Assembly (NCBI RefSeq): GCF_011758745.1
Contig: NZ_JAANOV010000001.1
Location: 2,852,001-2,916,000 of the forward strand
Direction: 5' to 3'
Length of the DNA stretch: 64,000 nucleotides
Source of the DNA: Amycolatopsis granulosa
GTDB lineage: Bacteria; Actinomycetota; Actinomycetes; Mycobacteriales; Pseudonocardiaceae
Shown: piece by piece, positions 1-64,000 of the stretch
Layout: every line of letters begins with the position of its first letter
Numbering within the stretch: position 1 is the first letter of the stretch
Program-made: the position numbers and the translations under genes
Notes under the pieces: generated by a model
Told to the model about the DNA's origin: nothing
What the model saw: only the letters and a program-made list of their open reading frames with translations
The model's database searches: none

Positions 1-200
1 ACCAGCGCGGTGACGCCGAGGCCGACCGTGCTCGGGTTGACGGTCGCGTGGTAGCCGGTGATCACCCCGGCCGCCTCGAGCTTGCCGACCCGTTCGTGCA
101 CGGACGAGGCGGCCAGCCCCACGGTCCGGCCCAGCTCCGCGTAGGTGGCCCGGCCGTTCAGGCGCAGCGCGGCGATGATCTTGCGGTCCAGCGTATCCAC
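1..200 (-). CDS. Lrp/AsnC-type transcriptional regulator, N-terminal part
   Basis: The reading frame starts at a GTG at 200 and runs off the left edge, so only about 66 residues are visible. It opens VDTLDRKIIAAL and continues through ATYAELGRTVGL and SVHERVGKLEAAG. That is the winged HTH layout of Lrp/AsnC regulators, with the recognition helix near residues 30-40. Members usually bind amino acids through a C-terminal RAM domain, which here lies outside the window. The target cannot be inferred. No better start is visible upstream. Confidence 0.85.
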   Translation of the reverse strand, partial: MDTLDRKIIAALRLNGRATYAELGRTVGLAASSVHERVGKLEAAGVITGYHATVNPSTVGLGVTAL

Positions 201-290
201 GCGGCTCAGCCTAGGCCGCACCCGCTCGCCGCCGCCGGAACGCCCAACTCACCACCCGAACCGGCCAACACGGTGCCCCGAGCAAAATGG

Positions 291-635
291 CTAACCGGCG
301 ACCCGTGAGGCAACCCCGATGTGAACAACTTTTCCTTTGTTCTTGGGACAGGTTGCGCGTGATACTTTTGGCGGCGATACGACATTGCCCTGTACCCTGT
401 TCTGGTGACTCATATTCCCACACTGCACCTCGACTGAATACCTCGAATAGGCTTGCTTGTCGGGGTTTGTCGGCCGGCAAGTTGCTTCCGCGGTGTAATC
501 GCCCGTCTTTCGAGTTACACAGTGCGGGTCTGCCGAAGCGGGTGTGGCCATCAGCGGCACGAGCCCTGCGACCGTCACCACGGCGAGCACCTGACCAACA
601 ATACGCCTGGACTTTCCACGAAAATTCAACCCCAT
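291..635 (-). CDS. Small secreted cysteine-containing protein
   Basis: This 114-residue protein has a clear Sec signal peptide: a basic start (MGLNFRGKSRR), a hydrophobic stretch, then TPASA before a cleavage point near residue 35. The mature part of about 80 residues contains four cysteines (HC, TC, QC, TC), which could form two disulfides. The ATG at 635 is preceded by AGGG at 8-base spacing; an in-frame GTG at 668 is an alternative. Base composition is clearly lower in GC than the neighbours, and codon third positions are less biased. No family was recognised. Function is unknown; it is presumably an exported factor. Confidence 0.7.
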   Translation of the reverse strand: MGLNFRGKSRRIVGQVLAVVTVAGLVPLMATPASADPHCVTRKTGDYTAEATCRPTNPDKQAYSRYSVEVQCGNMSHQNRVQGNVVSPPKVSRATCPKNKGKVVHIGVASRVAG

Positions 636-1080
636 GATCCGCACCCTATCAACCCTACGGCGATGCACCTTCCTCGGGCGTGTTTCATCGGCCCGCGGTC
701 GGCGAGTAAACCGATCGCCTTTGCGGCGCGTCCGATGCGAACATTTTTTGCGTTTGATGCGAAAATTTTTCTGGTGTATTCGACCAGGCGGAGACAGCTG
801 CTCATTGGCATGAGCGCGCCGTCAGCCGGCCACCGGTCAACGGCATGAGGGTGTGTGGCAACGCCAGGAGCGGGCCGGGGCGCCGGCCGCAGCACCGTGT
901 CTTCCGGTGCGCACCGAGGTGGCAGCGGGCGCGCGCGGCGTGGGCGTTTTGTCCCTTACTACCTCTTTACCTATCGACAACCGTTCGAGTACCTGGCGGG
1001 TGAAGTGCCACGATTGCCGCGTTGATGGGACCGGGGCTCCGGCCTCCGGTTTAGCAGTGTGGTCGTGAAGGAGGCGGAAA
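636..1080. other. Divergent intergenic region upstream of bldC
   Basis: No convincing gene is seen in these 445 bases. The reading frames that cross it lack codon bias or family resemblance. The stretch around 720-790 is AT-rich and holds a 22-base-period direct repeat. The bldC ribosome site AAGGAGG lies at about 1068-1074. Promoters for the secreted protein (leftward) and bldC (rightward) must lie here. Confidence 0.6.
734..770. repeat. Direct repeat GATGCGAA-N-ATTTTT, two copies
   Basis: GATGCGAACATTTTTT at 734-749 recurs as GATGCGAAAATTTTT at 756-770. The start-to-start distance is 22 bases, about two helical turns. The repeat lies in the most AT-rich part of the divergent region before bldC, which fits binding of a regulator on one face of the helix. 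The protein that binds is unknown. Confidence 0.5.
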
Positions 1081-1290
1081 ATGACCGCGAGCACGGGAGG
1101 GCGCCTGCTGACGCCCGGCGAAGTCGCCGCGTTGTTCCGGGTGGACCCGAAGACCGTGACCCGCTGGGCGACCGCGGGCCGCATCGGCTCGATCCGCACC
1201 CCCGGTGGGCACCGGCGGTTCCGGGAGTCCGAGGTCAACGCCCTGCTGGCCGAGCTCACCACGGACGCCAGCGAGCCGACGCGCGTCTGA
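1081..1290 (+). CDS. bldC: BldC, MerR-like DNA-binding developmental regulator
   Basis: This 69-residue protein consists of a single winged HTH of the MerR type: LLTPGEVAALFRVDPKTVTRW, then the wing around RTPGGHRRFRESEV. Length and sequence match BldC, which in Streptomyces binds DNA cooperatively at variable numbers of direct repeats and delays the onset of development. AAGGAGG lies about 7 bases before the ATG. The gene stands alone, with a long upstream region that contains AT-rich direct repeats. The assignment rests on recalled family sequence. Confidence 0.9.
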   Translation: MTASTGGRLLTPGEVAALFRVDPKTVTRWATAGRIGSIRTPGGHRRFRESEVNALLAELTTDASEPTRV

Positions 1291-1425
1291 CCTGCGTGGC
1301 GCGTCCCGCGGACCGGCCCGGACAGCCGGATCCCGCGGGGCCCGAGCGCGTCAAGGAGAACTCACGCCGCAGGGGTTACCCTCGGGGCAGCAGTTCCGCG
1401 CCAACGCACTCGGAAGGGAGCGGGG

Positions 1426-1599
1426 ATGATCTACCTGCTCGCAGCGATCGGAGCGCTCACCATCGCTGTCCTGTTGTGGCGAGCGTTCGGCCCCGAGCAC
1501 GTCGGGGTGTCCTCGCGAGCGACGGTCCCACCGGACGACGACCCCGAGTTCCTCCGCAAGCTGGGCCAGCAGAAGCCACCGAAGTCCGACGAGGACTGA
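1426..1599 (+). CDS. Small single-span membrane protein (57 aa)
   Basis: The ATG at 1426 follows GGGAGCGGGG and opens a 57-residue frame ending in TGA at 1597-1599. Residues 1-18 (MIYLLAAIGALTIAVLLW) form one transmembrane helix. A hydrophilic, acidic and basic tail ends KPPKSDED. Third codon positions are strongly G/C. It lies between bldC and the convergent MinD-like gene. No family was recognised; it could be a small membrane anchor or regulator. Confidence 0.7.
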   Translation: MIYLLAAIGALTIAVLLWRAFGPEHVGVSSRATVPPDDDPEFLRKLGQQKPPKSDED

Positions 1600-1626
1600 T
1601 CAACCCCGGTCACGCGCCCGTCGGCG

Positions 1627-2727
1627 TCATCGCTTTCCGGGAAACGCGTCGGCCATGGTCGCGGCGAGTTCCAGGAGCGCCGTGCGCGTCTCCGGCATCA
1701 GGCGCTCCAGCTCGATCTCCGCGCCCTCCTCCAGGTGCGGGTCGAACGGGATCCGGCACACCGCCCTGGTCCGCGCCGCGAAGTGTGCGGCCAGCTTGTC
1801 CAGGTCCACCGAACCGGCCTTCGGCCGCACCGAGTTGATCACGGTCACCGACCGTTTCACCAGGTCACCGTAACCGTGCGCGTCCAGCCAGTCGAGCGTG
1901 GCCGACGCGCTGCGTGAACCGTCCACCGACGCCGAGGACACCACGACCAGCGAGTCGGCCGCGTCCAGCACGCCCTTCATCGCCGAGTGCATCAGACCGG
2001 TGCCGCAGTCGGTGAGCACGATGTTGTAGAAGTGCTCCAGCAGCGCGATCGTGCGCAGGTAGTCGCTTTCCGAGAACGCCTCCGACACCGCCGGGTCCTG
2101 CTCACTGGCGAGGATCTCCAGCCGGCTCGTCCCCTGCGAGGTGTAGGCCCGCACGTCGCTGTAGCGGGTGATCCGGTCCGCGTCCCGCAGCAGGTGCCGC
2201 ACCGTGGCGGTGGTCTCGATCGGGATCTTCTGCGACAGCGTGCCGCGGTCCGGGTTGGCGTCCACCGCGATCACCCGGTCGCCACGCAGCGCCGCGAACG
2301 TCGAACCCAGGGTCGTGGTGATGGTGGTCTTGCCGACCCCGCCCTTGAGGCTCAGCATCGCGATCCGGAAGCACCCGCGCAGCGGCTGGTTCACCCGCCC
2401 CACCAGCTCGCGCTGACGCTGCTCCTGCGGGCTCTCCCCCGGGTTGATCAACTTGCCGGAGGCGACGTAGACCGCCTTGCGCCAGCCCGAATGGGGCACC
2501 CGTTTCGGCGGCCGCACGCCCTGCTCGGGCGCGGCGTGACGGGGCCGGGAGGGCTGCGGCAGCGGCGGGTACTGGTACTGCGGCTGCCCGTACTGCTGGT
2601 GCAACGGGGGCAGGTTGGGGTCGTAGCCGGGCTGCGGGAGCGGCCGCGGCGGCGGAGGAGCCGGATGCGAGGCGGAGTCGGTTCGTTCGTCGGAGAAGTA
2701 GGACTCGGGTTCGCGCGGCTCGGTCAT
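1627..2727 (-). CDS. MinD/ParA-like ATPase with proline-rich N-terminus
   Basis: This 366-residue protein has two parts. Residues 1-75 are proline/glutamine-rich and probably disordered (PAPPPPRPLPQPG and similar). From about residue 120 there is a deviant Walker A P-loop ATPase, with LSLKGGVGKTTIT near 126-138, VIAVDANPD, and later VLTDCGTGLM. It is the last gene of the cytochrome c maturation run; its ATG shares one base with the ccsB stop (TGATG). The layout resembles M. tuberculosis Rv0530, as recalled. Actinobacterial MinD-like proteins with proline-rich tails also occur near ESX loci, but no ESX gene is present here. Its cargo is unknown. Confidence 0.85.
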   Translation of the reverse strand: MTEPREPESYFSDERTDSASHPAPPPPRPLPQPGYDPNLPPLHQQYGQPQYQYPPLPQPSRPRHAAPEQGVRPPKRVPHSGWRKAVYVASGKLINPGESPQEQRQRELVGRVNQPLRGCFRIAMLSLKGGVGKTTITTTLGSTFAALRGDRVIAVDANPDRGTLSQKIPIETTATVRHLLRDADRITRYSDVRAYTSQGTSRLEILASEQDPAVSEAFSESDYLRTIALLEHFYNIVLTDCGTGLMHSAMKGVLDAADSLVVVSSASVDGSRSASATLDWLDAHGYGDLVKRSVTVINSVRPKAGSVDLDKLAAHFAARTRAVCRIPFDPHLEEGAEIELERLMPETRTALLELAATMADAFPGKR

Positions 2728-3725
2728 CAGCCGACCCCGGCGTAGGAATGCAGGCCGGTCGTGACGAGGTTGACGAAGAACAGGTTGAACACCGTCACCG
2801 CGAACCCGAGGGTGTTGATGACCGCGGCGCGGGTGCCGCGCCAGCCGGCCGTCGCCCGCGAGTGCAGGTAGGCGGCGTAGACGACCCACGCGATGAACGC
2901 CGTGGTCTCCTTGGGGTCCCAGCCCCAGAACCGGCCCCACGCGGCCTCGGCCCACACGGCGCCGCACAGCACGCCGAAGGTGAACAGCGGGAACGCGAAG
3001 ACGGTGGTGCGGTAGGCGATGCGGTCGAGCACGTCGGCCGCGGGCAGGCGCGAGCCGAACCGGGCGAACCGCTTCGGGTCGCGCTCGTGGGCGGTGCGGA
3101 CCAGGTAGAGGATGCTGGCCACACCGGGCACCAGGAAGATGCCGGACGAGGTGGCGGCTGCGGACACGTGGATGACCAGCCAGTACGACTGCAGCGCCGG
3201 CTGCACCGGCGCGGCCACGGTGTAGAGCATCGTGCCGCCGACGAACATCAGGATGACGACCGGCAGCAGCAGGAATCCCGACAGGTGGCGGGCCGGGAAC
3301 TTGCGGATCACCACGAGCCAGGTCACCACGGCGATGAGCGTCACCGCCATGATGTATTCGTACATGTTCCCCCACGGCACGCGGTGGGTCGCCAGGCCGC
3401 GCAACACCAGCGCGGCCACGTGCAGCAGCGCGCCGAGGACCGTGAGGGACACGCCCATCCGGCCGATGCGCTCGGCGCGGCCGCGGCTCGCGCGGGCCGC
3501 TGGAGGTTCAGCCGGAGGGGTGACGGTCTCGGTGCTGCCCGGACCGCCGGCGCCGACCAGTTCGCGCGCTCGCTCCCGGGAGCGCTCGGCCGCGCGGCGC
3601 CCCTTGGCGCCGAAGGACTGTTCGATGAGGAAGAAGACCAGCGCCAGTACGTAGACGGCGGTCGCGGTGGTGTAGGACCAGTCGCTGTACTGGGACAACG
3701 TTGCATCAACAGCAGCGCCCGGCAT
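2727..3725 (-). CDS. ccsB: CcsB/CcsA-type cytochrome c heme-handling protein
   Basis: This 332-residue polytopic membrane protein carries the tryptophan-rich WWD signature WGRFWGWDPKET near residue 260, typical of the heme-handling protein of system II cytochrome c maturation. It has about eight membrane segments and a charged linker at roughly 45-85. With ResB it forms the synthase that moves heme across the membrane and attaches it to apocytochrome CXXCH motifs. The ATG at 3725 lies 5 bases after the resB stop; further upstream frame is open but lacks a better start. It is followed immediately by the MinD-like gene. Confidence 0.93.
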   Translation of the reverse strand: MPGAAVDATLSQYSDWSYTTATAVYVLALVFFLIEQSFGAKGRRAAERSRERARELVGAGGPGSTETVTPPAEPPAARASRGRAERIGRMGVSLTVLGALLHVAALVLRGLATHRVPWGNMYEYIMAVTLIAVVTWLVVIRKFPARHLSGFLLLPVVILMFVGGTMLYTVAAPVQPALQSYWLVIHVSAAATSSGIFLVPGVASILYLVRTAHERDPKRFARFGSRLPAADVLDRIAYRTTVFAFPLFTFGVLCGAVWAEAAWGRFWGWDPKETTAFIAWVVYAAYLHSRATAGWRGTRAAVINTLGFAVTVFNLFFVNLVTTGLHSYAGVG

Positions 3726-3730
3726 TTCGG

Positions 3731-5335
3731 TTACCTCGTCTTCCTGGTGCCTGTGAGCAGCTCTTCCGCGATCCGGGTGAACTCCTCGCCGTAGCCCGCC
3801 TGGTCGGTGCGGGCGAGCCCGCCCACCTCGACCACGGTACCTGTCCCGGCCTCGCCGTCCGGGACGACCCGCACCCACAGCCTGCGCCGTTTGATCACCA
3901 ACGACAACCCGAGGCCCAGCAGCATGGCGATCGCGAACCCGAGGACGTAGGTCTGGGTGGGGTCGTGCGAGATCTGGAGCGACACGTAGCGCTGGGCCCC
4001 GTCGAACCGGACCACGGTGCCGTCGTCGAGGGTGATCGACTGGCCGACGCCCAGGTTCTGCCGGGCCACCCGGGTGAGCCGTCCGTCGTCCACCATGGAC
4101 TGGTCGATGGAGAAGATCGACTGGCTCTTGCCCGAGTCGAGGCCGAGGTCACCGCGCATCACGTCGACCGCGGCCATCGGGTCGGTCATCTGCGGGCCGC
4201 CACCGGTGAGCACGCCGCCGTGCAGCACACCGGCCGGCGCGAACAGGCCGGTGATCGCGAGCTGCTTGGTCCGCCGCGCGAACGGGTCCGTGATGTTCGG
4301 CGGGTCGAACTTGGTGGCGCCCTCGCTCAGGGTGGCGGTGCCGTCGGTCGGGCGCCACTGGACCGCCCTGGTGCGGGTGGTGCCGTCGGGCCAGGTCACC
4401 GTGAAGATCGGCGAGTAGCCGTTGCCCAGCAGGTAGACGCGGTCGCCGGCGAGCCGCAGCGGCGAGTTCACCTCGAGCAGGTAGTTCCGCCAGGTCCCGG
4501 TCTGCAGGTCCGTGCCCGACTGGTACTGGACGTTCGACCGGTACTGGACGGGCTGGCCGGCCGGGGTGAAGTCGGCGGTGAAGTCGTTCACCTTCACGCA
4601 GAACGGCTCGAGCTCGGTGCCGTCCACGCGCAGGCCGGGGGTGAACGAGTCGTAGGCGTAAATGCCGGAGTTGCAGAACTGGGACCCGTTGGCCTGGACG
4701 ATCACCTGGCCCTCGTAGGTGTACATCTTGCCGAGCGCGAAGGCGAGGATCAGGCCGAGCATCGCGAAGTGGAAGACCAGGTTGCCGGTCTCACGCAGGA
4801 AGCCGCGCTCCGCGCTGAGCGTGCGGACCCCGCCGTCCTCCGCGCGCTCGACGCTGCGCCATCCCTTCAGGCGAGCGCGGGCGGCGGCCATCACCTCGTC
4901 GGCGTCGCGCGGCGTGGTGGCGGTGGCGAAGTGCGGCAGCCGGGACAGGTTGCGCGGGGTGAGCACCGGCTGGGCGCGCATCGCCTTGAGGTACTCGACG
5001 CTGCGCGGCAGGAGGCAGCCCACCAGCGAGACCATCAGCAGCAGGTAGATCGCCGAGAACCAGACGCTCGAGTAGACGTCGAAGAACTGCAGGCGGTCCA
5101 GCAGCGTGCCCCACCAGCCGTGGGCGGCGATGTACTGCTCGGTCTTCGGCGCGTTGAGCGTGCGCTGCGGCAGCAGGGCACCGGGCAGCGCGGCGAGCGC
5201 GAGCAGGAACAGCAGGATCAGCGCGGTGCGCATCGCGGTGAGGCCGCGCCAGGTGTTGCGCAGGAACGCCAGGATCCGCTTGGCCGGTGAGTTGCGGTAC
5301 GGCTTGGGGTGCGGGGGCGCTTCGGTGGCGGTCAC
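3731..5335 (-). CDS. resB: ResB-family cytochrome c biogenesis protein
   Basis: This 534-residue protein is the partner of CcsB in system II cytochrome c maturation. Three N-terminal membrane helices (around 33-55, 80-100 and 175-195) precede a large extracytoplasmic domain, and a final helix (VLGFAIAMLLGLGLSLV) closes the protein near residue 460. The family stabilises the synthase and helps keep the apocytochrome thiols and heme reduced. The start is a GTG at 5335 whose GTGA overlaps the ccdA stop, arguing for coupled translation. The open frame runs on upstream, but that extension crosses ccdA and an antisense gene and is not coding. Confidence 0.92.
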   Translation of the reverse strand: MTATEAPPHPKPYRNSPAKRILAFLRNTWRGLTAMRTALILLFLLALAALPGALLPQRTLNAPKTEQYIAAHGWWGTLLDRLQFFDVYSSVWFSAIYLLLMVSLVGCLLPRSVEYLKAMRAQPVLTPRNLSRLPHFATATTPRDADEVMAAARARLKGWRSVERAEDGGVRTLSAERGFLRETGNLVFHFAMLGLILAFALGKMYTYEGQVIVQANGSQFCNSGIYAYDSFTPGLRVDGTELEPFCVKVNDFTADFTPAGQPVQYRSNVQYQSGTDLQTGTWRNYLLEVNSPLRLAGDRVYLLGNGYSPIFTVTWPDGTTRTRAVQWRPTDGTATLSEGATKFDPPNITDPFARRTKQLAITGLFAPAGVLHGGVLTGGGPQMTDPMAAVDVMRGDLGLDSGKSQSIFSIDQSMVDDGRLTRVARQNLGVGQSITLDDGTVVRFDGAQRYVSLQISHDPTQTYVLGFAIAMLLGLGLSLVIKRRRLWVRVVPDGEAGTGTVVEVGGLARTDQAGYGEEFTRIAEELLTGTRKTR

Positions 5336-6105
5336 AGCGGCAGCACCGTGTCCGTGACGAAGGCGTCGCGCAGCCAGCTGACCAGCTCGCCCCACAGGCC
5401 GGTGACCAGCAGGACCCCGACGACGAGCAGCAGCCCACCGCCGACGAGCTGGACGCGCCGGCCGTTGCGGCGCACCCAGTCGGTGGCGCGCACGGCCCAG
5501 CGGGCGCCGAACGCGATGAGCAGGAACGGCAGGCCCAGCCCGAGGCAGTAGACCAGGACCAGCAGGTATCCGCGGACACCGCTGGAGCCGGTGCCGGCGG
5601 CGAGGGCGAGGACGCCGGACAGCGTGGGGCCGATGCACGGTGTCCAGCCGAGTCCGAAGACCGCGCCGAGCAGCGGCGCGCCGAGCAGCCCGGCGCGCGG
5701 CACGCGGTGCGAGCGGACGTCGCGCTGCAACGCCGGGACGAGCCCGAGGAAGACCAGGCCCATGGCGATGGTCACCACGCCGCCGACCCGTTGCAGCAGG
5801 TCCTGGTTGACCAGCAGGGCGTCGGCGAGCCACACCAGGCTGCCCACGCCCGCGGCGAACACGACGGTGAAGCCGAGCACGAACAACGCGGCCGCGCCGA
5901 GGACCGCGTACCGGCCCTTCTTGCGCTCCTCGCCGGCGGTCACGGCGGGCGCGTCGGCGCCGACCAGCGCCGCGAGGTAGGCGAGGTAACCCGGCACGAG
6001 CGGGACGACGCACGGCGAGGCGAACGAGATGGCCCCGGCGAGCAGGGCGACCCCGGCGGCGAGCAGCAGCGGCCCGGAGGTCGCCAGCTCGGTCACGGAG
6101 TTCAC
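5332..6105 (-). CDS. ccdA: CcdA-type thiol-disulfide transmembrane reductase
   Basis: This 257-residue protein has six predicted membrane helices. The two conserved proline/cysteine motifs are ASPCVVPLVPGYLAYLAAL near residue 30 and GWTPCIGPTLSGVL near 150. CcdA passes electrons from cytoplasmic thioredoxin to extracytoplasmic thiol proteins; here these are probably the TlpA-like lipoprotein and ResB partners for cytochrome c assembly. It overlaps resB by four bases. Its upstream neighbour on this strand, the thioredoxin gene, is more than 600 bases away because an antisense gene intervenes. Confidence 0.93.
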   Translation of the reverse strand: MNSVTELATSGPLLLAAGVALLAGAISFASPCVVPLVPGYLAYLAALVGADAPAVTAGEERKKGRYAVLGAAALFVLGFTVVFAAGVGSLVWLADALLVNQDLLQRVGGVVTIAMGLVFLGLVPALQRDVRSHRVPRAGLLGAPLLGAVFGLGWTPCIGPTLSGVLALAAGTGSSGVRGYLLVLVYCLGLGLPFLLIAFGARWAVRATDWVRRNGRRVQLVGGGLLLVVGVLLVTGLWGELVSWLRDAFVTDTVLPL

Positions 6106-6226
6106 GGTTCGAGGGTAAGCAGTGAGTTCGGTGTGAGTTCACCGGGATGGCCTCGGCCGAACGGCCGAGGCCGGCGAGCCCATCGACCGAAGCCGTGACC
6201 GTGGTTCCCACCCTACCTTTTCGGCC

Positions 6227-6796
6227 ATGACCGTTCCGCTGCGTGTGCACGCGTTGCTGTCCGTGCTGGTCGGAGCACCGCTGGTGTGGGAAATCACCCG
6301 GGTCGACCTGAGCCGTCCCGCCGCGTACGCGTTCCTGGCCTGCTCCGCGCTCGTCGCCGCCGCGCCGTGGTTGGCACTGTGGTTCCGGTGGTGGGCAGGG
6401 GTGCTGGCCGCGGCGGCCGGCGTGCTCGGCTCGGCCGGGCTCATGCTCCTGCTGGACTGGTTGCCGGCCCGGCCCGAGGTGGCGAACCTGCCGCTGGTCC
6501 AGGTGACCGCTGTGCTCGCGGTGCTGGTGATCGTGCTGCGCGATGCGGGGCGGTGGGGCGCGGTGCTGGGCGCGACCGGCCTCACGCTGTCCGTCGCGGC
6601 CGCCGCGGTGGCGGTCCAGCAGTGGGCGCGGGTTTCGCCGCACCTCGCGACGCCGTACGCGCCGACGGTCGCGGGCACGGCGCTGCTGGTGTTCGGCGGG
6701 GCGCTGGCCGCCGGGGTCTACCTGCGTTCCGGCGACTCGGCCGCGAGCCGCCGGACCACCGGCTCGATGTCGCTCGCCAGGATCGACCGCAGGTAG
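6227..6796 (+). CDS. Multi-span membrane protein of unknown function, antisense within the cytochrome c cluster
   Basis: This 189-residue protein is almost entirely hydrophobic, with about six helices (for example VHALLSVLVGAPLVW, YAFLACSALVAAAPWLALW and TALLVFGGALAAGVY). Codon third positions are G/C-rich. The opposite-strand frame over the same DNA is Ser/Thr/Ala-rich, as expected for the antisense of a membrane gene. Its last 79 bases overlap the 3' end of the thioredoxin gene on the minus strand. The hydrophobic layout resembles the membrane part of some sensor kinases, but no kinase domain follows. No family was recognised. Confidence 0.7.
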   Translation: MTVPLRVHALLSVLVGAPLVWEITRVDLSRPAAYAFLACSALVAAAPWLALWFRWWAGVLAAAAGVLGSAGLMLLLDWLPARPEVANLPLVQVTAVLAVLVIVLRDAGRWGAVLGATGLTLSVAAAAVAVQQWARVSPHLATPYAPTVAGTALLVFGGALAAGVYLRSGDSAASRRTTGSMSLARIDRR

Positions 6797-7308
6797 ACGG
6801 CGGCCACGCGCTGCTGCTTGTCGAGGATGATCGTCGACGGCACCGCGTTGCGCGGGTAGCCGGACAGCTGCAGCAGGCTGCGGCCGGGCGGGTCGTAGAT
6901 CGACGGGTAGGTCAGCTGCCGGTCGCGCACGAAGTCCTGCGGCGCCGACCGGTCGTCGTCGCGCACGTCCAGCCCCAGCACCTGCACGCCCTGCGCCTGG
7001 GTCTGGGTGTACAGCTTCTCCAGCTCCGGCGCCTCGGTGCGGCACGGTGCGCACCACTGGCCCCAGATGTTGACCACCACGACCTTGCCGGTGTAGTCGG
7101 CGACCGAGACCTTCCTGCCTTCGGACATGAGGTCCTCGCCGGACAGCTCCGGGACCGGCTGCCGGTCCGCGGTCTCGTAGAAGATGTCGGTCTTGCCGCC
7201 GGGCGCGACGAACTGGAAGCTGCTGCCCTGCGACACCGCGTCGCTGCCCGTGCTGCACCCGGCGAGCACGAACACGCCCGCCAGGACCGCCGCCAGGACC
7301 CGCCTCAT
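6718..7308 (-). CDS. TlpA/ResA-like thioredoxin lipoprotein
   Basis: This 196-residue protein has an N-terminal lipoprotein signal (VFVLAGCS, cysteine near residue 18). A thioredoxin fold follows, with the active site WGQWCAPCRTEAPEL near residues 83-97 and the cis-proline region AVPSTIILD near 163. Such proteins reduce apocytochrome c cysteines or oxidised partners outside the membrane, using electrons from CcdA. The ATG overlaps the stop of the upstream phosphatase gene (ATGA). The gene order hemL, phosphatase, TlpA-like, ccdA, resB, ccs matches M. tuberculosis as recalled. Confidence 0.92.
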   Translation of the reverse strand: MRRVLAAVLAGVFVLAGCSTGSDAVSQGSSFQFVAPGGKTDIFYETADRQPVPELSGEDLMSEGRKVSVADYTGKVVVVNIWGQWCAPCRTEAPELEKLYTQTQAQGVQVLGLDVRDDDRSAPQDFVRDRQLTYPSIYDPPGRSLLQLSGYPRNAVPSTIILDKQQRVAAVYLRSILASDIEPVVRRLAAESPERR

Positions 7309-7934
7309 GCTCCGGTGACCTTCGGGTCGGTCGCACCCGCCGGCTCGCTGTACACGATCTTCACCAGCTCCTCACCGTGGAACACCAGGCTGGTCAGCGA
7401 CGCGAGCGAACACTGGCGGCGGCGCGGGTCGTGCCACAGGGGCTTCGCCTCGAGGAACCGGCGCAACGTCCAGATCGGCAACTGGTGGGACACGCACAGC
7501 GCCTCGTGGCCCTCGGCCTTGCCCCGGGCGCGCTGCACCGCAGCGAGCATCCGGTGCGCGATCTCGCGGTACGGCTCGCCCCACGACGGCTGGAACGGGT
7601 TGCGCAGCTTCGACCAGTGCCGCGGCTGCCGCAGCGCGCCGTCACCGACCGACACCTTCTGGCCCTCGAACGCGTTGCCCGCCTCGATCAGCCGCTCGTC
7701 GCTCTGCACGTCCAGCCGGTGGGCCGCGGCGATCGGCGCCGCCGTCTCCTGCGCCCGCTGCAGCGGCGAGGAGACCACGTAGGTGATGTCGTGGGCCGCG
7801 ACCGCCTCGGCGACGGTCAGCGCCTGACGGCGACCACGCTCGGACAGGTGGAACCCGGGCAGCCGCCCGTACAGGATGCCGTCCGGGTTGTGCACTTCGC
7901 CGTGCCGCAGCAGGTGCACGATCGTCGTCGTCAC
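7305..7934 (-). CDS. Histidine phosphatase family protein
   Basis: This 209-residue member of the phosphoglycerate-mutase-like superfamily has the catalytic motif [10 protein letters not shown] near residue 10, the second arginine region [11 protein letters not shown] near 58 and the late histidine in CVSHQLPIW near 150. The substrate cannot be told from sequence. Its fixed place between hemL and the cytochrome c genes suggests a housekeeping role. The start is a GTG overlapping the hemL stop (GTGA). True GpmA is encoded separately at 36458-37198. Confidence 0.88.
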
Positions 7935-9241
7935 GGGCGGGCCGCCTCTGCGCTCAGCGCCGCCTGCGCGGCCGCGGGCAGCGCGGCCTCGATGATCTCG
8001 AAGGCGGCGTCGTCCATCGCGGCGTTGACGAACCACGCCTCGAACGGGCTCGGTGGCCCGTACACGCCGCGCTCCAGCAGGGCGTGGAAGAACGGCGGGA
8101 AGCGCCAGATGTCGCCGCTGGTCGCGTCGTGGTAGTTGCGCACCGGCTCCTCGCGGAAGAACACGCTGAGCAGGTTCCCCGCGTAGGCGACGTGGTGCGG
8201 CACGCCCGCCTTCGTCAGCGCTTCGCTGAACAGCGCGCCCAGGCGCTGCGAGTTGGCGTCGAGGCGGCGGTACACCTCGTCGTCGGCCGCGCGCAGGGTC
8301 GCCAGGCCGGTGGCCACCGCCACCGGGTTCCCGGACAGCGTGCCGGCCTGGTAGACCGGGCCGGTCGGGGCGAGCCGCGCCATCACGTCGGAGCGGCCGC
8401 CGAAGGCCGCGGCGGGCAGGCCACCGGACATGACCTTGCCGAACGTGTAGAGGTCGCCGGGCACGCCTTCCACCCCGAACCAGCCGGAGCGCGACACCCG
8501 GAAGCCGGTCATCACCTCGTCCATGATCAGCAGCGCACCGTGCTCGTGGGCGAGGTCCCGCAGCCGGGCGTTGAAGTCCCCGTGCGGCGCGACCGCACCC
8601 ATGTTGCCCGCGGCCGCCTCGGTGATGATCGCGGCGATCGCGTCCGGGTTCTCCGCGAAGGAACGGCGGACGGCCTCGATGTCGTTGTAGGGCAGCACGA
8701 TCGTGTCCGCCGCCTGCGCCCCGGTCACGCCGGGCGAGGTGGGCAGGCCCAGCGTCGCGACGCCGGACCCGGCCTGCGCGAGCAGCGCGTCGACGTGCCC
8801 GTGGTAGCAGCCGGCGAACTTGATGATCTTGGTGCGCCCGGTGAACCCGCGGGCCAGGCGGATCGCGCTCATGGTCGCCTCGGTGCCCGAGTTGACCAGG
8901 CGCACCTGGTGCACCGGGTCGACCCGGTCGATGATCTCCTCGGCCAGCTCGACCTCACCGATCGTCGGCGTGCCGAACGACAAGCCGGAGCCCGCGGCCG
9001 TCCGGGCCGCCTCGACGACCGCCGGGTGCGCGTGCCCGAGGATCATCGGTCCCCAGGAGGACACCAGGTCCACGTAGCGGTTGCCGTCCGCGTCCCACAG
9101 GTGCGGACCTTCGCCGCGCACCATGAACCGCGGGGTGCCGCCCACGGAGTTGAACGCCCGCACCGGGGAGTTCACGCCCCCCGGCGTCACGGCGGCGGCG
9201 CGGTCGAACCACGCCCTGGACTTGTCGACTGCTTGCGTCAC
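7931..9241 (-). CDS. hemL: Glutamate-1-semialdehyde 2,1-aminomutase
   Basis: HemL (436 aa) converts glutamate-1-semialdehyde, made by HemA, into 5-aminolevulinate. It is a class III PLP enzyme: the cofactor lysine lies in [17 protein letters not shown], near residue 269, with [16 protein letters not shown] near 118 and [12 protein letters not shown] near 240. Length is normal for the family. The GTG start at 9241 gives the expected N-terminus ([19 protein letters not shown]). It heads the tightly overlapping part of the run that continues into the thiol and cytochrome c genes. Confidence 0.96.
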
Positions 9242-9266
9242 GGACCCCAGTCTTGCAAAGGTCCCG

Positions 9267-9599
9267 TCAGGCCCGGTTCAGGTGTCCGGCGAAGTAGCCG
9301 AAGTCCTCGGTGTCCCGGCTCTTGCGGCGACGCTTGACCCGCGTCGCCAGCAGGACCTCGCGCACCGCGTCGGCCAGCAGGATCCCGGCGACCATGCCGA
9401 GTCCGATCGCCGCCGCCATCCAGCTACCGACCCACCGGGTGCTGGTCAGCACGGTGCCGTCGGTGAGCCGCACCACGACCGTGTGCACACCGGCGCCCCA
9501 CACCACGAACGCGCCCCACACCGCGGCGGCCGCCAGCAGCACCTCGACCAGCGCCACCGCCGCCCGCGCGGGCTGGTTCAGCCGGGCCTGTTCAGTCAC
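9267..9599 (-). CDS. Small two-helix membrane protein
   Basis: This 110-residue protein has two hydrophobic helices (about residues 12-37 and 58-80), separated by the polar loop [17 protein letters not shown] basic region (KRRRKSR) follows the second helix. The start is a GTG at 9599. It sits just upstream of hemL on the same strand. The only related family I can point to is small actinobacterial membrane proteins at the hem locus. Function is unknown. Confidence 0.7.
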
Positions 9600-9611
9600 G
9601 TGAGAAGCCTC

Positions 9612-10034
9612 TCATGCCGCACGCGCCCCCTGCAGCGCGGTCTTCAATGCGCCGACGTCCTTCGCCCAGGCGAGCACGACGGTGCCGTCGGTGAGGCGGA
9701 GGGGCAGCGCGTCGTACTTGTTCGGCACGGACCAACCGCCGCCGAGGACGCGGGCACCGGTCGGGGCGCCGACGTCGGTGACCTCGGCGATGTCGGCCAG
9801 CGGCAGCTGTTCGCGGCCCTGGCACAGGAACGAGCCGGTGACCTCGACGGTCAGGAACCGCCGCCGCGCGTAGATCCACGGCGCGGTGATCGCCGCCAGT
9901 CCGAGGCCGACGAACACCCACGCGATCGCGTGGGTGGTGCCGGTGAACAGCTCGGCGAGGTAGCCGAGCACGGCGAACCCCGACCCGTAGGCGAGGGCCG
10001 ACCAGCTCGCGCCACGCTCGAGGTACCGGGTCAC
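9612..10034 (-). CDS. Membrane-anchored protein with a PH-like beta domain
   Basis: This 140-residue protein has two N-terminal helices (SALAYGSGFAVLGYLAEL and HAIAWVFVGLGLAAITAPW). A soluble part of about 80 residues (RRRFLTVEVTGSFLC to LALKTALQ-like) follows, with the alternating strand pattern of bacterial PH-like domains. The GTG start at 10034 leaves only two bases between the preceding stop and this gene, so it is probably co-transcribed with the two genes around it. No enzymatic motif is seen. Function is unknown. Confidence 0.7.
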   Translation of the reverse strand: MTRYLERGASWSALAYGSGFAVLGYLAELFTGTTHAIAWVFVGLGLAAITAPWIYARRRFLTVEVTGSFLCQGREQLPLADIAEVTDVGAPTGARVLGGGWSVPNKYDALPLRLTDGTVVLAWAKDVGALKTALQGARAA

Positions 10035-10036
10035 GG

Positions 10037-10555
10037 CTACCGGCGGCGGACCTTCGGGAAGTACGGCTGCACCCCCGGGATGTACATCAGCGCCAGCGCG
10101 ACGAGGCCGAGCAGCGTCGCGATCAGCGAGATCCCGGTGTAGGTCCGCAGCAGCACCTGGAACAGCAGGACGATGACGAGCAGGACGGTCAGCACCGTGC
10201 GGGCGGACCGGGTGCCCTGCCGCGCCTTCCACGCGAAGAGCACGAAGAAGGCCCCGAACGACACCGACCCGACCAGCAGCATCGCGAACAGCACCGTGAT
10301 GCCCGACGCGATCTTCTCCGGCGTCACCTGCGCGTTGGTGTTCGTCCGGACCAGGTCGTCGACCAGCTGCTGCCGGGTGAGGAACGCCACCAGGTAAGCG
10401 GCGGCCAGGACGACGCCCGCCGCGACCCACAGCCAGAACGACACCTGCACCGGCCTCGGCGCCTCCGGCCGCTCGGCCTCCTCGCCGGCCAGGCTCGGCG
10501 CCGGCGGCAGACCCCGGGCGCGGCGCTCGTCGTCCGATTCGTTCGCTGCGGTCAC
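10037..10555 (-). CDS. Four-helix membrane protein
   Basis: This 172-residue protein has a charged N-terminus of about 40 residues, followed by four hydrophobic helices (near 42-60, 88-108, 118-138 and 142-160). It ends KVRRR. The start is a GTG at 10555. It matches the position of the conserved membrane proteins found near hemB in mycobacteria, as recalled (Rv0513/Rv0514 area). No catalytic motif or known domain was recognised. Confidence 0.7.
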   Translation of the reverse strand: MTAANESDDERRARGLPPAPSLAGEEAERPEAPRPVQVSFWLWVAAGVVLAAAYLVAFLTRQQLVDDLVRTNTNAQVTPEKIASGITVLFAMLLVGSVSFGAFFVLFAWKARQGTRSARTVLTVLLVIVLLFQVLLRTYTGISLIATLLGLVALALMYIPGVQPYFPKVRRR

Positions 10556-10594
10556 CCGTCAGAGACTACTGCGCCGGAGTGCGCCGCGATGCCC

Positions 10595-11089
10595 TCACCC
10601 GACCTCGGCGACGCGGTAGGCGATGCCGCCCTCGACCAGGTAGCCGGAGCCGACGCAGACGATGTCGTTGAGCCAGGCGTGCTGGTGGGCACCGGTCTCG
10701 AACAGCGGTGTGGTCCGGAAGTAGTAGCGGGCCGGATCGACGTGGTGCCGCGTGCCGCGGTCGGCCAGTGCGGCCCGCAGATCGGGCGGGACGATCCAGC
10801 GGCCGTGGTAGGTCATGTGCACGAGGGCGGCGTCGTCGGTGCGCAGCGTCAGCCGGACGTCCAGGGACATCCCGCCGTCCTCCCGGAACAACGCCCAGTC
10901 GCCGCCACCCGGCAGCACCTCGCCCCGGATCCGCGGCCCGGTGAAGCTGCCCCCGGCGGCGCCGAACAGCACGCGCCGCCCGAACGGTCCGGAGCCGAAG
11001 TCCAGCCGCGGATCGAGGTCGACGACCATGTCGAACAGGTGCCGGGTGGTGATCTCGCCGATGTCCCGCAGCCGGGGGTCCGCGGTCAC
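10595..11089 (-). CDS. DUF3237 family protein
   Basis: This 164-residue protein is a beta-rich single domain with the family's usual features: GGSFTGPRIRGEVLPGGGDW near residues 37-56, VRLTLRTDDAALVHMTYHGRW, and RYYFRTTPLFETGA near 120-134. DUF3237 proteins are uncharacterised and often sit beside small catabolic enzymes. The GTG at 11089 overlaps the stop of the SnoaL-like gene by four bases (GTGA), so the pair is an operon. The TetR gene facing it probably controls both. Confidence 0.85.
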   Translation of the reverse strand: MTADPRLRDIGEITTRHLFDMVVDLDPRLDFGSGPFGRRVLFGAAGGSFTGPRIRGEVLPGGGDWALFREDGGMSLDVRLTLRTDDAALVHMTYHGRWIVPPDLRAALADRGTRHHVDPARYYFRTTPLFETGAHQHAWLNDIVCVGSGYLVEGGIAYRVAEVG

Positions 11090-11535
11090 GAGCGGGCTCC
11101 GAACTGTGTCCGTCGCACGGTATCGGCCGAGACGCCCGACTGGGCGCACAGTTCGGCCAGGTCGAAGAAGAACCTCTCACCGGCGATCAGGTCGTCGGCG
11201 AAGGTGAACTGCAGGAACACCGGCAGCTCGGCGCGCCTGCCGGTGGGCACCACGCCGAACCGGTCGCCGGTCATGGTCATCCGCGCCACGCCCCAGCAGA
11301 CCAGGGTCGTGCCGTCGCTCGCGTGTCCGTCCAGGGATATTTCGTAGTCGGGGAAGGAGGCGAAGAAGCGGGCCAGCGCCCGCTCGTTCGCCGCGTGGCC
11401 GGCGGCCCGGGTGCCCAGCGGTGGCGACTCCAGCAGGATCTCGGGGTGCAGCAGCCGCAGGGCCGCGGGCAGGTCCTGCCGGCTCTTCGCCACGGCCAGC
11501 TGGGAGGCCAGCTCGAACATCCGGTCTTCGTTCAT
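11086..11535 (-). CDS. SnoaL-like/NTF2-fold protein
   Basis: This 149-residue protein has the cone-shaped NTF2/SnoaL pattern: an N-terminal helix (MFELASQLAVAKSRQD), HPEILLESPPLGTRA, the helix ALARFFASFPDYEIS, and central strands ending FTFADDLIAGERFFFD. Members include polyketide cyclases, dehydratases and isomerases, so the substrate is open. It is the first gene after a 14-base palindrome and is divergent from a TetR regulator, which suggests induction by a small molecule. Confidence 0.82.
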   Translation of the reverse strand: MNEDRMFELASQLAVAKSRQDLPAALRLLHPEILLESPPLGTRAAGHAANERALARFFASFPDYEISLDGHASDGTTLVCWGVARMTMTGDRFGVVPTGRRAELPVFLQFTFADDLIAGERFFFDLAELCAQSGVSADTVRRTQFGARS

Positions 11536-11545
11536 CGGATAAGCA

Positions 11546-11559
11546 TACGGTCGACCGTA
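11546..11559. promoter_or_regulatory. Palindromic TetR-type operator
   Basis: TACGGTCGACCGTA is a perfect 14-base palindrome in the 49-base gap between the SnoaL-like gene (left) and the tetR gene (right). It lies 11 bases from one start and 26 from the other. The length, symmetry and position fit an operator through which the TetR protein represses itself and the divergent pair. Confidence 0.75.
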
Positions 11560-11584
11560 CTTTTTGCAATGAGTCTGTGACAGG

Positions 11585-12202
11585 ATGGTTCAGGTGAGCG
11601 AGGTGGTGCAGGACCGGCGGCGGCTGCGAGGCGCCCGCTCCCGGCGGACGATCCTGCGGCACGCCGTGGACGTGGCGTCCGCGGACGGGCTCGACGGCCT
11701 CAGCTTCGGGCGGCTCGCGGGCGACCTCGGGGTGAGCAAGGCCGGCATCCAGACCCTGTTCGGGACCAAGGAGAATCTGCAGATCGCGGTCGCCGCAGCG
11801 GCGCGCGAGGTGTTCCAGGACGCCGTCGTGGCCCCGGCGCTCGCCGTGCCGCCCGGCCCGGCCCGGCTGCGCGCGCTCGTCGACCGGTGGATCGCCTACG
11901 CGGCGGAACCGTTGTTCCCCGGCGGCTGCTTCTGGGCGGCGAACCTGCCGGTCTTCGACAGCAGGCCGGGTCCGCTGCGCGAGGTGCTGGCAGCCCAGCA
12001 GCGGGACTGGCGGGCGCTGCTCGCCGACCAGGTGCGCCACGCCGCGAGCCCGAGTGGGAGGGCACCCGCCGAGGCGGACCTGGTGGCGTTCCAGATCGAC
12101 GCCGTGCTCACGGCGACCAACACCGCGCTCCGGCTCGGCGAGACCGGCTCCGTGGACCGCGCCCGCCGCGCGATCGACCGTCTCGTCGGTCCGGCCGCCT
12201 GA
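11585..12202 (+). CDS. TetR family transcriptional regulator
   Basis: This 205-residue protein has an N-terminal HTH (ILRHAVDVASADGLDGLSFG, then RLAGDLGVSKAGIQTLFGTK) near residues 20-62. A C-terminal ligand domain with a conserved GGCFWAANLPVFDS stretch near 119-133 is typical of the TetR_C subgroup found beside small oxidoreductases. The ATG at 11585 and a GTG at 11594 are both possible starts; neither has a strong ribosome site. It is divergent from the SnoaL/DUF3237 pair, with a palindrome in between. The ligand is unknown. Confidence 0.88.
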   Translation: MVQVSEVVQDRRRLRGARSRRTILRHAVDVASADGLDGLSFGRLAGDLGVSKAGIQTLFGTKENLQIAVAAAAREVFQDAVVAPALAVPPGPARLRALVDRWIAYAAEPLFPGGCFWAANLPVFDSRPGPLREVLAAQQRDWRALLADQVRHAASPSGRAPAEADLVAFQIDAVLTATNTALRLGETGSVDRARRAIDRLVGPAA

Positions 12203-12220
12203 GCCGCCCGCGACCGCCGG

Positions 12221-13192
12221 TCAGTCCAGCCAGGCCGCCGCTTCGCTGGCCCAGTAGGTGAGGATCATGTCCGCCCCGGCCCGCCGGATCGACGTCAGCA
12301 CTTCGAGGATGGTGCGCTCGCGGTCCAGCCAGCCGTTCGCGGCGGCGGCCTCGACCATCGCGTACTCGCCGGAGATGTTGTACGCCGCGACCGGGACCGG
12401 GGACACGTCCGCCGCCTGGCGGAGGATGTCCAGATAGGACAGCGCCGGCTTGATCATGATGGCGTCGGCGCCCTCTTCGACGTCCAGTTCGATCTCGCGC
12501 AGCGCCTCGCGGGCGTTGCCCGGGTCCTGCTGGTAGGTCTTGCGGTCGCCCGTGAGCTGCGAGTCCACCGCTTCCCGGAACGGGCCGTAGAAGGCACTCG
12601 CGTACTTGGCCGAGTAGGCCAGGATGCCGGTGCCGAGGTGCCCGGCCTCGTCGAGCGCCCGCCGGATCACGCCGACCTGGCCGTCCATCATGCCGCTCGG
12701 GCCGAGCATGTGGGCGCCGGCCTCGGCCTGGGCCACGGCCATGTCGGCGTAGACCTTCAGGGTCGCGTCGTTGTCCACACCGCCGTGGTCGTCGAGCACG
12801 CCGCAGTGGCCGTGGTCGGTGAACTCGTCCAGGCAGGTGTCCGCCATCAGGACGGTCGAGTCGCCCAGTTCCGACCGCAGGTCGCGCAGGGCCACGTTCA
12901 GGATGCCGTGCTCGTCGACCGCGCCCGAACCGGTCGCGTCCCGCTGCTCGGGGATGCCGAACAGCATCAGCCCGCCGACCCCGGCCCGCACCGCCTCCAC
13001 GGCGGCCTTGCGCAACGTGTCCCGGGTGTGCTGGACGACACCGGGCATGCTGGAGATGGGCCGGGGCGTGTCGATCCCCTCGGCGACGAACAGGGGCAGG
13101 ATCAGCTGCCGGGGGCGGAGCGTGGTCTCGCTCACCAGGCGCCGCAGCGCCGCCGTACTCCGCAACCGCCGGGGACGATGCTCGGGAAACAC
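12221..13192 (-). CDS. hemB: Delta-aminolevulinic acid dehydratase (porphobilinogen synthase)
   Basis: HemB (323 aa) condenses two 5-aminolevulinate molecules to porphobilinogen. The Schiff-base lysines are in [14 protein letters not shown] and [12 protein letters not shown]. The metal site reads [14 protein letters not shown], which keeps two of the three cysteines of the zinc type and has Asp in the middle position. The GTG at 13192 is preferred because GGTGGG precedes it and it gives normal length. An upstream ATG at 13243 lies in the loop of the hemD terminator. It is on the hem strand but is separated from hemD by that hairpin. Confidence 0.93.
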
Positions 13193-13224
13193 CCCACCGA
13201 CGGTACTCCGGGACCGGACGCGGC

Positions 13225-13260
13225 CCGGGGCCGCCCGTGACATCGCACAGGCGGCCCCGG
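13225..13260 (-). terminator. Stem-loop between hemD and hemB
   Basis: CCGGGGCCGCC (13225-13235) pairs with GGCGGCCCCGG (13250-13260), giving an 11-base stem with a 14-base loop. It lies 12 bases downstream of the hemD stop on the minus strand. There is no T tract, as is common in high-GC actinobacteria. It suggests that rex-hemACD transcription ends or is attenuated before hemB. Confidence 0.6.
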
Positions 13261-13271
13261 ACAGGCGGCGA

Positions 13272-14807
13272 TCAGGAGGAGCGGCGGGTGCGCTTGGCCT
13301 TGCGCGGCGGCGGCAGGGCACCCTCGGCGCGCAGCTTCGCGGCGTGCGCGGCCAGCGCGTCGACCAGGTGCGGCACGTCCGCCACCTCCGGTTGCACGTC
13401 CACCCGCAGGCCGAACTCCACGGCGGTCTCCGCGGTCTTCGGCCCGATGCACGCGACCAGCGTGCGCGTGTGCGGCTTGCCGGCGATGCCGACCAGGTTC
13501 CGCACCGTCGAGGACGAGGTGAAGCAGACCGCGTCGAACCCGCCGGTCTTGATCATCTCGCGGGTCTCGGCCGGCGGCGGCGCCGCCCGGACGGTCCGGT
13601 AGGCGGTCACGTCGTCGACCTCCCAGCCGCGCTCGACCAGGCCGGCGGACAGCGTCTCGGTGGCGATGTCCGCCCGCGGCAGCAGCACCCGGTTCACCGG
13701 GTCCAGCACGTCGTCGTACGGCGGGAACTCGGCCAGCAGACCCTCGCTGGACTGCTCGCCCTGCGGGATCAGCTCCGGGTTGATGCCGAACGCACGCACC
13801 CGCGCCGCGGTGGCCTCACCGACGCAGCCGATCTTGACCCCGGAGAAGGCGCGGGCGTCGAGGCCGAACTCCTCGAACTTCTCCCACACCGCCTTCACCG
13901 CGTTGGCCGAGGTGAACACGATCCACTGGTAACGGCCGTCGACCAGGCCCTTGACCGCGCGCTCCATCTGGGCGGGGCTGCGCGGCGGCTCGACCGAGAT
14001 CGTCGGAACCTCGTGCGAGGTGGCGCCGTGGATGCGCAGCCGCTCGGCCATCTCGCCAGCCTGCTCCTTGGTGCGCGGCACCAGGACCTTCCAGCCGTAG
14101 AGCGCCCGCGACTCCCACCAGGACAGCTTCGCCCGCTGCCCGGCCTGCTCGCCGACGGTCACCACGAGCGGGCCGGCCAGCTCACCGGCGTCCTGCGACA
14201 GGCTCGCCAGGGTGGTGTCCACCGTGCGCTGCGTGTTGATGGTGCCGTTCGCGGTGACCGCGACCGGGGTGGTGCCCGCCAGGCCGTGCTCGGTCAGCGC
14301 GCCCGCGGCCTCGGCGAGCTGGGCCGACGTCGCGTGCAGCACGATCGGGCCCGGCGCCGCGGCGACCTTCGCCCAGTCGACGTCACCGCGGACGTCCACG
14401 TCGGTGTGGCTGCCGCCGAGCGCGATACCCGCGTACGCCGGCACGGCCGAACCCGGCGTGATGCCCGGCACGACCTCGAAGACGGCACTGGTCTTCGCGA
14501 CGGCCTGCACCTCGGCCACGGCGGCGGCGCTGGTCAGCGGGTCGCCACTGGACAGGCGCAGCACGAGCCGGCCGCCCTTGGCCTCGTTGGCGAGGTCCTT
14601 GGCGACCTCGGCCGGCTCGCCGACGGCGGGCCGGACCTCGGCGTCCGCGCTGGCGCCCGCGAGCACGCCGGCGGGCACGTCCGGGTCGGTCACCACGACC
14701 TCGGCCTTCGCCAGGAGCTCCTGGGCACGTACGGTCAGCAGTCCGGCGTCGCCGGGGCCGGAGCCCACGAAAGCGACGCGCCCAGCGGTTGTCCGCGCGG
14801 GGGTCAT
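13272..14807 (-). CDS. hemD: Uroporphyrinogen-III synthase with N-terminal SUMT-like domain
   Basis: This 511-residue fusion has two domains. Residues 1-250 resemble uroporphyrinogen-III C-methyltransferase ([38 protein letters not shown]). Residues 260-490 are HemD ([50 protein letters not shown]), which cyclises hydroxymethylbilane to uroporphyrinogen III. In the SUMT half, the glycine-rich segment usually seen as GDPFVFGRGGEE is replaced by [15 protein letters not shown], so methylation activity is doubtful. GGAGAA lies 7 bases before the ATG. It follows hemC after a 53-base gap. Confidence 0.93.
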
Positions 14808-14860
14808 CGTGTCTTTCTCCTATTGATCGGCGCGAGCGCGCCGAGCCGTTCGAGGAACTT

Positions 14861-15826
14861 TCACCGGTTTTCGCGGCCCGGGCCGGACAATGCGCCGGCT
14901 CCGAGGTCGAGCAGCTCCGCGGCCAGATCGCGGCCGAGTTGCTCCGCTTCGCTCTTGCCGGCGACCGCCGAGGCGCGCAGCAACTGCACGGACTCGTCGT
15001 CGAGGCCTGCGGCGGCGACCCCACGAAGCGAGACGCGCTCGACCACGCGGGCGTCCTCGCCTGTGTCTTCGTAATCCTCCACAACCTCGGCGAGTGCGCC
15101 GACGGGCGCGCTGCAGCCGGCTTCGAGCGCGGCCAGCATGGCCCGCTCCGCCGTCACCGCGGCCCGTGTCGCTTCGTCGTCCACAATGGACCGAAGAAGG
15201 TGTTCGATGTCCACGTCGTCGACGCGGCACTCCACCGCCAGCGCGCCCTGGGCGGGCGCGGGCAGCATCTGGATCGGGTCCAGGGTCTCGGTGATCACGT
15301 CGGCCCGGCCGAGGCGGACCAGGCCGGCGCGCGCGAGCACGACGGCGTCCAGTTCGCCGTCGAAGACCTTGTTCAGCCGGGTGTCGATGTTGCCGCGGAT
15401 GGGCACGACCTCGAACCCGAGGCCGAGCGCACGCAGCTGCGCCGTGCGGCGCGGCGAACCGGTGCCGATCCGGGAACCGGACGGCAGCTCACCCAGGGTC
15501 AGCCCGTCACGCGCGATCAACGCGTCGCGCGGGTCCTCCCGCGGCGGCACGGCGGCCAGCACGATGCCGGGCTCCGGCGCCGTGGGCAGGTCCTTGTACG
15601 AGTGCACCGCGACGTCGACCTGCTTGTTCAGCAGGGCCTCGCGCAGCGCGGAGGTGAAAACGCCGACACCGATCTCCGCGATGGGCGCGCTGGACCGGTC
15701 GCCGGGCGTCGTGATCGGGACGATCTCGACCTGCTCACCCGCCTTGCGCAGCACGTCGGCGACCGTGCCGGTCTGCGTCCTGGCGAGGGCACTGCCCCGC
15801 GTTCCGATCCGAATGGTCCTCGTCAC
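14861..15826 (-). CDS. hemC: Hydroxymethylbilane synthase (porphobilinogen deaminase)
   Basis: HemC (321 aa) polymerises four porphobilinogens into hydroxymethylbilane. The dipyrromethane cofactor would attach to Cys238 in [11 protein letters not shown]. Substrate-binding motifs [13 protein letters not shown] (near 6), HSYKDLPT (75), RIGTGSPRR (119) and RGNIDTRL (144) are intact, and the length is normal. Its GTG start overlaps the hemA stop by four bases (GTGA), indicating coupled translation within the rex-hem operon. Confidence 0.96.
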
Positions 15827-17148
15827 TGGGTTTCACCGTCTGTCCTGGACAGGCGCTCGGGGGTCGGGCTCGACACGACGGCCGGCGAGGCCGGGTCGAG
15901 CTCGAACAGCTCCCGCAGCGCGTTGGCGTAGTCCGTGCCCTGGGTCTCCGCGGCGAGCTGCTTGACGCGCACCGTCGGCGCGTGCAGCAGCTTGTCCACG
16001 ACCCGGCGCACGGTGCGGTTGACCTCGTCGCGGACCGCGGTGTCGAGGCCGGGCAGCCGGTGGTCCAGCCGCAGCATCTCGGCGTCGACGACCTCGGCGG
16101 CCCGCTTGCGCAGCGCGGTGACGGTCGGGGTGACCGCGGCGCTGCGCTGCGCGGCGAGGTACTCGCGCACCTCGTCCAGCACGATGCCGTTGGCCCGGGC
16201 GAGCTGCTTGGCGCTGCCGGCCGAACCCCGGTCGTCCATCCGCTTCCGGACGGTCTCCAGGTCGACCAGCCGCACGCCCGGCAGCGTGTCCACGCCGGGG
16301 TGCACGTCCCGCGGCAGCCCGAGGTCGCACACCACCACCGGGCGGCCGCCACGGGCCAGCAGGTGCTCGGGGGTGACGACGACGTCCTGGGCACCGGTGC
16401 AGGCGACCACCACGTCGGCGTCGGCCAGGCGCTCGGCCAGCTCGTCCATGCCGGCCGCCACGGCGGGCACACCCTGCTCGGTGACGTTGGCCGCGAGCCG
16501 CTCGGCGTTGGCCAGGGTCCGGTTGACGACCGTGATCCGGCCGATGCCGGCCTTGCGCAGCTGGCTCGCCGACAGCGCGCCCATCGAGCCGGCGCCGACG
16601 ATCACCGCGTGCTTGCCGGTGAGGTCGGGCGCCTCGCCGAGGGCCTCGGACACCACCGACGCGCCGAGGTGGTCCAGGCCGGTCTCGGTGTGCACGCGCT
16701 TGCCGACCCGCAGCGTGGTCTGGATCAGCTCGTGCAGGGTGCGGCCGACGGTGCCGGCCTCGCGCGCGGCGGCGTAGTAGTTGCGCACCTGGCCGAGGAT
16801 CTGGGTCTCACCGACGACCATCGAGTCCAGGCCGGCGGCCACGGAGAAGATGTGCTCGACGGCGGCACCCGCGTAGTGCACGTACAGGTTGTCGTAGAGG
16901 TCGGCCGCCGCGCAGCCGGCCTGGCGGGCCAGCACCTCGGAGATGTCGGCGAGGCCGCCGTGGAACGCCTCGACCACCGAGTAGACCTCGATGCGGTTGC
17001 AGGTCGAGACGACCATGACCTCGTTCACGTGCGGCGACTGCTGGAGCTCGTGCAGCACCTTGTCCAGCTCGGTGGCCGGGATGGCGACCTTCTCCAGCGT
17101 GCGCAGGTCCGCAGTGCGATACGACAGCCCGACGGCCAGGACACTCAC
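15823..17148 (-). CDS. hemA: Glutamyl-tRNA reductase
   Basis: HemA (441 aa) reduces glutamyl-tRNA to glutamate-1-semialdehyde, the committed step of C5 tetrapyrrole synthesis. The catalytic cysteine is Cys50 in [13 protein letters not shown]. The NADPH domain begins [13 protein letters not shown] near residue 184, and a C-terminal dimerisation domain follows. The start is a GTG adjacent to the rex stop (TAAGTG). The product feeds HemL at 7931-9241. Control is expected from Rex at the operator upstream of rex. Confidence 0.96.
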
Positions 17149-17928
17149 TTACCGCACCACCATTCCGTTACCCACGTTCTCCGCTCGCCGGGCCACGTGG
17201 AACGACAGGATCTGCAGCTCCACGGCCAGGTCGACCTTGCGCACCTCGACGTGGTCGGGCACCTGGAGGACCACCGGCGCGAAGTTCAGGATGCACTGCA
17301 CCCCGCCCGCCACCAGCCGGTCGGCGACCGTCTGGGCCGCGGGCGGCGGCGTCGCGATGACGCCGATCGAGATCCCCCGCTCCGAGCACACCTCGGGGAT
17401 GTCGTTGAGGTGCGACACCGGGATCCCGCCGACCGGCACGCCGATCAGGTCGGCGTCGATGTCGAACAGCGCCTCGACCGGGAACCCGCGGCCGGGGAAC
17501 CCTCCGTAGTTGGCCAACGCATGACCGAGGTTACCGATTCCGACCACGGCCACCTTGTGCTGTCGCGTGAGTCCCAGTGTCCGTTCGAGCTGCCCGACCA
17601 GCACCGCGACCTCGTAACCGACGCCACGCGTGCCGTACGAGCCGAGGTAGGACAGGTCCTTGCGCAGCTTGGCGGAATTCACCCCGGCCGCGGCGGCGAG
17701 CTCCTCGCTGGCGACGGTGGTCGCGCCCTGCTCGGCCATCGCGGAGAGCACGCGCAGGTACACGGCGAGACGGGCGACGGCGGCCTCCGGGATCGCGCGG
17801 ACCCGGGCCTCCTCGGCGCCGTTCTCGGTGACCGCGGGCATCTCCGCGGTCGGGGCGTTGTCGGCGTCCGGGGTGGACAGCTTCCGGGCGACGGCCGCAC
17901 CGTTGCGCCGGCCACGCTGTGCCACCAC
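17149..17928 (-). CDS. rex: Redox-sensing transcriptional repressor Rex
   Basis: Rex (259 aa) senses the NADH/NAD+ ratio and represses respiratory and heme genes when NADH is low. It has an N-terminal winged HTH near residues 50-110 (RLAVYLRVLSAMAEQ, AAGVNSAKLRKDLSYLGSYG). A Rossmann domain starts at VAVVGIGNLGHALANYGGF, and a C-terminal swapped helix ends the protein (VDLAVELQILSFH). GAGGAGG precedes tandem GTG codons at 17928 and 17925; the first is used here. It is the first gene of rex-hemA-hemC-hemD, the order recalled from Streptomyces. Confidence 0.95.
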   Translation of the reverse strand: MVAQRGRRNGAAVARKLSTPDADNAPTAEMPAVTENGAEEARVRAIPEAAVARLAVYLRVLSAMAEQGATTVASEELAAAAGVNSAKLRKDLSYLGSYGTRGVGYEVAVLVGQLERTLGLTRQHKVAVVGIGNLGHALANYGGFPGRGFPVEALFDIDADLIGVPVGGIPVSHLNDIPEVCSERGISIGVIATPPPAAQTVADRLVAGGVQCILNFAPVVLQVPDHVEVRKVDLAVELQILSFHVARRAENVGNGMVVR

Positions 17929-18041
17929 GCCGGCCTCCTCGTTCCGCCCGTCGACACGCTTCGAATTTCCCCTTGACCCGGGCCGAGAAGTCGGGTTCGA
18001 TGCACGGCCGTCGTGAGGGGTACCGGGAATACGGTAGCCAC

Positions 18042-18059
18042 TTGTGAACGCAGGCACAA
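18042..18059. promoter_or_regulatory. Rex operator (ROP site)
   Basis: TTGTGAACGCAGGCACAA has the inverted arms TTGTG and CACAA separated by eight bases. That is the layout of known Rex operators in Streptomyces. It lies about 114 bases upstream of the rex start, between rex and the molybdoenzyme gene. It should give NADH-responsive autoregulation of rex-hemACD. Confidence 0.85.
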
Positions 18060-18092
18060 AGTGGCTGGTCAGGGGCATGACCGAAGCCACAC

Positions 18093-19601
18093 CTAGCGTG
18101 CTGTGAAGGATATCGTGTGCCAGCCGGTGGCGCCGTCGGGAACGACGTCCGCGAGCTGGTCGGTCTGGGTGTAGCCGCGGCGGTCGGTCGCCCGGACCCG
18201 CACGAGGTGGCTGCCCCGCGGGGCGGCCACGTCCACCCACCACATCCGCCACGCGTCCACCGTGACCTCGGCGGACAGCTCGGCCGGTACCCACGGTCCG
18301 TCGTCCACGCTCACCTCCACCCGGTCGATGCCGGTGTGCTGCGCCCACGCGATGCCCGCGATCCGGACCCGCCCGGCCGGCACCGCGTCGTGCGGGGCGT
18401 CGATCCGGGACTCGGTCTTGACCGGCGCCTGCTCGGCCCAGCCGCGCTGGAGCCAGTACGGGGCCCGCGCGTCCCAGGTGGTGACCTCCAGGTCGGTGAC
18501 CCATTTCGTCGCGGACACGTAGCCGTAGAGCCCCGGCACGACCAGCCGGGCCGGGAACCCGTGCTCGATGGGCAGCGGCTCGCCGTTCATGCCGATCGCG
18601 AGCATCGCGCCGACGCCGGGATCGGTCATCGCGGACACCGGGGTGCCCGCGGTCCAGCCGTCGGCGCTGGTGGAGAACACTTGCTCGGCGCCCGGCCGCA
18701 CCCCGGCCTCGCCCAGCAGGTCGGCCAGGTCCACGCCGACGAACCGCGCCGTGGAGATGTACGGCCCGCCGACCGGGTTGGACACGCAGCACAGCGTGAC
18801 GATCCGTTCGACCAGCGGGCGGTCCCGGATGTCCGCCCAGGAGTGCGTGACCTCGCGCTCCACCATCCCGTGGATCCGCAGCGACCAGTCCTCGGTGCGC
18901 ACCTGCGGCACGACGAGCGCGGTGTCGACCCGGTAGAAGTCCGCGTTCGCGGTGAGGAAGGCCGGCGTGCCGAACTTCGCGAAGTCGGCACCGGCGGGCA
19001 CCGGCGGTGCGGTCCGCGCGGGCACCAGCGGCCCGACGGCGGCGCGGGAGCCGGCCGCGTCGCGGCTGGTGCCGGCGAGCTGGCCGGCGATCCCGGCGGC
19101 CCCGGCCCCGAGCGTCGCGAGCAGGAAGTTCCGCCGTGCGGCCGACTCCGGCCACCCGGCGAGCGCGGTGCGGTGCAGCCACGCGAACACCGCGAGCCCG
19201 GCGACCAGGCTGACCACCGGCGCGAGCAACGCGACCTGCCCGAGGTCCGGCCGGGTGACGACGGCGACCCCGCCGAGCGCGCCGACCACGGCGACGAACA
19301 CCAGGCCGGGGGCGGCCCGGCGGCGCGAGGCCAGCCCGGCGGCGACCGCCAGCGCGAGCGCAACCACCGCCATCCCGGCCAGCAGCACCGCCTTGTCCGC
19401 GGTGCCGAACGCCGCGACCGCGAAGTCCTTGAGCCAGACCGGGGCCAGGTCGATCGCCGCATCACCCACCGCGACGAACGGCGAGGCGCCGGCGCCGACG
19501 AACCCGGCCACCAGGTGCCCGGCACCGAGTGCCGCGACCAGGGAGACCACCCCGGTCAACGCGGCCACGGGTGCGGACAGCCGGGGCGAGTCGGTGCGCA
19601 C
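18093..19601 (-). CDS. Membrane-anchored sulfite-oxidase-type molybdopterin oxidoreductase
   Basis: This 502-residue protein has about five N-terminal membrane helices (residues 1-170). The oxidoreductase molybdopterin domain then starts near residue 205, with the molybdenum-ligating cysteine region TLCCVSNPVGGPYIST near 280-295. A C-terminal Ig-like dimerisation domain (VEVSVDDGPWVPAEL, RATDRRGYTQTDQ) closes the protein. Such enzymes oxidise or reduce small substrates outside the membrane; the true substrate is unknown. The GTG at 19601 is preceded by GGTGGG. It lies between the glutaredoxin-like gene and the Rex operator. Confidence 0.9.
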   Translation of the reverse strand: MRTDSPRLSAPVAALTGVVSLVAALGAGHLVAGFVGAGASPFVAVGDAAIDLAPVWLKDFAVAAFGTADKAVLLAGMAVVALALAVAAGLASRRRAAPGLVFVAVVGALGGVAVVTRPDLGQVALLAPVVSLVAGLAVFAWLHRTALAGWPESAARRNFLLATLGAGAAGIAGQLAGTSRDAAGSRAAVGPLVPARTAPPVPAGADFAKFGTPAFLTANADFYRVDTALVVPQVRTEDWSLRIHGMVEREVTHSWADIRDRPLVERIVTLCCVSNPVGGPYISTARFVGVDLADLLGEAGVRPGAEQVFSTSADGWTAGTPVSAMTDPGVGAMLAIGMNGEPLPIEHGFPARLVVPGLYGYVSATKWVTDLEVTTWDARAPYWLQRGWAEQAPVKTESRIDAPHDAVPAGRVRIAGIAWAQHTGIDRVEVSVDDGPWVPAELSAEVTVDAWRMWWVDVAAPRGSHLVRVRATDRRGYTQTDQLADVVPDGATGWHTISFTAR

Positions 19602-19620
19602 CCCACCAGTCTGACCCCGG

Positions 19621-19857
19621 TCAGGCCAATGCGGCGCGGAAACGGTCCTCCTCGACCTTCCAGTAGCCGTGCTCGGCACCGTCGACGAGGATCACCGGCA
19701 CCCGGTCGCCGTACTCGGCCTGCCAGTCCGGGTCGCTGTCGACGTCCTCGGCGCGCCACGGCACGCCCAGCTCGACGCAGATCCGCTCGACGTCCCGCTC
19801 CGCCTGGACGCAGGACGGGCACCCCTGCCGGGTCATCACGGTCACTTCGTGGGCCAT
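19621..19857 (-). CDS. Glutaredoxin-like protein (CPSC)
   Basis: This 78-residue thioredoxin-fold protein has the redox motif GCPSC near residue 13 and the cis-proline loop RVPVILVDG near residue 53. It matches the small glutaredoxin family (DUF836-like) next to hemA in mycobacteria, recalled as Rv0508. It probably handles thiol-disulfide exchange in the cytoplasm, but the partner is unknown. The ATG at 19857 is 7 bases downstream of the acyl-CoA synthetase stop. Confidence 0.88.
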   Translation of the reverse strand: MAHEVTVMTRQGCPSCVQAERDVERICVELGVPWRAEDVDSDPDWQAEYGDRVPVILVDGAEHGYWKVEEDRFRAALA

Positions 19858-19864
19858 GGCGACA

Positions 19865-21358
19865 TCATCCCCGCAGCTGGACCCGGCGCAGCTTGCCGGT
19901 CGGGGAATGCGGCAACCGCTCGGCGAACTCGACGGCGTGCGGCACCTTGTACCCGGCGAGGCTGGCCGCGCAGTGCTCGACGACCTGCTGCTCGGACAGC
20001 GAAGCCCCCGCCGACGGCACGACCACCGCCTTGACCGCCTCCCCACTGCGCTCGTCGAGCACGCCGACCACGGCGACCTCGGCGACCTCCGGCAGCTGCG
20101 CGATGACCTCCTCCACCTCGTGCGGGAAGACGTTGAAGCCGTTCACGATGATCAGGTCGTTGGCGCGGTCGACCAGGTGCAGGTCGCCGTCGCTGTCCAG
20201 GAACCCGACGTCGCCGGTGCGGAACCAGCCGTCGGCGTCCGGCCCGTGCGCCCCGTCCGGCCAGTAGCCGGAGAACAGGTTGGCGCCGCGGATCGCGACC
20301 AGGCCGGTGCCGTCGCCGTCCTCCTCGAAGACGTCCTCCGGGTCCTCCGGATCGAGCGGCACCGGTTCGCCCGAGCCGTCCGGGCCGACCAGCCGCACCT
20401 CCACACCGGGCAGCGGGCGCCCGGTCGAGCCGGGCTTCGGGTAGCCGGTGACCAGCGTCGATGTCACCACCGGCGCGGTCTCGGTGAGCCCGTAGCCCTC
20501 GAAGACGCCCAGCCCGGTCTTCTCCCGGATCGCGGCCAGCACCTTCGGGTGCAGCGGTGCGGCGCCGGAGGTGAGCAGCCGCACCGTCGCCAGGCCGGCG
20601 GCCAGCTCGTCCGGTTCCAGCTCGGCCAGCTCGGCGTACATCGCGGGCACGCCGCCGATGACGGTGACCCGGTGGTCGGCGCACGCGCGCAGCGCCTGAC
20701 GGGCGTCGAACCGCTCGGCGAGCACCGCGGTCGCGCCGGACGCGGCGCTGAGCAGCAGACCCGGGCCGAGGCCGTAGACGTGGAACAGCGGGATCGCGAT
20801 CAGCACCCGGTCGTCGTGCCCCACGGGCGCCGGGTCGAGCCGGCTCAGCTGGTCGAGGTTGGCCAGCAGCGCGCGGTGGGACAGCATCACGCCGCGCGGC
20901 GGACCGGTCGTGCCCGAGGTGTAGGACAGGACAGCGATGTCCTCTCCCCCGCCCGCGGCGGGGAAGCCCGCACCGGGACCGAGTTCCGGCCGCAGCACGG
21001 GCACCGCGGCGGTGCCGTCGTCGGGGTTCCGGCTGATCACCAGGTTCGCGCCGCTGTGCGCGAGGACGGGGTCCAGCTCCGGCCGCGGTGCGAGCGGCGA
21101 GACCGGCACCGCGATCGCACCGGAACGGGCGACACCGAACAGGCTGACCGCGAAGTCCGCCGAGGTGGGCAGCCGCAGCGCCACGCGGTCACCGGCGCGG
21201 ACGCCGTGGTCGGTGAGCCGCTGCGCGAGCCCGCCCGCGGCGGCGTCCAGCTCGGCCCAGGTCAGGCTCACCCCGCCGGTGGTGTCGATCACCGCGACGG
21301 CGTCCGGCCACCGGTGCGCGGCGCCGGCGAGCAGGTCGGCGATGTTGACCGTGTGCAT
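19865..21358 (-). CDS. AMP-dependent acyl-CoA synthetase/ligase
   Basis: This 497-residue member of the ANL superfamily activates a carboxylic acid as an adenylate and then as a CoA thioester. Signature motifs are the P-loop LSYTSGTTGPPRGVMLSH near residue 160, GYGLTETAPV near 295, the hinge LIIVNGFNVFPHEVEEVI near 410 and the catalytic lysine in SPTGKLRR near the C-terminus. Length fits a short to long chain fatty acyl ligase. The specificity is not readable. No PKS or NRPS gene is adjacent, so a general lipid role is likely. Confidence 0.92.
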   Translation of the reverse strand: MHTVNIADLLAGAAHRWPDAVAVIDTTGGVSLTWAELDAAAGGLAQRLTDHGVRAGDRVALRLPTSADFAVSLFGVARSGAIAVPVSPLAPRPELDPVLAHSGANLVISRNPDDGTAAVPVLRPELGPGAGFPAAGGGEDIAVLSYTSGTTGPPRGVMLSHRALLANLDQLSRLDPAPVGHDDRVLIAIPLFHVYGLGPGLLLSAASGATAVLAERFDARQALRACADHRVTVIGGVPAMYAELAELEPDELAAGLATVRLLTSGAAPLHPKVLAAIREKTGLGVFEGYGLTETAPVVTSTLVTGYPKPGSTGRPLPGVEVRLVGPDGSGEPVPLDPEDPEDVFEEDGDGTGLVAIRGANLFSGYWPDGAHGPDADGWFRTGDVGFLDSDGDLHLVDRANDLIIVNGFNVFPHEVEEVIAQLPEVAEVAVVGVLDERSGEAVKAVVVPSAGASLSEQQVVEHCAASLAGYKVPHAVEFAERLPHSPTGKLRRVQLRG

Positions 21359-21440
21359 GTGGCCAGTGTGGCACCAGCGCCGCCCGTCATGGGGTGGCCC
21401 GGCGATCGTCGCTCTTCCGGGAGCCAGCACTACCTACTTC

Positions 21441-21454
21441 CGGGTAACTACCCG
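21441..21454. promoter_or_regulatory. Palindrome in the bldN promoter region
   Basis: CGGGTAACTACCCG is a perfect inverted repeat (6-base arms, 2-base centre) about 60 bases before the bldN GTG. It sits in a promoter-like stretch followed by TATGCT. It could be an operator for a developmental repressor, but it does not clearly match the BldD box as I recall it. Confidence 0.45.
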
Positions 21455-21514
21455 TATGCTGCTTCTCGCGCGTCGGAGTGGTGGTGATCACTCGGGTCGG
21501 ACAGAGGAGTCGCC

Positions 21515-22162
21515 GTGACGAACTGGCTTGCCGCCCGCCCAGCGGGCCTGCACGTCGGCACGGTCGCCCGCACGGCGGAAGTGCCGGACGAGCAGGCGGG
21601 GCCGTGGGCCCTGGTCCGCGCCGCCCAGCAGGGCGACACCGCCGCCTTCGGCGTGCTCTACGACCAGTACGTGGACGTGGTGTACCGCTACGTGTACTTC
21701 CGGCTCACCGACCGCGAGCTCGCCGAGGACATCACCAGCGAGACGTTCCTGCGGGCGCTGCGCCGGATCTCGTCGGTGAGCTACCAGGGGCGTGACGTCG
21801 GCGCGTGGTTCATCACCATCGCCCGCAACATCGTCCTCGACCACCTCAAGTCCAGCCGCTACAAGCTCGAGATCGTCACCGGCGAGATCGGCGACTCGGG
21901 CACCGCGCCGTTCGCCGCCGCGAGCGGGCCGGACGCCGGGCCGGAGCAGCAGGCGGTCACCAGCGCCACCCGCGACGCCCTGCTGTCCGCGATCGCCGGC
22001 CTGGGCGACGACCAGCGCGAATGCATCGTGCTGCGGTTCATCCAGGGCCTGTCGCTGGCGGAGACCGCCCGGATCATGAAGCGCAACGAGGGTGCCATCA
22101 AGGCGCTCCAGCACCGCGCGGTGCGCAAGCTCGCGCAGCTGCTGCCGGACGCGTGGCGCTGA
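21515..22162 (+). CDS. bldN: BldN-type ECF sigma factor
   Basis: This 215-residue sigma-70 factor closely follows the recalled Streptomyces BldN sequence in region 2 (LYDQYVDVVYRYVYFRL, EDITSETFLRALRRI, YQGRDVGAWFITIARN) and region 4 (ECIVLRFIQGLSLAETAR, KRNEGAIKALQHRAVRKL). Only about 28 residues precede region 2, whereas Streptomyces BldN has a processed pro-sequence of roughly 86 residues. The GTG at 21515 follows AGAGGAG. The gene downstream looks like its anti-sigma partner. In Streptomyces, BldN drives chaplin and rodlin genes for aerial growth; the role here may differ. Confidence 0.85.
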   Translation: MTNWLAARPAGLHVGTVARTAEVPDEQAGPWALVRAAQQGDTAAFGVLYDQYVDVVYRYVYFRLTDRELAEDITSETFLRALRRISSVSYQGRDVGAWFITIARNIVLDHLKSSRYKLEIVTGEIGDSGTAPFAAASGPDAGPEQQAVTSATRDALLSAIAGLGDDQRECIVLRFIQGLSLAETARIMKRNEGAIKALQHRAVRKLAQLLPDAWR

Positions 22163-22202
22163 TGGGCGTAACGACCGCGCGGTTTCCCTCGTTGCAGCAC
22201 AT

Positions 22203-23198
22203 GTGGACGAGCCCCGGTGGTCGGCGCGTGAGCTGGAGGTCATCTCCGGACTGCGCGGACTCGGTCGTGCCGGCGAACCGGACGACGACACCCGGGCCCG
22301 CATCCGCGCGGACATCTCCCGCAAGCTCGCGGCCGAGCCGAGTCGGCGGCGGCGGGCCGTGGCGACGGTCCTCGCCGCCGCGGCCGCGCTGATCGTTCTC
22401 GCGGGCGGGCTCGGGCTGGTCCTCTCCCGCGGGGCGCTGCCCGGCGACCCGCTCTACGGCGTGAAGCTGGCCGGCGAGAACGCCGAACTCCAGCTCACCT
22501 TCGACGACGGTGCGCGGGGGGCGAAGCACCTGGAGTTCGCCACGCACCGGCTGGCGGAGCTCTCCGCGATGCGGTCCCCGGTCGCCCGTGATTTCCTGAC
22601 AACGTTGTCGGCCTTCACGTCGGAGGCGAAGGCCGGCAGCGCGCAGCTCACCGTGCTCGGCGTAGCCGGCGACAGCGGGCGGCTGGACCAGCTGCGCACG
22701 TGGACGCACGAGCAGAGCGGCAAGCTGGACCGCCTCGCGGTCCCGGACGGAGCGCGGCCCGAGTTCACGCAGGCGGCCGCGTTGCTGAACCGCATCGACG
22801 AGCGCGCCGTGGCGCTGTCCGAGCGCCTGCCCTGCTACCGGATCACCACCGGCGCGGCCGACGAGCTCGGCGCCGTGCCCGCCACCGGCGAGTGCACCGG
22901 GCCGCCGGAGGCCACGCCCGGCACCCCGTCCGGCGTCCCGCTGCCGCCGGTCAGCGCGGTGGCACCGCCGCCGGTCGCGATCCCGGCCAACCCGGCCACG
23001 CCGGGCACGACGCAACCGGTGGTGCCCCCGGCGACCGGTCCGGTCCCGTCGGCGGGCGGGCACGCGCCGACCGTGGCGCCGCCGCCGATCAGCGCGCCCA
23101 CCGCAACCCGTCCACCGACGACGCCGACCACCACGCCACCGCCGTTGATCTCGGTGCCGCCCCTGCTGCCGGGCCTGCCCGGGCTGGGGATCGGCTGA
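22203..23198 (+). CDS. rsbN: RsbN-like anti-sigma factor (DUF5667 type)
   Basis: This 331-residue protein has a short cytoplasmic N-terminus (RWSARELEVISGLRGLG). One membrane helix follows near 50-72 (ATVLAAAAALIVLAGGLGLVL), then an extracytoplasmic helical domain (GDPLYGVKLAGENAELQL, HLEFATHRLAELSAM) and a proline/threonine-rich tail of about 100 residues. This is the layout expected for the membrane anti-sigma factor of BldN. The GTG at 22203 is the only sensible in-frame start, 40 bases after the bldN stop, although it has no clear ribosome site. The name rests on position and topology. Confidence 0.75.
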   Translation: MDEPRWSARELEVISGLRGLGRAGEPDDDTRARIRADISRKLAAEPSRRRRAVATVLAAAAALIVLAGGLGLVLSRGALPGDPLYGVKLAGENAELQLTFDDGARGAKHLEFATHRLAELSAMRSPVARDFLTTLSAFTSEAKAGSAQLTVLGVAGDSGRLDQLRTWTHEQSGKLDRLAVPDGARPEFTQAAALLNRIDERAVALSERLPCYRITTGAADELGAVPATGECTGPPEATPGTPSGVPLPPVSAVAPPPVAIPANPATPGTTQPVVPPATGPVPSAGGHAPTVAPPPISAPTATRPPTTPTTTPPPLISVPPLLPGLPGLGIG

Positions 23199-23201
23199 CG
23201 A

Positions 23202-23516
23202 TCAGTGCAGGACCTTGAGTCCGAGCACCCCGGCGACGATGAGTCCCAGGCACACCAGCCGGGTCGCGGTCACCGGGTCGCCGAGGGCGACCATGCCGTA
23301 GACCGCGGTGCCGATCGCACCGATGCCCACCCACACCGCGTAACCGGTCCCGATGGGGATCGACCGCATCGCGACCGATAGCCCGGCCATGCTGGCGACC
23401 AGGGCGACGGCGAACACCACGGTCGGCAGCGGACGGCTGAACCCGCGGGCGGCGTTGAGGGCGGCCGCCCACACGGTCTCGAGCAGGCCGGACACGATGA
23501 GCACGAGCCACGCCAC
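23202..23516 (-). CDS. sugE: Guanidinium exporter of the SMR family (SugE/Gdx)
   Basis: This 104-residue, four-helix small multidrug resistance protein has the essential glutamate in SGLLETVWAAALNAARGFSR. The segment AMRSIPIGTGYAVWVGIGAIG is typical of the SugE/Gdx branch rather than EmrE. Gdx proteins export guanidinium in exchange for protons as antiparallel dimers. GGAGG lies 5 bases before the GTG start. A guanidine-III riboswitch immediately upstream supports guanidinium as the natural substrate. The stop is 4 bases from the convergent rsbN stop. Confidence 0.93.
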   Translation of the reverse strand: MAWLVLIVSGLLETVWAAALNAARGFSRPLPTVVFAVALVASMAGLSVAMRSIPIGTGYAVWVGIGAIGTAVYGMVALGDPVTATRLVCLGLIVAGVLGLKVLH

Positions 23517-23549
23517 GGGTACCTCCGAAGACTGAAGCGACGTTGTCCT

Positions 23550-23589
23550 GCGTCGTCTTGTCCTGCCGGGTACGACGTCCCTCGTCCGG
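23550..23589 (-). promoter_or_regulatory. Guanidine-III riboswitch (ykkC-III)
   Basis: Read on the minus strand from 23589, the RNA begins CCGGACGAGG, continues GUCGUACCCGG, then CAGGACAAGACGACGC. Conserved blocks and order match the Thermobifida fusca ykkC-III aptamer as recalled. The two stems of the pseudoknot can form: CCGG with CCGG, and CGUCGU with ACGACG. It ends 33 bases before the sugE GTG, close to the GGAGG ribosome site, so guanidinium binding probably frees translation. Confidence 0.9.
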
Positions 23590-23697
23590 GGTGGCGTGCC
23601 ACCACCGCCGAGAATACCCGCCGACGCCATCGCCTGATCCGGATCTGTGACGTGCTCGCTACGCTGATCCCTAGGACAAGCGCAGGAGGCGGTGTGC

Positions 23698-24582
23698 GTG
23701 TGGCGGAGCAGGGGTGAGAGCCCGGAGCGCGAGCGGCTCGCCGAGATGGCCGGGGAGGCGTCGGCCGACGCCGCCGTGGCCATGGAGTCCCAGCCGGACG
23801 CACCGCCGGCACCGCCGGACCTGACCGCCGCCGCGTTCTTCGACGTCGACAACACGATGATGATGGGCGCGTCGATCTTCCACTTCGCCCGTGGCCTGGC
23901 GGCCCGCAAGTACTTCACCACCTCGGACCTGGCCGGGTTCGCCTGGCAGCAGATCAAGTTCCGGGTCGGCGGACGTGAATCGCACAGCGGCGTGCAGACC
24001 AGCCGGGAACAGGCGCTGTCGTTCGTCGCGGGCAAGACCGTCGCCGAGATGAACCAGGTCGGCGAGGAGATCTACGACGAGCTGATGGCCGACAAGATCT
24101 GGTCGGGCACGCGGGCACTGGCGGAGATGCACCTCAACGCCGGCCAGCGGGTCTGGCTGGTGACGGCCACTCCGGTCGAGCTGGCCGCGATCATCTCCCG
24201 GCGGCTCGGGCTGACCGGTGCACTGGGCACGGTCGCCGAGCACGTGGACGGCGTGTACACCGGCCGCCTGGTCGGCGATCTGCTGCACGGCAGGGCGAAG
24301 GCGCACGCGGTGCGGGCGCTCGCCGCGCGGGAGGGCCTGAACCTGCGCCGCTGCACGGCGTACTCGGACTCGTCGAACGACATCCCGATGCTGTCGGTGT
24401 GCGGCACGGCGGTCGCGGTCAACCCGGACGCCGGGCTGCGCGAGGTGGCGCGTGCCCGCGGCTGGGAGATCCGCGACTTCCGGACCGGCCGCAAGGCGGC
24501 GAAGATCGGGGTGCCGTCCGTGCTGGGGGCCGGTGCCCTGGCGGGCGCCGTCGCGGCCGGGATGGCCTACCGCCGCCGCTGA
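23698..24582 (+). CDS. HAD-IB family phosphatase
   Basis: This 294-residue protein has the HAD catalytic motif [11 protein letters not shown] near residues 46-56, motif II in LVTATPVEL near 155 and motif III/IV in [12 protein letters not shown] near 220. A hydrophobic C-terminal stretch ([17 protein letters not shown]) may anchor it in the membrane. The family dephosphorylates phosphoserine or lysophospholipid-type substrates (SerB-like). The GTG at 23698 has AGGAGG 8 bases upstream; a GTG at 23692 is too close to it. It is divergent from the sugE riboswitch. Confidence 0.9.
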
Positions 24583-24707
24583 CCCCGGTCGTGGGTCGAT
24601 TCGCCGGCGGCAATTCCGGTGATCAGGTTCGCCAGCTTCAGCACCGTGCCCACGGCCCGGCCCACCGTGTACCCGACACGCTTGATCAGCCCCATGCCTC
24701 CCAGCAT
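24567..24707 (-). CDS. Possible 42-46 residue small protein
   Basis: An ATG at 24707 (or at 24695, just after GGGAGG) opens a frame of 46 (or 42) codons ending in TAG at 24567-24569. It reads [16 protein letters not shown], then [17 protein letters not shown], and has a basic tail (DRGQRRR). The middle could form a hydrophobic or amphipathic helix. It lies 7 bases after the acyltransferase stop on the same strand and overlaps the HAD phosphatase 3' end by 16 bases. No family was recognised. Confidence 0.45.
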
Positions 24708-24714
24708 GGCACGG

Positions 24715-25701
24715 TCAGTCCCGGAACGGGCTGCGCCGGTGCGCCAGCCGCCGGTACAGCGTGGTCTGGATGACCTCCCGCACCTGGTCGGTCAGCGAGA
24801 ACACCAGCATCGGGTCGTCGCGGTCCTCCTCGGCGTAGGAGTCGGTCCGGATCGGCTCCCCGAACTCGATGTGCCACTTCGTCGGCAGCGGGATCGCGCC
24901 GAGCGGCCCCAGCAGCGGGAAGAACGGCGTGACCGGGAAGTACGGCAGCCCCAGCAGCCGCGCCAGCGGCTTGAGGTCGCCGATCTTCGGGTAGATCTCC
25001 TCCGCGCCCACGATGGCGCAGGGGATGATCGGAACCCGCGTGCGCAGCGCGGCGGACACGAAGCCGCCACGCCCGAACCGCTGCAGCCGGTACCGGGCCG
25101 AGAACGGTTTGCCGATGCCCTTGTAACCCTCCGGCCACACGCCCACCAGCTCACCCGAGCACAGCAGCCGCTCCGCGTCCGCCGCGCACGCCAGCGTCTG
25201 CCCGGTCTTGCGGGCGAGCGTCCCGAGCAGCGGTGTCTGGAAGACCAGGTCCGCGCCGAGCATCCGCAGGTGCCGGCCGGGGGTCTCGTCGTGCACCGCG
25301 ATGGCGGTCATCACCGCGTCCAGCGGCAGCGTGCCGGAGTGGTTGCACACGATGAGCGCGCCGCCGTCGTCCGGCAAGTTCTGCGTGCCGTGCGTGGTCA
25401 CCCGGAAGTACTTCTCGTACAGCAGCCGCAGCGGCGGCAGCAGCAGGGTGTCGGTCAGCTCGGCGTCGAAGCCGAACTGGTCGACGGCGTAGTCGCCGGT
25501 CAGCCGGTGCTTGAGGAACCGCACGAGCCGGGAGACGGCGTCCGGTGCCGGCTCCGGCTCCGCCGCCGGTGCGGTCCGCCCCGGAAAGGCCACCACGGGC
25601 GCGTCGGCCGGGGTCTGCCCAGGCCGGGGCGGCTCGTCCGCCGGCTTCTCGCGCCCGGGTGCGTGCAGGGGGATGACCCGTGCTTGCGCGCTGGTCGTCA
25701 C
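24715..25701 (-). CDS. Lysophospholipid acyltransferase family protein (PlsC-like)
   Basis: This 328-residue protein has an acyltransferase domain with the catalytic HX4D motif in CNHSGTLPLD near residue 118, the substrate site VWPEGYKGIG near 183 and VPIIPCAIVGAEE near 217. An N-terminal low-complexity segment of about 60 residues precedes it. The domain typically acylates a lysophospholipid or related acceptor at the membrane. The GTG at 25701 gives the most natural N-terminus (TTSAQARVIPLHAP). Its place after the epimerase matches Rv0501-Rv0502, as recalled. Confidence 0.9.
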   Translation of the reverse strand: MTTSAQARVIPLHAPGREKPADEPPRPGQTPADAPVVAFPGRTAPAAEPEPAPDAVSRLVRFLKHRLTGDYAVDQFGFDAELTDTLLLPPLRLLYEKYFRVTTHGTQNLPDDGGALIVCNHSGTLPLDAVMTAIAVHDETPGRHLRMLGADLVFQTPLLGTLARKTGQTLACAADAERLLCSGELVGVWPEGYKGIGKPFSARYRLQRFGRGGFVSAALRTRVPIIPCAIVGAEEIYPKIGDLKPLARLLGLPYFPVTPFFPLLGPLGAIPLPTKWHIEFGEPIRTDSYAEEDRDDPMLVFSLTDQVREVIQTTLYRRLAHRRSPFRD

Positions 25702-25729
25702 TTCTTCGGCCCCGCTTTCCTCTCTCTGG

Positions 25730-26755
25730 TCATCGGATCGCCGCCAGCACCTTGCCGGCCGCCGCGGCCAGCTGCGCACCGTCCAGCACGGGCCGCAACC
25801 CGCGTCCGGTGACGTAGTCGTCGAAGGCCGCCGCGGTGGACCACCGCGGCCGGTAGCCGAACACCTCGGCCAGCCGGGTCGTGTCGACGACCCGCCCGTA
25901 GTTCAGCAGCCGCACCTGGTCCGGCGAGAAGTCCGCCTTCGCACCACGCAGCACCTTGGCCACCGTGCCCACCGCGGCCCGCGGTACCGGCAGCTCGACC
26001 CGGCCCGCGCGCCGGATCGCCTGTGACAGGGTGAGTACCCCGTCACCCCCGGCGTTGAACACCCCCGGCTTGTCCTCCAGGGTGGCCTGCTCCAGGATCG
26101 CCAGCGCGTCGGAGGCGTGCAGCAGCTGCAACCGCGCGTCGTAGCCCAGCACGGTGGGCACGACGGGGAGCGCGAAGTAGCGGGCCAGCACGGTGTCCAC
26201 GTCCGGCCCGATGACGTTGGTGAAGCGGGTGGTGGTGATGGTCAGGTCGGGGCGGCGGCGGGCCAGCCCGCGCACGTAGCCCTCCACCTCGACCGCGTCC
26301 TTCGCGTAGCCGCTGGACGAGGCCGGGATGAGCTCGGCGTCCTCGGTGAACACGGCCGGCGACCGCGGCCCCGCGCCGTAGACGGCGGCGGTCGACTTCA
26401 CCACGAGTTTGCGCACCTTGGGGGCCCGCTGGCACGCGGCGAGCAGGCGCATGGTGCCGATGACGTTGACTTCCTTGATCGCCGTGCGGCGCGCGGGTCC
26501 CGCCGGGTGCACGGTGGTGGCGCAGTGCACGACGGTGTCGACTCCGGCGGAGTCGAGGATCCGGGCGATCAGCGGGTTGCGGATGTCGGCACGGACGAAC
26601 TCGCCGTGGCCGAGGCGCTGCAGGATCGCCTTCGGTGGCGGCGCGGTGTCGACACCGATCACCCGCTCGACATCCGGGTTGTTGCCCAGCCGTACCAGCA
26701 GCCTGCCGCCGAGTTCGCCGCCGACCCCGGTGACCAGCACGACAGTGGACGCCAT
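25730..26755 (-). CDS. NAD-dependent epimerase/dehydratase family protein (extended SDR)
   Basis: This 341-residue protein has the Rossmann motif VLVTGVGGELGGRLL near residue 6. The catalytic triad region includes STAAVYG (near 120) and a Tyr-x3-Lys in SGYAKDAVEVEGY (near 145). The variable C-terminus suggests a nucleotide-sugar or sterol-like substrate, but none can be named. It aligns in position with M. tuberculosis galE2, as recalled. AGGGGG precedes the ATG at 26755 by 4 bases; an ATG at 26770 is possible but lacks this site. Confidence 0.9.
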   Translation of the reverse strand: MASTVVLVTGVGGELGGRLLVRLGNNPDVERVIGVDTAPPPKAILQRLGHGEFVRADIRNPLIARILDSAGVDTVVHCATTVHPAGPARRTAIKEVNVIGTMRLLAACQRAPKVRKLVVKSTAAVYGAGPRSPAVFTEDAELIPASSSGYAKDAVEVEGYVRGLARRRPDLTITTTRFTNVIGPDVDTVLARYFALPVVPTVLGYDARLQLLHASDALAILEQATLEDKPGVFNAGGDGVLTLSQAIRRAGRVELPVPRAAVGTVAKVLRGAKADFSPDQVRLLNYGRVVDTTRLAEVFGYRPRWSTAAAFDDYVTGRGLRPVLDGAQLAAAAGKVLAAIR

Positions 26756-26889
26756 GAAACCCCCTGACACGGGTGTGGGACGTGGTGTTCGCGGCAGTGG
26801 CCGATGCTACCCCGCAACCCGGCCCGAGTCAGGTGCGCTCACCCCCTGTTAACCCAGGTCAGGGACTTACGCCGGGAATGCCGGAAAAG

Positions 26890-26926
26890 GCACGCGGCCC
26901 GCCCAGGATCTGGACGGGCCGCGTGC
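26890..26926 (-). terminator. Stem-loop downstream of the 33-residue basic protein gene
   Basis: GCACGCGGCCCG (26890-26901) pairs with CGGGCCGCGTGC (26915-26926). A further inner pairing, CCAG with CTGG, is possible. It lies 19 bases after the TAA of the 33-residue gene on the minus strand, before the epimerase gene. It has the shape of an intrinsic terminator without a T tract. Confidence 0.7.
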
Positions 26927-26945
26927 GGAACTTTCGCGCAGGGAC

Positions 26946-27047
26946 TTACTTGCCCTGCTTGCGCCGCTGCATCCGCGTGCGGCGCAGCAACTTGCGGTGC
27001 TTCTTCTTGGACATGCGCTTGCGGCGCTTTTTGATCACCGAGCCCAC
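26946..27047 (-). CDS. AURKAIP1/COX24-domain small basic protein (bS22-like ribosomal protein)
   Basis: This 33-residue, extremely basic protein reads [19 protein letters not shown] and then [14 protein letters not shown]. It matches the tiny actinobacterial ribosomal protein of the AURKAIP1/COX24 family (bS22 in mycobacteria), which sits in the small subunit. The GTG at 27047 is preceded by AAGGAG at 5-base spacing, and the gene is closed by a strong hairpin. Its position next to an excisionase-like HTH gene is recalled from mycobacteria and Streptomyces. Confidence 0.9.
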
Positions 27048-27146
27048 GGGCGCTCCTTCACGTTTCGTCTGCTTCACACGCTGCCCAGCGCAACGTCCAA
27101 AGAGTTGAAGCGCTACAGGCACGAGCGGGCTTCAAGGTTACCGGGC

Positions 27147-27170
27147 GGGCCCGCGCACCGGCGCGGGCCC
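27147..27170 (-). terminator. GC-rich tetraloop hairpin
   Basis: GGGCCCGCGC (27147-27156) and GCGCGGGCCC (27161-27170) form a perfect 10-base stem closed by ACCG. It lies about 104 bases after the HTH gene stop and 100 bases before the start of the 33-residue gene. It probably separates the two transcripts. Confidence 0.55.
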
Positions 27171-27273
27171 CCGGCCTAGTGGATGTTTCGAGCGGCGGAA
27201 CCGTCGGCGCTCCTCCAGCGAGGGGCCGCCTCAGGTTCCGCTGCCCGCACCACGCACGAGGCTCTTCCTGGTC

Positions 27274-27486
27274 TCAGCCCACATCGAAGTAGGCGCTCTC
27301 CAGGTACTCGTGGACTGCCTTCTCGGGCACCCGGAACGACTTGCCGACGCGAACGGCCGGTAGCTCGCCCGAGTGCACGAGCCGGTAGACGGTCATCTTG
27401 GAGACCCGCATCAGCGCAGCCACCTCGGCGACCGTCAGGAACTGGACCTGCCCGACAGCGGGCACGTCCTTGTTGTTCGACGGCAT
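27274..27486 (-). CDS. Excisionase-family helix-turn-helix protein
   Basis: This 70-residue protein is a single MerR/excisionase-type HTH: LTVAEVAALMRVSKMTVYRL near residues 17-36, then the wing LPAVRVGKSFRVPEKAVHEY. It resembles BldC in fold but has a different sequence. The gene order proC, this HTH gene, the 33-residue basic protein gene and the epimerase gene is conserved in mycobacteria (Rv0500-Rv0501, as recalled), so it is a core regulator and not a phage remnant. Its targets are unknown. Confidence 0.88.
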   Translation of the reverse strand: MPSNNKDVPAVGQVQFLTVAEVAALMRVSKMTVYRLVHSGELPAVRVGKSFRVPEKAVHEYLESAYFDVG

Positions 27487-27606
27487 ACGTCACCGTGCCC
27501 TTCGACACGTGTCGTGCCGCTCGGCTTCCCCACCGGGCGGTACCGACACGCACGTGCTTCACCCTTGAGGGTAGCGGGACAGCTGGGGCCAATGCGACGC
27601 CCGGAC

Positions 27607-27628
27607 GGTACTTTCCCGCGAAAGTGCC
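27607..27628. promoter_or_regulatory. Dyad upstream of the HTH gene
   Basis: GGTACTTTC and GAAAGTGCC flank a CCGC centre. The inner arms ACTTTC/GAAAGT pair perfectly and the outer arms pair with one mismatch. It lies about 120 bases upstream of the excisionase-like gene start, in its likely promoter. It could be an operator, possibly for the HTH protein itself. Confidence 0.4.
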
Positions 27629-27708
27629 CGGTCGGCGGCGCCCGTTCGGCCTAGTCGGAGAAGCGGCTGGTGGCCGCCGACCCGCGGGTCGGACCCGGAC
27701 AGCGAGAG

Positions 27709-27739
27709 GCATTCGGCCGCACCCCCGGCGGCCGAATGC
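27709..27739 (-). terminator. proC terminator hairpin
   Basis: GCATTCGGCCGC (27709-27720) pairs perfectly with GCGGCCGAATGC (27728-27739) around a 7-base loop. It lies 44 bases downstream of the proC stop on the minus strand and has the strength expected of a rho-independent terminator. Confidence 0.75.
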
Positions 27740-27783
27740 GCCGGGAGCCTACCAATCCGGCAGCCTCTTGAACAACGTTTCCG

Positions 27784-28590
27784 CTACTCGTGGGCCTTGC
27801 CGAGCTCCACCGAGCGGTCCCGGGCCGCCTCGATGGCGGCCAGGAGCGCCGCCCGCACGCCGTGCTTCTCCAGCTCCCGGATGGCGTTGATCGTGGTGCC
27901 CGCCGGCGACGTGACGGCCTCCCGGAGGATCACCGGGTGCTCGCCGGTCTCGGCGAGCATCTTCGCCGCCCCGACGGCCGACTGGATGATCAGCTTCTCG
28001 GCCACCGCGCGCGGCAGGCCGAGCAGGATCCCGGCGTCGATCATGGCCTCGACCAGGAAGAAGAAGTACGCAGGGCCGGATCCGGACAGCGCGGTGACCG
28101 CGTCCTGCTGCGACTCGGGCACCTCGACGACCTGGCCGACGGTGGACAGCATCTCCGTCACGAGCGCGACGTGCTCGCGCGTGGCGTGCCTGCCCGGCGA
28201 CACGGCGCTCATCGCCTCGCCGACGACCATCGGCGTGTTCGGCATCACCCGCACCACCGGCACGCCGTCCGGCAGCCGCCGCTCGTACAGGCTCGTCGGC
28301 AGGCCCGCGCACAGCGACACGACCAGCGAATTCGGCCCCACCAGCGGTGCCAGCTCGGCCAGCACCGGCTCGATGTCCTGGGGCTTGACCGCGACGACCA
28401 GCACGTCGGCGCGCTTGGCCGCCTCCGCGACCTCGACCCCGGCGATCCCGTACCGCTCGGTCAGGTCCGCGGAGCGCTCCGGGTGGCGTTCGGTGAACAG
28501 CAGCTCGGCCGGGCCGCGCCCGCCCTGCAACAGGCCCGCCAGCAGCGCCTCACCGATCTTCCCCGCCCCGAGAACCGCAATCACCGTCAT
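27784..28590 (-). CDS. proC: Pyrroline-5-carboxylate reductase
   Basis: ProC (268 aa) performs the last step of proline synthesis, reducing pyrroline-5-carboxylate with NAD(P)H. The N-terminal Rossmann motif is VIAVLGAGKIGEALLAGLL. VRVMPNTPMVVGEAMSA lies near residue 118, and the C-terminal dimer domain carries the family signature (ALSGSGPAYFFFLVEAM, EAVTSPAGTTINAIREL). Length is normal. The thioesterase and proline dehydrogenase genes lie upstream on the same strand, and a hairpin follows proC. Confidence 0.96.
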   Translation of the reverse strand: MTVIAVLGAGKIGEALLAGLLQGGRGPAELLFTERHPERSADLTERYGIAGVEVAEAAKRADVLVVAVKPQDIEPVLAELAPLVGPNSLVVSLCAGLPTSLYERRLPDGVPVVRVMPNTPMVVGEAMSAVSPGRHATREHVALVTEMLSTVGQVVEVPESQQDAVTALSGSGPAYFFFLVEAMIDAGILLGLPRAVAEKLIIQSAVGAAKMLAETGEHPVILREAVTSPAGTTINAIRELEKHGVRAALLAAIEAARDRSVELGKAHE

Positions 28591-28613
28591 GCCACCAGCG
28601 TGCCAAAGCCACC

Positions 28614-29441
28614 TCAGGGCGCCGGTGCCAGGGCCAGCTGCCGCGCCTGGCAGACGAGTTTCCCGGCGGAATCGATCACCGTCGCGTCCGAGTCGAACCA
28701 CGCTTCCTGCACCGTCCGGCAGTCGACCTGGACGCGGAGCCAGCCGGGCGCCGGGCGCGCGCGGACCAGCGCGGTCAGCTGGGCGGTGGGGGCCCAGCCC
28801 GCCCGGCCCAGGTTGACCACCACGGGCGGGTTGATGTCGCCCGCGAGCAGCGCGAAGAAGGCGTCCGGCGCCGCATGCCGCGGCTTCACCCACAGCCGGA
28901 GGCGGGGCGGGTCGCCGGGCCGGCCGGTCAGGAAACCGGCGGTCGCGGGGTCCACCCGCACGTCGCAGCCCTTGGCCAGGTTGAACACGCCTTCCGCGGT
29001 CTCCCCGGCGAGGTGGATCGCCCGCGGCGGCGGCTCGGCCGGCATCCGCGGGAGGTCCGTCCAGTCCGGCCGCCGCACCGGCAGCCGCCCGGTGGTGACC
29101 GTCGCCTCGACGCAGCTGCGCCCGCGCTGCTCCAGCCGGACGGCGACGACGGTCGCGCGGCGGCCGACCTTGCGGATGTCGGTGCGCAGCAGCGCCGGGC
29201 CGATGGCGGGCGGGCGCAGGAACTCGGCGCTCACCGCGAGCGGATCGGTGGAGGGCTCGCCGTGCTCGGACAGCACCGCGAGCGCCGCGCGTGCCATCAA
29301 CGCGATCACGAATCCCCCGTGCGGGTGGGTACCGATGGACCACTCGTGCCGCAGGTCGGCGGTCAGCGTGCCGTCCCCCAGCGACCGGACCGCGCACGCC
29401 ACTTCGAACGCGGCGGGGTCGGGGACCTCTGCGACGCTCAC
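28614..29441 (-). CDS. Thioesterase family protein (double hotdog)
   Basis: This 275-residue protein comprises two hotdog-like halves. SIGTHPHGGFVIALMARAAL near residue 36 resembles the acyl-CoA thioesterase II entry motif, and INPPVVVNLGRAGWAPTAQLTALV near 200 matches the second half. It probably cleaves acyl-CoA thioesters; chain length and role are unknown. The GTG start overlaps the proline dehydrogenase stop (GTGA), so the two are translationally coupled. proC follows 23 bases later. Confidence 0.82.
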   Translation of the reverse strand: MSVAEVPDPAAFEVACAVRSLGDGTLTADLRHEWSIGTHPHGGFVIALMARAALAVLSEHGEPSTDPLAVSAEFLRPPAIGPALLRTDIRKVGRRATVVAVRLEQRGRSCVEATVTTGRLPVRRPDWTDLPRMPAEPPPRAIHLAGETAEGVFNLAKGCDVRVDPATAGFLTGRPGDPPRLRLWVKPRHAAPDAFFALLAGDINPPVVVNLGRAGWAPTAQLTALVRARPAPGWLRVQVDCRTVQEAWFDSDATVIDSAGKLVCQARQLALAPAP

Positions 29442-30364
29442 GAACGGCTGACCAGCGCGCGCAGGAAGAACAACAGGTTCGCGGGCCGCTCCCCGAGCCG
29501 CCGCATCAGGTACGGGTACCAGTGCTCCCCGAACGGCACGTACACGCGCACGGTTTCCCCCTCGCCCGCCAGGCGGCGCTGCTCGTCGGGCCGCACGCCG
29601 TAGAGCATCTGGTACTCGTAGCTGCCCGGCTTGCGGCCGTACCAGCGGGCGCGTTCGGCCAGGATGGCGATCAACCGGGGGTCATGGGTGGCGAACATGG
29701 GGTAACCATCCCCCGCCAGCAGGAGATTCGCACAACGGACATAAGCCAGGTCCACCTCGTGGACACGCGAGTACGCCACCTCGTCCGGTTCGGCGTAGGC
29801 GCCCTTGCACAGCCGGATCCGCGAGCCCGCGCCCGCCAGTGCCCGCACGTCGTCGCCGGTCCGGCGCAGGTACGCCTGCAGCACGCCACCCACCCATGGC
29901 CAGGTGCGGCGCAGCTCGCCGAGCACCCGCAGCGTCGCGTCCGTCGTGGTGTGATCCTCCATGTCGAGGGTCACGGTGGTGCCGCACTGCTCGGCCGCCG
30001 CGCACACGCGGTGGGCGTTGTCGAGCGCGAGCCGCTCGTCCAGCCGCAGCCCGAGCGCGGACAGCTTCACGCTGACCTCGGCCCGCCCGGCCAGCCCCGC
30101 ACCGTAGAGGCGGTCCAGCAGCGCGAGGTAGGTCTGGACCGTCTGCTCGGCCTGCGCGGGCTCGGTCACGTCCTCCCCGAGGTAGTCCAGGGTGACCGCC
30201 AGCCCGTCGCCGGTCAGCCGGGCCACGCGGGTGACCGCGTCGGCGACGGTGTCCCCGGCGACGAATCGCGCTACGACACCCGAGGTCCCCGGGGCGGCCG
30301 CCACGATGCGGCGGACCGCGTCGCTTCCGGCGGCGGCGAGAATCGGTGATCGCAGCGGGTTCAC
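29438..30364 (-). CDS. Proline dehydrogenase (monofunctional)
   Basis: This 308-residue FAD-dependent PRODH barrel oxidises proline to pyrroline-5-carboxylate and passes electrons to the quinone pool. Motifs include VTLDMEDHTTTDATL near residue 132, IRLCKGAYAEPDEVAY near 182 and the substrate arginine region YEYQMLYGVRPDEQRRL near 255. The start is a GTG at 30364. No pyrroline-5-carboxylate dehydrogenase gene is adjacent, so this is the short, unfused form. Its coupling to a thioesterase gene is not explained. Confidence 0.92.
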   Translation of the reverse strand: MNPLRSPILAAAGSDAVRRIVAAAPGTSGVVARFVAGDTVADAVTRVARLTGDGLAVTLDYLGEDVTEPAQAEQTVQTYLALLDRLYGAGLAGRAEVSVKLSALGLRLDERLALDNAHRVCAAAEQCGTTVTLDMEDHTTTDATLRVLGELRRTWPWVGGVLQAYLRRTGDDVRALAGAGSRIRLCKGAYAEPDEVAYSRVHEVDLAYVRCANLLLAGDGYPMFATHDPRLIAILAERARWYGRKPGSYEYQMLYGVRPDEQRRLAGEGETVRVYVPFGEHWYPYLMRRLGERPANLLFFLRALVSRS

Positions 30365-30435
30365 AGCCGGAACTTTACGTGTTCATCCATCGGAATCCCA
30401 CGATCCAACTCGGAAAGTTGATCTTGTAGGGGGGC

Positions 30436-31224
30436 TCACCGGCCGAGGTGGAAGCGCGCGAACAACAGCGCTTCGGCCAGGTCACGGGCGCGGTCGGCGC
30501 TCGCCGCGCGGCGCGTGTTGACCTCCAGGACCACCTGACCGGTGAACGACGCCGCCACCAGCTTCTCCAGCAGCTCCGCGCACGGCTGGTTCCCCCGGCC
30601 GGGAACCAGGTGCTCGTCCTTCGGGACTCCGGTGCCGTCCGCGAGGTGCACGTGGGTCAGGCCCGGCCCCATGCGGTCGGCGAGCGCCAGCGCGTCCATC
30701 CCCGCGGCGGCGCTGTGCGACAGGTCGAGCGTGTAGTGCCGGTAGCCGACCTCCGTCGGGTCGATCGACGGCCGGAACGCGGACACGCGCGCGTCCCGGC
30801 GACCGCCCGGCGGCCGGACCTTGAACATGTTCTCGACCGCGATCTCGACGCCGGTGTCGTCCTCCAGCTCGGCCACGAGGTCGGCGAACGCGTCGCCGTA
30901 GCGGCGCTGCCAGCGGAACGGCGGATGCACGACGACGGTGCGCGCCTCCAGCTCGAGGGCCGCCTCGACGCTGCGGCGCAGCCGCACCACCGGGTCCGGC
31001 GACCACACCCGCTGCGTGATCAGCAGCGACGGCGAGTGCACCGACAGCACCGGCACGCCGGTCCGCCGGGAGAGGCGCCGCAGCGCCCCGACGTCCTGGC
31101 TGAGCGGGTCGACCCAGACCATCACCTCGACCCCGTCGTACCCCAGCCGCTGGGCCAGCTCGAAAGCCGCGCCGGCCCGCAGCGGCCAGACCGACGCGGT
31201 GGACATTCCGATCGGTACCGGCAC
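30436..31224 (-). CDS. Sugar phosphate isomerase/epimerase (xylose-isomerase-like TIM barrel)
   Basis: This 262-residue AP-endonuclease-2-like barrel shows the family's metal-binding residues in VEIAVENMF (Glu, near 128), [12 protein letters not shown] (Asp/His, near 167), [11 protein letters not shown] (His, near 192) and VVLEVNT (Glu, near 235). Substrates of such proteins are varied and cannot be predicted. It matches Rv0498 in relative position, as recalled. The start is a GTG at 31224, 7 bases after the stop of the proline-rich membrane protein gene. Confidence 0.88.
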
Positions 31225-31231
31225 GCTCGCC

Positions 31232-32866
31232 TTACCTCGACAACAACAGCAGGGCCGCGGGCGAGACGGTCACCACGAGACCGACCAGCACCGCGAGGAC
31301 CGTGGTCTGGATGTCGTCGGCGCGGCGGATGCGCCGGACGATCCACACCAGCCCGACGATCACCACCAGCGCGGCGATCAGCGCCGCCGCCGGGATCTTG
31401 CCCCACAGCCAGTTGAAGCCCAGCCACACGGCCGCGCCACCGACGACCCCACCGGCGAGCTGAGCGGCCATCGAGAGCCACTGCTTCGCCGGCGAGGGCT
31501 CCGTCTCCGGTTCCGCGTCGGGTTCGGCGGCGGCCTCCTCCGGCTCCGCGGCCTCCTCGTCGTAGTCGTAGCCGGGTTCGGCCCCCTCCTCGGCTGGGCC
31601 GAACTCGCCGAACTCGTCCGCGTCCTCGACGTCGTCGAGGTTCTCGACCTCCTCGATGTCCTCGGCGAACGGGTCGTGGAACCCGGTGGCCTCCAGGTCC
31701 GGTCCGGGCTCGTCCGGCTGCGGCGGACCGCCGGGCGGGAACGTCGCCGGGTGGAACCCGGTCGGCTCGTCGGGACCGCCCGGGTCCCGCACCGGCGGCA
31801 TGATGCCGACCTCGGTGTCCTCCTCGGCGCGGGCCGCCTCCCGGCCACGGCGCCAGCGTTGCAGGCCCGCGGGCGGAGCGGCCAGCCCGGCCGGCGGCGC
31901 GTCCGGCGACGGCTCGTCGGCCGGCTTGATCTCGCCCACCGGCTCGAACTGCTCGGTGCTCGGGTCCGGCGGCGGGGTGACACGCGCCGGGGCACGCCGC
32001 GGGCGGCCCGGCGGCGGGAACGTACCGGTGGCCCGCCCGCCGGTGGGCGGGACGTCCGGGTCGACCGGCGCGTCGAGCCCGTCCAGCCGCGCGGCGAGAC
32101 CGGTGCTCGTCTCCTCGCCCGGCGGACGGCGGCGCAGCGGTGGCGGTACCGCCTCGACGGGCGGCACCGGCAGGGCGCCGGAGTCCTGCGGCGGCAGCGG
32201 CAACGCGCCCGACTCCTGGGGCGGGCGGCGCAGGTACGCGGAGTCCTGCGGGTGCGGGCGCCGCAGCGGCATCGAATCCTGCGGCGGCGGCAAGGCGCCG
32301 GTGTTCGGGCGCGCGAAGCCGCCCGAGTCCTGCTGGCGCCGCGGGAGGGCACCCGGGTCCGGACGAGCCGGGCCCGGCGGCTCCGGCGCCGGCGGGCGCG
32401 GCATCGCGGCGGAACTCTGCTGACCGGGCGGTATGGGCGAACCCGGCGAGTCCGGCAGGACCGGCCGCGGCATCGCCGCGGAGCTCTGCTGACCCGGCGG
32501 CACGGGCTGGCCCGGGGGAACGGGGTGACCCGGCGGCACGGGCTGACCCGGCGGTACCGGCGGCGGGCCCTGCTCGGGCCGGCGGAACCCGGCCGGGTCC
32601 GGACGGCCCGGCGAGTCGGGCACGGCCCGGCGGCCGCCGTTGCGCCCCGGGGGCGCACCGTTCGCGCGGACCCGGTCGATGATCGCCTGCGGGCCGGTCT
32701 CGGTGACGTCGTGGCCGCGGCGCGGGCCGTCGGCCTCCTCGGGCGCCACGTCCTCGTCGTCGGCCGCGCGACGGCGCCGCCGCCGGCCCTCGATGTTCCC
32801 CCCGTGGAGGGCGAGCAGCTCGGCGACGGTCTTCTGCGACCGGTCTTCTCGGCTCTCTCGGCTCAT
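31232..32866 (-). CDS. Proline-rich membrane protein with acidic linker
   Basis: This 544-residue protein has three zones. The short basic N-terminus ([19 protein letters not shown], then RRRRRR) resembles signals in cell-wall or septal proteins. Residues 60-430 are low-complexity, with hexamer repeats (PPGQPV) and QDSGALP-type repeats. An acidic stretch ([19 protein letters not shown]) then precedes three membrane helices at the C-terminus. The large cytoplasmic tail is probably disordered. The layout resembles mycobacterial Rv0497, as recalled. Function is unknown. The ATG at 32866 is favoured over an upstream start at 32920. Confidence 0.85.
32490..32561 (-). repeat. Four 18-base tandem repeats encoding PPGxPV-type hexamers
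   Basis: Four consecutive 18-base units begin with TGACCCGGCGG or TGGCCCGGGGG on the plus strand at 32490, 32508, 32526 and 32544. Units 1 and 3 are identical. They encode [18 protein letters not shown] and PPGQQS-like hexapeptides in the proline-rich membrane protein. Such repeats can change copy number by slippage. Confidence 0.75.
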
Positions 32867-32954
32867 CGTGTCATCCCAACCAGCGCGTAGGGCCACAAGA
32901 CGCGGGCTCGTGTACCGCACACGCCCACCACCGCCTTACGCATCCTTCCGCCTT

Positions 32955-33962
32955 TCACCGTGCCTGATCGAGCTCACCGAGGTCCAGCCGTGTGCTGTCA
33001 CCGGTGGTTCTGCCGCGGCGAACAGCCGCCTCGTCACCGTTGGAGTGATCAAGCCGCCGCAGGATGACGCCCTCTCGCAGCGCCCAGGGGCAGATCTCCA
33101 GTTCGTCCAGCGACAGCGCCCGCATCGCGGCCTGGGCCACCAGCGCGCCACCGGCCAGCTGGTGCGCGCGGCTCGCGCTGACGCCCTCCAGCTCGGCGAG
33201 GTCGGCCGCCTCCATCCGGGAGATGAAGGCGATGAGCTGCCGCAGTGCGGTCTGGGACAGGGTACGGCGTACCCGCGGGCCGGCTGCGGAGGGCGCCGCC
33301 CCGGTCAGTCTGGCCAGGGAACGAAAGGTCTTCGAGGTCGCCACCACGCGGTCCGGCGGGCCGAGCTTGGCGACCCGTCTGGCCAGCGGCGCGAGCTGGT
33401 CCTCCAGCCACGCCGAGGTGGATACGAGCTCGGACCGGGTCGGCGGGTCGTGCGCGAAGCGGGTGCGGCTGATCCGGCCCGCGCCGAGCGGCAGGGACTC
33501 CGCCAGCGCCGGCTCCTCGTCGATCCCCATCGCCACCTCGAGCGAACCGCCCCCGATGTCGAGCACCAGCAGCTGGCCGGCCGACCAGCCGAACCACCGC
33601 CGCACCGCGAGGAAGGTCAGCCGGGCTTCGTCGACCCCGGACAGCACGGTCAGCTCGACACCGGTGGCGTCGGCGACCTTGCGCAGCACCTCGGAGCTGT
33701 TGTCGGCCTCGCGCACCGCGGAGGTGGCGAACGCCATCAGCTCCTCGCAGCCCAGTGCCGCCGCGGCGACCTTGGCGTTCTGCACGGCCTCGACCAGCGC
33801 CTGCGCACCCTGCTTGGCGAGGTGGTTGTGCTTGGTGATCTGCTCCGCCAGCCGCAGCACGGTCTTCTCGGAGTGCATCGGCGTCGGGTGGGCACCGCGG
33901 TGTGCGTCCACCACGAGCAGGTGGACGGTGTTCGAACCGACGTCGAGTACCCCTAAGCGCAC
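32955..33962 (-). CDS. Ppx/GppA-type phosphatase
   Basis: This 335-residue member of the exopolyphosphatase/pppGpp phosphatase family has an actin-like ATPase fold. The phosphate-1 loop is VLDVGSNTVHLLVVDA near residue 5, MAFATSAVREADN lies near 88, and the phosphate-2 loop is LLVLDIGGGSLEVAMG near 134. In actinobacteria this short form is Ppx1-like (Rv0496, as recalled) and hydrolyses short polyphosphate. It is a neighbour of senX3-regX3, which fits phosphate metabolism. The start is a GTG at 33962. Confidence 0.9.
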   Translation of the reverse strand: MRLGVLDVGSNTVHLLVVDAHRGAHPTPMHSEKTVLRLAEQITKHNHLAKQGAQALVEAVQNAKVAAAALGCEELMAFATSAVREADNSSEVLRKVADATGVELTVLSGVDEARLTFLAVRRWFGWSAGQLLVLDIGGGSLEVAMGIDEEPALAESLPLGAGRISRTRFAHDPPTRSELVSTSAWLEDQLAPLARRVAKLGPPDRVVATSKTFRSLARLTGAAPSAAGPRVRRTLSQTALRQLIAFISRMEAADLAELEGVSASRAHQLAGGALVAQAAMRALSLDELEICPWALREGVILRRLDHSNGDEAAVRRGRTTGDSTRLDLGELDQAR

Positions 33963-34029
33963 AAAACCCTACGGTACCGGTACCTCCCGTGTGCGGCCGC
34001 AAAGTGCCGGATAGGCCACCTCGGCTTGC

Positions 34030-34719
34030 TCAGGACTCGAACTTGTACCCGAGACCGCGCACGGTGACCAGGTGGCGCGGCGAGCCCGGATCCGGCTCGA
34101 TCTTCGAGCGCAGGCGCTTGACGTGGACGTCGAGCGTCTTGGTGTCGCCGACGTAGTCCGCGCCCCACACCCGGTCGATCAGCTGCCCGCGGGTGAGCAC
34201 CCGGCCGACGTTGCGCAGCAGGTATTCGAGCAGGTCGAACTCCTTGAGCGGCAGCGACACCTCGCCGCCGTCGACGGTGACCACGTGCCGCTCGACGTCC
34301 ATCCGCACCGGACCGGCCGCCAGGACGGGCGGCGACAGCTCGCCGTCGCCGCCGGTCTCGCCGCCACGCCGGAGCACCGCGCGGATGCGGGCGATCAGCT
34401 CCCGCGCCGAGTACGGCTTGGTGACGTAGTCGTCGGCGCCCAGCTCCAGGCCCACGACCTTGTCGATCTCGCTGTCCCGCGCGGTCACCATGATCACCGG
34501 CACGGCCGAGCGCTGCCGCAGCTGCTTGCACACGTCGGTGCCGCTCATCCCGGGCAGCATCAGGTCCAGCAGGACGATGTCCGCCCCGTTGCGGTCGAAC
34601 TCGTCCAGGGCCTGCTGGCCGTTCGTGGCGACCGCGGCCGTGAACCCCTCCTTGCGCAACAGGAAGGCCAACGGGTCGGCGAAGGACTCCTCGTCCTCGA
34701 CGATGAGCACTCTCGTCAC
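34030..34719 (-). CDS. regX3: RegX3, OmpR-family response regulator
   Basis: RegX3 (229 aa) has a receiver domain with the phosphoacceptor Asp52 in IVLLDLMLPGMSG and the lysine in YVTKPYSARELIARI near 100. It is followed by an OmpR-type winged HTH (LPLKEFDLLEYLLRN, LDVHVKRLRSKIE, VRGLGYKFES). With SenX3 it controls phosphate-starvation genes. GGGAGGA lies just before the GTG, which shares a base with the senX3 stop (TAGTG), so the pair is translationally coupled. Confidence 0.94.
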   Translation of the reverse strand: MTRVLIVEDEESFADPLAFLLRKEGFTAAVATNGQQALDEFDRNGADIVLLDLMLPGMSGTDVCKQLRQRSAVPVIMVTARDSEIDKVVGLELGADDYVTKPYSARELIARIRAVLRRGGETGGDGELSPPVLAAGPVRMDVERHVVTVDGGEVSLPLKEFDLLEYLLRNVGRVLTRGQLIDRVWGADYVGDTKTLDVHVKRLRSKIEPDPGSPRHLVTVRGLGYKFES

Positions 34720-35936
34720 TACTTTCCTCCCTGGTTCCGGCCGTCCTTGGCGGCGGTCACGAGCCGCGACAGCTGTGCGGTGGTCTGGTCGTCGCGAGCG
34801 TCGGGGGTTCCGTCCCCGTTGCGCCCGGACTGGTGCATCGGGATCCGCAGTGTGAACGTCGATCCCGTGCCCGGCCTGCTCCACAGCTTCACGTCGCCGC
34901 CGTGGTTGGCGGCGACGTGCTTGACGATGGCCAGGCCGAGCCCGGTGCCGCCGGTGGCGCGCGAGCGCGCCTTGTCCGCCCGGTAGAAGCGTTCGAAGAC
35001 GCGCTGCTGGTCCTCCTCGGCGATGCCGATGCCGCGGTCGGTCACCGCGATCTCGACCATGCCGCCGGACAGGCGGCGGCTGATCGTCACCGGGCTGCCC
35101 GGCTGGGAGTAGTTGACCGCGTTGTCCAGCAGGTTCGACAGCGCCGTGACCAGCAGCGTGCGGTCGCCCTCGATGAGCAGGCCGCTGGGCTCGTCCGTGG
35201 TGATCTGGATTTCCCGGGACTCGGCGGAGAGCCGGGTGCGGCCCAGCGCCTCCCGCACCACGGCGTCCACCTCGACCACGTTCAGATCGGGCAGCCGCTC
35301 GGCGCCCTGCAGCCGGGACAACGCGATCAGCTCGCTGACCAGGGTGCCGAGCCGGGTCGACTCGTGCAGGATCTTGCCACCGAAGCGGCGCACCTCCGTC
35401 ACGTCCTCGGCCGCGTCCAGGACCGCCTCGGCGAGCAGCGCGATCGCGCCCACCGGCGTCTTGAGCTCGTGGCTGACGTTCGCGACGAAGTCGCGCCGCA
35501 CCGCCTCCAGCCGGGCCGCCTCGGAGTGGTCCACCGCCTCGACGACGGTGAAGCCCTCGCCGAGCGGCCGGATCTCGGCGACCACGGCCTCCGGCTGACG
35601 GCCGCGGGCCTCCAGGGGCGACAGGTCGATATCGAGGGGATCGCCGGTCTCCTGGACCTGTTCGGCCGCGACCCGCGCCCGCGGGTCCGCGCGATTGGCC
35701 TGGACCAGGCCGAGCACCTCGGCGCGGTGGTTGGACAGCACCAGGTCGCCGAAGCGGTTCAGCACCAGGATCCCGTTGTTCGACGAGCGGACCAGCCGGA
35801 GCAGCAGCTCGGCGACCGTGGGGCCGACGGGCCGTCGCTGGGCCCGCCGCTGCCGCAGCCGCGGAACGAGGTAACCGGCGATCAGGCCGGCCAGCAGACA
35901 GCCGACGGCCAGCAGAACCGCACCCGGCGCACTCAC
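34719..35936 (-). CDS. senX3: SenX3, sensor histidine kinase
   Basis: SenX3 (405 aa) has an N-terminal membrane helix (VLLAVGCLLAGLIAGYLV), a PAS-like domain around residues 45-130, the H-box VANVSHELKTPVGAI near 155 and a C-terminal ATPase domain (NLLDNAVNYS, DRGIGIAEEDQQRVFERF, GTGLGLAIVKHVAANHGG). It phosphorylates RegX3 when phosphate is scarce, in partnership with the phosphate importer in mycobacteria. The start is a GTG at 35936. gpmA lies about 520 bases upstream, beyond an ill-defined region. Confidence 0.94.
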   Translation of the reverse strand: MSAPGAVLLAVGCLLAGLIAGYLVPRLRQRRAQRRPVGPTVAELLLRLVRSSNNGILVLNRFGDLVLSNHRAEVLGLVQANRADPRARVAAEQVQETGDPLDIDLSPLEARGRQPEAVVAEIRPLGEGFTVVEAVDHSEAARLEAVRRDFVANVSHELKTPVGAIALLAEAVLDAAEDVTEVRRFGGKILHESTRLGTLVSELIALSRLQGAERLPDLNVVEVDAVVREALGRTRLSAESREIQITTDEPSGLLIEGDRTLLVTALSNLLDNAVNYSQPGSPVTISRRLSGGMVEIAVTDRGIGIAEEDQQRVFERFYRADKARSRATGGTGLGLAIVKHVAANHGGDVKLWSRPGTGSTFTLRIPMHQSGRNGDGTPDARDDQTTAQLSRLVTAAKDGRNQGGK

Positions 35937-36457
35937 GGGTGAATCGTAAGCATGGAAGTGGCGCTCCGGCCTAGTCCCGGACGACTTCTCGTGACGGCTG
36001 TGACACCTCCACGAGGGGTGTTTCCCCGCCCGTCAACCAGCGTTCACGCGTCCTGTCCCGTCCCGTGACCATTCACCCCGTCGAGTCGCGCCAGTTCGTC
36101 TTCGGACAGCCGCAGCAACGCGGCCGGGCTGGCGAGCACGTTCGGGCCCTGGTGCACGGTGGTCCGCGGCCGAGCTGCCGATCGGCTCGTTGACCGAGTG
36201 GTCCAGGCCAGAACGCCAGGTCCGGTCCAGATCGTCCAGGTGCCGGGCGCAGCACCGCCGGCAACTCCGCCGGCGGCCACGCGTCCGGGTGCTGCACCGG
36301 CGCGGCCTGCTGGCGGACCTGCTGCTCAAGACGGCGATCGTGGCCGGCGCGGTCGTGGTGTTCGCGGTCTGCGAGGTGGTCCTGTGGCGGCGGATCGAGC
36401 GCCGAACGCGCGAACGGCCGGCTCCCGGGGCGGGAACCGGCCGTTGGCGGGTGCGGT
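35937..36457. other. Region between senX3 and gpmA without a confident gene
   Basis: Two weak coding hints are present. On the plus strand, TTG 36190 (or GTG 36289) to 36534 encodes a basic segment and one hydrophobic helix (LLLKTAIVAGAVVVFAVCEVV) with G/C-rich third positions. On the minus strand, 36044-36280 ends with a plausible stretch (ALLRLSEDELARLDG). Neither has a good ribosome site or family match. GTCAACC and GTTCACG ten bases apart (36032-36048) vaguely resemble a phosphate box. The gpmA terminator lies at 36413-36445. Confidence 0.5.
36413..36445 (-). terminator. gpmA terminator hairpin
   Basis: AACGGCCGG (36413-36421) pairs with CCGGCCGTT (36437-36445). The inner arms CCCG and CGGG also pair, so almost the whole element folds. 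It lies 12 bases beyond the gpmA stop on the minus strand. Confidence 0.7.
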
Positions 36458-37198
36458 CTAGCGGCCCTGGTTGGCCACGGCGGCAGCGGCCTCCGCGGCG
36501 GCGTCCGGGTCGAGGTAGGTGCCGCCGGGGGTGACCGGCTTCAGGTCGGCGTCGAGGTCGTAGCGCAGCGGGATGCCGGTGGGGATGTTCAGGCCGGCGA
36601 TGTCGTCGTCGGAGATGCCGTCGAGGTGCTTGACCAGGGCACGCAGCGAGTTGCCGTGGGCGGCGACGAGCACGGTCCGGCCGGCGCGCAGGTCGGGCAC
36701 GATCGCGGAGTCCCAGTAGGGCAGCAGGCGCGCCACCACGTCCTTGAGGCACTCGGTGAGCGGCGCGTCCGGCCCGTAACGCACGTCGGTGTCCTGGCTG
36801 AACTCGCTGCCGCGCTCGATCGGCGGCGGCGGCACGTCGTAGGAGCGGCGCCAGAGCATGAACTGCTCCTCGCCGAACTCGTCCCGGACCTGCTTCTTGT
36901 TCTTGCCCTGGAGCGCGCCGTAGTGCCGCTCGTTGAGGCGCCAGTCGCGGCGCACCGGGATCCAGTGCCGGTCGGCGACGTCGAGCGCGATGTTGGCGGT
37001 CGAAATCGCCCGGCGCAGCAGCGACGTGTGGACGACGTCCGGCAGCAGCCCGCTCTCGGCGAGCAGCTCACCGCCCTTGCGGGCCTCCTGCTGCCCGAGC
37101 TCGGACAGGGGCACGTCGACCCAGCCGGTGAACAGGTTCTCGGCGTTCCAGGTGCTCTGCCCGTGGCGGAGCAGCACCAGCGTCCCAAGTTCGGCCAT
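36458..37198 (-). CDS. gpmA: 2,3-bisphosphoglycerate-dependent phosphoglycerate mutase
   Basis: GpmA (246 aa) interconverts 3- and 2-phosphoglycerate in glycolysis and gluconeogenesis. The phosphohistidine motif is [19 protein letters not shown] near residue 8. The family's [16 protein letters not shown] lies near 88, and the second histidine is in [17 protein letters not shown] near 183. All dPGM landmarks are present and length is normal. The ATG at 37198 is used because the upstream extension is only seven residues. A hairpin follows the gene. Confidence 0.96.
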
Positions 37199-37330
37199 AC
37201 CGCTAGCCTGCCAGAACACGGCGAGCGACCGGATGACGGCCCACCGGGCAGCGGCCTTCTACGGACAGTGTGCCGCCACCCGGTAGAGGATCGCCCGACC
37301 GCTTTTTGACGCGCTGGGCCGCGGTCTTGA

Positions 37331-37411
37331 AAGTGACACTTACTGCACACCGTTAACACAGACAGTGAGAATCACTCGAACGGAGTAACCAGTAGTCTTG
37401 TGATTACTGGT
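37331..37411. repeat. Three short dyads upstream of gpmA
   Basis: AAGTGACACTT (37331-37341) and AGTGAGAATCACT (37364-37376) are perfect inverted repeats sharing GTGA/TCAC arms. ACCAGTA and TACTGGT (37388-37394 and 37405-37411) form a third. They cluster within 81 bases, in the AT-rich zone about 130-210 bases before the gpmA start. The pattern suggests operator sites for one regulator. Confidence 0.45.
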
Positions 37412-37575
37412 GGACATCTGCCAAGTTGACTTACGTCCCGCTCGGCTGGAATTCCACGCACTCCCCAGCCGGTCGCGGGGTACGACCGCAGCCTGTCTCC
37501 CCCTGCCGGGCTGCGGCCCGCCGGCCCCGTTGGCACTCCCCCTCGCCACCGGGTCCAGAAGCGGCGGGAGCGTTC

Positions 37576-37622
37576 GCGGGGCGGCTTGAGTTCGCGACTC
37601 CCCCTCCCTCAAGCCGCCCCGC
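37576..37622 (-). terminator. Long stem-loop downstream of the YbjN-domain gene
   Basis: GCGGGGCGGCTTGAG (37576-37590) pairs perfectly with CTCAAGCCGCCCCGC (37608-37622), a 15-base stem with a 17-base loop. It lies about 110 bases beyond the stop of the YbjN-domain gene on the minus strand. It may terminate the mshA transcript or stabilise its 3' end. Confidence 0.6.
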
Positions 37623-37732
37623 CCGCTCGTCCGCGTGCTCGCTCCGCTCGCCGCGGGCGGGCGTCACGGTGCGAGCTCCTCGCCTTGGCGGGCGCTGGGC
37701 GCGATGGGCGTGGACCAGCACGCCCCCCGCGG

Positions 37733-38245
37733 TTACTCAGTCAGGCTGCCGGGGTCATGGGGTTGTTCTGGCTCTATCAGATGCTTGAACGCCTGCAGGT
37801 TCGCGAGGCTCTCCCCGCGGCTCACCCGCCAGTCCCACTCCCGTTTGATGCTCGTCGCGAAGCCGAGTTCCAGGATCGTGTTGAAGTCGCCGTCGGCGGC
37901 TTCCAGCACCTGCCCGAGGATCTTGTCCAGCTCGGCCTCGGTGACCGTGCCCTTGCCGAACCGGCCCACCAGATAGATGTCCCCCAGCGCGTCGACCGTG
38001 TAGTGCACGCCGTAGAGCTTCGCGTTGCGGCGCAGCAGGAACCGGTACACCTGCTCGTGGTCCTCGTCCGGACGCCGGCACACGAACGCCTCCACGGCCA
38101 GCGCGTGCTCGCGCTCGATGAGCCACACGGTGGTCTGGAGCTTCTTGGTGCCGGGCAGGGTGACGAAGTACTTCCCCTCGTCCTTGCGGTCGTAGGCCAG
38201 CCCGGCCTCGTCCAGCGCGGTCCGGATCGTCTTGTCCAGCGTCAT
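37733..38245 (-). CDS. YbjN-domain (type III secretion chaperone-like) protein
   Basis: This 170-residue protein has the alpha-beta YbjN fold: an N-terminal helix ([16 protein letters not shown]), strands [18 protein letters not shown], then [34 protein letters not shown]-like segments and C-terminal helices. Members are stress-related or chaperone-like proteins without known catalysis. It overlaps mshA by four bases (ATGA). A gene of this kind follows mshA in mycobacteria (Rv0487, as recalled), so a link to mycothiol metabolism is possible but unproven. Confidence 0.88.
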
Positions 38246-39612
38246 ACCGCGACCTCCTCGTGCAGCGCGGCCAGCGTGCGCGAAGCCGCCGCGTACGTCT
38301 CCAGCAAGGCGTCCGTGGTGCGTGCCCAGGAGAAGCGCCGCGCGTGCACCAGCGCGTTCTCGGCCAGCTCGTCCCGCCGGGCCGGCCGCAACGCGACGCT
38401 GGCCAGCGCACCGGCCCACTCCCGCGCGTCGTGCGAGGGCACCAGCAGCCCGGACACGCCGTGCGCGACCGCCACCGGAAGACCGCCGACCTCGGCCGCC
38501 ACCACCGGCGTCCCGCACGCCTGCGCCTCGAGCGCGACCAGGCCGAACGACTCGTTGTAGCTCGGCACCGCCACCACGTCCGCGGCGCGGTACACCTCCG
38601 CCAGCCGTTCACCCGGCTGCGGTGGCAGGAACCGCACCACGTCCTGGATACCCAGCGAAACCGCCAGCTCACGCAGGGCCTGCGGCTGCTCCAGCCCGGT
38701 GCCCGACGGGCCGCCCACCACCAGCACCACCAGCCGCTCCCGCAGCCCGGGACGGCGCCGCAGGAGGTGCGCCGCCGCGTGCAGCAGCACGTCGGGAGCC
38801 TTGAGCGGCTGGATGCGGCCGGCGAAGGCCAGCACCACCGCGTCGCGCGGCAGACCGAACCGTCGTCGCGCCCCGGCCCGCGAACCGGGCACGAACCGGT
38901 TCAGGTCCACGCCGGGCGCGACCGTGTGCACCCGCTCCGGATCGGCCCTGTAGAGCTCCACCAGCTGCCGCGCCTCGACCGGCGTGTTCGCGACCAGCCG
39001 GTCGGCCTCGGCGACCACCTGCTCCTCGCCGATCACCCGGGTCCGCGGCTCGGGCTTGTCGCCGGCCGCGAGCGCCGCGTTCTTGACCTTCGCCAGCGTG
39101 TGCGCGGTGTGCACCAGCGGCACGCCCCAGCGATCGCGCGCGAGCCACCCCACCTGGCCGGACAGCCAGTAGTGCGAATGGATCAGGTCGTAGTAGCCCG
39201 GCTCGTGGAACGCCTCGGCGCGCAGCACGCCCGAGGTGAACGCGCACAGCTGCGCGGGCAGCTCGTCACGGCCCAGCGGTTCGAACGGGCCGGCCGGGAT
39301 GTGCCGCACCAGCACCCCGGGCGCCAGCTCGGCGACCGGCGGCTGGTCGGACGAGGTCGCGCGGGTGAACACCTCGACGGCGATGCCGCGCCGGGCCATT
39401 TCGACGGCGGTGTGCGTGATGTAGACGTTCATGCCGCCGGCGTCCCCGGTGCCGGGCTGTTCCAGGGGTGACGTGTGCACCGACAGCACCGCGACCCTGC
39501 GCGGCGAAGGCGTCTGCGTCCAGCGGGATCCGCGCAGCGAGATCGTCACCTGGTTCAACTCCCGTGTCAGTCTGTCCGCATCGGGGCGGTGCCTGTGCAC
39601 GACAACGCTCAC
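38242..39612 (-). CDS. mshA: D-inositol-3-phosphate glycosyltransferase MshA
   Basis: MshA (456 aa) transfers GlcNAc from UDP-GlcNAc to inositol-3-phosphate, the first step of mycothiol synthesis. The N-terminal half has [18 protein letters not shown] and [19 protein letters not shown]; the GT-B C-terminal half has [19 protein letters not shown] and the family-4 ExxE-like [19 protein letters not shown]. Family landmarks are intact and length is typical. The start is a GTG at 39612. It overlaps the YbjN gene downstream. Confidence 0.95.
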
Positions 39613-39646
39613 CGGCCTCCGCCATCTTCCCAGCGGGGTGAAACCG

Positions 39647-40822
39647 TCACAGAGCCGACTTGGCCCGCCAGGCGTTCCAGCTGACCAGCCAGTCCATGAC
39701 GTCGGAGTTGACGACCGGGCCCAGGCGGGAGCCGGTGATCTCCACCGGATCGCCGATCAGTGCCGAATCGAAGTAGTCCTTGGCGTCGGCCTCCAGCAGG
39801 TTGACGCAGCCGTGCGAGGTGTTGGCGCGCCCGATGTTGGCCGCGTTGTCCTGGTTCTCGTGGATGAACTCGCCGTGGTTGGAGATGCGGCAGGCCCACT
39901 TCTTGTTGACGTTGGTGTAGCCGTAGCGCGCGTTGTCGAAGATCGCACTCGGCTCCTTGGTCATGACGATGTAGGTGCCGTTCGGCGTGTTGCGATTCAC
40001 ATCGGAATCGAGCCCGTTGCTGCACGGGTAGCTCTTGGCCAGCGCGCCGCCGCGGTAGACGTTCATCTTGTGGTCCGGAGTGTTGATCTTGACCACCTGG
40101 TTGCGGCCGATCTTGAACTCGGTGGTGACATCGGCCCGCGGGTAGACGCCACCGCCGAGGTCCACGCCGTAGAGCTTCGCCTCGACCTTGACCTTCGTGT
40201 TCGCCGGCCAGTACTCCTTCGGCCGCCAGTCGACCTGCTGGTCGGACAGCCACCCCCAGGAGCCCTCGACATCGGTCGAGGTCTCGATCTTCAACGCCCG
40301 CTCCACCGCGGCCTTGTTCTTGACCGCGCTGGTGAACTTCACGCTCACCGGCATCCCCACGCCGACCGTCGCGTTGTCGGCCGGGTTCAGCGTGACCCGC
40401 GCCGTCGAGGCCGGCTTGAGGGTGCGGAAGCTGCCGGACAGCTGCACCGGCTTGCCGTCGGTGCCGGTGGCCGACGCGGCGTAGGTGTAGGTCTTGTCGT
40501 AGCCGAGGGTCTCGCTGCTGGTCCAGGTGGTCTTGTCGGCGCTGAGCGCCCCCGCGACGGCCTTGCCGTCGGGGTTGGTGAGCTTGACCTCGGTGAGCGT
40601 GCCCTGCGCGACCTTCACCGTGACCGGCTGCAGCACGGGCACGTCCCGGGCGTCCACGGCCGGCTCGGCGGTGATGACCGCCACCGGCTTGGTCTCCGCC
40701 GGCGCGCCGCCCCCGGTGTCCTGCCCGCCGCCACCACCGTCACCACCGCTGGTGCAGGCCGCGGCCATGGTCGCCGCGCCCGTGGCGAGCGCGGCCTTGA
40801 AGACCGTGCGCCTCTCGATCAC
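39647..40822 (-). CDS. L,D-transpeptidase lipoprotein (LprQ/LdtE-like)
   Basis: This 391-residue protein has a lipoprotein signal ending [10 protein letters not shown] (cysteine near residue 23) and a Gly-rich linker. One or two Ig-like domains follow (residues 50-250), and then a YkuD catalytic domain with [17 protein letters not shown], where Cys is the nucleophile, near residue 350. It makes 3-3 cross-links in peptidoglycan. GGAGG lies 6 bases before the GTG at 40822, favouring it over a GTG at 40837. murB and mshA are neighbours, as recalled for Rv0482-Rv0486. Confidence 0.93.
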
Positions 40823-40917
40823 CCTGTACCTCCGCACTCCGTACTTCTCCTCAAGCGTCCAGCGACGCTCGGCCCTGCCGCGTTACCGGCCCGTCCCCCG
40901 CTGGGAGTATGTGCGGT

Positions 40918-41652
40918 ATGACGACCAAGCGAACCGCCGTGATCACCGGCGCCAGCGCGGGTATCGGCGAGGCGACCGCTCGCGCTCTCGCCGAAGCCGG
41001 GTTCCACGTCGTGCTCGGGGCTCGCCGCCTCGACCGCCTGGAAAAACTGGCCGCCGATCTGTCCGGAACCGCACACGTACTGGACGTCACCGACCCCGAT
41101 TCGGTTGCGGCGTTCGTCCAGCGGGTTCCAGATTGCCACGTTCTCGTCAACAACGCGGGTGGTGCGCGTGGTCTGGAGCACGTGGCGGACGCCGACGAGG
41201 ACCATTGGCGCTGGATGTGGGAGGTCAACGTCCTCGGCACGCTGCGCATGACGAAAGCGCTGCTGCCGAAGCTGATCGCCTCCGGTGACGGTCATGTCGT
41301 GACCGTCACCTCGATCGCAGGCCACGAGGTGTACGCGGGCGGTTCCGGCTACACCTCGGCCAAGCACGCCCAGTCGGCGCTGCACCGCACGCTGCGGTTG
41401 GAGCACCTGGGCGACCCGATCCGGATCACCGAGATCGCGCCGGGGCTGGTCGAGACCGACTTCTCCGCCAACCGCTTCGACGGCGACACCGACCGCGCGA
41501 AGAAGGTGTACGCGGGGCTGACCCCGCTGACCGCGCGGGACGTGGCGGAGGTCATCGCGTTCGCGGTGACCCGGCCGCCGCACGTGAACCTGGACACCAT
41601 CGTGCTGAAGCCCCGCGCGCAGCTCGACGGCACCCGCGCGCACCGCATCTGA
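40918..41652 (+). CDS. Short-chain dehydrogenase/reductase
   Basis: This 244-residue classical SDR has the NADP-binding motif AVITGASAGIGEATARALAE near residue 7, NNAGGARG near 80 and the catalytic Ser and Tyr-x3-Lys in TSIAGHEVYAGGSGYTSAKHA near 135-155. The closest description is an YdfG-like serine/3-hydroxy acid dehydrogenase, but the substrate is not certain. GGGAG lies 10 bases before the ATG at 40918; an ATG at 40909 is too close to it. The gene ends one base before the convergent murB stop. Confidence 0.9.
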   Translation: MTTKRTAVITGASAGIGEATARALAEAGFHVVLGARRLDRLEKLAADLSGTAHVLDVTDPDSVAAFVQRVPDCHVLVNNAGGARGLEHVADADEDHWRWMWEVNVLGTLRMTKALLPKLIASGDGHVVTVTSIAGHEVYAGGSGYTSAKHAQSALHRTLRLEHLGDPIRITEIAPGLVETDFSANRFDGDTDRAKKVYAGLTPLTARDVAEVIAFAVTRPPHVNLDTIVLKPRAQLDGTRAHRI

Positions 41653-42675
41653 TCACAGGGAGCAGTTGATCAGCAGTGGTTCGGGACGGAGGGTGACACC
41701 GAAGCGGTCGCGCACGCCGTCCCGAACCTCGCGCGCCAGCGCCAGCAGATCGGCGGTGCTGGCCGGGCCCCGGTTGGTCAGGGCGAGCGTGTGCTTGGTG
41801 GACAACGCCACGCGCCCGCCCGGCCCCGGATGCCCCTTGGCGAACCCGGCCCGCTCGATCAACCAGGCCGCGGACAGCTTCACCCCGCCGTCGGCCGGGT
41901 ACCGCGGCATCTCGACACCCACCAGTGCCCGCGGGATCTCGGCGACGATCGGGTTGGTGAAGAACGAGCCGGCGCTCCACGTGTCGTGGTCGGCCGGGTC
42001 CAGCACCATCCCCTTGCCGCGGCGCAGCGTCAGCACCGCTTCGCGGGCCCGCGCCGCCGGGACCCGCGCCCCCGGTTCGACGCCGAGCGTGCGGGCCAGC
42101 TCGGCGTAGCGGATCGGCGCCGACAGCCCGTCCCCGCGCAGCGCGAAGCGCACGCTGAGGACGATGCCCGCGTCGGTGCCCTTGAGCACGCTGGTGCGGT
42201 AGCCGAAACCCAGCTCGTCCGCGGTCATCCGGCGCACCTCGCCGGTGCGGCGGTCGTAGCAGTCGATCGAGGTGAGCAGCTCGGCGACCTCGCAGCCGTA
42301 GGCGCCGACGTTCTGGATCGGGGTCGCCCCGACCGAGCCGGGGATGCCGGACAGGCATTCCAGCCCGCCGAACCCGGCCTCGACGGTCGCCGCGACGAAC
42401 TCGTCCCAGTTCTGCCCGGCCGCGACCTCGACCTCGGTGCCGTCGATGCGCCAGCCGCGGGTCGCGATCTTCACCACCGTGCCGGGGAAGCCCGCGTCAC
42501 CGACGACGAGGTTCGACCCGCCGCCGAGCAGCAGCACCGGCCCGTCGGCGGAGCGCACCGCGTCCAGCAGCTCGGCGGTGGTCCCGGCCACCGCGAACGC
42601 GCGCGCCGGGCCGCCCAGCCGCAGCGTGGTGTGGTCGGCCAGGGTCGTCTGGGTCGGTGTTTCGAGACGGCTCAC
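41653..42675 (-). CDS. murB: UDP-N-acetylenolpyruvoylglucosamine reductase
   Basis: MurB (340 aa) reduces UDP-GlcNAc-enolpyruvate to UDP-MurNAc in peptidoglycan synthesis, using FAD and NADPH. The FAD-binding domain has LLLGGGSNLVVGDAGFPG near 58, and GIPGSVGATPIQNVGAYG near 115 is diagnostic. The catalytic serine region is WSAGSFFTNPIV near 230. Type I length is normal. The GTG at 42675 is chosen because the longer upstream start adds residues not usual for the family. It is divergent from the DUF2505 gene. Confidence 0.95.
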   Translation of the reverse strand: MSRLETPTQTTLADHTTLRLGGPARAFAVAGTTAELLDAVRSADGPVLLLGGGSNLVVGDAGFPGTVVKIATRGWRIDGTEVEVAAGQNWDEFVAATVEAGFGGLECLSGIPGSVGATPIQNVGAYGCEVAELLTSIDCYDRRTGEVRRMTADELGFGYRTSVLKGTDAGIVLSVRFALRGDGLSAPIRYAELARTLGVEPGARVPAARAREAVLTLRRGKGMVLDPADHDTWSAGSFFTNPIVAEIPRALVGVEMPRYPADGGVKLSAAWLIERAGFAKGHPGPGGRVALSTKHTLALTNRGPASTADLLALAREVRDGVRDRFGVTLRPEPLLINCSL

Positions 42676-42701
42676 GAGGACAAACGGTACTGTCTGGCCC
42701 C

Positions 42702-43202
42702 ATGGCATCCCGTATCGAGCACCGTGCGGAGTACGCGTACGGCGTCTCCGAGGTGTTCCGGGCCGAGACCGGTGAAGAGGCGCTGAAGGCGCGTCTGGCC
42801 GAGATCGGCGGCAAGAACAGCGCCCTGCTCAGCCACTCCGCGGACGAGAACGGCGCACGCTACCAGCTGCGCCAGGGGATCGAGGCGGACAAGCTGCCGC
42901 CGATCGTGCGCAAGCTGCAGCCCGGCGACCTCTACGTCGACCGGGAGCACACGTTCACCCGCGACGGTGACGGTTACACGGGTACCGCGCGGGCGACGGT
43001 GAGCGGGATGCCGGGCGAGATCACCGCGCGCACCGAGATCCGGCCGGCGGGTGACGGCACCGTGGTGCAGACCCGCGGTGAGGTCAAGGTCCGGATCCCG
43101 CTGGTCGGTGGCAAGCTGGAGAGCTTCGTCGCCGCCGAGCTGACCACCCTGCTCGCCCGCGAGGCCGAGTTCAGCCGCGAATGGCTGGGGCGCGCCCGGT
43201 AG
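42702..43202 (+). CDS. DUF2505 family protein
   Basis: This 166-residue protein has the family's SRPBCC-like alpha-beta pattern: RIEHRAEYAYGVSEVFRA at the start, strands YQLRQGIEADKLPPIVRK and GEVKVRIPLVGGKLESFVAA, and a closing helix. DUF2505 proteins are actinobacterial and uncharacterised, usually next to murB (Rv0481c, as recalled). A hydrophobic ligand pocket is plausible by fold. The ATG at 42702 leaves 26 bases to the divergent murB start. Confidence 0.88.
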   Translation: MASRIEHRAEYAYGVSEVFRAETGEEALKARLAEIGGKNSALLSHSADENGARYQLRQGIEADKLPPIVRKLQPGDLYVDREHTFTRDGDGYTGTARATVSGMPGEITARTEIRPAGDGTVVQTRGEVKVRIPLVGGKLESFVAAELTTLLAREAEFSREWLGRAR

Positions 43203-43981
43203 GCGCGCCGACCCGGGGAACCACGAATCCCAACCGCCTCCGCCGCGTCGACCGCTGGCTGGCCGGTGCCCCCGAGGTGGCGGCCGCGCTGCGCCGCGCG
43301 CCGGACCCGCTCGTCGTGGACCTCGGGTACGGCGCGTCCCCCGTGACCACGGTCGAGCTGGCTGCCCGGCTGCGCCGCGCGCACCCGCGGATCCGGGTGC
43401 TCGGGCTGGAGATCGATCCGGCGCGGGTCGCGGCGGCCCGGCCGGCCGCGCACCCGCCGGTCCTGGAGTTCCGGCAGGGCGGGTTCGAGCTCGCCGGTAC
43501 CCGGCCGGTGCTCGTGCGCGCGTTCAACGTGCTGCGCCAGTACCCCGAGGACGAGGTCGCGGGCGCGTGGAAGCTGGTCCTGGACCGGCTCGCGCCGGGC
43601 GGGTTGTTCGTCGAGGGGACCTGCGACGAGATCGGCCGGCTGTCCACCTGGGTCACCCTCGACGCCGACGGCCCGCGTACGCTCACCTTGTCGTGCCACG
43701 TCGGCTCGCTCGACCAACCGTCCACTTTGGCCGAGCGGCTGCCGAAGGCGCTGATCCACCGCAACGTCGCGGGCGAAGGCGTGCACGACCTGATGTCCAC
43801 ACTGGACACGTGCTGGGCCACCGCCGCACCGCACCAGGCGTTCGGTGCCCGCGCCCGGTGGCTGGAGACCGTGCGCCTGCTCGCCGCGCGCGGCTGGCCG
43901 GTGCTGACCCGGCCGCGCCGGATCCGGCTCGGCGAGCTGACCGTGCCGTGGGACCGGGTCGCCCCGGGTGGCAGCGGGTAG
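43181..43981 (+). CDS. Class I SAM-dependent methyltransferase
   Basis: This 266-residue protein has the SAM-binding motif PLVVDLGYGASPVTTVELA near residue 43 and the acidic loop VLGLEIDPARVAAAR near 74. A later segment (VRAFNVLRQYPEDEV) replaces the usual motif IV. The target is unknown. It overlaps the DUF2505 gene by 22 bases in another frame, which implies coupling with it. Length and codon use are normal for the neighbourhood. Confidence 0.82.
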   Translation: MAGARPVGAPTRGTTNPNRLRRVDRWLAGAPEVAAALRRAPDPLVVDLGYGASPVTTVELAARLRRAHPRIRVLGLEIDPARVAAARPAAHPPVLEFRQGGFELAGTRPVLVRAFNVLRQYPEDEVAGAWKLVLDRLAPGGLFVEGTCDEIGRLSTWVTLDADGPRTLTLSCHVGSLDQPSTLAERLPKALIHRNVAGEGVHDLMSTLDTCWATAAPHQAFGARARWLETVRLLAARGWPVLTRPRRIRLGELTVPWDRVAPGGSG

Positions 43982-44092
43982 GGCTGCCCCTACTTCGGTA
44001 GGAGGGACACCACGTACGGGGCTTCCCCGGGTTGTCCCTGATCTTGCCGGAAGTCCCTGGTCCCGCGGTCCTCGCCGGGACACGATCGGCGC

Positions 44093-44818
44093 ATGACCAC
44101 GACGCTCACCAGCACCCAGTACGAAACCGCCATCACCACGGACCGCGACGTCGTCCGGGCGTGCCAGCGCCTGCGGCACGAGGTGTTCACCACCGAGTTC
44201 GGTGCCGCACCGCGCCCGAGCGGCCTGGACACCGACGAGTTCGACGAGGTGTGCGAACACCTCGCCGTGTTCTCCGGCGGCGAGGTCGTCGGCACCTACC
44301 GGCTGCTGCCGCCCGGCCGGACCACCCGGCTGTACTCGCAGTCGGAGTTCGACCTGGACGGTGTGGCGCCGCTGCGGCCGCACCTGGTGGAGACCGGCCG
44401 TTCGTGCGTACGCCCGGACCACCGCTCCGGTGGCGTGATCAACCTGATGTGGGCGGCGATGGCGCGCTACGTCGTCGGCCACGGCTACCGCTACCTCGCC
44501 GGCTGCGCCTCGGTGTCGCTCGCCGACGGCGGCACCTCGGCCGCGGCCACCTGGGCGCTCGCGCAGGCCCGCCACCGCCCCCCGGACGACCTGCGCGTCG
44601 CACCGCACCGGCCGTGGCTGCCTCTCCCGCGGACCGGGCGTGCGCCGAGCTACGCCCAGGTGCCCCCGCTGCTGCGCGGTTACCTGCGCCTGGGTTCGTG
44701 GGTGTGCGGGCCGCCCGCCCACGACGCGGACTTCGCCGTTGCCGACTTCTTCACCGTGCTGGCGGTCGACGAGATCAACGAGCGCTACCGCCGGTACTTC
44801 CTCGGGGACGATGCATGA
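44093..44818 (+). CDS. GNAT-type N-acyltransferase (OlsB-like)
   Basis: This 241-residue acyltransferase resembles OlsB and related acyl-homoserine-lactone-type synthases: RLRHEVFTTEFG near residue 27, DEVCEHLAVFSGGEVVGTYRLL near 50 and ETGRSCVRPDHRSGGVINLMWAAMARYV near 98. OlsB acylates the alpha-amino group of ornithine with a 3-hydroxyacyl group. The gene overlaps a PlsC/OlsA-like gene by four bases, as in ornithine-lipid pathways. Substrate specificity is inferred from family and context only. Confidence 0.8.
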   Translation: MTTTLTSTQYETAITTDRDVVRACQRLRHEVFTTEFGAAPRPSGLDTDEFDEVCEHLAVFSGGEVVGTYRLLPPGRTTRLYSQSEFDLDGVAPLRPHLVETGRSCVRPDHRSGGVINLMWAAMARYVVGHGYRYLAGCASVSLADGGTSAAATWALAQARHRPPDDLRVAPHRPWLPLPRTGRAPSYAQVPPLLRGYLRLGSWVCGPPAHDADFAVADFFTVLAVDEINERYRRYFLGDDA

Positions 44819-45579
44819 ACCCGTGGGACGTGACTTCACCTTGTACCCCTCACTGCGTCACCCACCGGCTGCCTGAGGTCGGCACACTGCGAAGCGTGCG
44901 ACGGTGGATGGGGCTCGGCGCGGTCCTCGCCGGCGTGCGGCGGGGGAACCTGCAGCCGCACGCCCGCGGTGTGCTCGACGCCCTCGGCGTCACGCTGGAG
45001 GCGAACACCGACCTGCTGCGCGTCCCCGCCGGCACCGGAACGCTGATCGTGGCCAACCACGTGTCCTGGCTGGACATCGTCGCGGTGCTCGCGGTCGATC
45101 CGGTCGGGTTCCTGGCCAAGCGCGAGGTGCGCTCCTGGCCGCTGATCGGCTCGCTCGCGCAGGCCTGCGGCACCCGGTTCATCGCCCGCCGCGAACTGCG
45201 CGAACTGCCGGCGGTGGTCGCCGGGCTGGCGGACGCGCTGCGGGCAGGCGAATCGGTCGTGGTGTTCCCGGAGGGCACGACGTGGTGCGGCGGCACGGGC
45301 GGCACGTTCCGGCGGGCCGCGTTCCAGGCGGCGATCGACGCCGGTGCGCCCGTGCGGCCGGTGACCTTCGAGTACGCGCAGGGCGGACAGCCGAGCACGG
45401 TCGCGGCGTTCGTCGGCGACGACGCGCTCCTGCCGTCGCTGAACCGGGTCACGCGCGCCCGCGACCTGCGCATCAGCCTGACCGCGCACCCGCCGCTCGA
45501 CCCGCTCGGGGACCGGCGGGAGCTGGCCGCGCGGGCGCAGGACGCGGTCCGCGCCACCCGGGTCCCGGCCCATGCTTGA
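44815..45579 (+). CDS. 1-acyl-sn-glycerol-3-phosphate/OlsA-like acyltransferase
   Basis: This 254-residue PlsC-family enzyme has the HX4D motif in VANHVSWLDIVAVLA near residue 78, FIARRELRELP near 120 and the glycine-rich VVFPEGTTWCGGTGG near 147. It would add a second acyl chain to lysophosphatidate or, if the OlsB reading of its neighbour is right, to lyso-ornithine lipid. The ATG overlaps the upstream stop (ATGA). The unusual N-terminal segment (WDVTSPCTPHCVTH) has two cysteines. Confidence 0.87.
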   Translation: MNPWDVTSPCTPHCVTHRLPEVGTLRSVRRWMGLGAVLAGVRRGNLQPHARGVLDALGVTLEANTDLLRVPAGTGTLIVANHVSWLDIVAVLAVDPVGFLAKREVRSWPLIGSLAQACGTRFIARRELRELPAVVAGLADALRAGESVVVFPEGTTWCGGTGGTFRRAAFQAAIDAGAPVRPVTFEYAQGGQPSTVAAFVGDDALLPSLNRVTRARDLRISLTAHPPLDPLGDRRELAARAQDAVRATRVPAHA

Positions 45580-46390
45580 CTTCCTCGACCACCTCGGCGA
45601 GCTGCTGCAGAGCACGCTCGGGTCGCCGTGGCTGTGGCTGATCGTGTTCGCGGTCGCCGGGCTCGACGCGCTGCTGCCGTTCATGCCGAGCGAGACGACG
45701 GTGATCACGGTCGCCGTGCTGCTCGGCACGGACCTGCCGAAGCTGGCGTTGCTCGCGCTGCTCGCGGCTGCCGGGGCGCTAGCCGGGGACTGCCTGTCAC
45801 ACGCGGTCGGCCGCGGTGCCGCGCCGGCGCTGACCCGGTGGCTGCGGGCGGGCGAGCAGGACCGCTACGAGTGGGCTCGCGACCAGGTCGAGCGCAACGC
45901 GGGCCTGCTGATCGTCGCCGGCCGGTACCTGCCCGGCGGCCGGGTGGCGAGCGGGCTGGCGACCGGCAGCATGGGCGTGCCGTGGGCGCGGTTCGTCACA
46001 CTCGACGCACTGGGGGCCGGGATCTGGGCCGTCTACAGCGTGGTGATCGGCGCCATCGGTGGCGCGAGCTTCGACGGTCAGCCGGCCAAGGGACTGCTGC
46101 TGTCGTTCGGGATCGGGCTGCTCATGGTCGGTGTCATCGAGGTGGTGCGGCGGATACGCTCTCGGCATGGAGCACGCCTCGTACCTCGCGATCATCGCGA
46201 ACCAGAGCAGGGAGCTGTGGGCGGCGGCGGCGAAGGCGGGGCCGGAGGCCCCGGTGCCGACCTGTCCGAAGTGGACTGTCCAGCACCTCGTCGCCCATCT
46301 GGCCAAGGTCCATTCCTGGGTCCGCTCGGCACTCACCGACCCGACCGGCGAGAACGTGCGCCGCGGGCAGCCGCCCGAAGACTGGACTGA
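45572..46390 (+). CDS. DedA family membrane protein, with read-through tail
   Basis: The first 200 residues are a typical DedA/SNARE-associated protein: DALLPFMPSETTVITVAVLLG near 30, GDCLSHAVGRG near 70 and ERNAGLLIVAGRYLPGGRVASGLATG near 106. DedA proteins move lipids across the membrane and maintain envelope potential. The frame continues for about 70 Gly/Pro/Arg-rich residues into the next gene in another register, a 224-base overlap. The tail is probably not conserved; normal DedA length ends near 46170. It overlaps the acyltransferase by eight bases. Confidence 0.83.
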   Translation: MLDFLDHLGELLQSTLGSPWLWLIVFAVAGLDALLPFMPSETTVITVAVLLGTDLPKLALLALLAAAGALAGDCLSHAVGRGAAPALTRWLRAGEQDRYEWARDQVERNAGLLIVAGRYLPGGRVASGLATGSMGVPWARFVTLDALGAGIWAVYSVVIGAIGGASFDGQPAKGLLLSFGIGLLMVGVIEVVRRIRSRHGARLVPRDHREPEQGAVGGGGEGGAGGPGADLSEVDCPAPRRPSGQGPFLGPLGTHRPDRRERAPRAAARRLD

Positions 46391-46907
46391 GCTCCTGGAG
46401 TGGTCGGCGGAGCAGATGACCGCCATGGTCGACGAGCTCGCCGACCCGTCCGCACCCGCATGGCTGCCCTTCACCCGCTTCGAGCAGAACGCCGGGTCCT
46501 GGGCCCGGCGGCAGGCGCACGAGACCGCGATCCACCGGCTCGACGCCGAGCACGCGCTCGCCGGCAGCGCCGATCCCTCGTCGGTCCCGTCGCTGGTGTT
46601 CGACCCGGAGTTCGCCGCGGACGGCATCGACGAACTGATCGCCTGGATTCTGCCCACCCGGGCGAAGTGGGACCGGTTCACGGTCTCCGGCTCGGTGCTG
46701 GTGCACGCCGCCGACGCCGGCCGCATGTGGCGGGTCGTGCTGCACCCCGGCGAACCGGCGACGATCGACCCGGTGACCGCGGCGTTCGAGGCCGACGTGA
46801 CCATCGCGGGCACGGCCGACGCCGTGTACCGGCGGGTGTGGGGACGGCCCAGTCACGCCTCGGTGGCCGGTGACGTGAGTCTCCTGGCGCCCCTGGCCGC
46901 GCCGTGA
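46167..46907 (+). CDS. Mycothiol-dependent maleylpyruvate isomerase family enzyme
   Basis: This 246-residue DinB-like protein has CPKWTVQHLVAHLAKVHSW near residue 32 and ARRQAHETAIHRLDAEHAL near 112, the metal-binding helices of the MDMPI N-terminal domain. An SCP2-like C-terminal half follows (FTVSGSVLVHA to VYRRVWG). Such enzymes use mycothiol for isomerisation or detoxification; the real substrate is unknown. It overlaps the DedA frame on the same strand. mshA elsewhere in the window supplies the first step of mycothiol synthesis. Confidence 0.87.
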   Translation: MEHASYLAIIANQSRELWAAAAKAGPEAPVPTCPKWTVQHLVAHLAKVHSWVRSALTDPTGENVRRGQPPEDWTELLEWSAEQMTAMVDELADPSAPAWLPFTRFEQNAGSWARRQAHETAIHRLDAEHALAGSADPSSVPSLVFDPEFAADGIDELIAWILPTRAKWDRFTVSGSVLVHAADAGRMWRVVLHPGEPATIDPVTAAFEADVTIAGTADAVYRRVWGRPSHASVAGDVSLLAPLAAP

Positions 46908-46924
46908 GCGGGGAAGATGGTGCG

Positions 46925-47785
46925 GTGTCCGAACGACGTTATGTGATCACCTTCGGCTGTCCCGACCGCACCGGCATCGTCGCGCGCGTCGCGTCGTTCC
47001 TCGCCGACAACGGCGGCTGGATCGTCGAGGCCGCCTACCACACCGACCCGGACACCGGCTGGTTCTTCACCCGCCAGGAGGTCAGGGCGGATTCGCTGCC
47101 GTTCGGAGTGGACGAACTGCGGTCCCGCTTCGCCGAGGTGGCCACGTCCCTGTCGGCGGAGTCGAACTGGCGCGTGGAGGACACGGCCGAGCGACGCCGC
47201 GTGGTGATCCTGGTGTCGAAGGAAGGGCACTGCCTCTACGACCTGCTGGGCCGGGTCGCGGCCGGTGAGCTGGACGTCGACGTGCGGGCGGTGATCGGCA
47301 ACCACGACAACCTGGCCGACATCACCCGGGCGCACGGGATCCCGTTCCACCACGTGCCGTTTCCCGCCGGGGACAAGGCGGAGGCGTTCAGCGAGGTGCG
47401 CAAGCTGGTCGACGAGCACGATCCGCACGCCGTCGTGCTGGCGCGGTTCATGCAGATCCTGCCGCCCGAGCTGTGCCGGGCGTGGTCCGGCCGGGCGATC
47501 AACATCCACCACAGCTTCCTGCCGTCGTTCATCGGCGCGCGGCCGTACCACCAGGCGCACCGGCGCGGGGTGAAGCTGGTCGGCGCGACCTGCCACTACG
47601 TCACCGCCGACCTGGACGCCGGGCCGATCATCGAGCAGGACGTGATCCGCGTCGACCACGGCGACACCGTGCCGGATCTGGTGCGCAAGGGCCGCGACAT
47701 CGAGAAGGTCACGCTCGCGCGCGGGCTGCGCTGGCACCTGGAAGGCCGCGTTCTCGTGCACGGCAACCGCACGGTGGTGTTCTAG
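46925..47785 (+). CDS. purU: Formyltetrahydrofolate deformylase
   Basis: PurU (286 aa) hydrolyses 10-formyl-THF to formate and THF, balancing one-carbon pools and supplying formate. It has an N-terminal ACT domain (YVITFGCPDRTGIVARVAS near residue 5) and a formyltransferase-like hydrolase with AINIHHSFLPSFIGARPYHQA near 192 and VGATCHYVTADLDAGPIIEQD near 222. The GTG at 46925 gives the usual N-terminus (SERRYVI) with GGGGAAG about 8 bases before it. A GTG at 46904, overlapping the previous stop, is the alternative. Confidence 0.94.
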   Translation: MSERRYVITFGCPDRTGIVARVASFLADNGGWIVEAAYHTDPDTGWFFTRQEVRADSLPFGVDELRSRFAEVATSLSAESNWRVEDTAERRRVVILVSKEGHCLYDLLGRVAAGELDVDVRAVIGNHDNLADITRAHGIPFHHVPFPAGDKAEAFSEVRKLVDEHDPHAVVLARFMQILPPELCRAWSGRAINIHHSFLPSFIGARPYHQAHRRGVKLVGATCHYVTADLDAGPIIEQDVIRVDHGDTVPDLVRKGRDIEKVTLARGLRWHLEGRVLVHGNRTVVF

Positions 47786-47805
47786 GCCCGGCGATCGCGC
47801 CGGGC
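47786..47805. terminator. Bidirectional terminator between purU and the oxidoreductase
   Basis: GCCCGGCG (47786-47793) and CGCCGGGC (47798-47805) form an 8-base stem with an ATCG tetraloop. It sits in the 23-base space between the convergent purU and oxidoreductase stops, so it probably serves both. Confidence 0.65.
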
Positions 47806-47808
47806 GGA

Positions 47809-48813
<1,005 letters not shown>

Positions 48814-48901
48814 GATGACTCCTGGTGCCGTGGGATGTGGTCCACCGGCGCCAACGCGCTAACCGGGGCAGCGACCCGGGTTCGTGTCCGAAGCCACCGG
48901 C

Positions 48902-49336
48902 TCAGACGAGCTCGGCCAGCTTGGCCAGCACACCGTCGTAGATCCGCCGCAGCCCGGCCGGCGCGAAGGTCTTCTCGAAGAAGCCGCCGATGCCCCCGGC
49001 GCCCTGCCAGGTGGTCTCGATCCGGACGACGCTGCGCTCGCCCACGGGCCGCACCGTCCAGGTGGTGACCATGCTGGAGTTGGCGTCGGTCTCGACCAGG
49101 GTGCCCGCTTCCGGCTCCGTCACACTCGCCGCGACGTCCCGCACCCGCTTCGAGGTGGCCTGCAACTTCCACTTCGCCTTGGTGCCGGCCCCGGTCCCGC
49201 CCTCGACCACCTCGTAGTCGCGGTACTGCTCGGTCAGGATCTTCGGCCGGGTCTCGGCGTAGTCGGCGACGAGTGCCCGCACCTTCTCGGCCGGCGCGTC
49301 GATCGTCCGTTCCGCGGTGGCCGTGACCTTCGCCAT
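48902..49336 (-). CDS. SRPBCC family protein
   Basis: This 144-residue START-like domain opens VTATAERTIDAPAEKVRALVADY and has central strands WKLQATSKRVRDVAASVTEPEAG-like and TTWTVRPVGERSVVRIETTW, then a C-terminal helix (GFFEKTFAPAGLRRIYDG). It is probably a ligand-binding or polyketide-cyclase-like fold without a visible catalytic motif. The gene stands alone between an oxidoreductase gene and the osmoprotectant-binding protein gene. Confidence 0.87.
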   Translation of the reverse strand: MAKVTATAERTIDAPAEKVRALVADYAETRPKILTEQYRDYEVVEGGTGAGTKAKWKLQATSKRVRDVAASVTEPEAGTLVETDANSSMVTTWTVRPVGERSVVRIETTWQGAGGIGGFFEKTFAPAGLRRIYDGVLAKLAELV

Positions 49337-49411
49337 AACGCCTCCTGATCTGCTCGAACTCCGTTGCCCGCGACTCTAGGACCCCCGCCGCGGGGAGCTG
49401 TGGCCGCGGTG

Positions 49412-49440
49412 CCGGTGGCGGCGCGGAACGCCGCCACCGG
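49412..49440 (-). terminator. Terminator after the osmoprotectant-binding protein gene
   Basis: CCGGTGGCGGC (49412-49422) pairs perfectly with GCCGCCACCGG (49430-49440) around a 7-base loop. It lies 6 bases beyond the substrate-binding protein stop on the minus strand. Confidence 0.7.
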
Positions 49441-49446
49441 AGCGGA

Positions 49447-50364
49447 TCAGATCAGGCCCTGTCCGCGCAGCCAGTCCTTCGCCACGTCGGCCGCCTGGTC
49501 GCCGTCCTCGTCGACCTGCTTGTTCAGCTCCCGCAGCTGGTCGGTGGTCAGTTTCGCGCTCACCGCGTTGACCGCCGCCGCGAAGTCCGCGCCGCGCTCG
49601 TCCAGCACCTTCTTGTTCACCGCGGGCACGATGTTCTCGGTGGCCACGATGTGCTGGTCGTCCTCCAGCGCGGTGAAATCGGAGCTGCCGACCAGCGGGT
49701 TCACCGAGTCGAGCGGGATGACCGTGACCGCACCCGAACGCAGCTGCTCGACCCGCGGACCGGACTCCTGGATGCTCGAGAACGTGGCGTTCAGCTTGTA
49801 GACGTCCCGGAAGCCGACGAAGCAGTTGGCCCGGGTGCCGCACTCCGGCGGCCCGCCGAGGACCACCTTGTCCAGCTTCTTCAGATCGCTGATCGTCTTC
49901 AGCCCGTGCTGCTGCGCGAGGTCCGACTTCACCACGTAGGTGTTCTTGTTCTCGGCCGGCGCGTAGTCGAGCAGCCCGACGCCGGACGGCGCGAACAGCT
50001 CGGCCAGCTTCGCGTGCTCGGACGCCGCGTCGGTGGGCGCCTGCTCGTTGAAGCCGGAGCTGATGGCCGCACCCTGGTACTCGGGGATGAACTGCAGCTC
50101 GCCCGACTTCAGCGACGGGTACACCAGCTCACGCGAGCCTATGTTGAACTTCCGCTGGACCGGATAACCCTTCGCCTCCAGCGCCTGCGAATACACCTCC
50201 GCCAGGATCTGGCTGTCCGTGAAGTTGAAGGACGCCACCACGATCGGCGCGCCGCCCTTGCCCGGCTGCGCCGACCCGCTGTCGCCGCCACCGCCGCACG
50301 CCGTCAGCCCCAGGACCGCTACCGCGAGCGCCCCCGCCGCCCGCAGGCTCCGTGTCCATCGCAT
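49447..50364 (-). CDS. Osmoprotectant (OpuC/ProX-type) substrate-binding lipoprotein
   Basis: This 305-residue solute-binding protein has a lipobox (LGLTACGGGG, cysteine near residue 23). Its OpuAC-type domain shows ASFNFTDSQILAEVYSQAL near 44, LQFIPEYQGAAIS near 88 and VVLGGPPECGTRANCFVGF near 166. It would bind betaine, choline or a related quaternary ammonium compound. It is divergent from two permease genes, an unusual split of the operon. A cysteine pair (PPECGTRANC) may form a disulfide. Confidence 0.9.
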   Translation of the reverse strand: MRWTRSLRAAGALAVAVLGLTACGGGGDSGSAQPGKGGAPIVVASFNFTDSQILAEVYSQALEAKGYPVQRKFNIGSRELVYPSLKSGELQFIPEYQGAAISSGFNEQAPTDAASEHAKLAELFAPSGVGLLDYAPAENKNTYVVKSDLAQQHGLKTISDLKKLDKVVLGGPPECGTRANCFVGFRDVYKLNATFSSIQESGPRVEQLRSGAVTVIPLDSVNPLVGSSDFTALEDDQHIVATENIVPAVNKKVLDERGADFAAAVNAVSAKLTTDQLRELNKQVDEDGDQAADVAKDWLRGQGLI

Positions 50365-50480
50365 ACCTGTTCACCCTCCAGTGCCGTTCGTCAGAGCGAC
50401 CCTAACCGCAACCACCGACAGAATTCACATCGTGAGATCGCACGCCGGTGGTTGTCGGCCCCCGCCCGTATGCTCGCCGC

Positions 50481-51167
50481 GTGAGCGAGTACCTGCTGGC
50501 CGCGGGCGATCGGCCGCTGTTCGAGTGGCGCTGGGTCGAGCGCAACGCGGACCAGATCGTGCAGCGCCTCGGCGAGCACCTGGCGCTGACCGCCGCCGCG
50601 CTCGCGATCGGGCTGGTGGTGTCCCTGGCGCTGGCCGTGCTGTCGCTGCGGTGGCGCTGGTTCTACGCGGTCGCACTGGGCACGGCGGGCGCGCTCTACG
50701 TGATCCCCAGCCTGGGTGCGTTCGCCCTGCTGGTGCCGTTCTTCGGGCTGTCGTTCACCACCGCGGTGATCCCGCTCGCCACGTACACGCTGCTGATCCT
50801 GCTGCGCAACATCGTCACCGGCATCCAGCAGGTGCCCGAGGAGGTCCGGGAAGCCGCGATCGGCATGGGCTTCACGAGGGTGCGCCTGCTGCTGCAGGTC
50901 GAGTTCCCGCTGGCGCTGCCGGTGGTCGTGGCCGGGCTGCGGGTGGCGGCGGTCACCACGATCGGGCTGGTCACGGTCACCGCGATGCTCGGGATGGGCG
51001 GTCTGGGCTTCTTCATCCGGCAGGGCATCCAGACGACCACACCGAACCCGACGGCGATCATCGTCGGGATCGGACTGTCCATCGTGCTCGCCGTGCTGGT
51101 CGACGCGTTGTTGTGGCTGAGTGAACGGGCGCTCGCCCCGTGGGCGCGGAAGGCGGGCCGGGCATGA
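50481..51167 (+). CDS. Osmoprotectant ABC transporter permease 1
   Basis: This 228-residue permease has about five helices and the binding-protein-dependent transport signature EEVREAAIGMGFTRVRLLLQVEFPLALP-like near residue 130, where it contacts the ATPase. It is of the OpuCB/OpuCD type. The GTG at 50481 is used although no clear ribosome site precedes it. Its stop overlaps the second permease start (ATGA). No ATP-binding subunit gene lies next to it. Confidence 0.88.
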   Translation: MSEYLLAAGDRPLFEWRWVERNADQIVQRLGEHLALTAAALAIGLVVSLALAVLSLRWRWFYAVALGTAGALYVIPSLGAFALLVPFFGLSFTTAVIPLATYTLLILLRNIVTGIQQVPEEVREAAIGMGFTRVRLLLQVEFPLALPVVVAGLRVAAVTTIGLVTVTAMLGMGGLGFFIRQGIQTTTPNPTAIIVGIGLSIVLAVLVDALLWLSERALAPWARKAGRA

Positions 51168-51889
51168 ACGCGGTCGAGCAGGCGCTGGACTGGCTGGGCC
51201 GGCCGGGCCGGTGGAGCTGGACGGACCCGGCCGGCATCCCGTACCGGACGGTGGAGCACCTCGGGTTCTCGGTGTTGTCGCTGCTCGTCGCGGCGGCCCT
51301 CGCCGTGCCGTCCGCACTGCTGCTGGCGCACTTCCGCCGCGGCGCGTTCCTGGCGAGCAGCGCGGTGAACATCGGCCGGGCGATCCCGAGCTTCGGCCTG
51401 ATCATCCTGTTCTGGTACCTGGCGAGCAGGTGGGGCGTCGGCACGTCGTTCTGGCCCTTGCTGCTGGCACTGGTGGCGCTCGCGCTGCCGCCGTTGTTCA
51501 GCAACACCTACGCGGGCGTGGTGTCGCTCGAGCCGGACGCGGTGGACGCGGCGCGTGGCATCGGCCACACCGAGCGGCAGATCATGCTGCGGATCGAGCT
51601 GCCCCTGGCGCTGCCGGTGGTCCTGGCCGGTGCGCGGGTGGCGTTCCTGCAGCTCGTGGCGACCGTCGCGATCGGCGCGATCGTCAACGACGGCGGGGGC
51701 CTGGGCCGCTTCATCGTGGACGGGTTCGCGCAGGGCGCGGGCGGCTACGGCGAGATCCTCGCCGGGGGCCTCGCGGTCATCGTGCTGGCCCTCGCGTGCG
51801 AGGGCGTGTTCGCCCTGCTGGAGCGGTTCGCGGTGCCGCGGGGCCTCATCCTCTCCCGACGCACGACACTGACGACCCGCCCCGCCTAG
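51164..51889 (+). CDS. Osmoprotectant ABC transporter permease 2
   Basis: This 241-residue permease is of the same family as its neighbour, with about five helices (VLSLLVAAALAVPSALLLA, LLLALVALALPPLFS and others). The coupling loop EPDAVDAARGIGHTERQIML lies near residue 130. The pair would form a heterodimeric channel for the substrate-binding lipoprotein encoded divergently. It ends tail to tail with the YbaK-family gene, overlapping by four bases. An ATPase must be supplied from elsewhere in the genome. Confidence 0.88.
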   Translation: MNAVEQALDWLGRPGRWSWTDPAGIPYRTVEHLGFSVLSLLVAAALAVPSALLLAHFRRGAFLASSAVNIGRAIPSFGLIILFWYLASRWGVGTSFWPLLLALVALALPPLFSNTYAGVVSLEPDAVDAARGIGHTERQIMLRIELPLALPVVLAGARVAFLQLVATVAIGAIVNDGGGLGRFIVDGFAQGAGGYGEILAGGLAVIVLALACEGVFALLERFAVPRGLILSRRTTLTTRPA

Positions 51890-52437
51890 CTCACCGGCTT
51901 CGCCAGTCCCTCAATCACCTCGGCCCCGGGCAGCGAGGCCAGCAGCTCCCCGGTGACCAGCAGCTTCCCGCCGCGCGTACCGCTGCCGATGACGAGTTCG
52001 GGCGAGTCCGCGACGGCCTTGTCGACGAGGATCGGCCAGTCCGCGGGCAACCCGACCGGCGTGATGCCCCCGTAGGCCATCCCGGTGAGTTCGACCGCCT
52101 CGTCCGTCGGCGCGAAGGACGCCTTGCGGACGTCGAGACGCCGTTTGATGACGCCGTTGACGTCGGCGCGGGTCGTGGCGAGCACCAGCGCGGCGGCGAA
52201 GCGCACCTCCCCGGCCCGCTTGCCGGAGACGACGACGCAGTTCGCGGAGGCCGACAGCGGCGAGGAGTAGGCGTCGCAGAACGCGGCGGTGTCGGCCAGG
52301 CCGGGATCGATCTCGACGACACCGGCCTGGGTGTCGTCGAGAGTGGCGAGCGCCTTGGCGACGGGCTCGGCCAGCAGGTCGGTGCGTTCGGTGGCCGGGT
52401 GGACGGTCAGCGTCCCGGCGATGCTCCAGGTCCTCAC
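51886..52437 (-). CDS. YbaK/aminoacyl-tRNA deacylase family protein
   Basis: This 183-residue protein has the YbaK/EbsC core: CDAYSSPLSASANCVVVSG near residue 54, RRLDVRKASFAPTDEAVELTGMAYGGITP-like near 98-128 and the closing IGSGTRGGKLLVTGELL. The lysine in the DVRKASFA stretch is typical of editing domains that clear mischarged Cys-tRNAPro or related species. The exact tRNA is uncertain. The start is a GTG at 52437. Confidence 0.87.
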   Translation of the reverse strand: MRTWSIAGTLTVHPATERTDLLAEPVAKALATLDDTQAGVVEIDPGLADTAAFCDAYSSPLSASANCVVVSGKRAGEVRFAAALVLATTRADVNGVIKRRLDVRKASFAPTDEAVELTGMAYGGITPVGLPADWPILVDKAVADSPELVIGSGTRGGKLLVTGELLASLPGAEVIEGLAKPVS

Positions 52438-52474
52438 GACCGCCAGGATAGGCGGTGCCGGTCCCGGAGGCGGT

Positions 52475-52771
52475 TCACCAGTTCTTGCCGCCGCGCTGGA
52501 CCTCGATGAGCCGCGGCCGCACGTCCACGAGGTAGACCAGCACGGCCACGAGCCCGGCCAGCCAGAAGAAACTCCCGGCGCCGACGAACTGGAACAACCC
52601 CATGGCGATGGTGCCCGCACCCGTGATGGCCAGCCAGATGGGCTTGGTCTTGCGGTCCGCGGCCTGGTAGGCGTCCGCGCGCTGGACGAGTGCGTGGATG
52701 AACGCACCCACGCCAACCGCTGTGCCGGCCCAGCTGATGACCTGCAAGATCCAGAACGCGATGAACGGCAC
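52475..52771 (-). CDS. DUF2516 family membrane protein
   Basis: This 98-residue protein has three hydrophobic helices (IAFWILQVISWAGTAVGVGAFI, IWLAITGAGTIAMGLFQFVG and FFWLAGLVAVLVYLVDV) and ends PRLIEVQRGGKNW. The family is actinobacterial and of unknown function. It follows the hbhA homologue in mycobacteria (Rv0476, as recalled) and here too it is the next gene on the same strand. The GTG start is at 52771. Confidence 0.88.
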   Translation of the reverse strand: MPFIAFWILQVISWAGTAVGVGAFIHALVQRADAYQAADRKTKPIWLAITGAGTIAMGLFQFVGAGSFFWLAGLVAVLVYLVDVRPRLIEVQRGGKNW

Positions 52772-52922
52772 CTTCCCAGCCTACGTCCCTTCGCCCCCAT
52801 CGTCCGATTCGGTCATCCCCAGAATGCCACGAACGCGAGTACGGCGTCACCGCCGCCGATTTCCGTGGCCCGGCCATGCCGTCGGCGAGACCGCCACGCA
52901 CCGGTGACCCGGCCCCACGGCA

Positions 52923-52959
52923 GGAAAACGGCCCGGTCGCCAGGACCGGGCCGTTTTCC
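52923..52959 (-). terminator. Strong terminator after the hbhA-like gene
   Basis: GGAAAACGGCCCGGTC (52923-52938) pairs perfectly with GACCGGGCCGTTTTCC (52944-52959): a 16-base stem with a 5-base loop. An A/T run near the base supplies a T tract on either strand. It lies 20 bases after the hbhA-like stop. It is the best-formed intrinsic terminator in the window. Confidence 0.9.
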
Positions 52960-52979
52960 GAACCGTGTTCGCGAACCGC

Positions 52980-53597
52980 TTACTTGGTGGTCTTCGGCGT
53001 GGTCGCGTTCGCCGGGCGCTTCGCCGGCGTCGTGCTCCGGCGGGCGGCCGGGGCCTTCGTCGGCGCGGTCTTGGGAGCCGCCTTCGGCTGCTCGTCGACC
53101 TCGTCCTCGATGGTGCCGGCGACCTCGTCCGCGGCCTCGGCGACCTTCTCACCACCGGCGCGGGTGCGCTTCGCGACCAGGCCGAGCACGTCCTCGACCT
53201 TCTCGCGCGCGTCGGTGCTCACCTCGCCGACGCGCTCCTGCGCGGCGGTCAGTGCCTCCTCGACCTGCTCGAGCACACTCTTCACCCGCGGCTCGGCGCG
53301 GAACTTGTCCCACGCCTGCTCACCGGTCTCGGCCAGCTTGTTGTACAGGTTCAGCGCGGCCAGGGTGTACTCGTCGATGACCTTGCGCAGCTCGGCCGGG
53401 TCGAGCTTCTCGCGCAGGGTGGTCACCTCGCTGGGCAGCTCCTCGAAGTTCTTCCGCGCGGCCTCGCTGCCCTCGGCGACGCGCTCCCGGGCCTTGCCCA
53501 CGGCGTCGACGACGGCCTGGCCGGCCAGGTTGCCGGCACCCAGGGCGGCGAGCAGCGGGGTCCGGAGCTGGTCGATGGCGGTCTTGGTGTTGGGCAT
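52980..53597 (-). CDS. hbhA: HbhA-like heparin-binding hemagglutinin homologue
   Basis: This 205-residue protein begins TAIDQLRTPLLAALGAGNLA, as HbhA does, continues as a long amphipathic coiled coil (LREKLDPAELRKVIDEY, KSVLEQVEEALTAAQERVGE) and ends in an Ala/Pro/Thr/Lys-rich tail. In mycobacteria the tail binds heparan sulfate and the protein also affects lipid bodies and potassium handling. Here the tail has fewer lysines and more Thr and Pro. CAAGGA lies 9 bases before the ATG at 53597; a GTG at 53606 is too close to that site. The gene immediately follows the XRE regulator gene. Confidence 0.85.
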   Translation of the reverse strand: MPNTKTAIDQLRTPLLAALGAGNLAGQAVVDAVGKARERVAEGSEAARKNFEELPSEVTTLREKLDPAELRKVIDEYTLAALNLYNKLAETGEQAWDKFRAEPRVKSVLEQVEEALTAAQERVGEVSTDAREKVEDVLGLVAKRTRAGGEKVAEAADEVAGTIEDEVDEQPKAAPKTAPTKAPAARRSTTPAKRPANATTPKTTK

Positions 53598-53602
53598 TGT
53601 GC

Positions 53603-54034
53603 TCACTCCTTGGCGATGGCGGTTGTCGGTCCTCGATCGCCGCCCGCCGCCGCGTTCTCCCGGCGGAACGACTCGTACACGTCGAGCAGGACCTGCTTCT
53701 GCCGCTCGGTCAGCTCGGTGTCCGCGCGGATCGCGTCGGGCACCGGCCCCCCGGTCGGCAGGTCGAGGATTCCGGCCTGCACGTAGAGCGCCTCCGCGGA
53801 GATCCGCAGTCCCTTGGCGATCTGCTGCAGGATCTCCGCGCTGGGCTTGCGCACCCCGCGCTCGATCTGGCTCAGGTACGGATTGGACACTCCGGCGAGC
53901 TTTGCCAGTTGCCGCAAGGAGATCTTCGCGTTGTTGCGCTGCTGGCGGATGTACTCACCGATCCCGGAGGCGATGTCGGCGACCTTGTCGACCGGTCCGC
54001 CCGCCGAGTTGTCGTGTCCGTTGTCCTCCGGCAT
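53603..54034 (-). CDS. XRE-family transcriptional regulator
   Basis: This 143-residue protein has an HTH near residues 27-82 (IRQQRNNAKISLRQLAKLAG, SNPYLSQIERGVRKPSAEIL, then LRISAEALYVQAG) and a helical C-terminus (ERQKQVLLDVYESFRREN). It matches Rv0474, recalled as the gene directly upstream of hbhA. GAAGGA lies 5 bases before the ATG at 54034. Its stop lies 5 bases before the hbhA-like start, so it probably regulates or is co-expressed with that gene. Confidence 0.9.
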   Translation of the reverse strand: MPEDNGHDNSAGGPVDKVADIASGIGEYIRQQRNNAKISLRQLAKLAGVSNPYLSQIERGVRKPSAEILQQIAKGLRISAEALYVQAGILDLPTGGPVPDAIRADTELTERQKQVLLDVYESFRRENAAAGGDRGPTTAIAKE

Positions 54035-54186
54035 GTCAGTCCTTCTCCTCGCGACGGGATCCACGCTACGCCGAGGTGCTAGCTGTTGCAAGCACACTGC
54101 TTGCAACCATCGAGTGTTAGCTGGGTCACGCCACCACGCACCGCCGGCCGAGGGCGGCAGGTCCCGTTCTTGTCCTCGGTGGACGG

Positions 54187-54822
54187 TTACGGCAGGCGCG
54201 ATCGCACCCACTGCGCCACGTGCTCGACGCTCGCCGCGAGCGGCACGGTCGTGGTGTCGAAGAGGGAAACCGGCGGATCGAGCGTCTCGGCGTTCTTCCG
54301 CAGCCAGTCGTTGAACTCGAGCATCTCCGCGATGCGGGGTTCGTCCCACCCGCGCCAGGCCGGGCGACGGCGGAGGCGCCGGGCGAGCACCTCGGGGTCG
54401 GCGACGAGGGCGAGGTAGTGGATCTCGCTGAACAACGCCCGCTCGGGCAGGGTCTCGAACTCCGGCGGCACCACCGTTCCGCACAGCACGACCGGCCGGC
54501 CGTTCTGGTGAACCATCGCGGCCATCCGCAGCCAGGTGCCGCGGAACGCCGGATGCCCGTTCACGTCGTCCCGCAGCCCGGCCACCCAGAGCACGTCCTG
54601 CTCCAGGACCATGACCCGGCCGCCGAGCCGGTCCACCAGGGCCGGGCCGACCGTCGACTTGCCCGCACCGCTCGGTCCGGTGAGCGCGAACAGCGGCAGC
54701 CGGCGAAAGGGCCAGCGGTGGCCGCACCGGTGGCACCACCGGATGTCGCCGGCCACCGCCGGCACCTCGGCCAGATCCCCGCACCGAGGGCAGATGCGCG
54801 GGTCCAGCATCGCTTCCGGCAT
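54187..54822 (-). CDS. Zinc-ribbon P-loop kinase-like protein
   Basis: This protein of about 211 residues joins an N-terminal zinc ribbon (CPRCGD near residue 10 and WCHRCGHRW near 29) to a nucleoside/shikimate-kinase-like P-loop domain. Walker A is FALTGPSGAGKSTVG near 44, and the lid arginines are in RRLRRRPAWRGWDEPRI near 140-156. ATP-dependent phosphorylation of a small molecule or nucleoside is likely, but no substrate can be named. The ATG at 54822 or 54810 could be used. It follows the repeat-bearing zinc-ribbon gene, which carries a similar CxxC pair. Confidence 0.82.
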   Translation of the reverse strand: MPEAMLDPRICPRCGDLAEVPAVAGDIRWCHRCGHRWPFRRLPLFALTGPSGAGKSTVGPALVDRLGGRVMVLEQDVLWVAGLRDDVNGHPAFRGTWLRMAAMVHQNGRPVVLCGTVVPPEFETLPERALFSEIHYLALVADPEVLARRLRRRPAWRGWDEPRIAEMLEFNDWLRKNAETLDPPVSLFDTTTVPLAASVEHVAQWVRSRLP

Positions 54823-54836
54823 CGCGTCAGTCGGCG

Positions 54837-55223
54837 TCAGTCGAAGAGCTGCTCGAGGAAGCTCCGCTTGCGGTGACCCCGATGCCCGTAGGGACGCGGA
54901 GAGTCGGAGTAGTGACCACCGTGGTACGGCCGTGGCGAGTCGTCGTAACCGTGCCCACGGTAAGGACGGGGGGAGTCGCCGTATCCATGACGACCGTACG
55001 GTCGCGGTGAATCCCGGTACGGCTCGCCGTGCCCCACGCCCTGGTACGGCGGCGGAGCAGCGGCCGGACCGCCGTAGTAGGCGCTCTCCGCACCCACGAT
55101 CTGCTCCAGCTCGCCGTGGTCCAGGAAGATGCCCCGGCAACCGTCGCACTGCTCGATGTGGATGCCGTTCTTGTTGACGGTCCGCATCACGTTCTGGCAT
55201 TTCGGACAAATCACAGGTCTCAC
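54837..55223 (-). CDS. TFIIB-type zinc-ribbon protein with DSPRPY repeats
   Basis: The first 45 residues are a zf-TFIIB ribbon (VICPKCQNVMRTV, IEQCDGCRGIFLDHGELEQI), with four cysteines for one zinc ion. The rest is Tyr/Gly/His/Arg-rich and carries DSPRPY at residues 71, 83, 95 and 107, a strict 12-residue period, before a final helix (RKRSFLEQLFD). GTG codons at 55223 and 55214 are both possible starts. Function is unknown. It directly precedes the zinc-ribbon kinase-like gene. Confidence 0.88.
   Translation of the reverse strand: MRPVICPKCQNVMRTVNKNGIHIEQCDGCRGIFLDHGELEQIVGAESAYYGGPAAAPPPYQGVGHGEPYRDSPRPYGRHGYGDSPRPYRGHGYDDSPRPYHGGHYSDSPRPYGHRGHRKRSFLEQLFD
54876..55013 (-). repeat. 36-base tandem repeats encoding DSPRPY units
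   Basis: Four 36-base units encode 12-residue repeats of the form DSPRPY plus a Gly/His/Arg/Tyr-rich hexamer. DNA similarity is clear (GGACTCGG- or GGGGAGTC-like cores recur every 36 bases). The exact phasing in protein and DNA suggests recent amplification. Confidence 0.75.
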
Positions 55224-55271
55224 ATTACGCAGGATCCGGGCCGTGGTCCGCCGGTTCCGGCTCGACGCGCA

Positions 55272-57503
55272 TCATTCGGCCCGCAGCGCCTCCACCCTGG
55301 TGACCGCCCGGAGCGCGGGCATGACCGCGCCGGTCACCGCGAACACCAGGACCACCGCCATCGCTGCGGTCAACGCGATGAACCCGGCGTCAACGTGGAA
55401 CACCACGCGGGGGCCCATCAGCCGCACGGTCAGCGCTGCGGTGCCGATCGCCACCGCCACGGCGACCACGACTCCGAACACCAACGGGATCGCGTTCTGC
55501 CAGAGCAGTGACCGCGCCAGGACCGGCAGCGGCACACCGGACGCGTGCATCGCCGCGAAGGCCCTCCGTCGTTCGCTCAGCTGACCAGCCAGCAGCACCA
55601 GCAGACTGACCGCCGCGATGACGAGACCCAGCAGGCCCCCGGTGTAGAGCACGCCGGTGGCCGCTGCCAGGAAGTCCTGGCCACTGCCGCCGAGGTACTC
55701 GTCGTCGCCCCGGACCGTCGCCTGCCAGCCGAGCGGTCCCAGCGCGGCCCGGACCCGGTCCAGTGAGTCCGGCGCGAGCAGGACCGCGATCGTCGGTCCG
55801 GTCGCCGGCAGCTGTTGCCGGCTCGCCGCCGCCGGCGTGACCGCCACCGAAATCCCGCGGACGAGCGCCGCGGTCCCGGGAGACGCGGACGCCGCGTCCG
55901 CCGGGACCGTGAACCGCGCCTCGTCCACGGTCATCGTCGAACCGGGGTGGACGCCCGAGCCGCCCACCACGTAGGCGGCGCCGTCGGCACACCCGGACGC
56001 GCCGAGGAGCTGCGCCAGCACCGGGCACGGCGCGACCAGCAGCCCAGCCGGTCGCCCATCCCCCCGGTGCGCCGTCAGCCGCTGGATCGGGTAGGCGCCG
56101 GTTACCCCGGGCGTCCCGTGGAGCAGCCGCAGCGCCTCCGCCTCGGTGCTGTCGACGACGTTGGCCATCGCTGTGCCGCCGGCCGCCGCCGGTGCCCGGT
56201 CCACGTGCGCGGCCGACGAACCGATCATCGTCTGCAACGTGATGACCCCGGCCAGCACGACCACCACGCCGGCCACGACCCGGTTGGGCGTGCCGCTGTC
56301 GAGCTGCAGCCGACGGACGGCCAGCTGGCACGCCGGGCTCCCGCCCCTGATCCGCCGGACCACGAACCCGGTCACCCAGGGCATGACGGCGGGCACGGCG
56401 ATCAGCAGGAACGCCGCTCCGGCGAGCAGGAACGGGAGGGTGCTGCCAGGGCGGGACTCCACCCCCAGAAGCTTGTCCGGCAGCAACGCGACGACGCCGA
56501 GCACGAGCAGGACCAGCCGCCACCACAACCGTCTGCGCTCCGGCTTCGCCTGGCGCAGCACCGCGAGCGGTTCGACGATGAGCCGCCGCAGCCCGAACCA
56601 CGCCGGGCCGATCGCGAGCACCGGGACGAGCAGGGCCACCACCACCCCCAGCGGCCAGCCCGGCACGAAGTCCGAGGGGAACACCCTGATCCCCTCGAAC
56701 TCCAGACCCGCTGCCAGGCTCCGCACGGCGAGGTAGAGCGCGAGGCCGAGCGCTCCGCCGGCCAGCGCACCGGCCAGCGACTCACCGGCCGCGATGCGGT
56801 GCACCTGCCCGCGGCGCGCGCCCGCTAGACGGAGCGTGGACAGCCGGCGTTCCCGCTCCGCGCCGCCGATCCGGCTCGCGGCGCTCAGCAGGACGAGCAT
56901 CGGAACGAACAGCAGGACGACCCCGACGATCAACAGGAAGATCAGCTGGGGGGACGAGCCGTCCGGCGGGGCGCTCGCCCCGAAACCGCTGATCGCCGAG
57001 CCTGCGTTGGCGGCCCGCATACCGGTCGCGCCCACGTAGGCGAACAGCTCGTCCGGCCCGTCGAGCCCGCCCGGCGCGATGGCGCCGACCACGCGCTCGG
57101 GAAGCCTCTGCCGCAGCAACGGGTCCGTCGCGAGCCGGTCGGCCAGCGCCGGCGACACGACCATTTCCCCGGGGTGCGGAATCGCCGCCAGCCCGGGCGG
57201 GACCGGCGCGTCCGGACCGGTGGCTTCCAGCCAGCTCACCGTGAACGTCCGGTCTCCGACCGGCGTGCTCTGCGTGGACAGGTACAGCGACGCGGGCCCG
57301 TCCACCGGCACCGGTTCCCGCCCGGCGATGCGGTCGCCCCGCTCACCCAGTGCGTTGATCGTGCTCGTGGCCAGCAGGAGCATCAGCAACGACAAGCCGA
57401 TGCCGATCGTGGTGAGCACCAGCCGGGGCAGGTTGGCACGGAACGTCCGGCCGCCCCCGACAGCCAGCCGGAAGCCCAGTGCGAAGTCGTTGAACCAGTT
57501 CAC
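55272..57503 (-). CDS. ABC transporter permease (FtsX/MacB type)
   Basis: This 743-residue permease has ten predicted helices. One N-terminal helix is followed by an extracytoplasmic domain of about 150 residues, and two FtsX-like helix blocks flank a second external domain of about 190 residues (residues 430-620). The duplicated FtsX layout fits lipid, peptide or antibiotic exporters. The GTG start overlaps the ATPase stop (GTGA). Control comes from the PadR gene at the head of the operon. The substrate is unknown. Confidence 0.9.
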   Translation of the reverse strand: MNWFNDFALGFRLAVGGGRTFRANLPRLVLTTIGIGLSLLMLLLATSTINALGERGDRIAGREPVPVDGPASLYLSTQSTPVGDRTFTVSWLEATGPDAPVPPGLAAIPHPGEMVVSPALADRLATDPLLRQRLPERVVGAIAPGGLDGPDELFAYVGATGMRAANAGSAISGFGASAPPDGSSPQLIFLLIVGVVLLFVPMLVLLSAASRIGGAERERRLSTLRLAGARRGQVHRIAAGESLAGALAGGALGLALYLAVRSLAAGLEFEGIRVFPSDFVPGWPLGVVVALLVPVLAIGPAWFGLRRLIVEPLAVLRQAKPERRRLWWRLVLLVLGVVALLPDKLLGVESRPGSTLPFLLAGAAFLLIAVPAVMPWVTGFVVRRIRGGSPACQLAVRRLQLDSGTPNRVVAGVVVVLAGVITLQTMIGSSAAHVDRAPAAAGGTAMANVVDSTEAEALRLLHGTPGVTGAYPIQRLTAHRGDGRPAGLLVAPCPVLAQLLGASGCADGAAYVVGGSGVHPGSTMTVDEARFTVPADAASASPGTAALVRGISVAVTPAAASRQQLPATGPTIAVLLAPDSLDRVRAALGPLGWQATVRGDDEYLGGSGQDFLAAATGVLYTGGLLGLVIAAVSLLVLLAGQLSERRRAFAAMHASGVPLPVLARSLLWQNAIPLVFGVVVAVAVAIGTAALTVRLMGPRVVFHVDAGFIALTAAMAVVLVFAVTGAVMPALRAVTRVEALRAE

Positions 57504-58174
57504 CGGGCGGCCACCCGTTCCGGAGTCCGCCCGTCCCGGACGATCACCTCGCGATCCGAGTAAGCCGCCACCCGCACGTCGTGCGTGACCAGTACGACGG
57601 CGGTTCTCAGGTCCTTCGCCGCCGCCACGAGCAGACGCATGACGCGCTCGCCGTTCAGCGAATCCAGCGCCCCGGTCGGCTCGTCGGCGAAGACGACCTT
57701 CGGCGTGGTGACCAACGCGCGCGCGATCGCGACCCGCTGTCCCTGGCCGCCGGACACCTCGCCGGGCCGCTTCCCGGCGAGGTCGCCGAGCTCGAACCGG
57801 TCGAGCGCCTCCCGTGCCGCGGCCTCGGCCGGTTTGCGCTTCGTCCCGCCCAGGCGCAGGGGCAGTGCGACGTTCTCCAGGCAGGACAACTCGGGAACGA
57901 GCTGGCCGAACTGGAAGACGAACCCGAACTCGGTGCGGCGCAAGGAAGAACGATGCGCGTCGGACATGGCCGCGAGATCCTGATCGCGGTAGCGGACCAC
58001 ACCGCTGTCCGGCCGCACGATCCCGGCGAGGCAGTGCAGGAGCGTGGACTTGCCCGATCCGGACGGTCCCATGACGGCGACGATTTCGCCCGCGTCGACG
58101 GCGAAATCCGCGCCACGCAACGCTTCCGTCGGCCCGAAGGACTTGCGCAACCCATCGGCGCTGAGCAGGCTCAT
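57500..58174 (-). CDS. ABC transporter ATP-binding protein
   Basis: This 224-residue ATPase of the MacB/LolD subfamily has Walker A VMGPSGSGKSTLLHCLAG near residue 34, Q-loop VFQFGQLVPELSCLENVALP near 86, signature VSGGQGQRVAIARAL near 138 and Walker B VVFADEPTGALDSLNG near 159. It powers the FtsX-type permease with which it overlaps. Its ATG overlaps the PadR stop (ATGA), so all three genes are translationally coupled. Confidence 0.94.
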   Translation of the reverse strand: MSLLSADGLRKSFGPTEALRGADFAVDAGEIVAVMGPSGSGKSTLLHCLAGIVRPDSGVVRYRDQDLAAMSDAHRSSLRRTEFGFVFQFGQLVPELSCLENVALPLRLGGTKRKPAEAAAREALDRFELGDLAGKRPGEVSGGQGQRVAIARALVTTPKVVFADEPTGALDSLNGERVMRLLVAAAKDLRTAVVLVTHDVRVAAYSDREVIVRDGRTPERVAAR

Positions 58175-58695
58175 GTCCGCACCTGCCGGGCGAGCTCGTC
58201 GAGCCGGGCAGCCGTCAGCTCGAGCCAGCTCAGGTCGGCTTCCAGGTGGAACAGGGCGTGGTCGCAGATCAGCGTGTCCGCCAGGTCGCCCTCGGCCTTG
58301 CGCCGGGTCAGGTCACGCATCACCTTCAGGTGCTCCGCCCGCTGCGTGTCGAGCACCATTCCGGCGTCCCGATCGGACAGCAGGGCGAGCACGACCTTGG
58401 TGTAGAGCGTGTTCTGCAGGTACGCCTCGGGTTTCTCCGGCGTGGTGAGCCACTGCTCGACGTCGGTGATCCCCGCGTCGGTGATGGCGTAGCTCTTGCG
58501 CTCCGGCCCGTCGCCCGGCTCGATCCCGCTTTCGGTGACCAGCCCGTTGCGCAGCAGGCGCGCCAGCGTGGCGTACACCTGCCCGTAGTGCAGCGGGCGG
58601 TCGTGACCGAAGCGCTCGTCGTAGGCACGTTTGAGCTCGTAGCCGTGCCGCGGGCCGGTTTCGAGCAGCCCGAGAAGCGTTTGTCCGATTCCCAT
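58171..58695 (-). CDS. PadR family transcriptional regulator
   Basis: This 174-residue protein has the PadR winged HTH (LGLLETGPRHGYELKRAYDERFG, then LHYGQVYATLARLLRNGLV and the wing GPERKSYAITDAG) and a C-terminal coiled dimer domain (residues 95-174). PadR repressors commonly control drug or lipid exporters. It heads a three-gene operon with an ABC exporter. Two matching inverted repeats lie just upstream of its start, supporting autoregulation. The inducer is unknown. Confidence 0.92.
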   Translation of the reverse strand: MGIGQTLLGLLETGPRHGYELKRAYDERFGHDRPLHYGQVYATLARLLRNGLVTESGIEPGDGPERKSYAITDAGITDVEQWLTTPEKPEAYLQNTLYTKVVLALLSDRDAGMVLDTQRAEHLKVMRDLTRRKAEGDLADTLICDHALFHLEADLSWLELTAARLDELARQVRT

Positions 58696-58702
58696 GCGCC
58701 GG

Positions 58703-58747
58703 ACTATACACACAATGTATAGTCGTCGTCTATACACCCAGTGTGCA
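58703..58747. promoter_or_regulatory. Two tandem PadR operator sites
   Basis: Site 1 has arms ACTATACA (58703-58710) and TGTATAGT (58716-58723), a perfect inverted repeat with a CACAA centre. Site 2, TATACACCCAGTGTGCA (58731-58747), has the same arms with small changes. The sites repeat every 26 bases just before the padR start. Their symmetry matches PadR operators in general. Confidence 0.8.
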
Positions 58748-58775
58748 GCGGGAACCCCGGATCGTTCCGGGCCGG

Positions 58776-59141
58776 TCAGCAGGCACAGAGACAGAAGGGA
58801 TGACCGGCCGGATCGGCGTAGACGCGAAAGGTCTCCGGCTCCTCGTCGAGCGTTTTCGCGCCCAGTTCCAGCGCGCGGGCGTGCGCGGCTTCGAGATCGG
58901 TGACGTCGAGGTCGAGGTGCAGCTGCTGCGGCAGGTCCTGCCCCGGCCACGCGGGCGGCCGGTAGGACTCCACCCGCTGGAAGGAGATTCGCACCCCGCT
59001 CGGATCGCTCAGGTTCACCCAGTCCCGGTCGTCCCCCACCGCCGGCTCGGGCAGGTCGAGCAGGCGGGCGTAGAACCCCGCCAGGGCAACGGGATCCGGG
59101 CAGTCCAGAACGATCGCACCCAGCTTCGGCACCGCGCTCAT
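58776..59141 (-). CDS. VOC family (glyoxalase-like) protein
   Basis: This 121-residue protein has two beta-alpha-beta-beta-beta modules: PKLGAIVLDCPDPVALAGFY and RDWVNLSDPSGVRISFQ, then QQLHLDLDVTDLEAAHARA and FRVYADPAGHPFCLC. The His/Glu residues of a metal site are not clearly complete. Such single-domain proteins often bind or detoxify small hydrophobic compounds. It ends 28 bases before the PadR operators and is divergent from the CGNR gene. Confidence 0.87.
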   Translation of the reverse strand: MSAVPKLGAIVLDCPDPVALAGFYARLLDLPEPAVGDDRDWVNLSDPSGVRISFQRVESYRPPAWPGQDLPQQLHLDLDVTDLEAAHARALELGAKTLDEEPETFRVYADPAGHPFCLCAC

Positions 59142-59205
59142 CAGAAGTCCTTCCAGAATGGGGAACACCGAGCGACGAGTATGGGAGACGGGCGACACCA
59201 GCGCA

Positions 59206-59228
59206 ACCAGTGTCCGGCTTACACTGGT
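59206..59228. promoter_or_regulatory. Inverted repeat before the CGNR gene
   Basis: ACCAGTGT (59206-59213) and ACACTGGT (59221-59228) are perfect 8-base arms with a 7-base centre. The second arm lies 3 bases before the CGNR GTG, and the repeat is within the 90-base divergent promoter it shares with the VOC gene. It is a good candidate operator for the CGNR protein or another regulator. Confidence 0.6.
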
Positions 59229-59231
59229 GAC

Positions 59232-59690
59232 GTGAGCTCGTCCGACGTGGCACTTGTCGTGGATTTCCTCAACACCCTCGACGTGGCGGACGGCACCGAC
59301 GTGCTCACCCGCGGCGCCGGATGGCGCGGCTGGAGCCGCGAACGCGGCCTGGTGCCGGGGCCGGTGTCCGCGGCACGGGCCGCCCGCGCCGCATTGCGTG
59401 CGGCCGTGGGTGACGCGCTGCGGGCGGCACCGTTGACGGTTCCCGTCGTGGTCGAGGTGGATGTACGCGTGGGACCGGTACTGGTGGCGCGAGACGCCGT
59501 GGGCGCCGTGATGGCGGCCGCGGCCCGGCTGGTCGTGCTGGGGCACTGGTCGCGCGTGAAGATCTGCCCGGCGGACGACTGCCGGTGGGTGTTCTACGAC
59601 GAGTCCCGCAACCGGTCGCGCACCTGGTGCTCGATGCGGGTGTGCGGCAACCGGGAGAAGGCGCGGAGCTGGCGGCAGCGGCAACCCTGA
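59232..59690 (+). CDS. CGNR zinc-finger protein
   Basis: This 152-residue protein has an N-terminal ABATE-like stretch (VALVVDFLNTLDVADGTDVL). Its C-terminal CGNR zinc finger reads CPADDCRWVFYDESRNRSR then WCSMRVCGNREKARSWR, with the Cys-Cys...Cys-Cys set typical of the family. CGNR proteins are probable stress-related transcriptional regulators. The GTG at 59232 directly follows an inverted repeat. It is divergent from the VOC gene, which may be its target. Confidence 0.87.
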   Translation: MSSSDVALVVDFLNTLDVADGTDVLTRGAGWRGWSRERGLVPGPVSAARAARAALRAAVGDALRAAPLTVPVVVEVDVRVGPVLVARDAVGAVMAAAARLVVLGHWSRVKICPADDCRWVFYDESRNRSRTWCSMRVCGNREKARSWRQRQP

Positions 59691-59828
59691 CTGCGCACGG
59701 CCGGAGCCGGGCGCCGCTCGGTGTTGACCGGCGTGCACGACCGGGTTCGCGCGCGGGCCGATGCCCGGCCGCATCGCGCGGAGTTCTACGCGGAGTCGCC
59801 GCCGGCCTGCACCGGCCACCCGGTGGAA

Positions 59829-59872
59829 TTACCCACAGCGGGCCTGTGGACAACTCGCCGGTCTGTGGACAA
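59829..59872. repeat. Cluster of three DnaA-box-like nonamers
   Basis: TTACCCACA (59829-59837) is followed by two TGTGGACAA copies (59845-59853 and 59864-59872) in the opposite orientation. These are exact reverse complements of the actinobacterial DnaA box TTGTCCACA. The latter two lie in a repeated CTGTGGACAACTC and are spaced 19 bases apart. The cluster is in the non-coding gap beside DUF445. No dnaA, dnaN or other origin gene is present. Confidence 0.65.
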
Positions 59873-59873
59873 C

Positions 59874-61160
59874 TCAGAAGAGCAGCTGGGCGACCGTGTA
59901 GATGACCAGTCCGGCGAGCGCGCCGACGACGGTGCCGTTGATCCGGATGAACTGGAGGTCCCGGCCGACCTGCAGCTCAACCTTGCGCGAGGTCTCCTCG
60001 GCGTCCCAGCGCTCGACGGTGTCGGTGATGATCGTGGTGATCTCGGTGGAGTAGTTGCGCACCACATACGCCGCCGTGCCTTCGAGCCAGCCGTCGACCT
60101 TGCCGCCGAGCCCCTCGTCCGACACGAGCCGCTCGCCCAGGCTCCGCAGCCCCTCCCGCACCCGGCGGCGCAGTTCGCTGGACGGGTCCTCGGCCGCGCT
60201 GAGCAGCATGCCCTTCGCGGTGCTCCACGCCGAACCGATCAGCTTCTGCACGTCGGGGTGGTCGAGGATCTGCTGCTTGACCTGCTCGGCGCGAGCCATC
60301 GTCTCGGGGTCGTTCTGCAGGTCCTGGGCGAACTCGCCGAGGAACTTGTCCAGCGCGAGGCGCATCGGGTGGTTGACGTCGGTCTTGACCGCCCAGGCGA
60401 ACGACAGCACCTCGCCGTACACCTTGTCGGCCAGCATCGCGTCGACGAACTTCGGCGACCAGCTCGGTGCCCGGTCCGACACCACGCGCAGCACGGTCGC
60501 GTGGTTGTCCCGCACCCATTCGTAGGCGCGGTCGCACATCAGATCCACGAGCTTGTAGTGCGCGCCGTCGGCGAACACCTGCTGCAGCAGCTTGCCCAGC
60601 GGCGGCCCCCACGGCTGACCGACGACCCGGCGCACGACCGCCTGCTCCATGACGGCCTGCACGTCCTCGTCCTTGAGCACCGTCACCACCCCGCGCACGA
60701 CGGTGGCCAGCTCGGAGGTGACCCGCTCGGCGTTCTCCGGCTTCGCCAGCCACTCCCCGAACCGCCGCGAGACCTCGACGCGCCGCAGCTTGTCGCGGAT
60801 CACCTGCTCGGACAGGAAGTTCGTACCGACGAACTCGCCGAGGCTGCTGCCGATCATGTTCTTCTTGCTCGGGATGATCGCCGTGTGCGGGATCGGCAGG
60901 CCCAGCGGCCGCCGGAAAAGCGCCGTCACCGCGAACCAGTCGGCCAGCGCGCCGACCATGCCGGCCTCGGCGGCGGCGCGCACGTAGCCGACCCAGCCGG
61001 TCCAGCCCGCGGACTGCGCCCACGTGGTCAGCAGGAAGATCACGGTCGCGCCGAGCAGGAAGGCGAGCGCCACCAGCTTCATCCGGCGCAGCGCCCGCCG
61101 CTTGCCCTCCTGGTCCGGGACCGGGGGAAGGCTGATGTCAGCGGGGGTCGGTTGCTCCAC
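59874..61160 (-). CDS. DUF445 family membrane protein
   Basis: This 428-residue protein has an N-terminal helix (LVALAFLLGATVIFLLTTW) and the family motif VGALADWFAVTALFRRPLGLPIPHTAIIP-like near residues 68-97. A long helical cytoplasmic or peripheral region follows, and a C-terminal helix (IRINGTVVGALAGLVIYTVAQLLF). The family includes YheB-like proteins of unknown function, possibly envelope-related. The start is a GTG at 61160, 29 bases from the divergent aminotransferase start. Confidence 0.9.
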   Translation of the reverse strand: MEQPTPADISLPPVPDQEGKRRALRRMKLVALAFLLGATVIFLLTTWAQSAGWTGWVGYVRAAAEAGMVGALADWFAVTALFRRPLGLPIPHTAIIPSKKNMIGSSLGEFVGTNFLSEQVIRDKLRRVEVSRRFGEWLAKPENAERVTSELATVVRGVVTVLKDEDVQAVMEQAVVRRVVGQPWGPPLGKLLQQVFADGAHYKLVDLMCDRAYEWVRDNHATVLRVVSDRAPSWSPKFVDAMLADKVYGEVLSFAWAVKTDVNHPMRLALDKFLGEFAQDLQNDPETMARAEQVKQQILDHPDVQKLIGSAWSTAKGMLLSAAEDPSSELRRRVREGLRSLGERLVSDEGLGGKVDGWLEGTAAYVVRNYSTEITTIITDTVERWDAEETSRKVELQVGRDLQFIRINGTVVGALAGLVIYTVAQLLF

Positions 61161-61189
61161 AGGCCCATTGTCCGTGAGGATCGGCGATT

Positions 61190-62356
61190 ATGCGCGAACC
61201 AGCTCTCGTCCCCCGGCTGCGGCCGTTCACGTCGACCATCTTCGCGGAGATGACCGCGCTCGCCGTGCGCACCGGGGCGGTCAACCTCGGCCAGGGCTTC
61301 CCGGACACCGACGGCCCACCGGGAATGCTCGACGCCGCGAAGAACGCGCTGTTCGGCGGCGCGAACCAATACCCGCCGGGGCCCGGCCGGCCGGAACTGC
61401 GGGCGGCGATCGCGCGGCACCGTTCGCGCTACGGACTGTCCTACGACCCGGACACCGAGATCCTCGTCACGGCCGGCGCCACCGAGGCCATTTCCGCCGC
61501 GCTCCTCGCGCTGACCGGACCCGGCGACGAGGTGATCGTGATCGAGCCCTACTACGACTCCTACGCGGCGGCCGTCGCGTTGGCCGGCGCGACCCGGCGG
61601 GTGGTGCCGCTCACCGAGACGGCCGACGGGCGGTTCGCGCCCGACCTCGACGCGCTGCGGGCCGCGGTCACCCCGGCGACCCGGGCGATCCTGGTGAATT
61701 CGCCGCACAACCCGACCGGAACAGTGTTCACCCGCGAGGAGCTGTCCGCGATCGCGGAGTTGTGCTGCGACCGCGACCTGATCGCGGTGACCGACGAGGT
61801 GTACGAGCACCTGGTCTTCGACGACGCCGAGCACGTGCCGCTCGCCGCGTTCCCGGGGATGCGCGACCGGACCGTCTCGATCTCCAGCGCGGGCAAGACG
61901 TTCAACTGCACCGGCTGGAAGATCGGCTGGGTGTGCAGCAGTCCCGGGCTCGTCGCCGCGGTGCGGGCCGCGAAGCAGTTCATGACGTTCGTGTCCGGCG
62001 GCCCGCTGCAGCCGGCCGTCGCGTACGCGCTCGACCACGAGCTGCCGTGGGTGGAGTCGCTGCGGACGTCGCTCGCCGCCAAGCGCGACCGGTTGTCCGC
62101 GGGGCTCGCCGCGGCGGGGTTCGCGGTCCGGCCGAGCCGCGGAACGTACTTCGTGTGTGCCGACGTGCGGCCGCTCGGGTTCACGGACGCGGCCGAACTC
62201 GCGTGGCAGCTGCCGGAACGGGTCGGTGTCGCGGCCGTGCCGGTCGGCGCGTTCACCGATCACCCCGCGGAGTGGCAGCACGTGCTGAGGTTCGCGTTCT
62301 GCAAACGGGACGACGTCCTGGACGAAGCGATCGAGCGGCTGCACAAGCTGGCTTGA
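61190..62356 (+). CDS. PLP-dependent aminotransferase (DapC-like)
   Basis: This 388-residue class I/II aminotransferase has VNLGQGFPDTDGPPGML near residue 31, ILVNSPHNPTGTVF near 167 and the PLP lysine in SISSAGKTFNCTGWKIGW near 226-243, with SRGTYFVCADVRPLGF near 316. It closely resembles mycobacterial N-succinyldiaminopimelate aminotransferase (recalled as Rv0858c, DapC), so a lysine/DAP role is likely. Kynurenine aminotransferases share these motifs. GAGGA lies upstream of the ATG at 61190. Confidence 0.88.
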   Translation: MREPALVPRLRPFTSTIFAEMTALAVRTGAVNLGQGFPDTDGPPGMLDAAKNALFGGANQYPPGPGRPELRAAIARHRSRYGLSYDPDTEILVTAGATEAISAALLALTGPGDEVIVIEPYYDSYAAAVALAGATRRVVPLTETADGRFAPDLDALRAAVTPATRAILVNSPHNPTGTVFTREELSAIAELCCDRDLIAVTDEVYEHLVFDDAEHVPLAAFPGMRDRTVSISSAGKTFNCTGWKIGWVCSSPGLVAAVRAAKQFMTFVSGGPLQPAVAYALDHELPWVESLRTSLAAKRDRLSAGLAAAGFAVRPSRGTYFVCADVRPLGFTDAAELAWQLPERVGVAAVPVGAFTDHPAEWQHVLRFAFCKRDDVLDEAIERLHKLA

Positions 62357-62368
62357 TCACCGTTCCGC

Positions 62369-62914
62369 TCAGGGGTGGTCGTAGCCACGCGCCTCCAGGT
62401 ACCGGCGCAGCCGGTCCAGCGCGCGGCGCCGGAGCGGGCCGACGCTGCCGACCGCGATACCGAGCTCGGCCGCGATCTCGGCGTGCGTCGCGGGCGGGTC
62501 ACGCAGCAGAAGCTCCGCCAGGCGCTGCTGGTGGCCCGGGAGCGCGGCGACCCCCTGCCGCAGCACCGCGTCCCGTTCGGCGATCAGCAGCACCCGCTCC
62601 GGTGCCGGGCCCCGGTCCGGCCGGTCGCGCTCGACGGGGACCTCATGGCGCCGCATCTCGAGCACCCGCAGCGCATGCCGCCGGGCGGTGGTCGCCAGCC
62701 AGCCGGGCAACCGGGCCGGGTCGCGCAGCTCGCGTCGCTGCGCCAGCGCCGCCCAGGTGTTCTGGCAGACGTCGGACGCGTCGGCGTCACCGAGGCGGTG
62801 TGACCGCGCCACACCGAGGATGACGGCCGACAGCCCGCGCACCAGTGCGGCCCACGCCGTCTCGTCCCCCCGCCACGCGCGAGCGAGCAAATCGACGAAG
62901 TCGGAATCGATCAT
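62369..62914 (-). CDS. ECF-type RNA polymerase sigma factor
   Basis: This 181-residue sigma factor has region 2 (DLLARAWRGDETAWAALVRG, then SDVCQNTWAALAQRRELRD) and region 4 (LAELLLRDPPATHAEIAAELG, then VGSVGPLRRRALDRLRRYL). GAGGAG lies 4 bases before the ATG at 62914. No anti-sigma gene is adjacent in the window; the divergent neighbour is a secreted protein. Its stimulus and target genes cannot be told. Confidence 0.88.
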   Translation of the reverse strand: MIDSDFVDLLARAWRGDETAWAALVRGLSAVILGVARSHRLGDADASDVCQNTWAALAQRRELRDPARLPGWLATTARRHALRVLEMRRHEVPVERDRPDRGPAPERVLLIAERDAVLRQGVAALPGHQQRLAELLLRDPPATHAEIAAELGIAVGSVGPLRRRALDRLRRYLEARGYDHP

Positions 62915-63051
62915 GGGACTCCTCGTGATCACCAGTCCCCACTCAGATGGCACCGGCAGTCGGAAAGCTCCCGAAAACCGCAGGTAGGCCGGAAGTTGAG
63001 TAGAAATACGCACACCGTCCGTGATCAACTAACGAACAGGCACACGGATGG

Positions 63052-63067
63052 CGGAACCAGGGTTCCG
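63052..63067. promoter_or_regulatory. GGAACC-containing dyad between the ECF and secreted-protein genes
   Basis: CGGAACC and GGTTCCG flank an AG centre, a perfect 7-base inverted repeat in the 286-base divergent region. GGAAC resembles the -35 element of many ECF promoters and appears on both strands here. No convincing -10 element at proper spacing was found. Confidence 0.35.
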
Positions 63068-63200
63068 TCGTACGGGGCTGGATCCATCGCTTTCGAGGTG
63101 AAACACTCGCCACCGGAGCCAGAACCGGCGGACATCAGCGCACCTGATGACCAGGCCGAAACATTCTCAGACTTGTCGTTCGTGGACGGTGGTGGTGGCG

Positions 63201-64000
63201 ATGCGCGGCGCGGTGGGTGCGCGTCGGTCCGCGTGGCCACTTCCGATGGAACTCAAGCTGCTGCTCACGGGCGGATTCGTGTTCGCGGGCTGGCTGCTGT
63301 TCGCGGTGCTGGGAGCGCAACCCGCCGCCGCGGACGAGGGTCCGTCCGAACCGGACAGCGTCGTCACCGGACAGCAGCCGGGCCTCCTCGGCGCGGTCAC
63401 CGGAATCCTCGGCACCGTCGACCACGCCGTGAACAGGGTCAGCGACGCCGTTGGCACCACCCTTTCGGCCGTCACCGGAACGGTGGATGCCACGGTTCCG
63501 AGGGTGACCGAAAAGGCCGACCGGACCACGAACCCGATCAGCGACACCGTCGCCCGCACCGTCGAGACCGTGATCCCCCTGGCGCCCGAGCCGGCCGGGC
63601 ACGGGCAGACGGAAGCGGCGGTGCAGACCGGGGCGGAGCCGGTCATCACCGAACCGGTCACCGCGCCGATGGTCACCGAGCCAGCGCCGCCGCCCACCGT
63701 GCTCAGCGCACCGGTCGCCCCGGCAGCCGCACCGGCGCAGCCCGCCGTCCACCGGAGGCCGGTCACCGTGACACACGAACCGGCGCCACCGAAGCATCCG
63801 CAGGACAGCGTCGATCCGGCGCGCGCGGACAGCACGCCGCCGGCTCCGGCACCGGCCGGCCCGGGTGATCCGGGCGTGGTCATCTCCGTTTCCCACGACT
63901 CGGGCAACGGCGGCCGCGACCTGGTGGCGGTACTGGGGCCACCCGCCGCGACCATCCCGGTTCAGCCTATCGAGGGAGCGCTGACCAGCGCTTTCGTGGG
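63201..64000 (+). CDS. Secreted low-complexity protein, 3' truncated by the window edge
   Basis: An ATG at 63201 (alternative at 63246) opens a frame that stays open to 64000, at least 266 residues. It has a signal peptide (a basic start, then LLLTGGFVFAGWLLFAVLGA, PAAADEG), a helical segment (GLLGAVTGILGTVDHAVNRV, VGTTLSAVTGTVDATVPRVT), and a long Pro/Ala/Val/Thr-rich region (EPVITEPVTAPMVTEPAPPP). The window ends before any anchor or sorting signal could be seen. It is divergent from an ECF sigma gene, which may control it. No family was recognised. Confidence 0.75.
   Translation, partial: MRGAVGARRSAWPLPMELKLLLTGGFVFAGWLLFAVLGAQPAAADEGPSEPDSVVTGQQPGLLGAVTGILGTVDHAVNRVSDAVGTTLSAVTGTVDATVPRVTEKADRTTNPISDTVARTVETVIPLAPEPAGHGQTEAAVQTGAEPVITEPVTAPMVTEPAPPPTVLSAPVAPAAAPAQPAVHRRPVTVTHEPAPPKHPQDSVDPARADSTPPAPAPAGPGDPGVVISVSHDSGNGGRDLVAVLGPPAATIPVQPIEGALTSAFV

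Follow-up and report, generated by a model that had tools for sequence, protein, structure and literature searches.

A small zinc-ribbon protein carrying repeated DSPx[P/G]Y motifs (ZF) and the P-loop kinase encoded directly behind it (kin) probably form a two-gene operon with cooperating products, in which the repeat array and the kinase are coupled by contact. From comparison of the sequences, we put the probability of this reading at about 0.65. Gene adjacency and motif co-occurrence were used as a test for a dedicated kinase-substrate pair, and at least two DS[P/A] copies were found in all 98 distinct ZF open reading frames (ORFs) adjoining kin but in none of the 105 complete ZF ORFs that lack an adjacent kin. 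Among the relatives read, the motif was seen only with a kinase-like gene right behind it, so the pair is probably one signalling unit. Both genes lie in the window, by which we mean the whole analysed stretch of 64,000 nucleotides from Amycolatopsis granulosa, where the following features were located.

54837-55223, minus strand: zinc-ribbon repeat protein (ZF), 128 aa, GTG start, alternative GTG at 55214
55095-55211, minus strand: PF13453 zinc ribbon of ZF (Pfam match), residues 5-43
54996-55013, minus strand: DSPRPY copy 1, residues 71-76
54960-54977, minus strand: DSPRPY copy 2, residues 83-88
54924-54941, minus strand: DSPRPY copy 3, residues 95-100
54888-54905, minus strand: DSPRPY copy 4, residues 107-112
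54840-54863, minus strand: SFLEQLFD, C-terminus of ZF, like the ends of many repeat-free ribbon proteins
54824-54843, no strand: exact 10-base tandem duplication spanning the ZF stop codon
54187-54822, minus strand: P-loop kinase (kin), 211 aa, with N-terminal zinc ribbon (C11, C14, C30 and C33), Walker A motif GPSGAGKS and EQD at residues 74-76

Zinc-ribbon protein

As the sequence-only reading had proposed, positions 54837-55223 encode a TFIIB-type zinc ribbon, which matches the Pfam family PF13453 (Zn_ribbon_TFIIB) with an E-value of 5.6e-18 and a score of 64.5 bits (cut-off 22). The ribbon contains four cysteines and is predicted to bind zinc. The second GTG, at codon 4 (55214), is an equally likely start because relatives are readable from VICPKCQ. 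The tail of ZF is rich in Gly, Tyr, His and Arg and positively charged, and it ends in a basic C-terminus (KRSFLEQLFD). No second protein with a DSPRPY-type tail was found in the same genome at E up to 1. Assignment of ZF as a TFIIB/TFB factor was rejected, as the cyclin-like repeats are absent and the ribbon alone passes the Pfam cut-off in a protein of 128 aa.

Small bacterial ribbon proteins of PF13453, including many repeat-free members, share with ZF the ribbon, a flexible Tyr/Pro-rich middle, a basic stretch and an [FW]LxELFD-like end, whereas the repeat-free members that were read have neither DSPxPY nor an adjacent kinase. Chain A of PDB entry 8yoz, an 82-aa transcription factor zinc-finger domain-containing protein, aligns over ribbon residues 4-44 (E 4.3e-8) but shows no significant match beyond the ribbon. 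A search by its code found no paper on this entry.

Operon structure and neighbouring genes

The kin gene starts 14 bases past the ZF stop codon, with both genes on the minus strand. In all 40 fetched neighbourhoods, which were picked from the stronger ZF matches of three families, kin was observed to follow ZF on the same strand, and in 36 of them the end of the ZF frame and the kin match are separated by at most 34 bases. The kin start codon lies immediately behind the ZF stop in some relatives. These short gaps suggest translational coupling. At 44 of 149 loci (some genes were fetched twice) the two genes share a reading frame, separated by nothing more than a stop codon and a few triplets, and as this is close to the one third expected by chance it gives no evidence of fusion. 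We noticed that the ZF-kin distance is 17 in the nearest relative (G018) as against 7 in three other close relatives, which is 10 longer.

The genes that lie downstream of the pair (XRE, helical-protein, DUF2516 and YbaK-like) and the upstream ABC genes are, single weak matches apart, confined to the window's own family. On this ground such neighbours, among them the ABC transporter, the XRE regulator and the helical protein, were dismissed as partners. The downstream block of XRE regulator, helical HBHA-like, DUF2516 and YbaK-like genes (51886-54037) was observed next to the pair in many genomes of this family and in 0 of 15 neighbourhoods from other families.

Repeat array

Four DSPRPY copies at an exact spacing of 12 residues had been read from the window, and they are indeed present, starting at residues 71, 83, 95 and 107. 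When the 73-residue tail was shuffled 100,000 times, one DSPRPY appeared in 20 shuffles and two in none. The period is a feature of the protein, with no detectable tandem repeat in the DNA: Tandem Repeats Finder (minimum score 30) found no 36-base array at 54880-55015. The Ser codons of the four copies all differ (TCA, TCC, TCG and TCT), and the Pro and Arg codons are mixed. Among 97 kinase-linked proteins, the codon identity of DSPxPY copies was 0.60 within one gene (213 pairs) compared with 0.57 between genes. The lack of a DNA array, together with codons that are nearly as unlike within genes as between them, suggests that the amino-acid pattern is old and has been held by selection. The sequence-only reading had also taken the DNA periodicity as a source of copy-number variation. 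Copy number does differ between species, from 2 to 7, but the DNA periodicity as its driver is unsupported by the codon identities and the search for tandem arrays.

Motif and ribbon are kept in three families, and every kinase-linked relative that was read has at least two motif copies. In a tally of 144 distinct kinase-linked proteins, which also counts copies deviating at one position, 22 have two copies, 54 have three, 55 have four, 7 have five, 4 have six and 2 have seven. Spacing among 97 relatives ranges from 7 to 25 residues, the commonest being 11 (74 of 208), with 12 in 20 of 208. The strict 12-residue spacing is thus a local feature and not a general one. The fourth position of the motif is free in relatives, where it is occupied by R, K, P, A, G, S or H, and a likeness of SPRPY to proline-rich antimicrobial peptides was dropped because of this free variation.

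A hexamer scan of the 144 proteins, with five defined positions and at most one deviation allowed, gave 499 copies, of which 459 are full and 40 deviate at one position. The deviations fall on D in 10 copies, on P in 11, on P/G in 14 and on Y in 5, while none falls on S. Of the ten D deviants, nine (for example GSPPPY) seem to belong to the linker that directly follows the ribbon and not to the array. A looser scan permitting Thr, run on the distinct ZF ORFs that were read, found no Thr in place of Ser. That Ser is kept more strictly than the other motif positions would be explained more readily by modification than by binding alone. The earlier proposal of a multivalent binding or phosphorylation array is therefore well supported as far as the array is concerned, by its conservation, its co-occurrence with the kinase and its invariant Ser, while phosphorylation of the Ser is a putative function.

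Co-occurrence of repeats and kinase

Two counts underlie the comparison of ZF ORFs with and without kin. The first comprises 165 distinct ZF ORFs, 97 with kin (all with at least two DS[P/A]) and 68 without (none). The second comprises 40 loci from the class: one has kin and two DSP copies, 38 lack kin and one was unreadable. One of these 38 (L368), truncated at the edge of a contig, was left out of the 105. The motif was found in the tail at 0 of the 38 loci, and one has DSA inside the ribbon. Each of the 105 ZF ORFs without kin has at least 400 bases behind it, where kin would show. The sequence-only reading had named a conserved ribbon without repeats as the case that would speak against it. 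Such ribbons exist in 105 relatives, but these are exactly the relatives without an adjacent kin, and the case therefore sharpens the reading.

A reverse search from the kin alignment gave 181 loci, and the best 80 all have a repeat tail upstream. At 78 of them the upstream ZF ORF is complete and has 2-7 copies (31 of these 78 ZF sequences were already in the first count); at the other two, Ns cover the ribbon, yet kin is preceded by 3 or 4 DSP copies. Of the 120 genomes of the family sample, 60 have kin with an E-value of at most 1e-10, and 58 of the 60 have a ZF match. A further 20 genomes of this sample have ZF without kin; the ribbons read there all lack the motif, and 9 of the 20 hold a second, weaker ribbon match outside those read. 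In the class sample, kin was found at E below 1e-60 in 31 genomes, with a repeat-bearing ZF adjacent in all 31. The ZF ORF was read in 107 of the 127 matching genomes of this sample; the stretches fetched for G223 and L360 gave no intact ZF, and 18 genomes were left out.

Distribution and independence

Whole-protein ZF matches were found in all 19 genomes of the genus, in 78 of 120 sampled from the family and in 127 of 296 from the class, and many of the weaker ones are repeat-free ribbons. Relatives with repeats were found in the window's own family, in a family (f18) that holds Thermobifida fusca and in another (f21) that holds Jiangella, as judged by an identical protein. They retain the ribbon, a Pro-rich linker, the DSPx[P/G]Y copies and an LF[D/G] end. 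In the phylum sample, in which 10 candidates were scored per genome, a kin match at E 1e-12 was found in 2 of 296 genomes, the window's own and G562. Outside the three main families, we observed a ZF with three copies and a kin 72% identical to that of the window in a record under the name Nocardia miyunensis (L272), where transfer, contamination or a wider range may be the cause.

Linked orthologues share ancestry and the co-occurrence counts are therefore not independent. In a ribbon tree of 165 rows and 46 columns with weak resolution, the joint label of repeats and kinase undergoes five changes, at least three of which are forced by supported branches, and repeats and kinase are concordant at every tip. 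With a tree so poorly resolved, the argument rests on some 3-5 changes. The clearest case comes from genus g17, identified as Crossiella by an identical protein (L220 and L320), where four genomes hold two ZF copies. DSPPPY is retained in the copy that adjoins kin, while the distant copy has neither repeats nor an adjacent kin and is nested among the repeat proteins on a long branch.

Partner kinase

The kin protein exceeds the Pfam cut-offs of AAA_33 (34.0 versus 27 bits) and AAA_18 (33.8 versus 29.4 bits). Against NCBIfam it remains far below any cut-off, with a best score of 25 bits versus 204. Its four Cys are invariant in a 39-row alignment. The Walker A motif was found in all 130 distinct long kin proteins and EQD.LW in 126 of them, the remaining four having DQD, and the Asp of this [E/D]QD motif is a candidate catalytic residue. 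By kin, the nearest named records are from Amycolatopsis species (92% for A. tucumanensis), of the family Pseudonocardiaceae.

In a PDB profile search with kin, 11 sequences reached an E-value of 0.01 or better. Among these, BH3686 (2bdt, E 2e-5) alone has a best stretch that spans the larger part of the kinase portion, and the entry describes it only by this name. With BH3686 and the other P-loop kinases of AAA_33/AAA_18 (gluconokinase, shikimate kinase and CPT-like), kin shares the Walker A motif and the general kinase profile but differs in its N-terminal four-Cys ribbon. P-loop kinases of the nearest type, such as gluconokinase, shikimate kinase and CPT, act on small molecules. HPr kinase/phosphorylase and the bacterial tyrosine kinases are precedents for protein phosphorylation by P-loop proteins. 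An anti-phage system was also considered and rejected: PADLOC gave no match for ZF and short P-loop matches of kin to mad3 (E 6.8e-4) and mad8 (E 0.064). A literature search over titles and the beginnings of abstracts found nothing on ZF, kin or the pair; common family names drew zero in it as well, so its silence is weak evidence.

Homologues of kin without ZF are rare. Two divergent ones were found in G342 (45% identity, no PF13453 match) and in G562 (from another class, with two partial PF13453 matches elsewhere). These rare homologues point to a possible kin substrate beyond ZF, and the divergent ones show that members of the kinase family can do without ZF. In G073, kin lacks the CxxC ribbon pattern and there is no ZF match. 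In G054, kin has an apparently shifted end and is preceded only by a C-terminal remnant of ZF, while G223 has lost the ribbon and has a kin frame that stops early. Joint decay of both partners is consistent with the ZF-kin pair. In G118, ZF and kin are both cut by contig ends. We also observed divergent kin homologues with CGSFLP or VGSCWP in place of CGTVVP and no ZF neighbour (L150 and L330).

Proposed mechanism and alternatives

In the mechanism that we propose, kin would recognise several DSPx[P/G]Y copies at a time as docking sites, and their Ser residues would be its probable phospho-acceptors. The ribbon and the basic, conserved C-terminus of ZF may link the array to another target, either nucleic acid or a core machine. 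On phosphorylation, the Arg/His/Tyr-rich tail would become less positive, and contact with the target could be switched in this way. With 2-7 invariant serines, the zinc-ribbon protein might act as a graded switch in a pair of writer and tail. The assignment of kin as a protein-serine kinase of the small-molecule P-loop type, phosphorylating the array of its operon partner, is the tentative part of this scheme, and on balance we consider it rather doubtful.

ZF could instead be an adaptor that presents RNA, a nucleotide or a small molecule to kin, the DSPxPY copies merely binding kin. Such docking without phosphorylation is a serious possibility, though one with less than an even chance, and it overlaps with our main reading, in which docking and modification are both allowed. 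It would account for the same co-occurrence of repeats and kinase, and it agrees with the resemblance of kin to small-molecule kinases and with the existence of divergent kin homologues without ZF. The invariance of Ser is better explained by modification, while leaving room for a binding role.

Shared descent alone might also have kept the two genes together, with a low-complexity Arg/Tyr/Gly tail that binds RNA or forms condensates and kin as a passive operon neighbour. We regard this as improbable. The tail does have a suitable Gly/Tyr/His/Arg-rich composition, other ribbon proteins of the family have different Tyr-rich tails and many of the counted proteins are orthologues. However, the other neighbours do not persist across families, repeats and kinase agree at all tips of the ribbon tree through at least three supported changes, and low complexity alone leaves the invariant D-S-P frame unexplained.

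There is little chance that an ordinary Hanks-type Ser/Thr kinase or a tyrosine kinase phosphorylates the array and that kin is unrelated. Ser-Pro and Tyr are plausible acceptors for such enzymes, and Hanks-type kinases are expected in these actinobacteria, but the repeats track kin (98/98 versus 0/105). Mycobacterial Hanks-type kinases favour Thr, whereas no scored copy has Thr in place of Ser. A functionless repeat born by slippage would fit the 2-7 copies seen between species, but it is hardly credible given the codons that differ nearly as much within a gene as between genes, the lack of a DNA array in the window and the conservation of the motif in three families.

Both domains are known, and their pairing is kept in Pseudonocardiaceae and in the relatives of Thermobifida and Jiangella. 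A ribbon family that had been uncharacterised thereby gains a specific partner and a mechanism open to testing. Should kin modify the repeats, the pair would be a compact, dedicated protein-kinase system in industrially used actinomycetes, and kin as a writer on the array would represent actinomycete protein phosphorylation apart from the Hanks-type and BY kinases. If docking is all that takes place, the array would still point to the missing substrate of the kinase.

Other ribbon types

A second type of ribbon, in which CPxD replaces the first CxxC, was observed at L189, L333, L334, L344-L351, L353-L355, L357-L359 and L361. Ribbon proteins of this type often have Tyr/Asp/Arg-rich tails (for example YDDRRYDE) before a WLxELFD-like end; they are without kin, and their tails are free of DSP repeats. 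At five loci of the window's family without kin (L195, L197, L201, L202 and L240), PPPYQPPPG-like units occupy the place of the DSP repeats.
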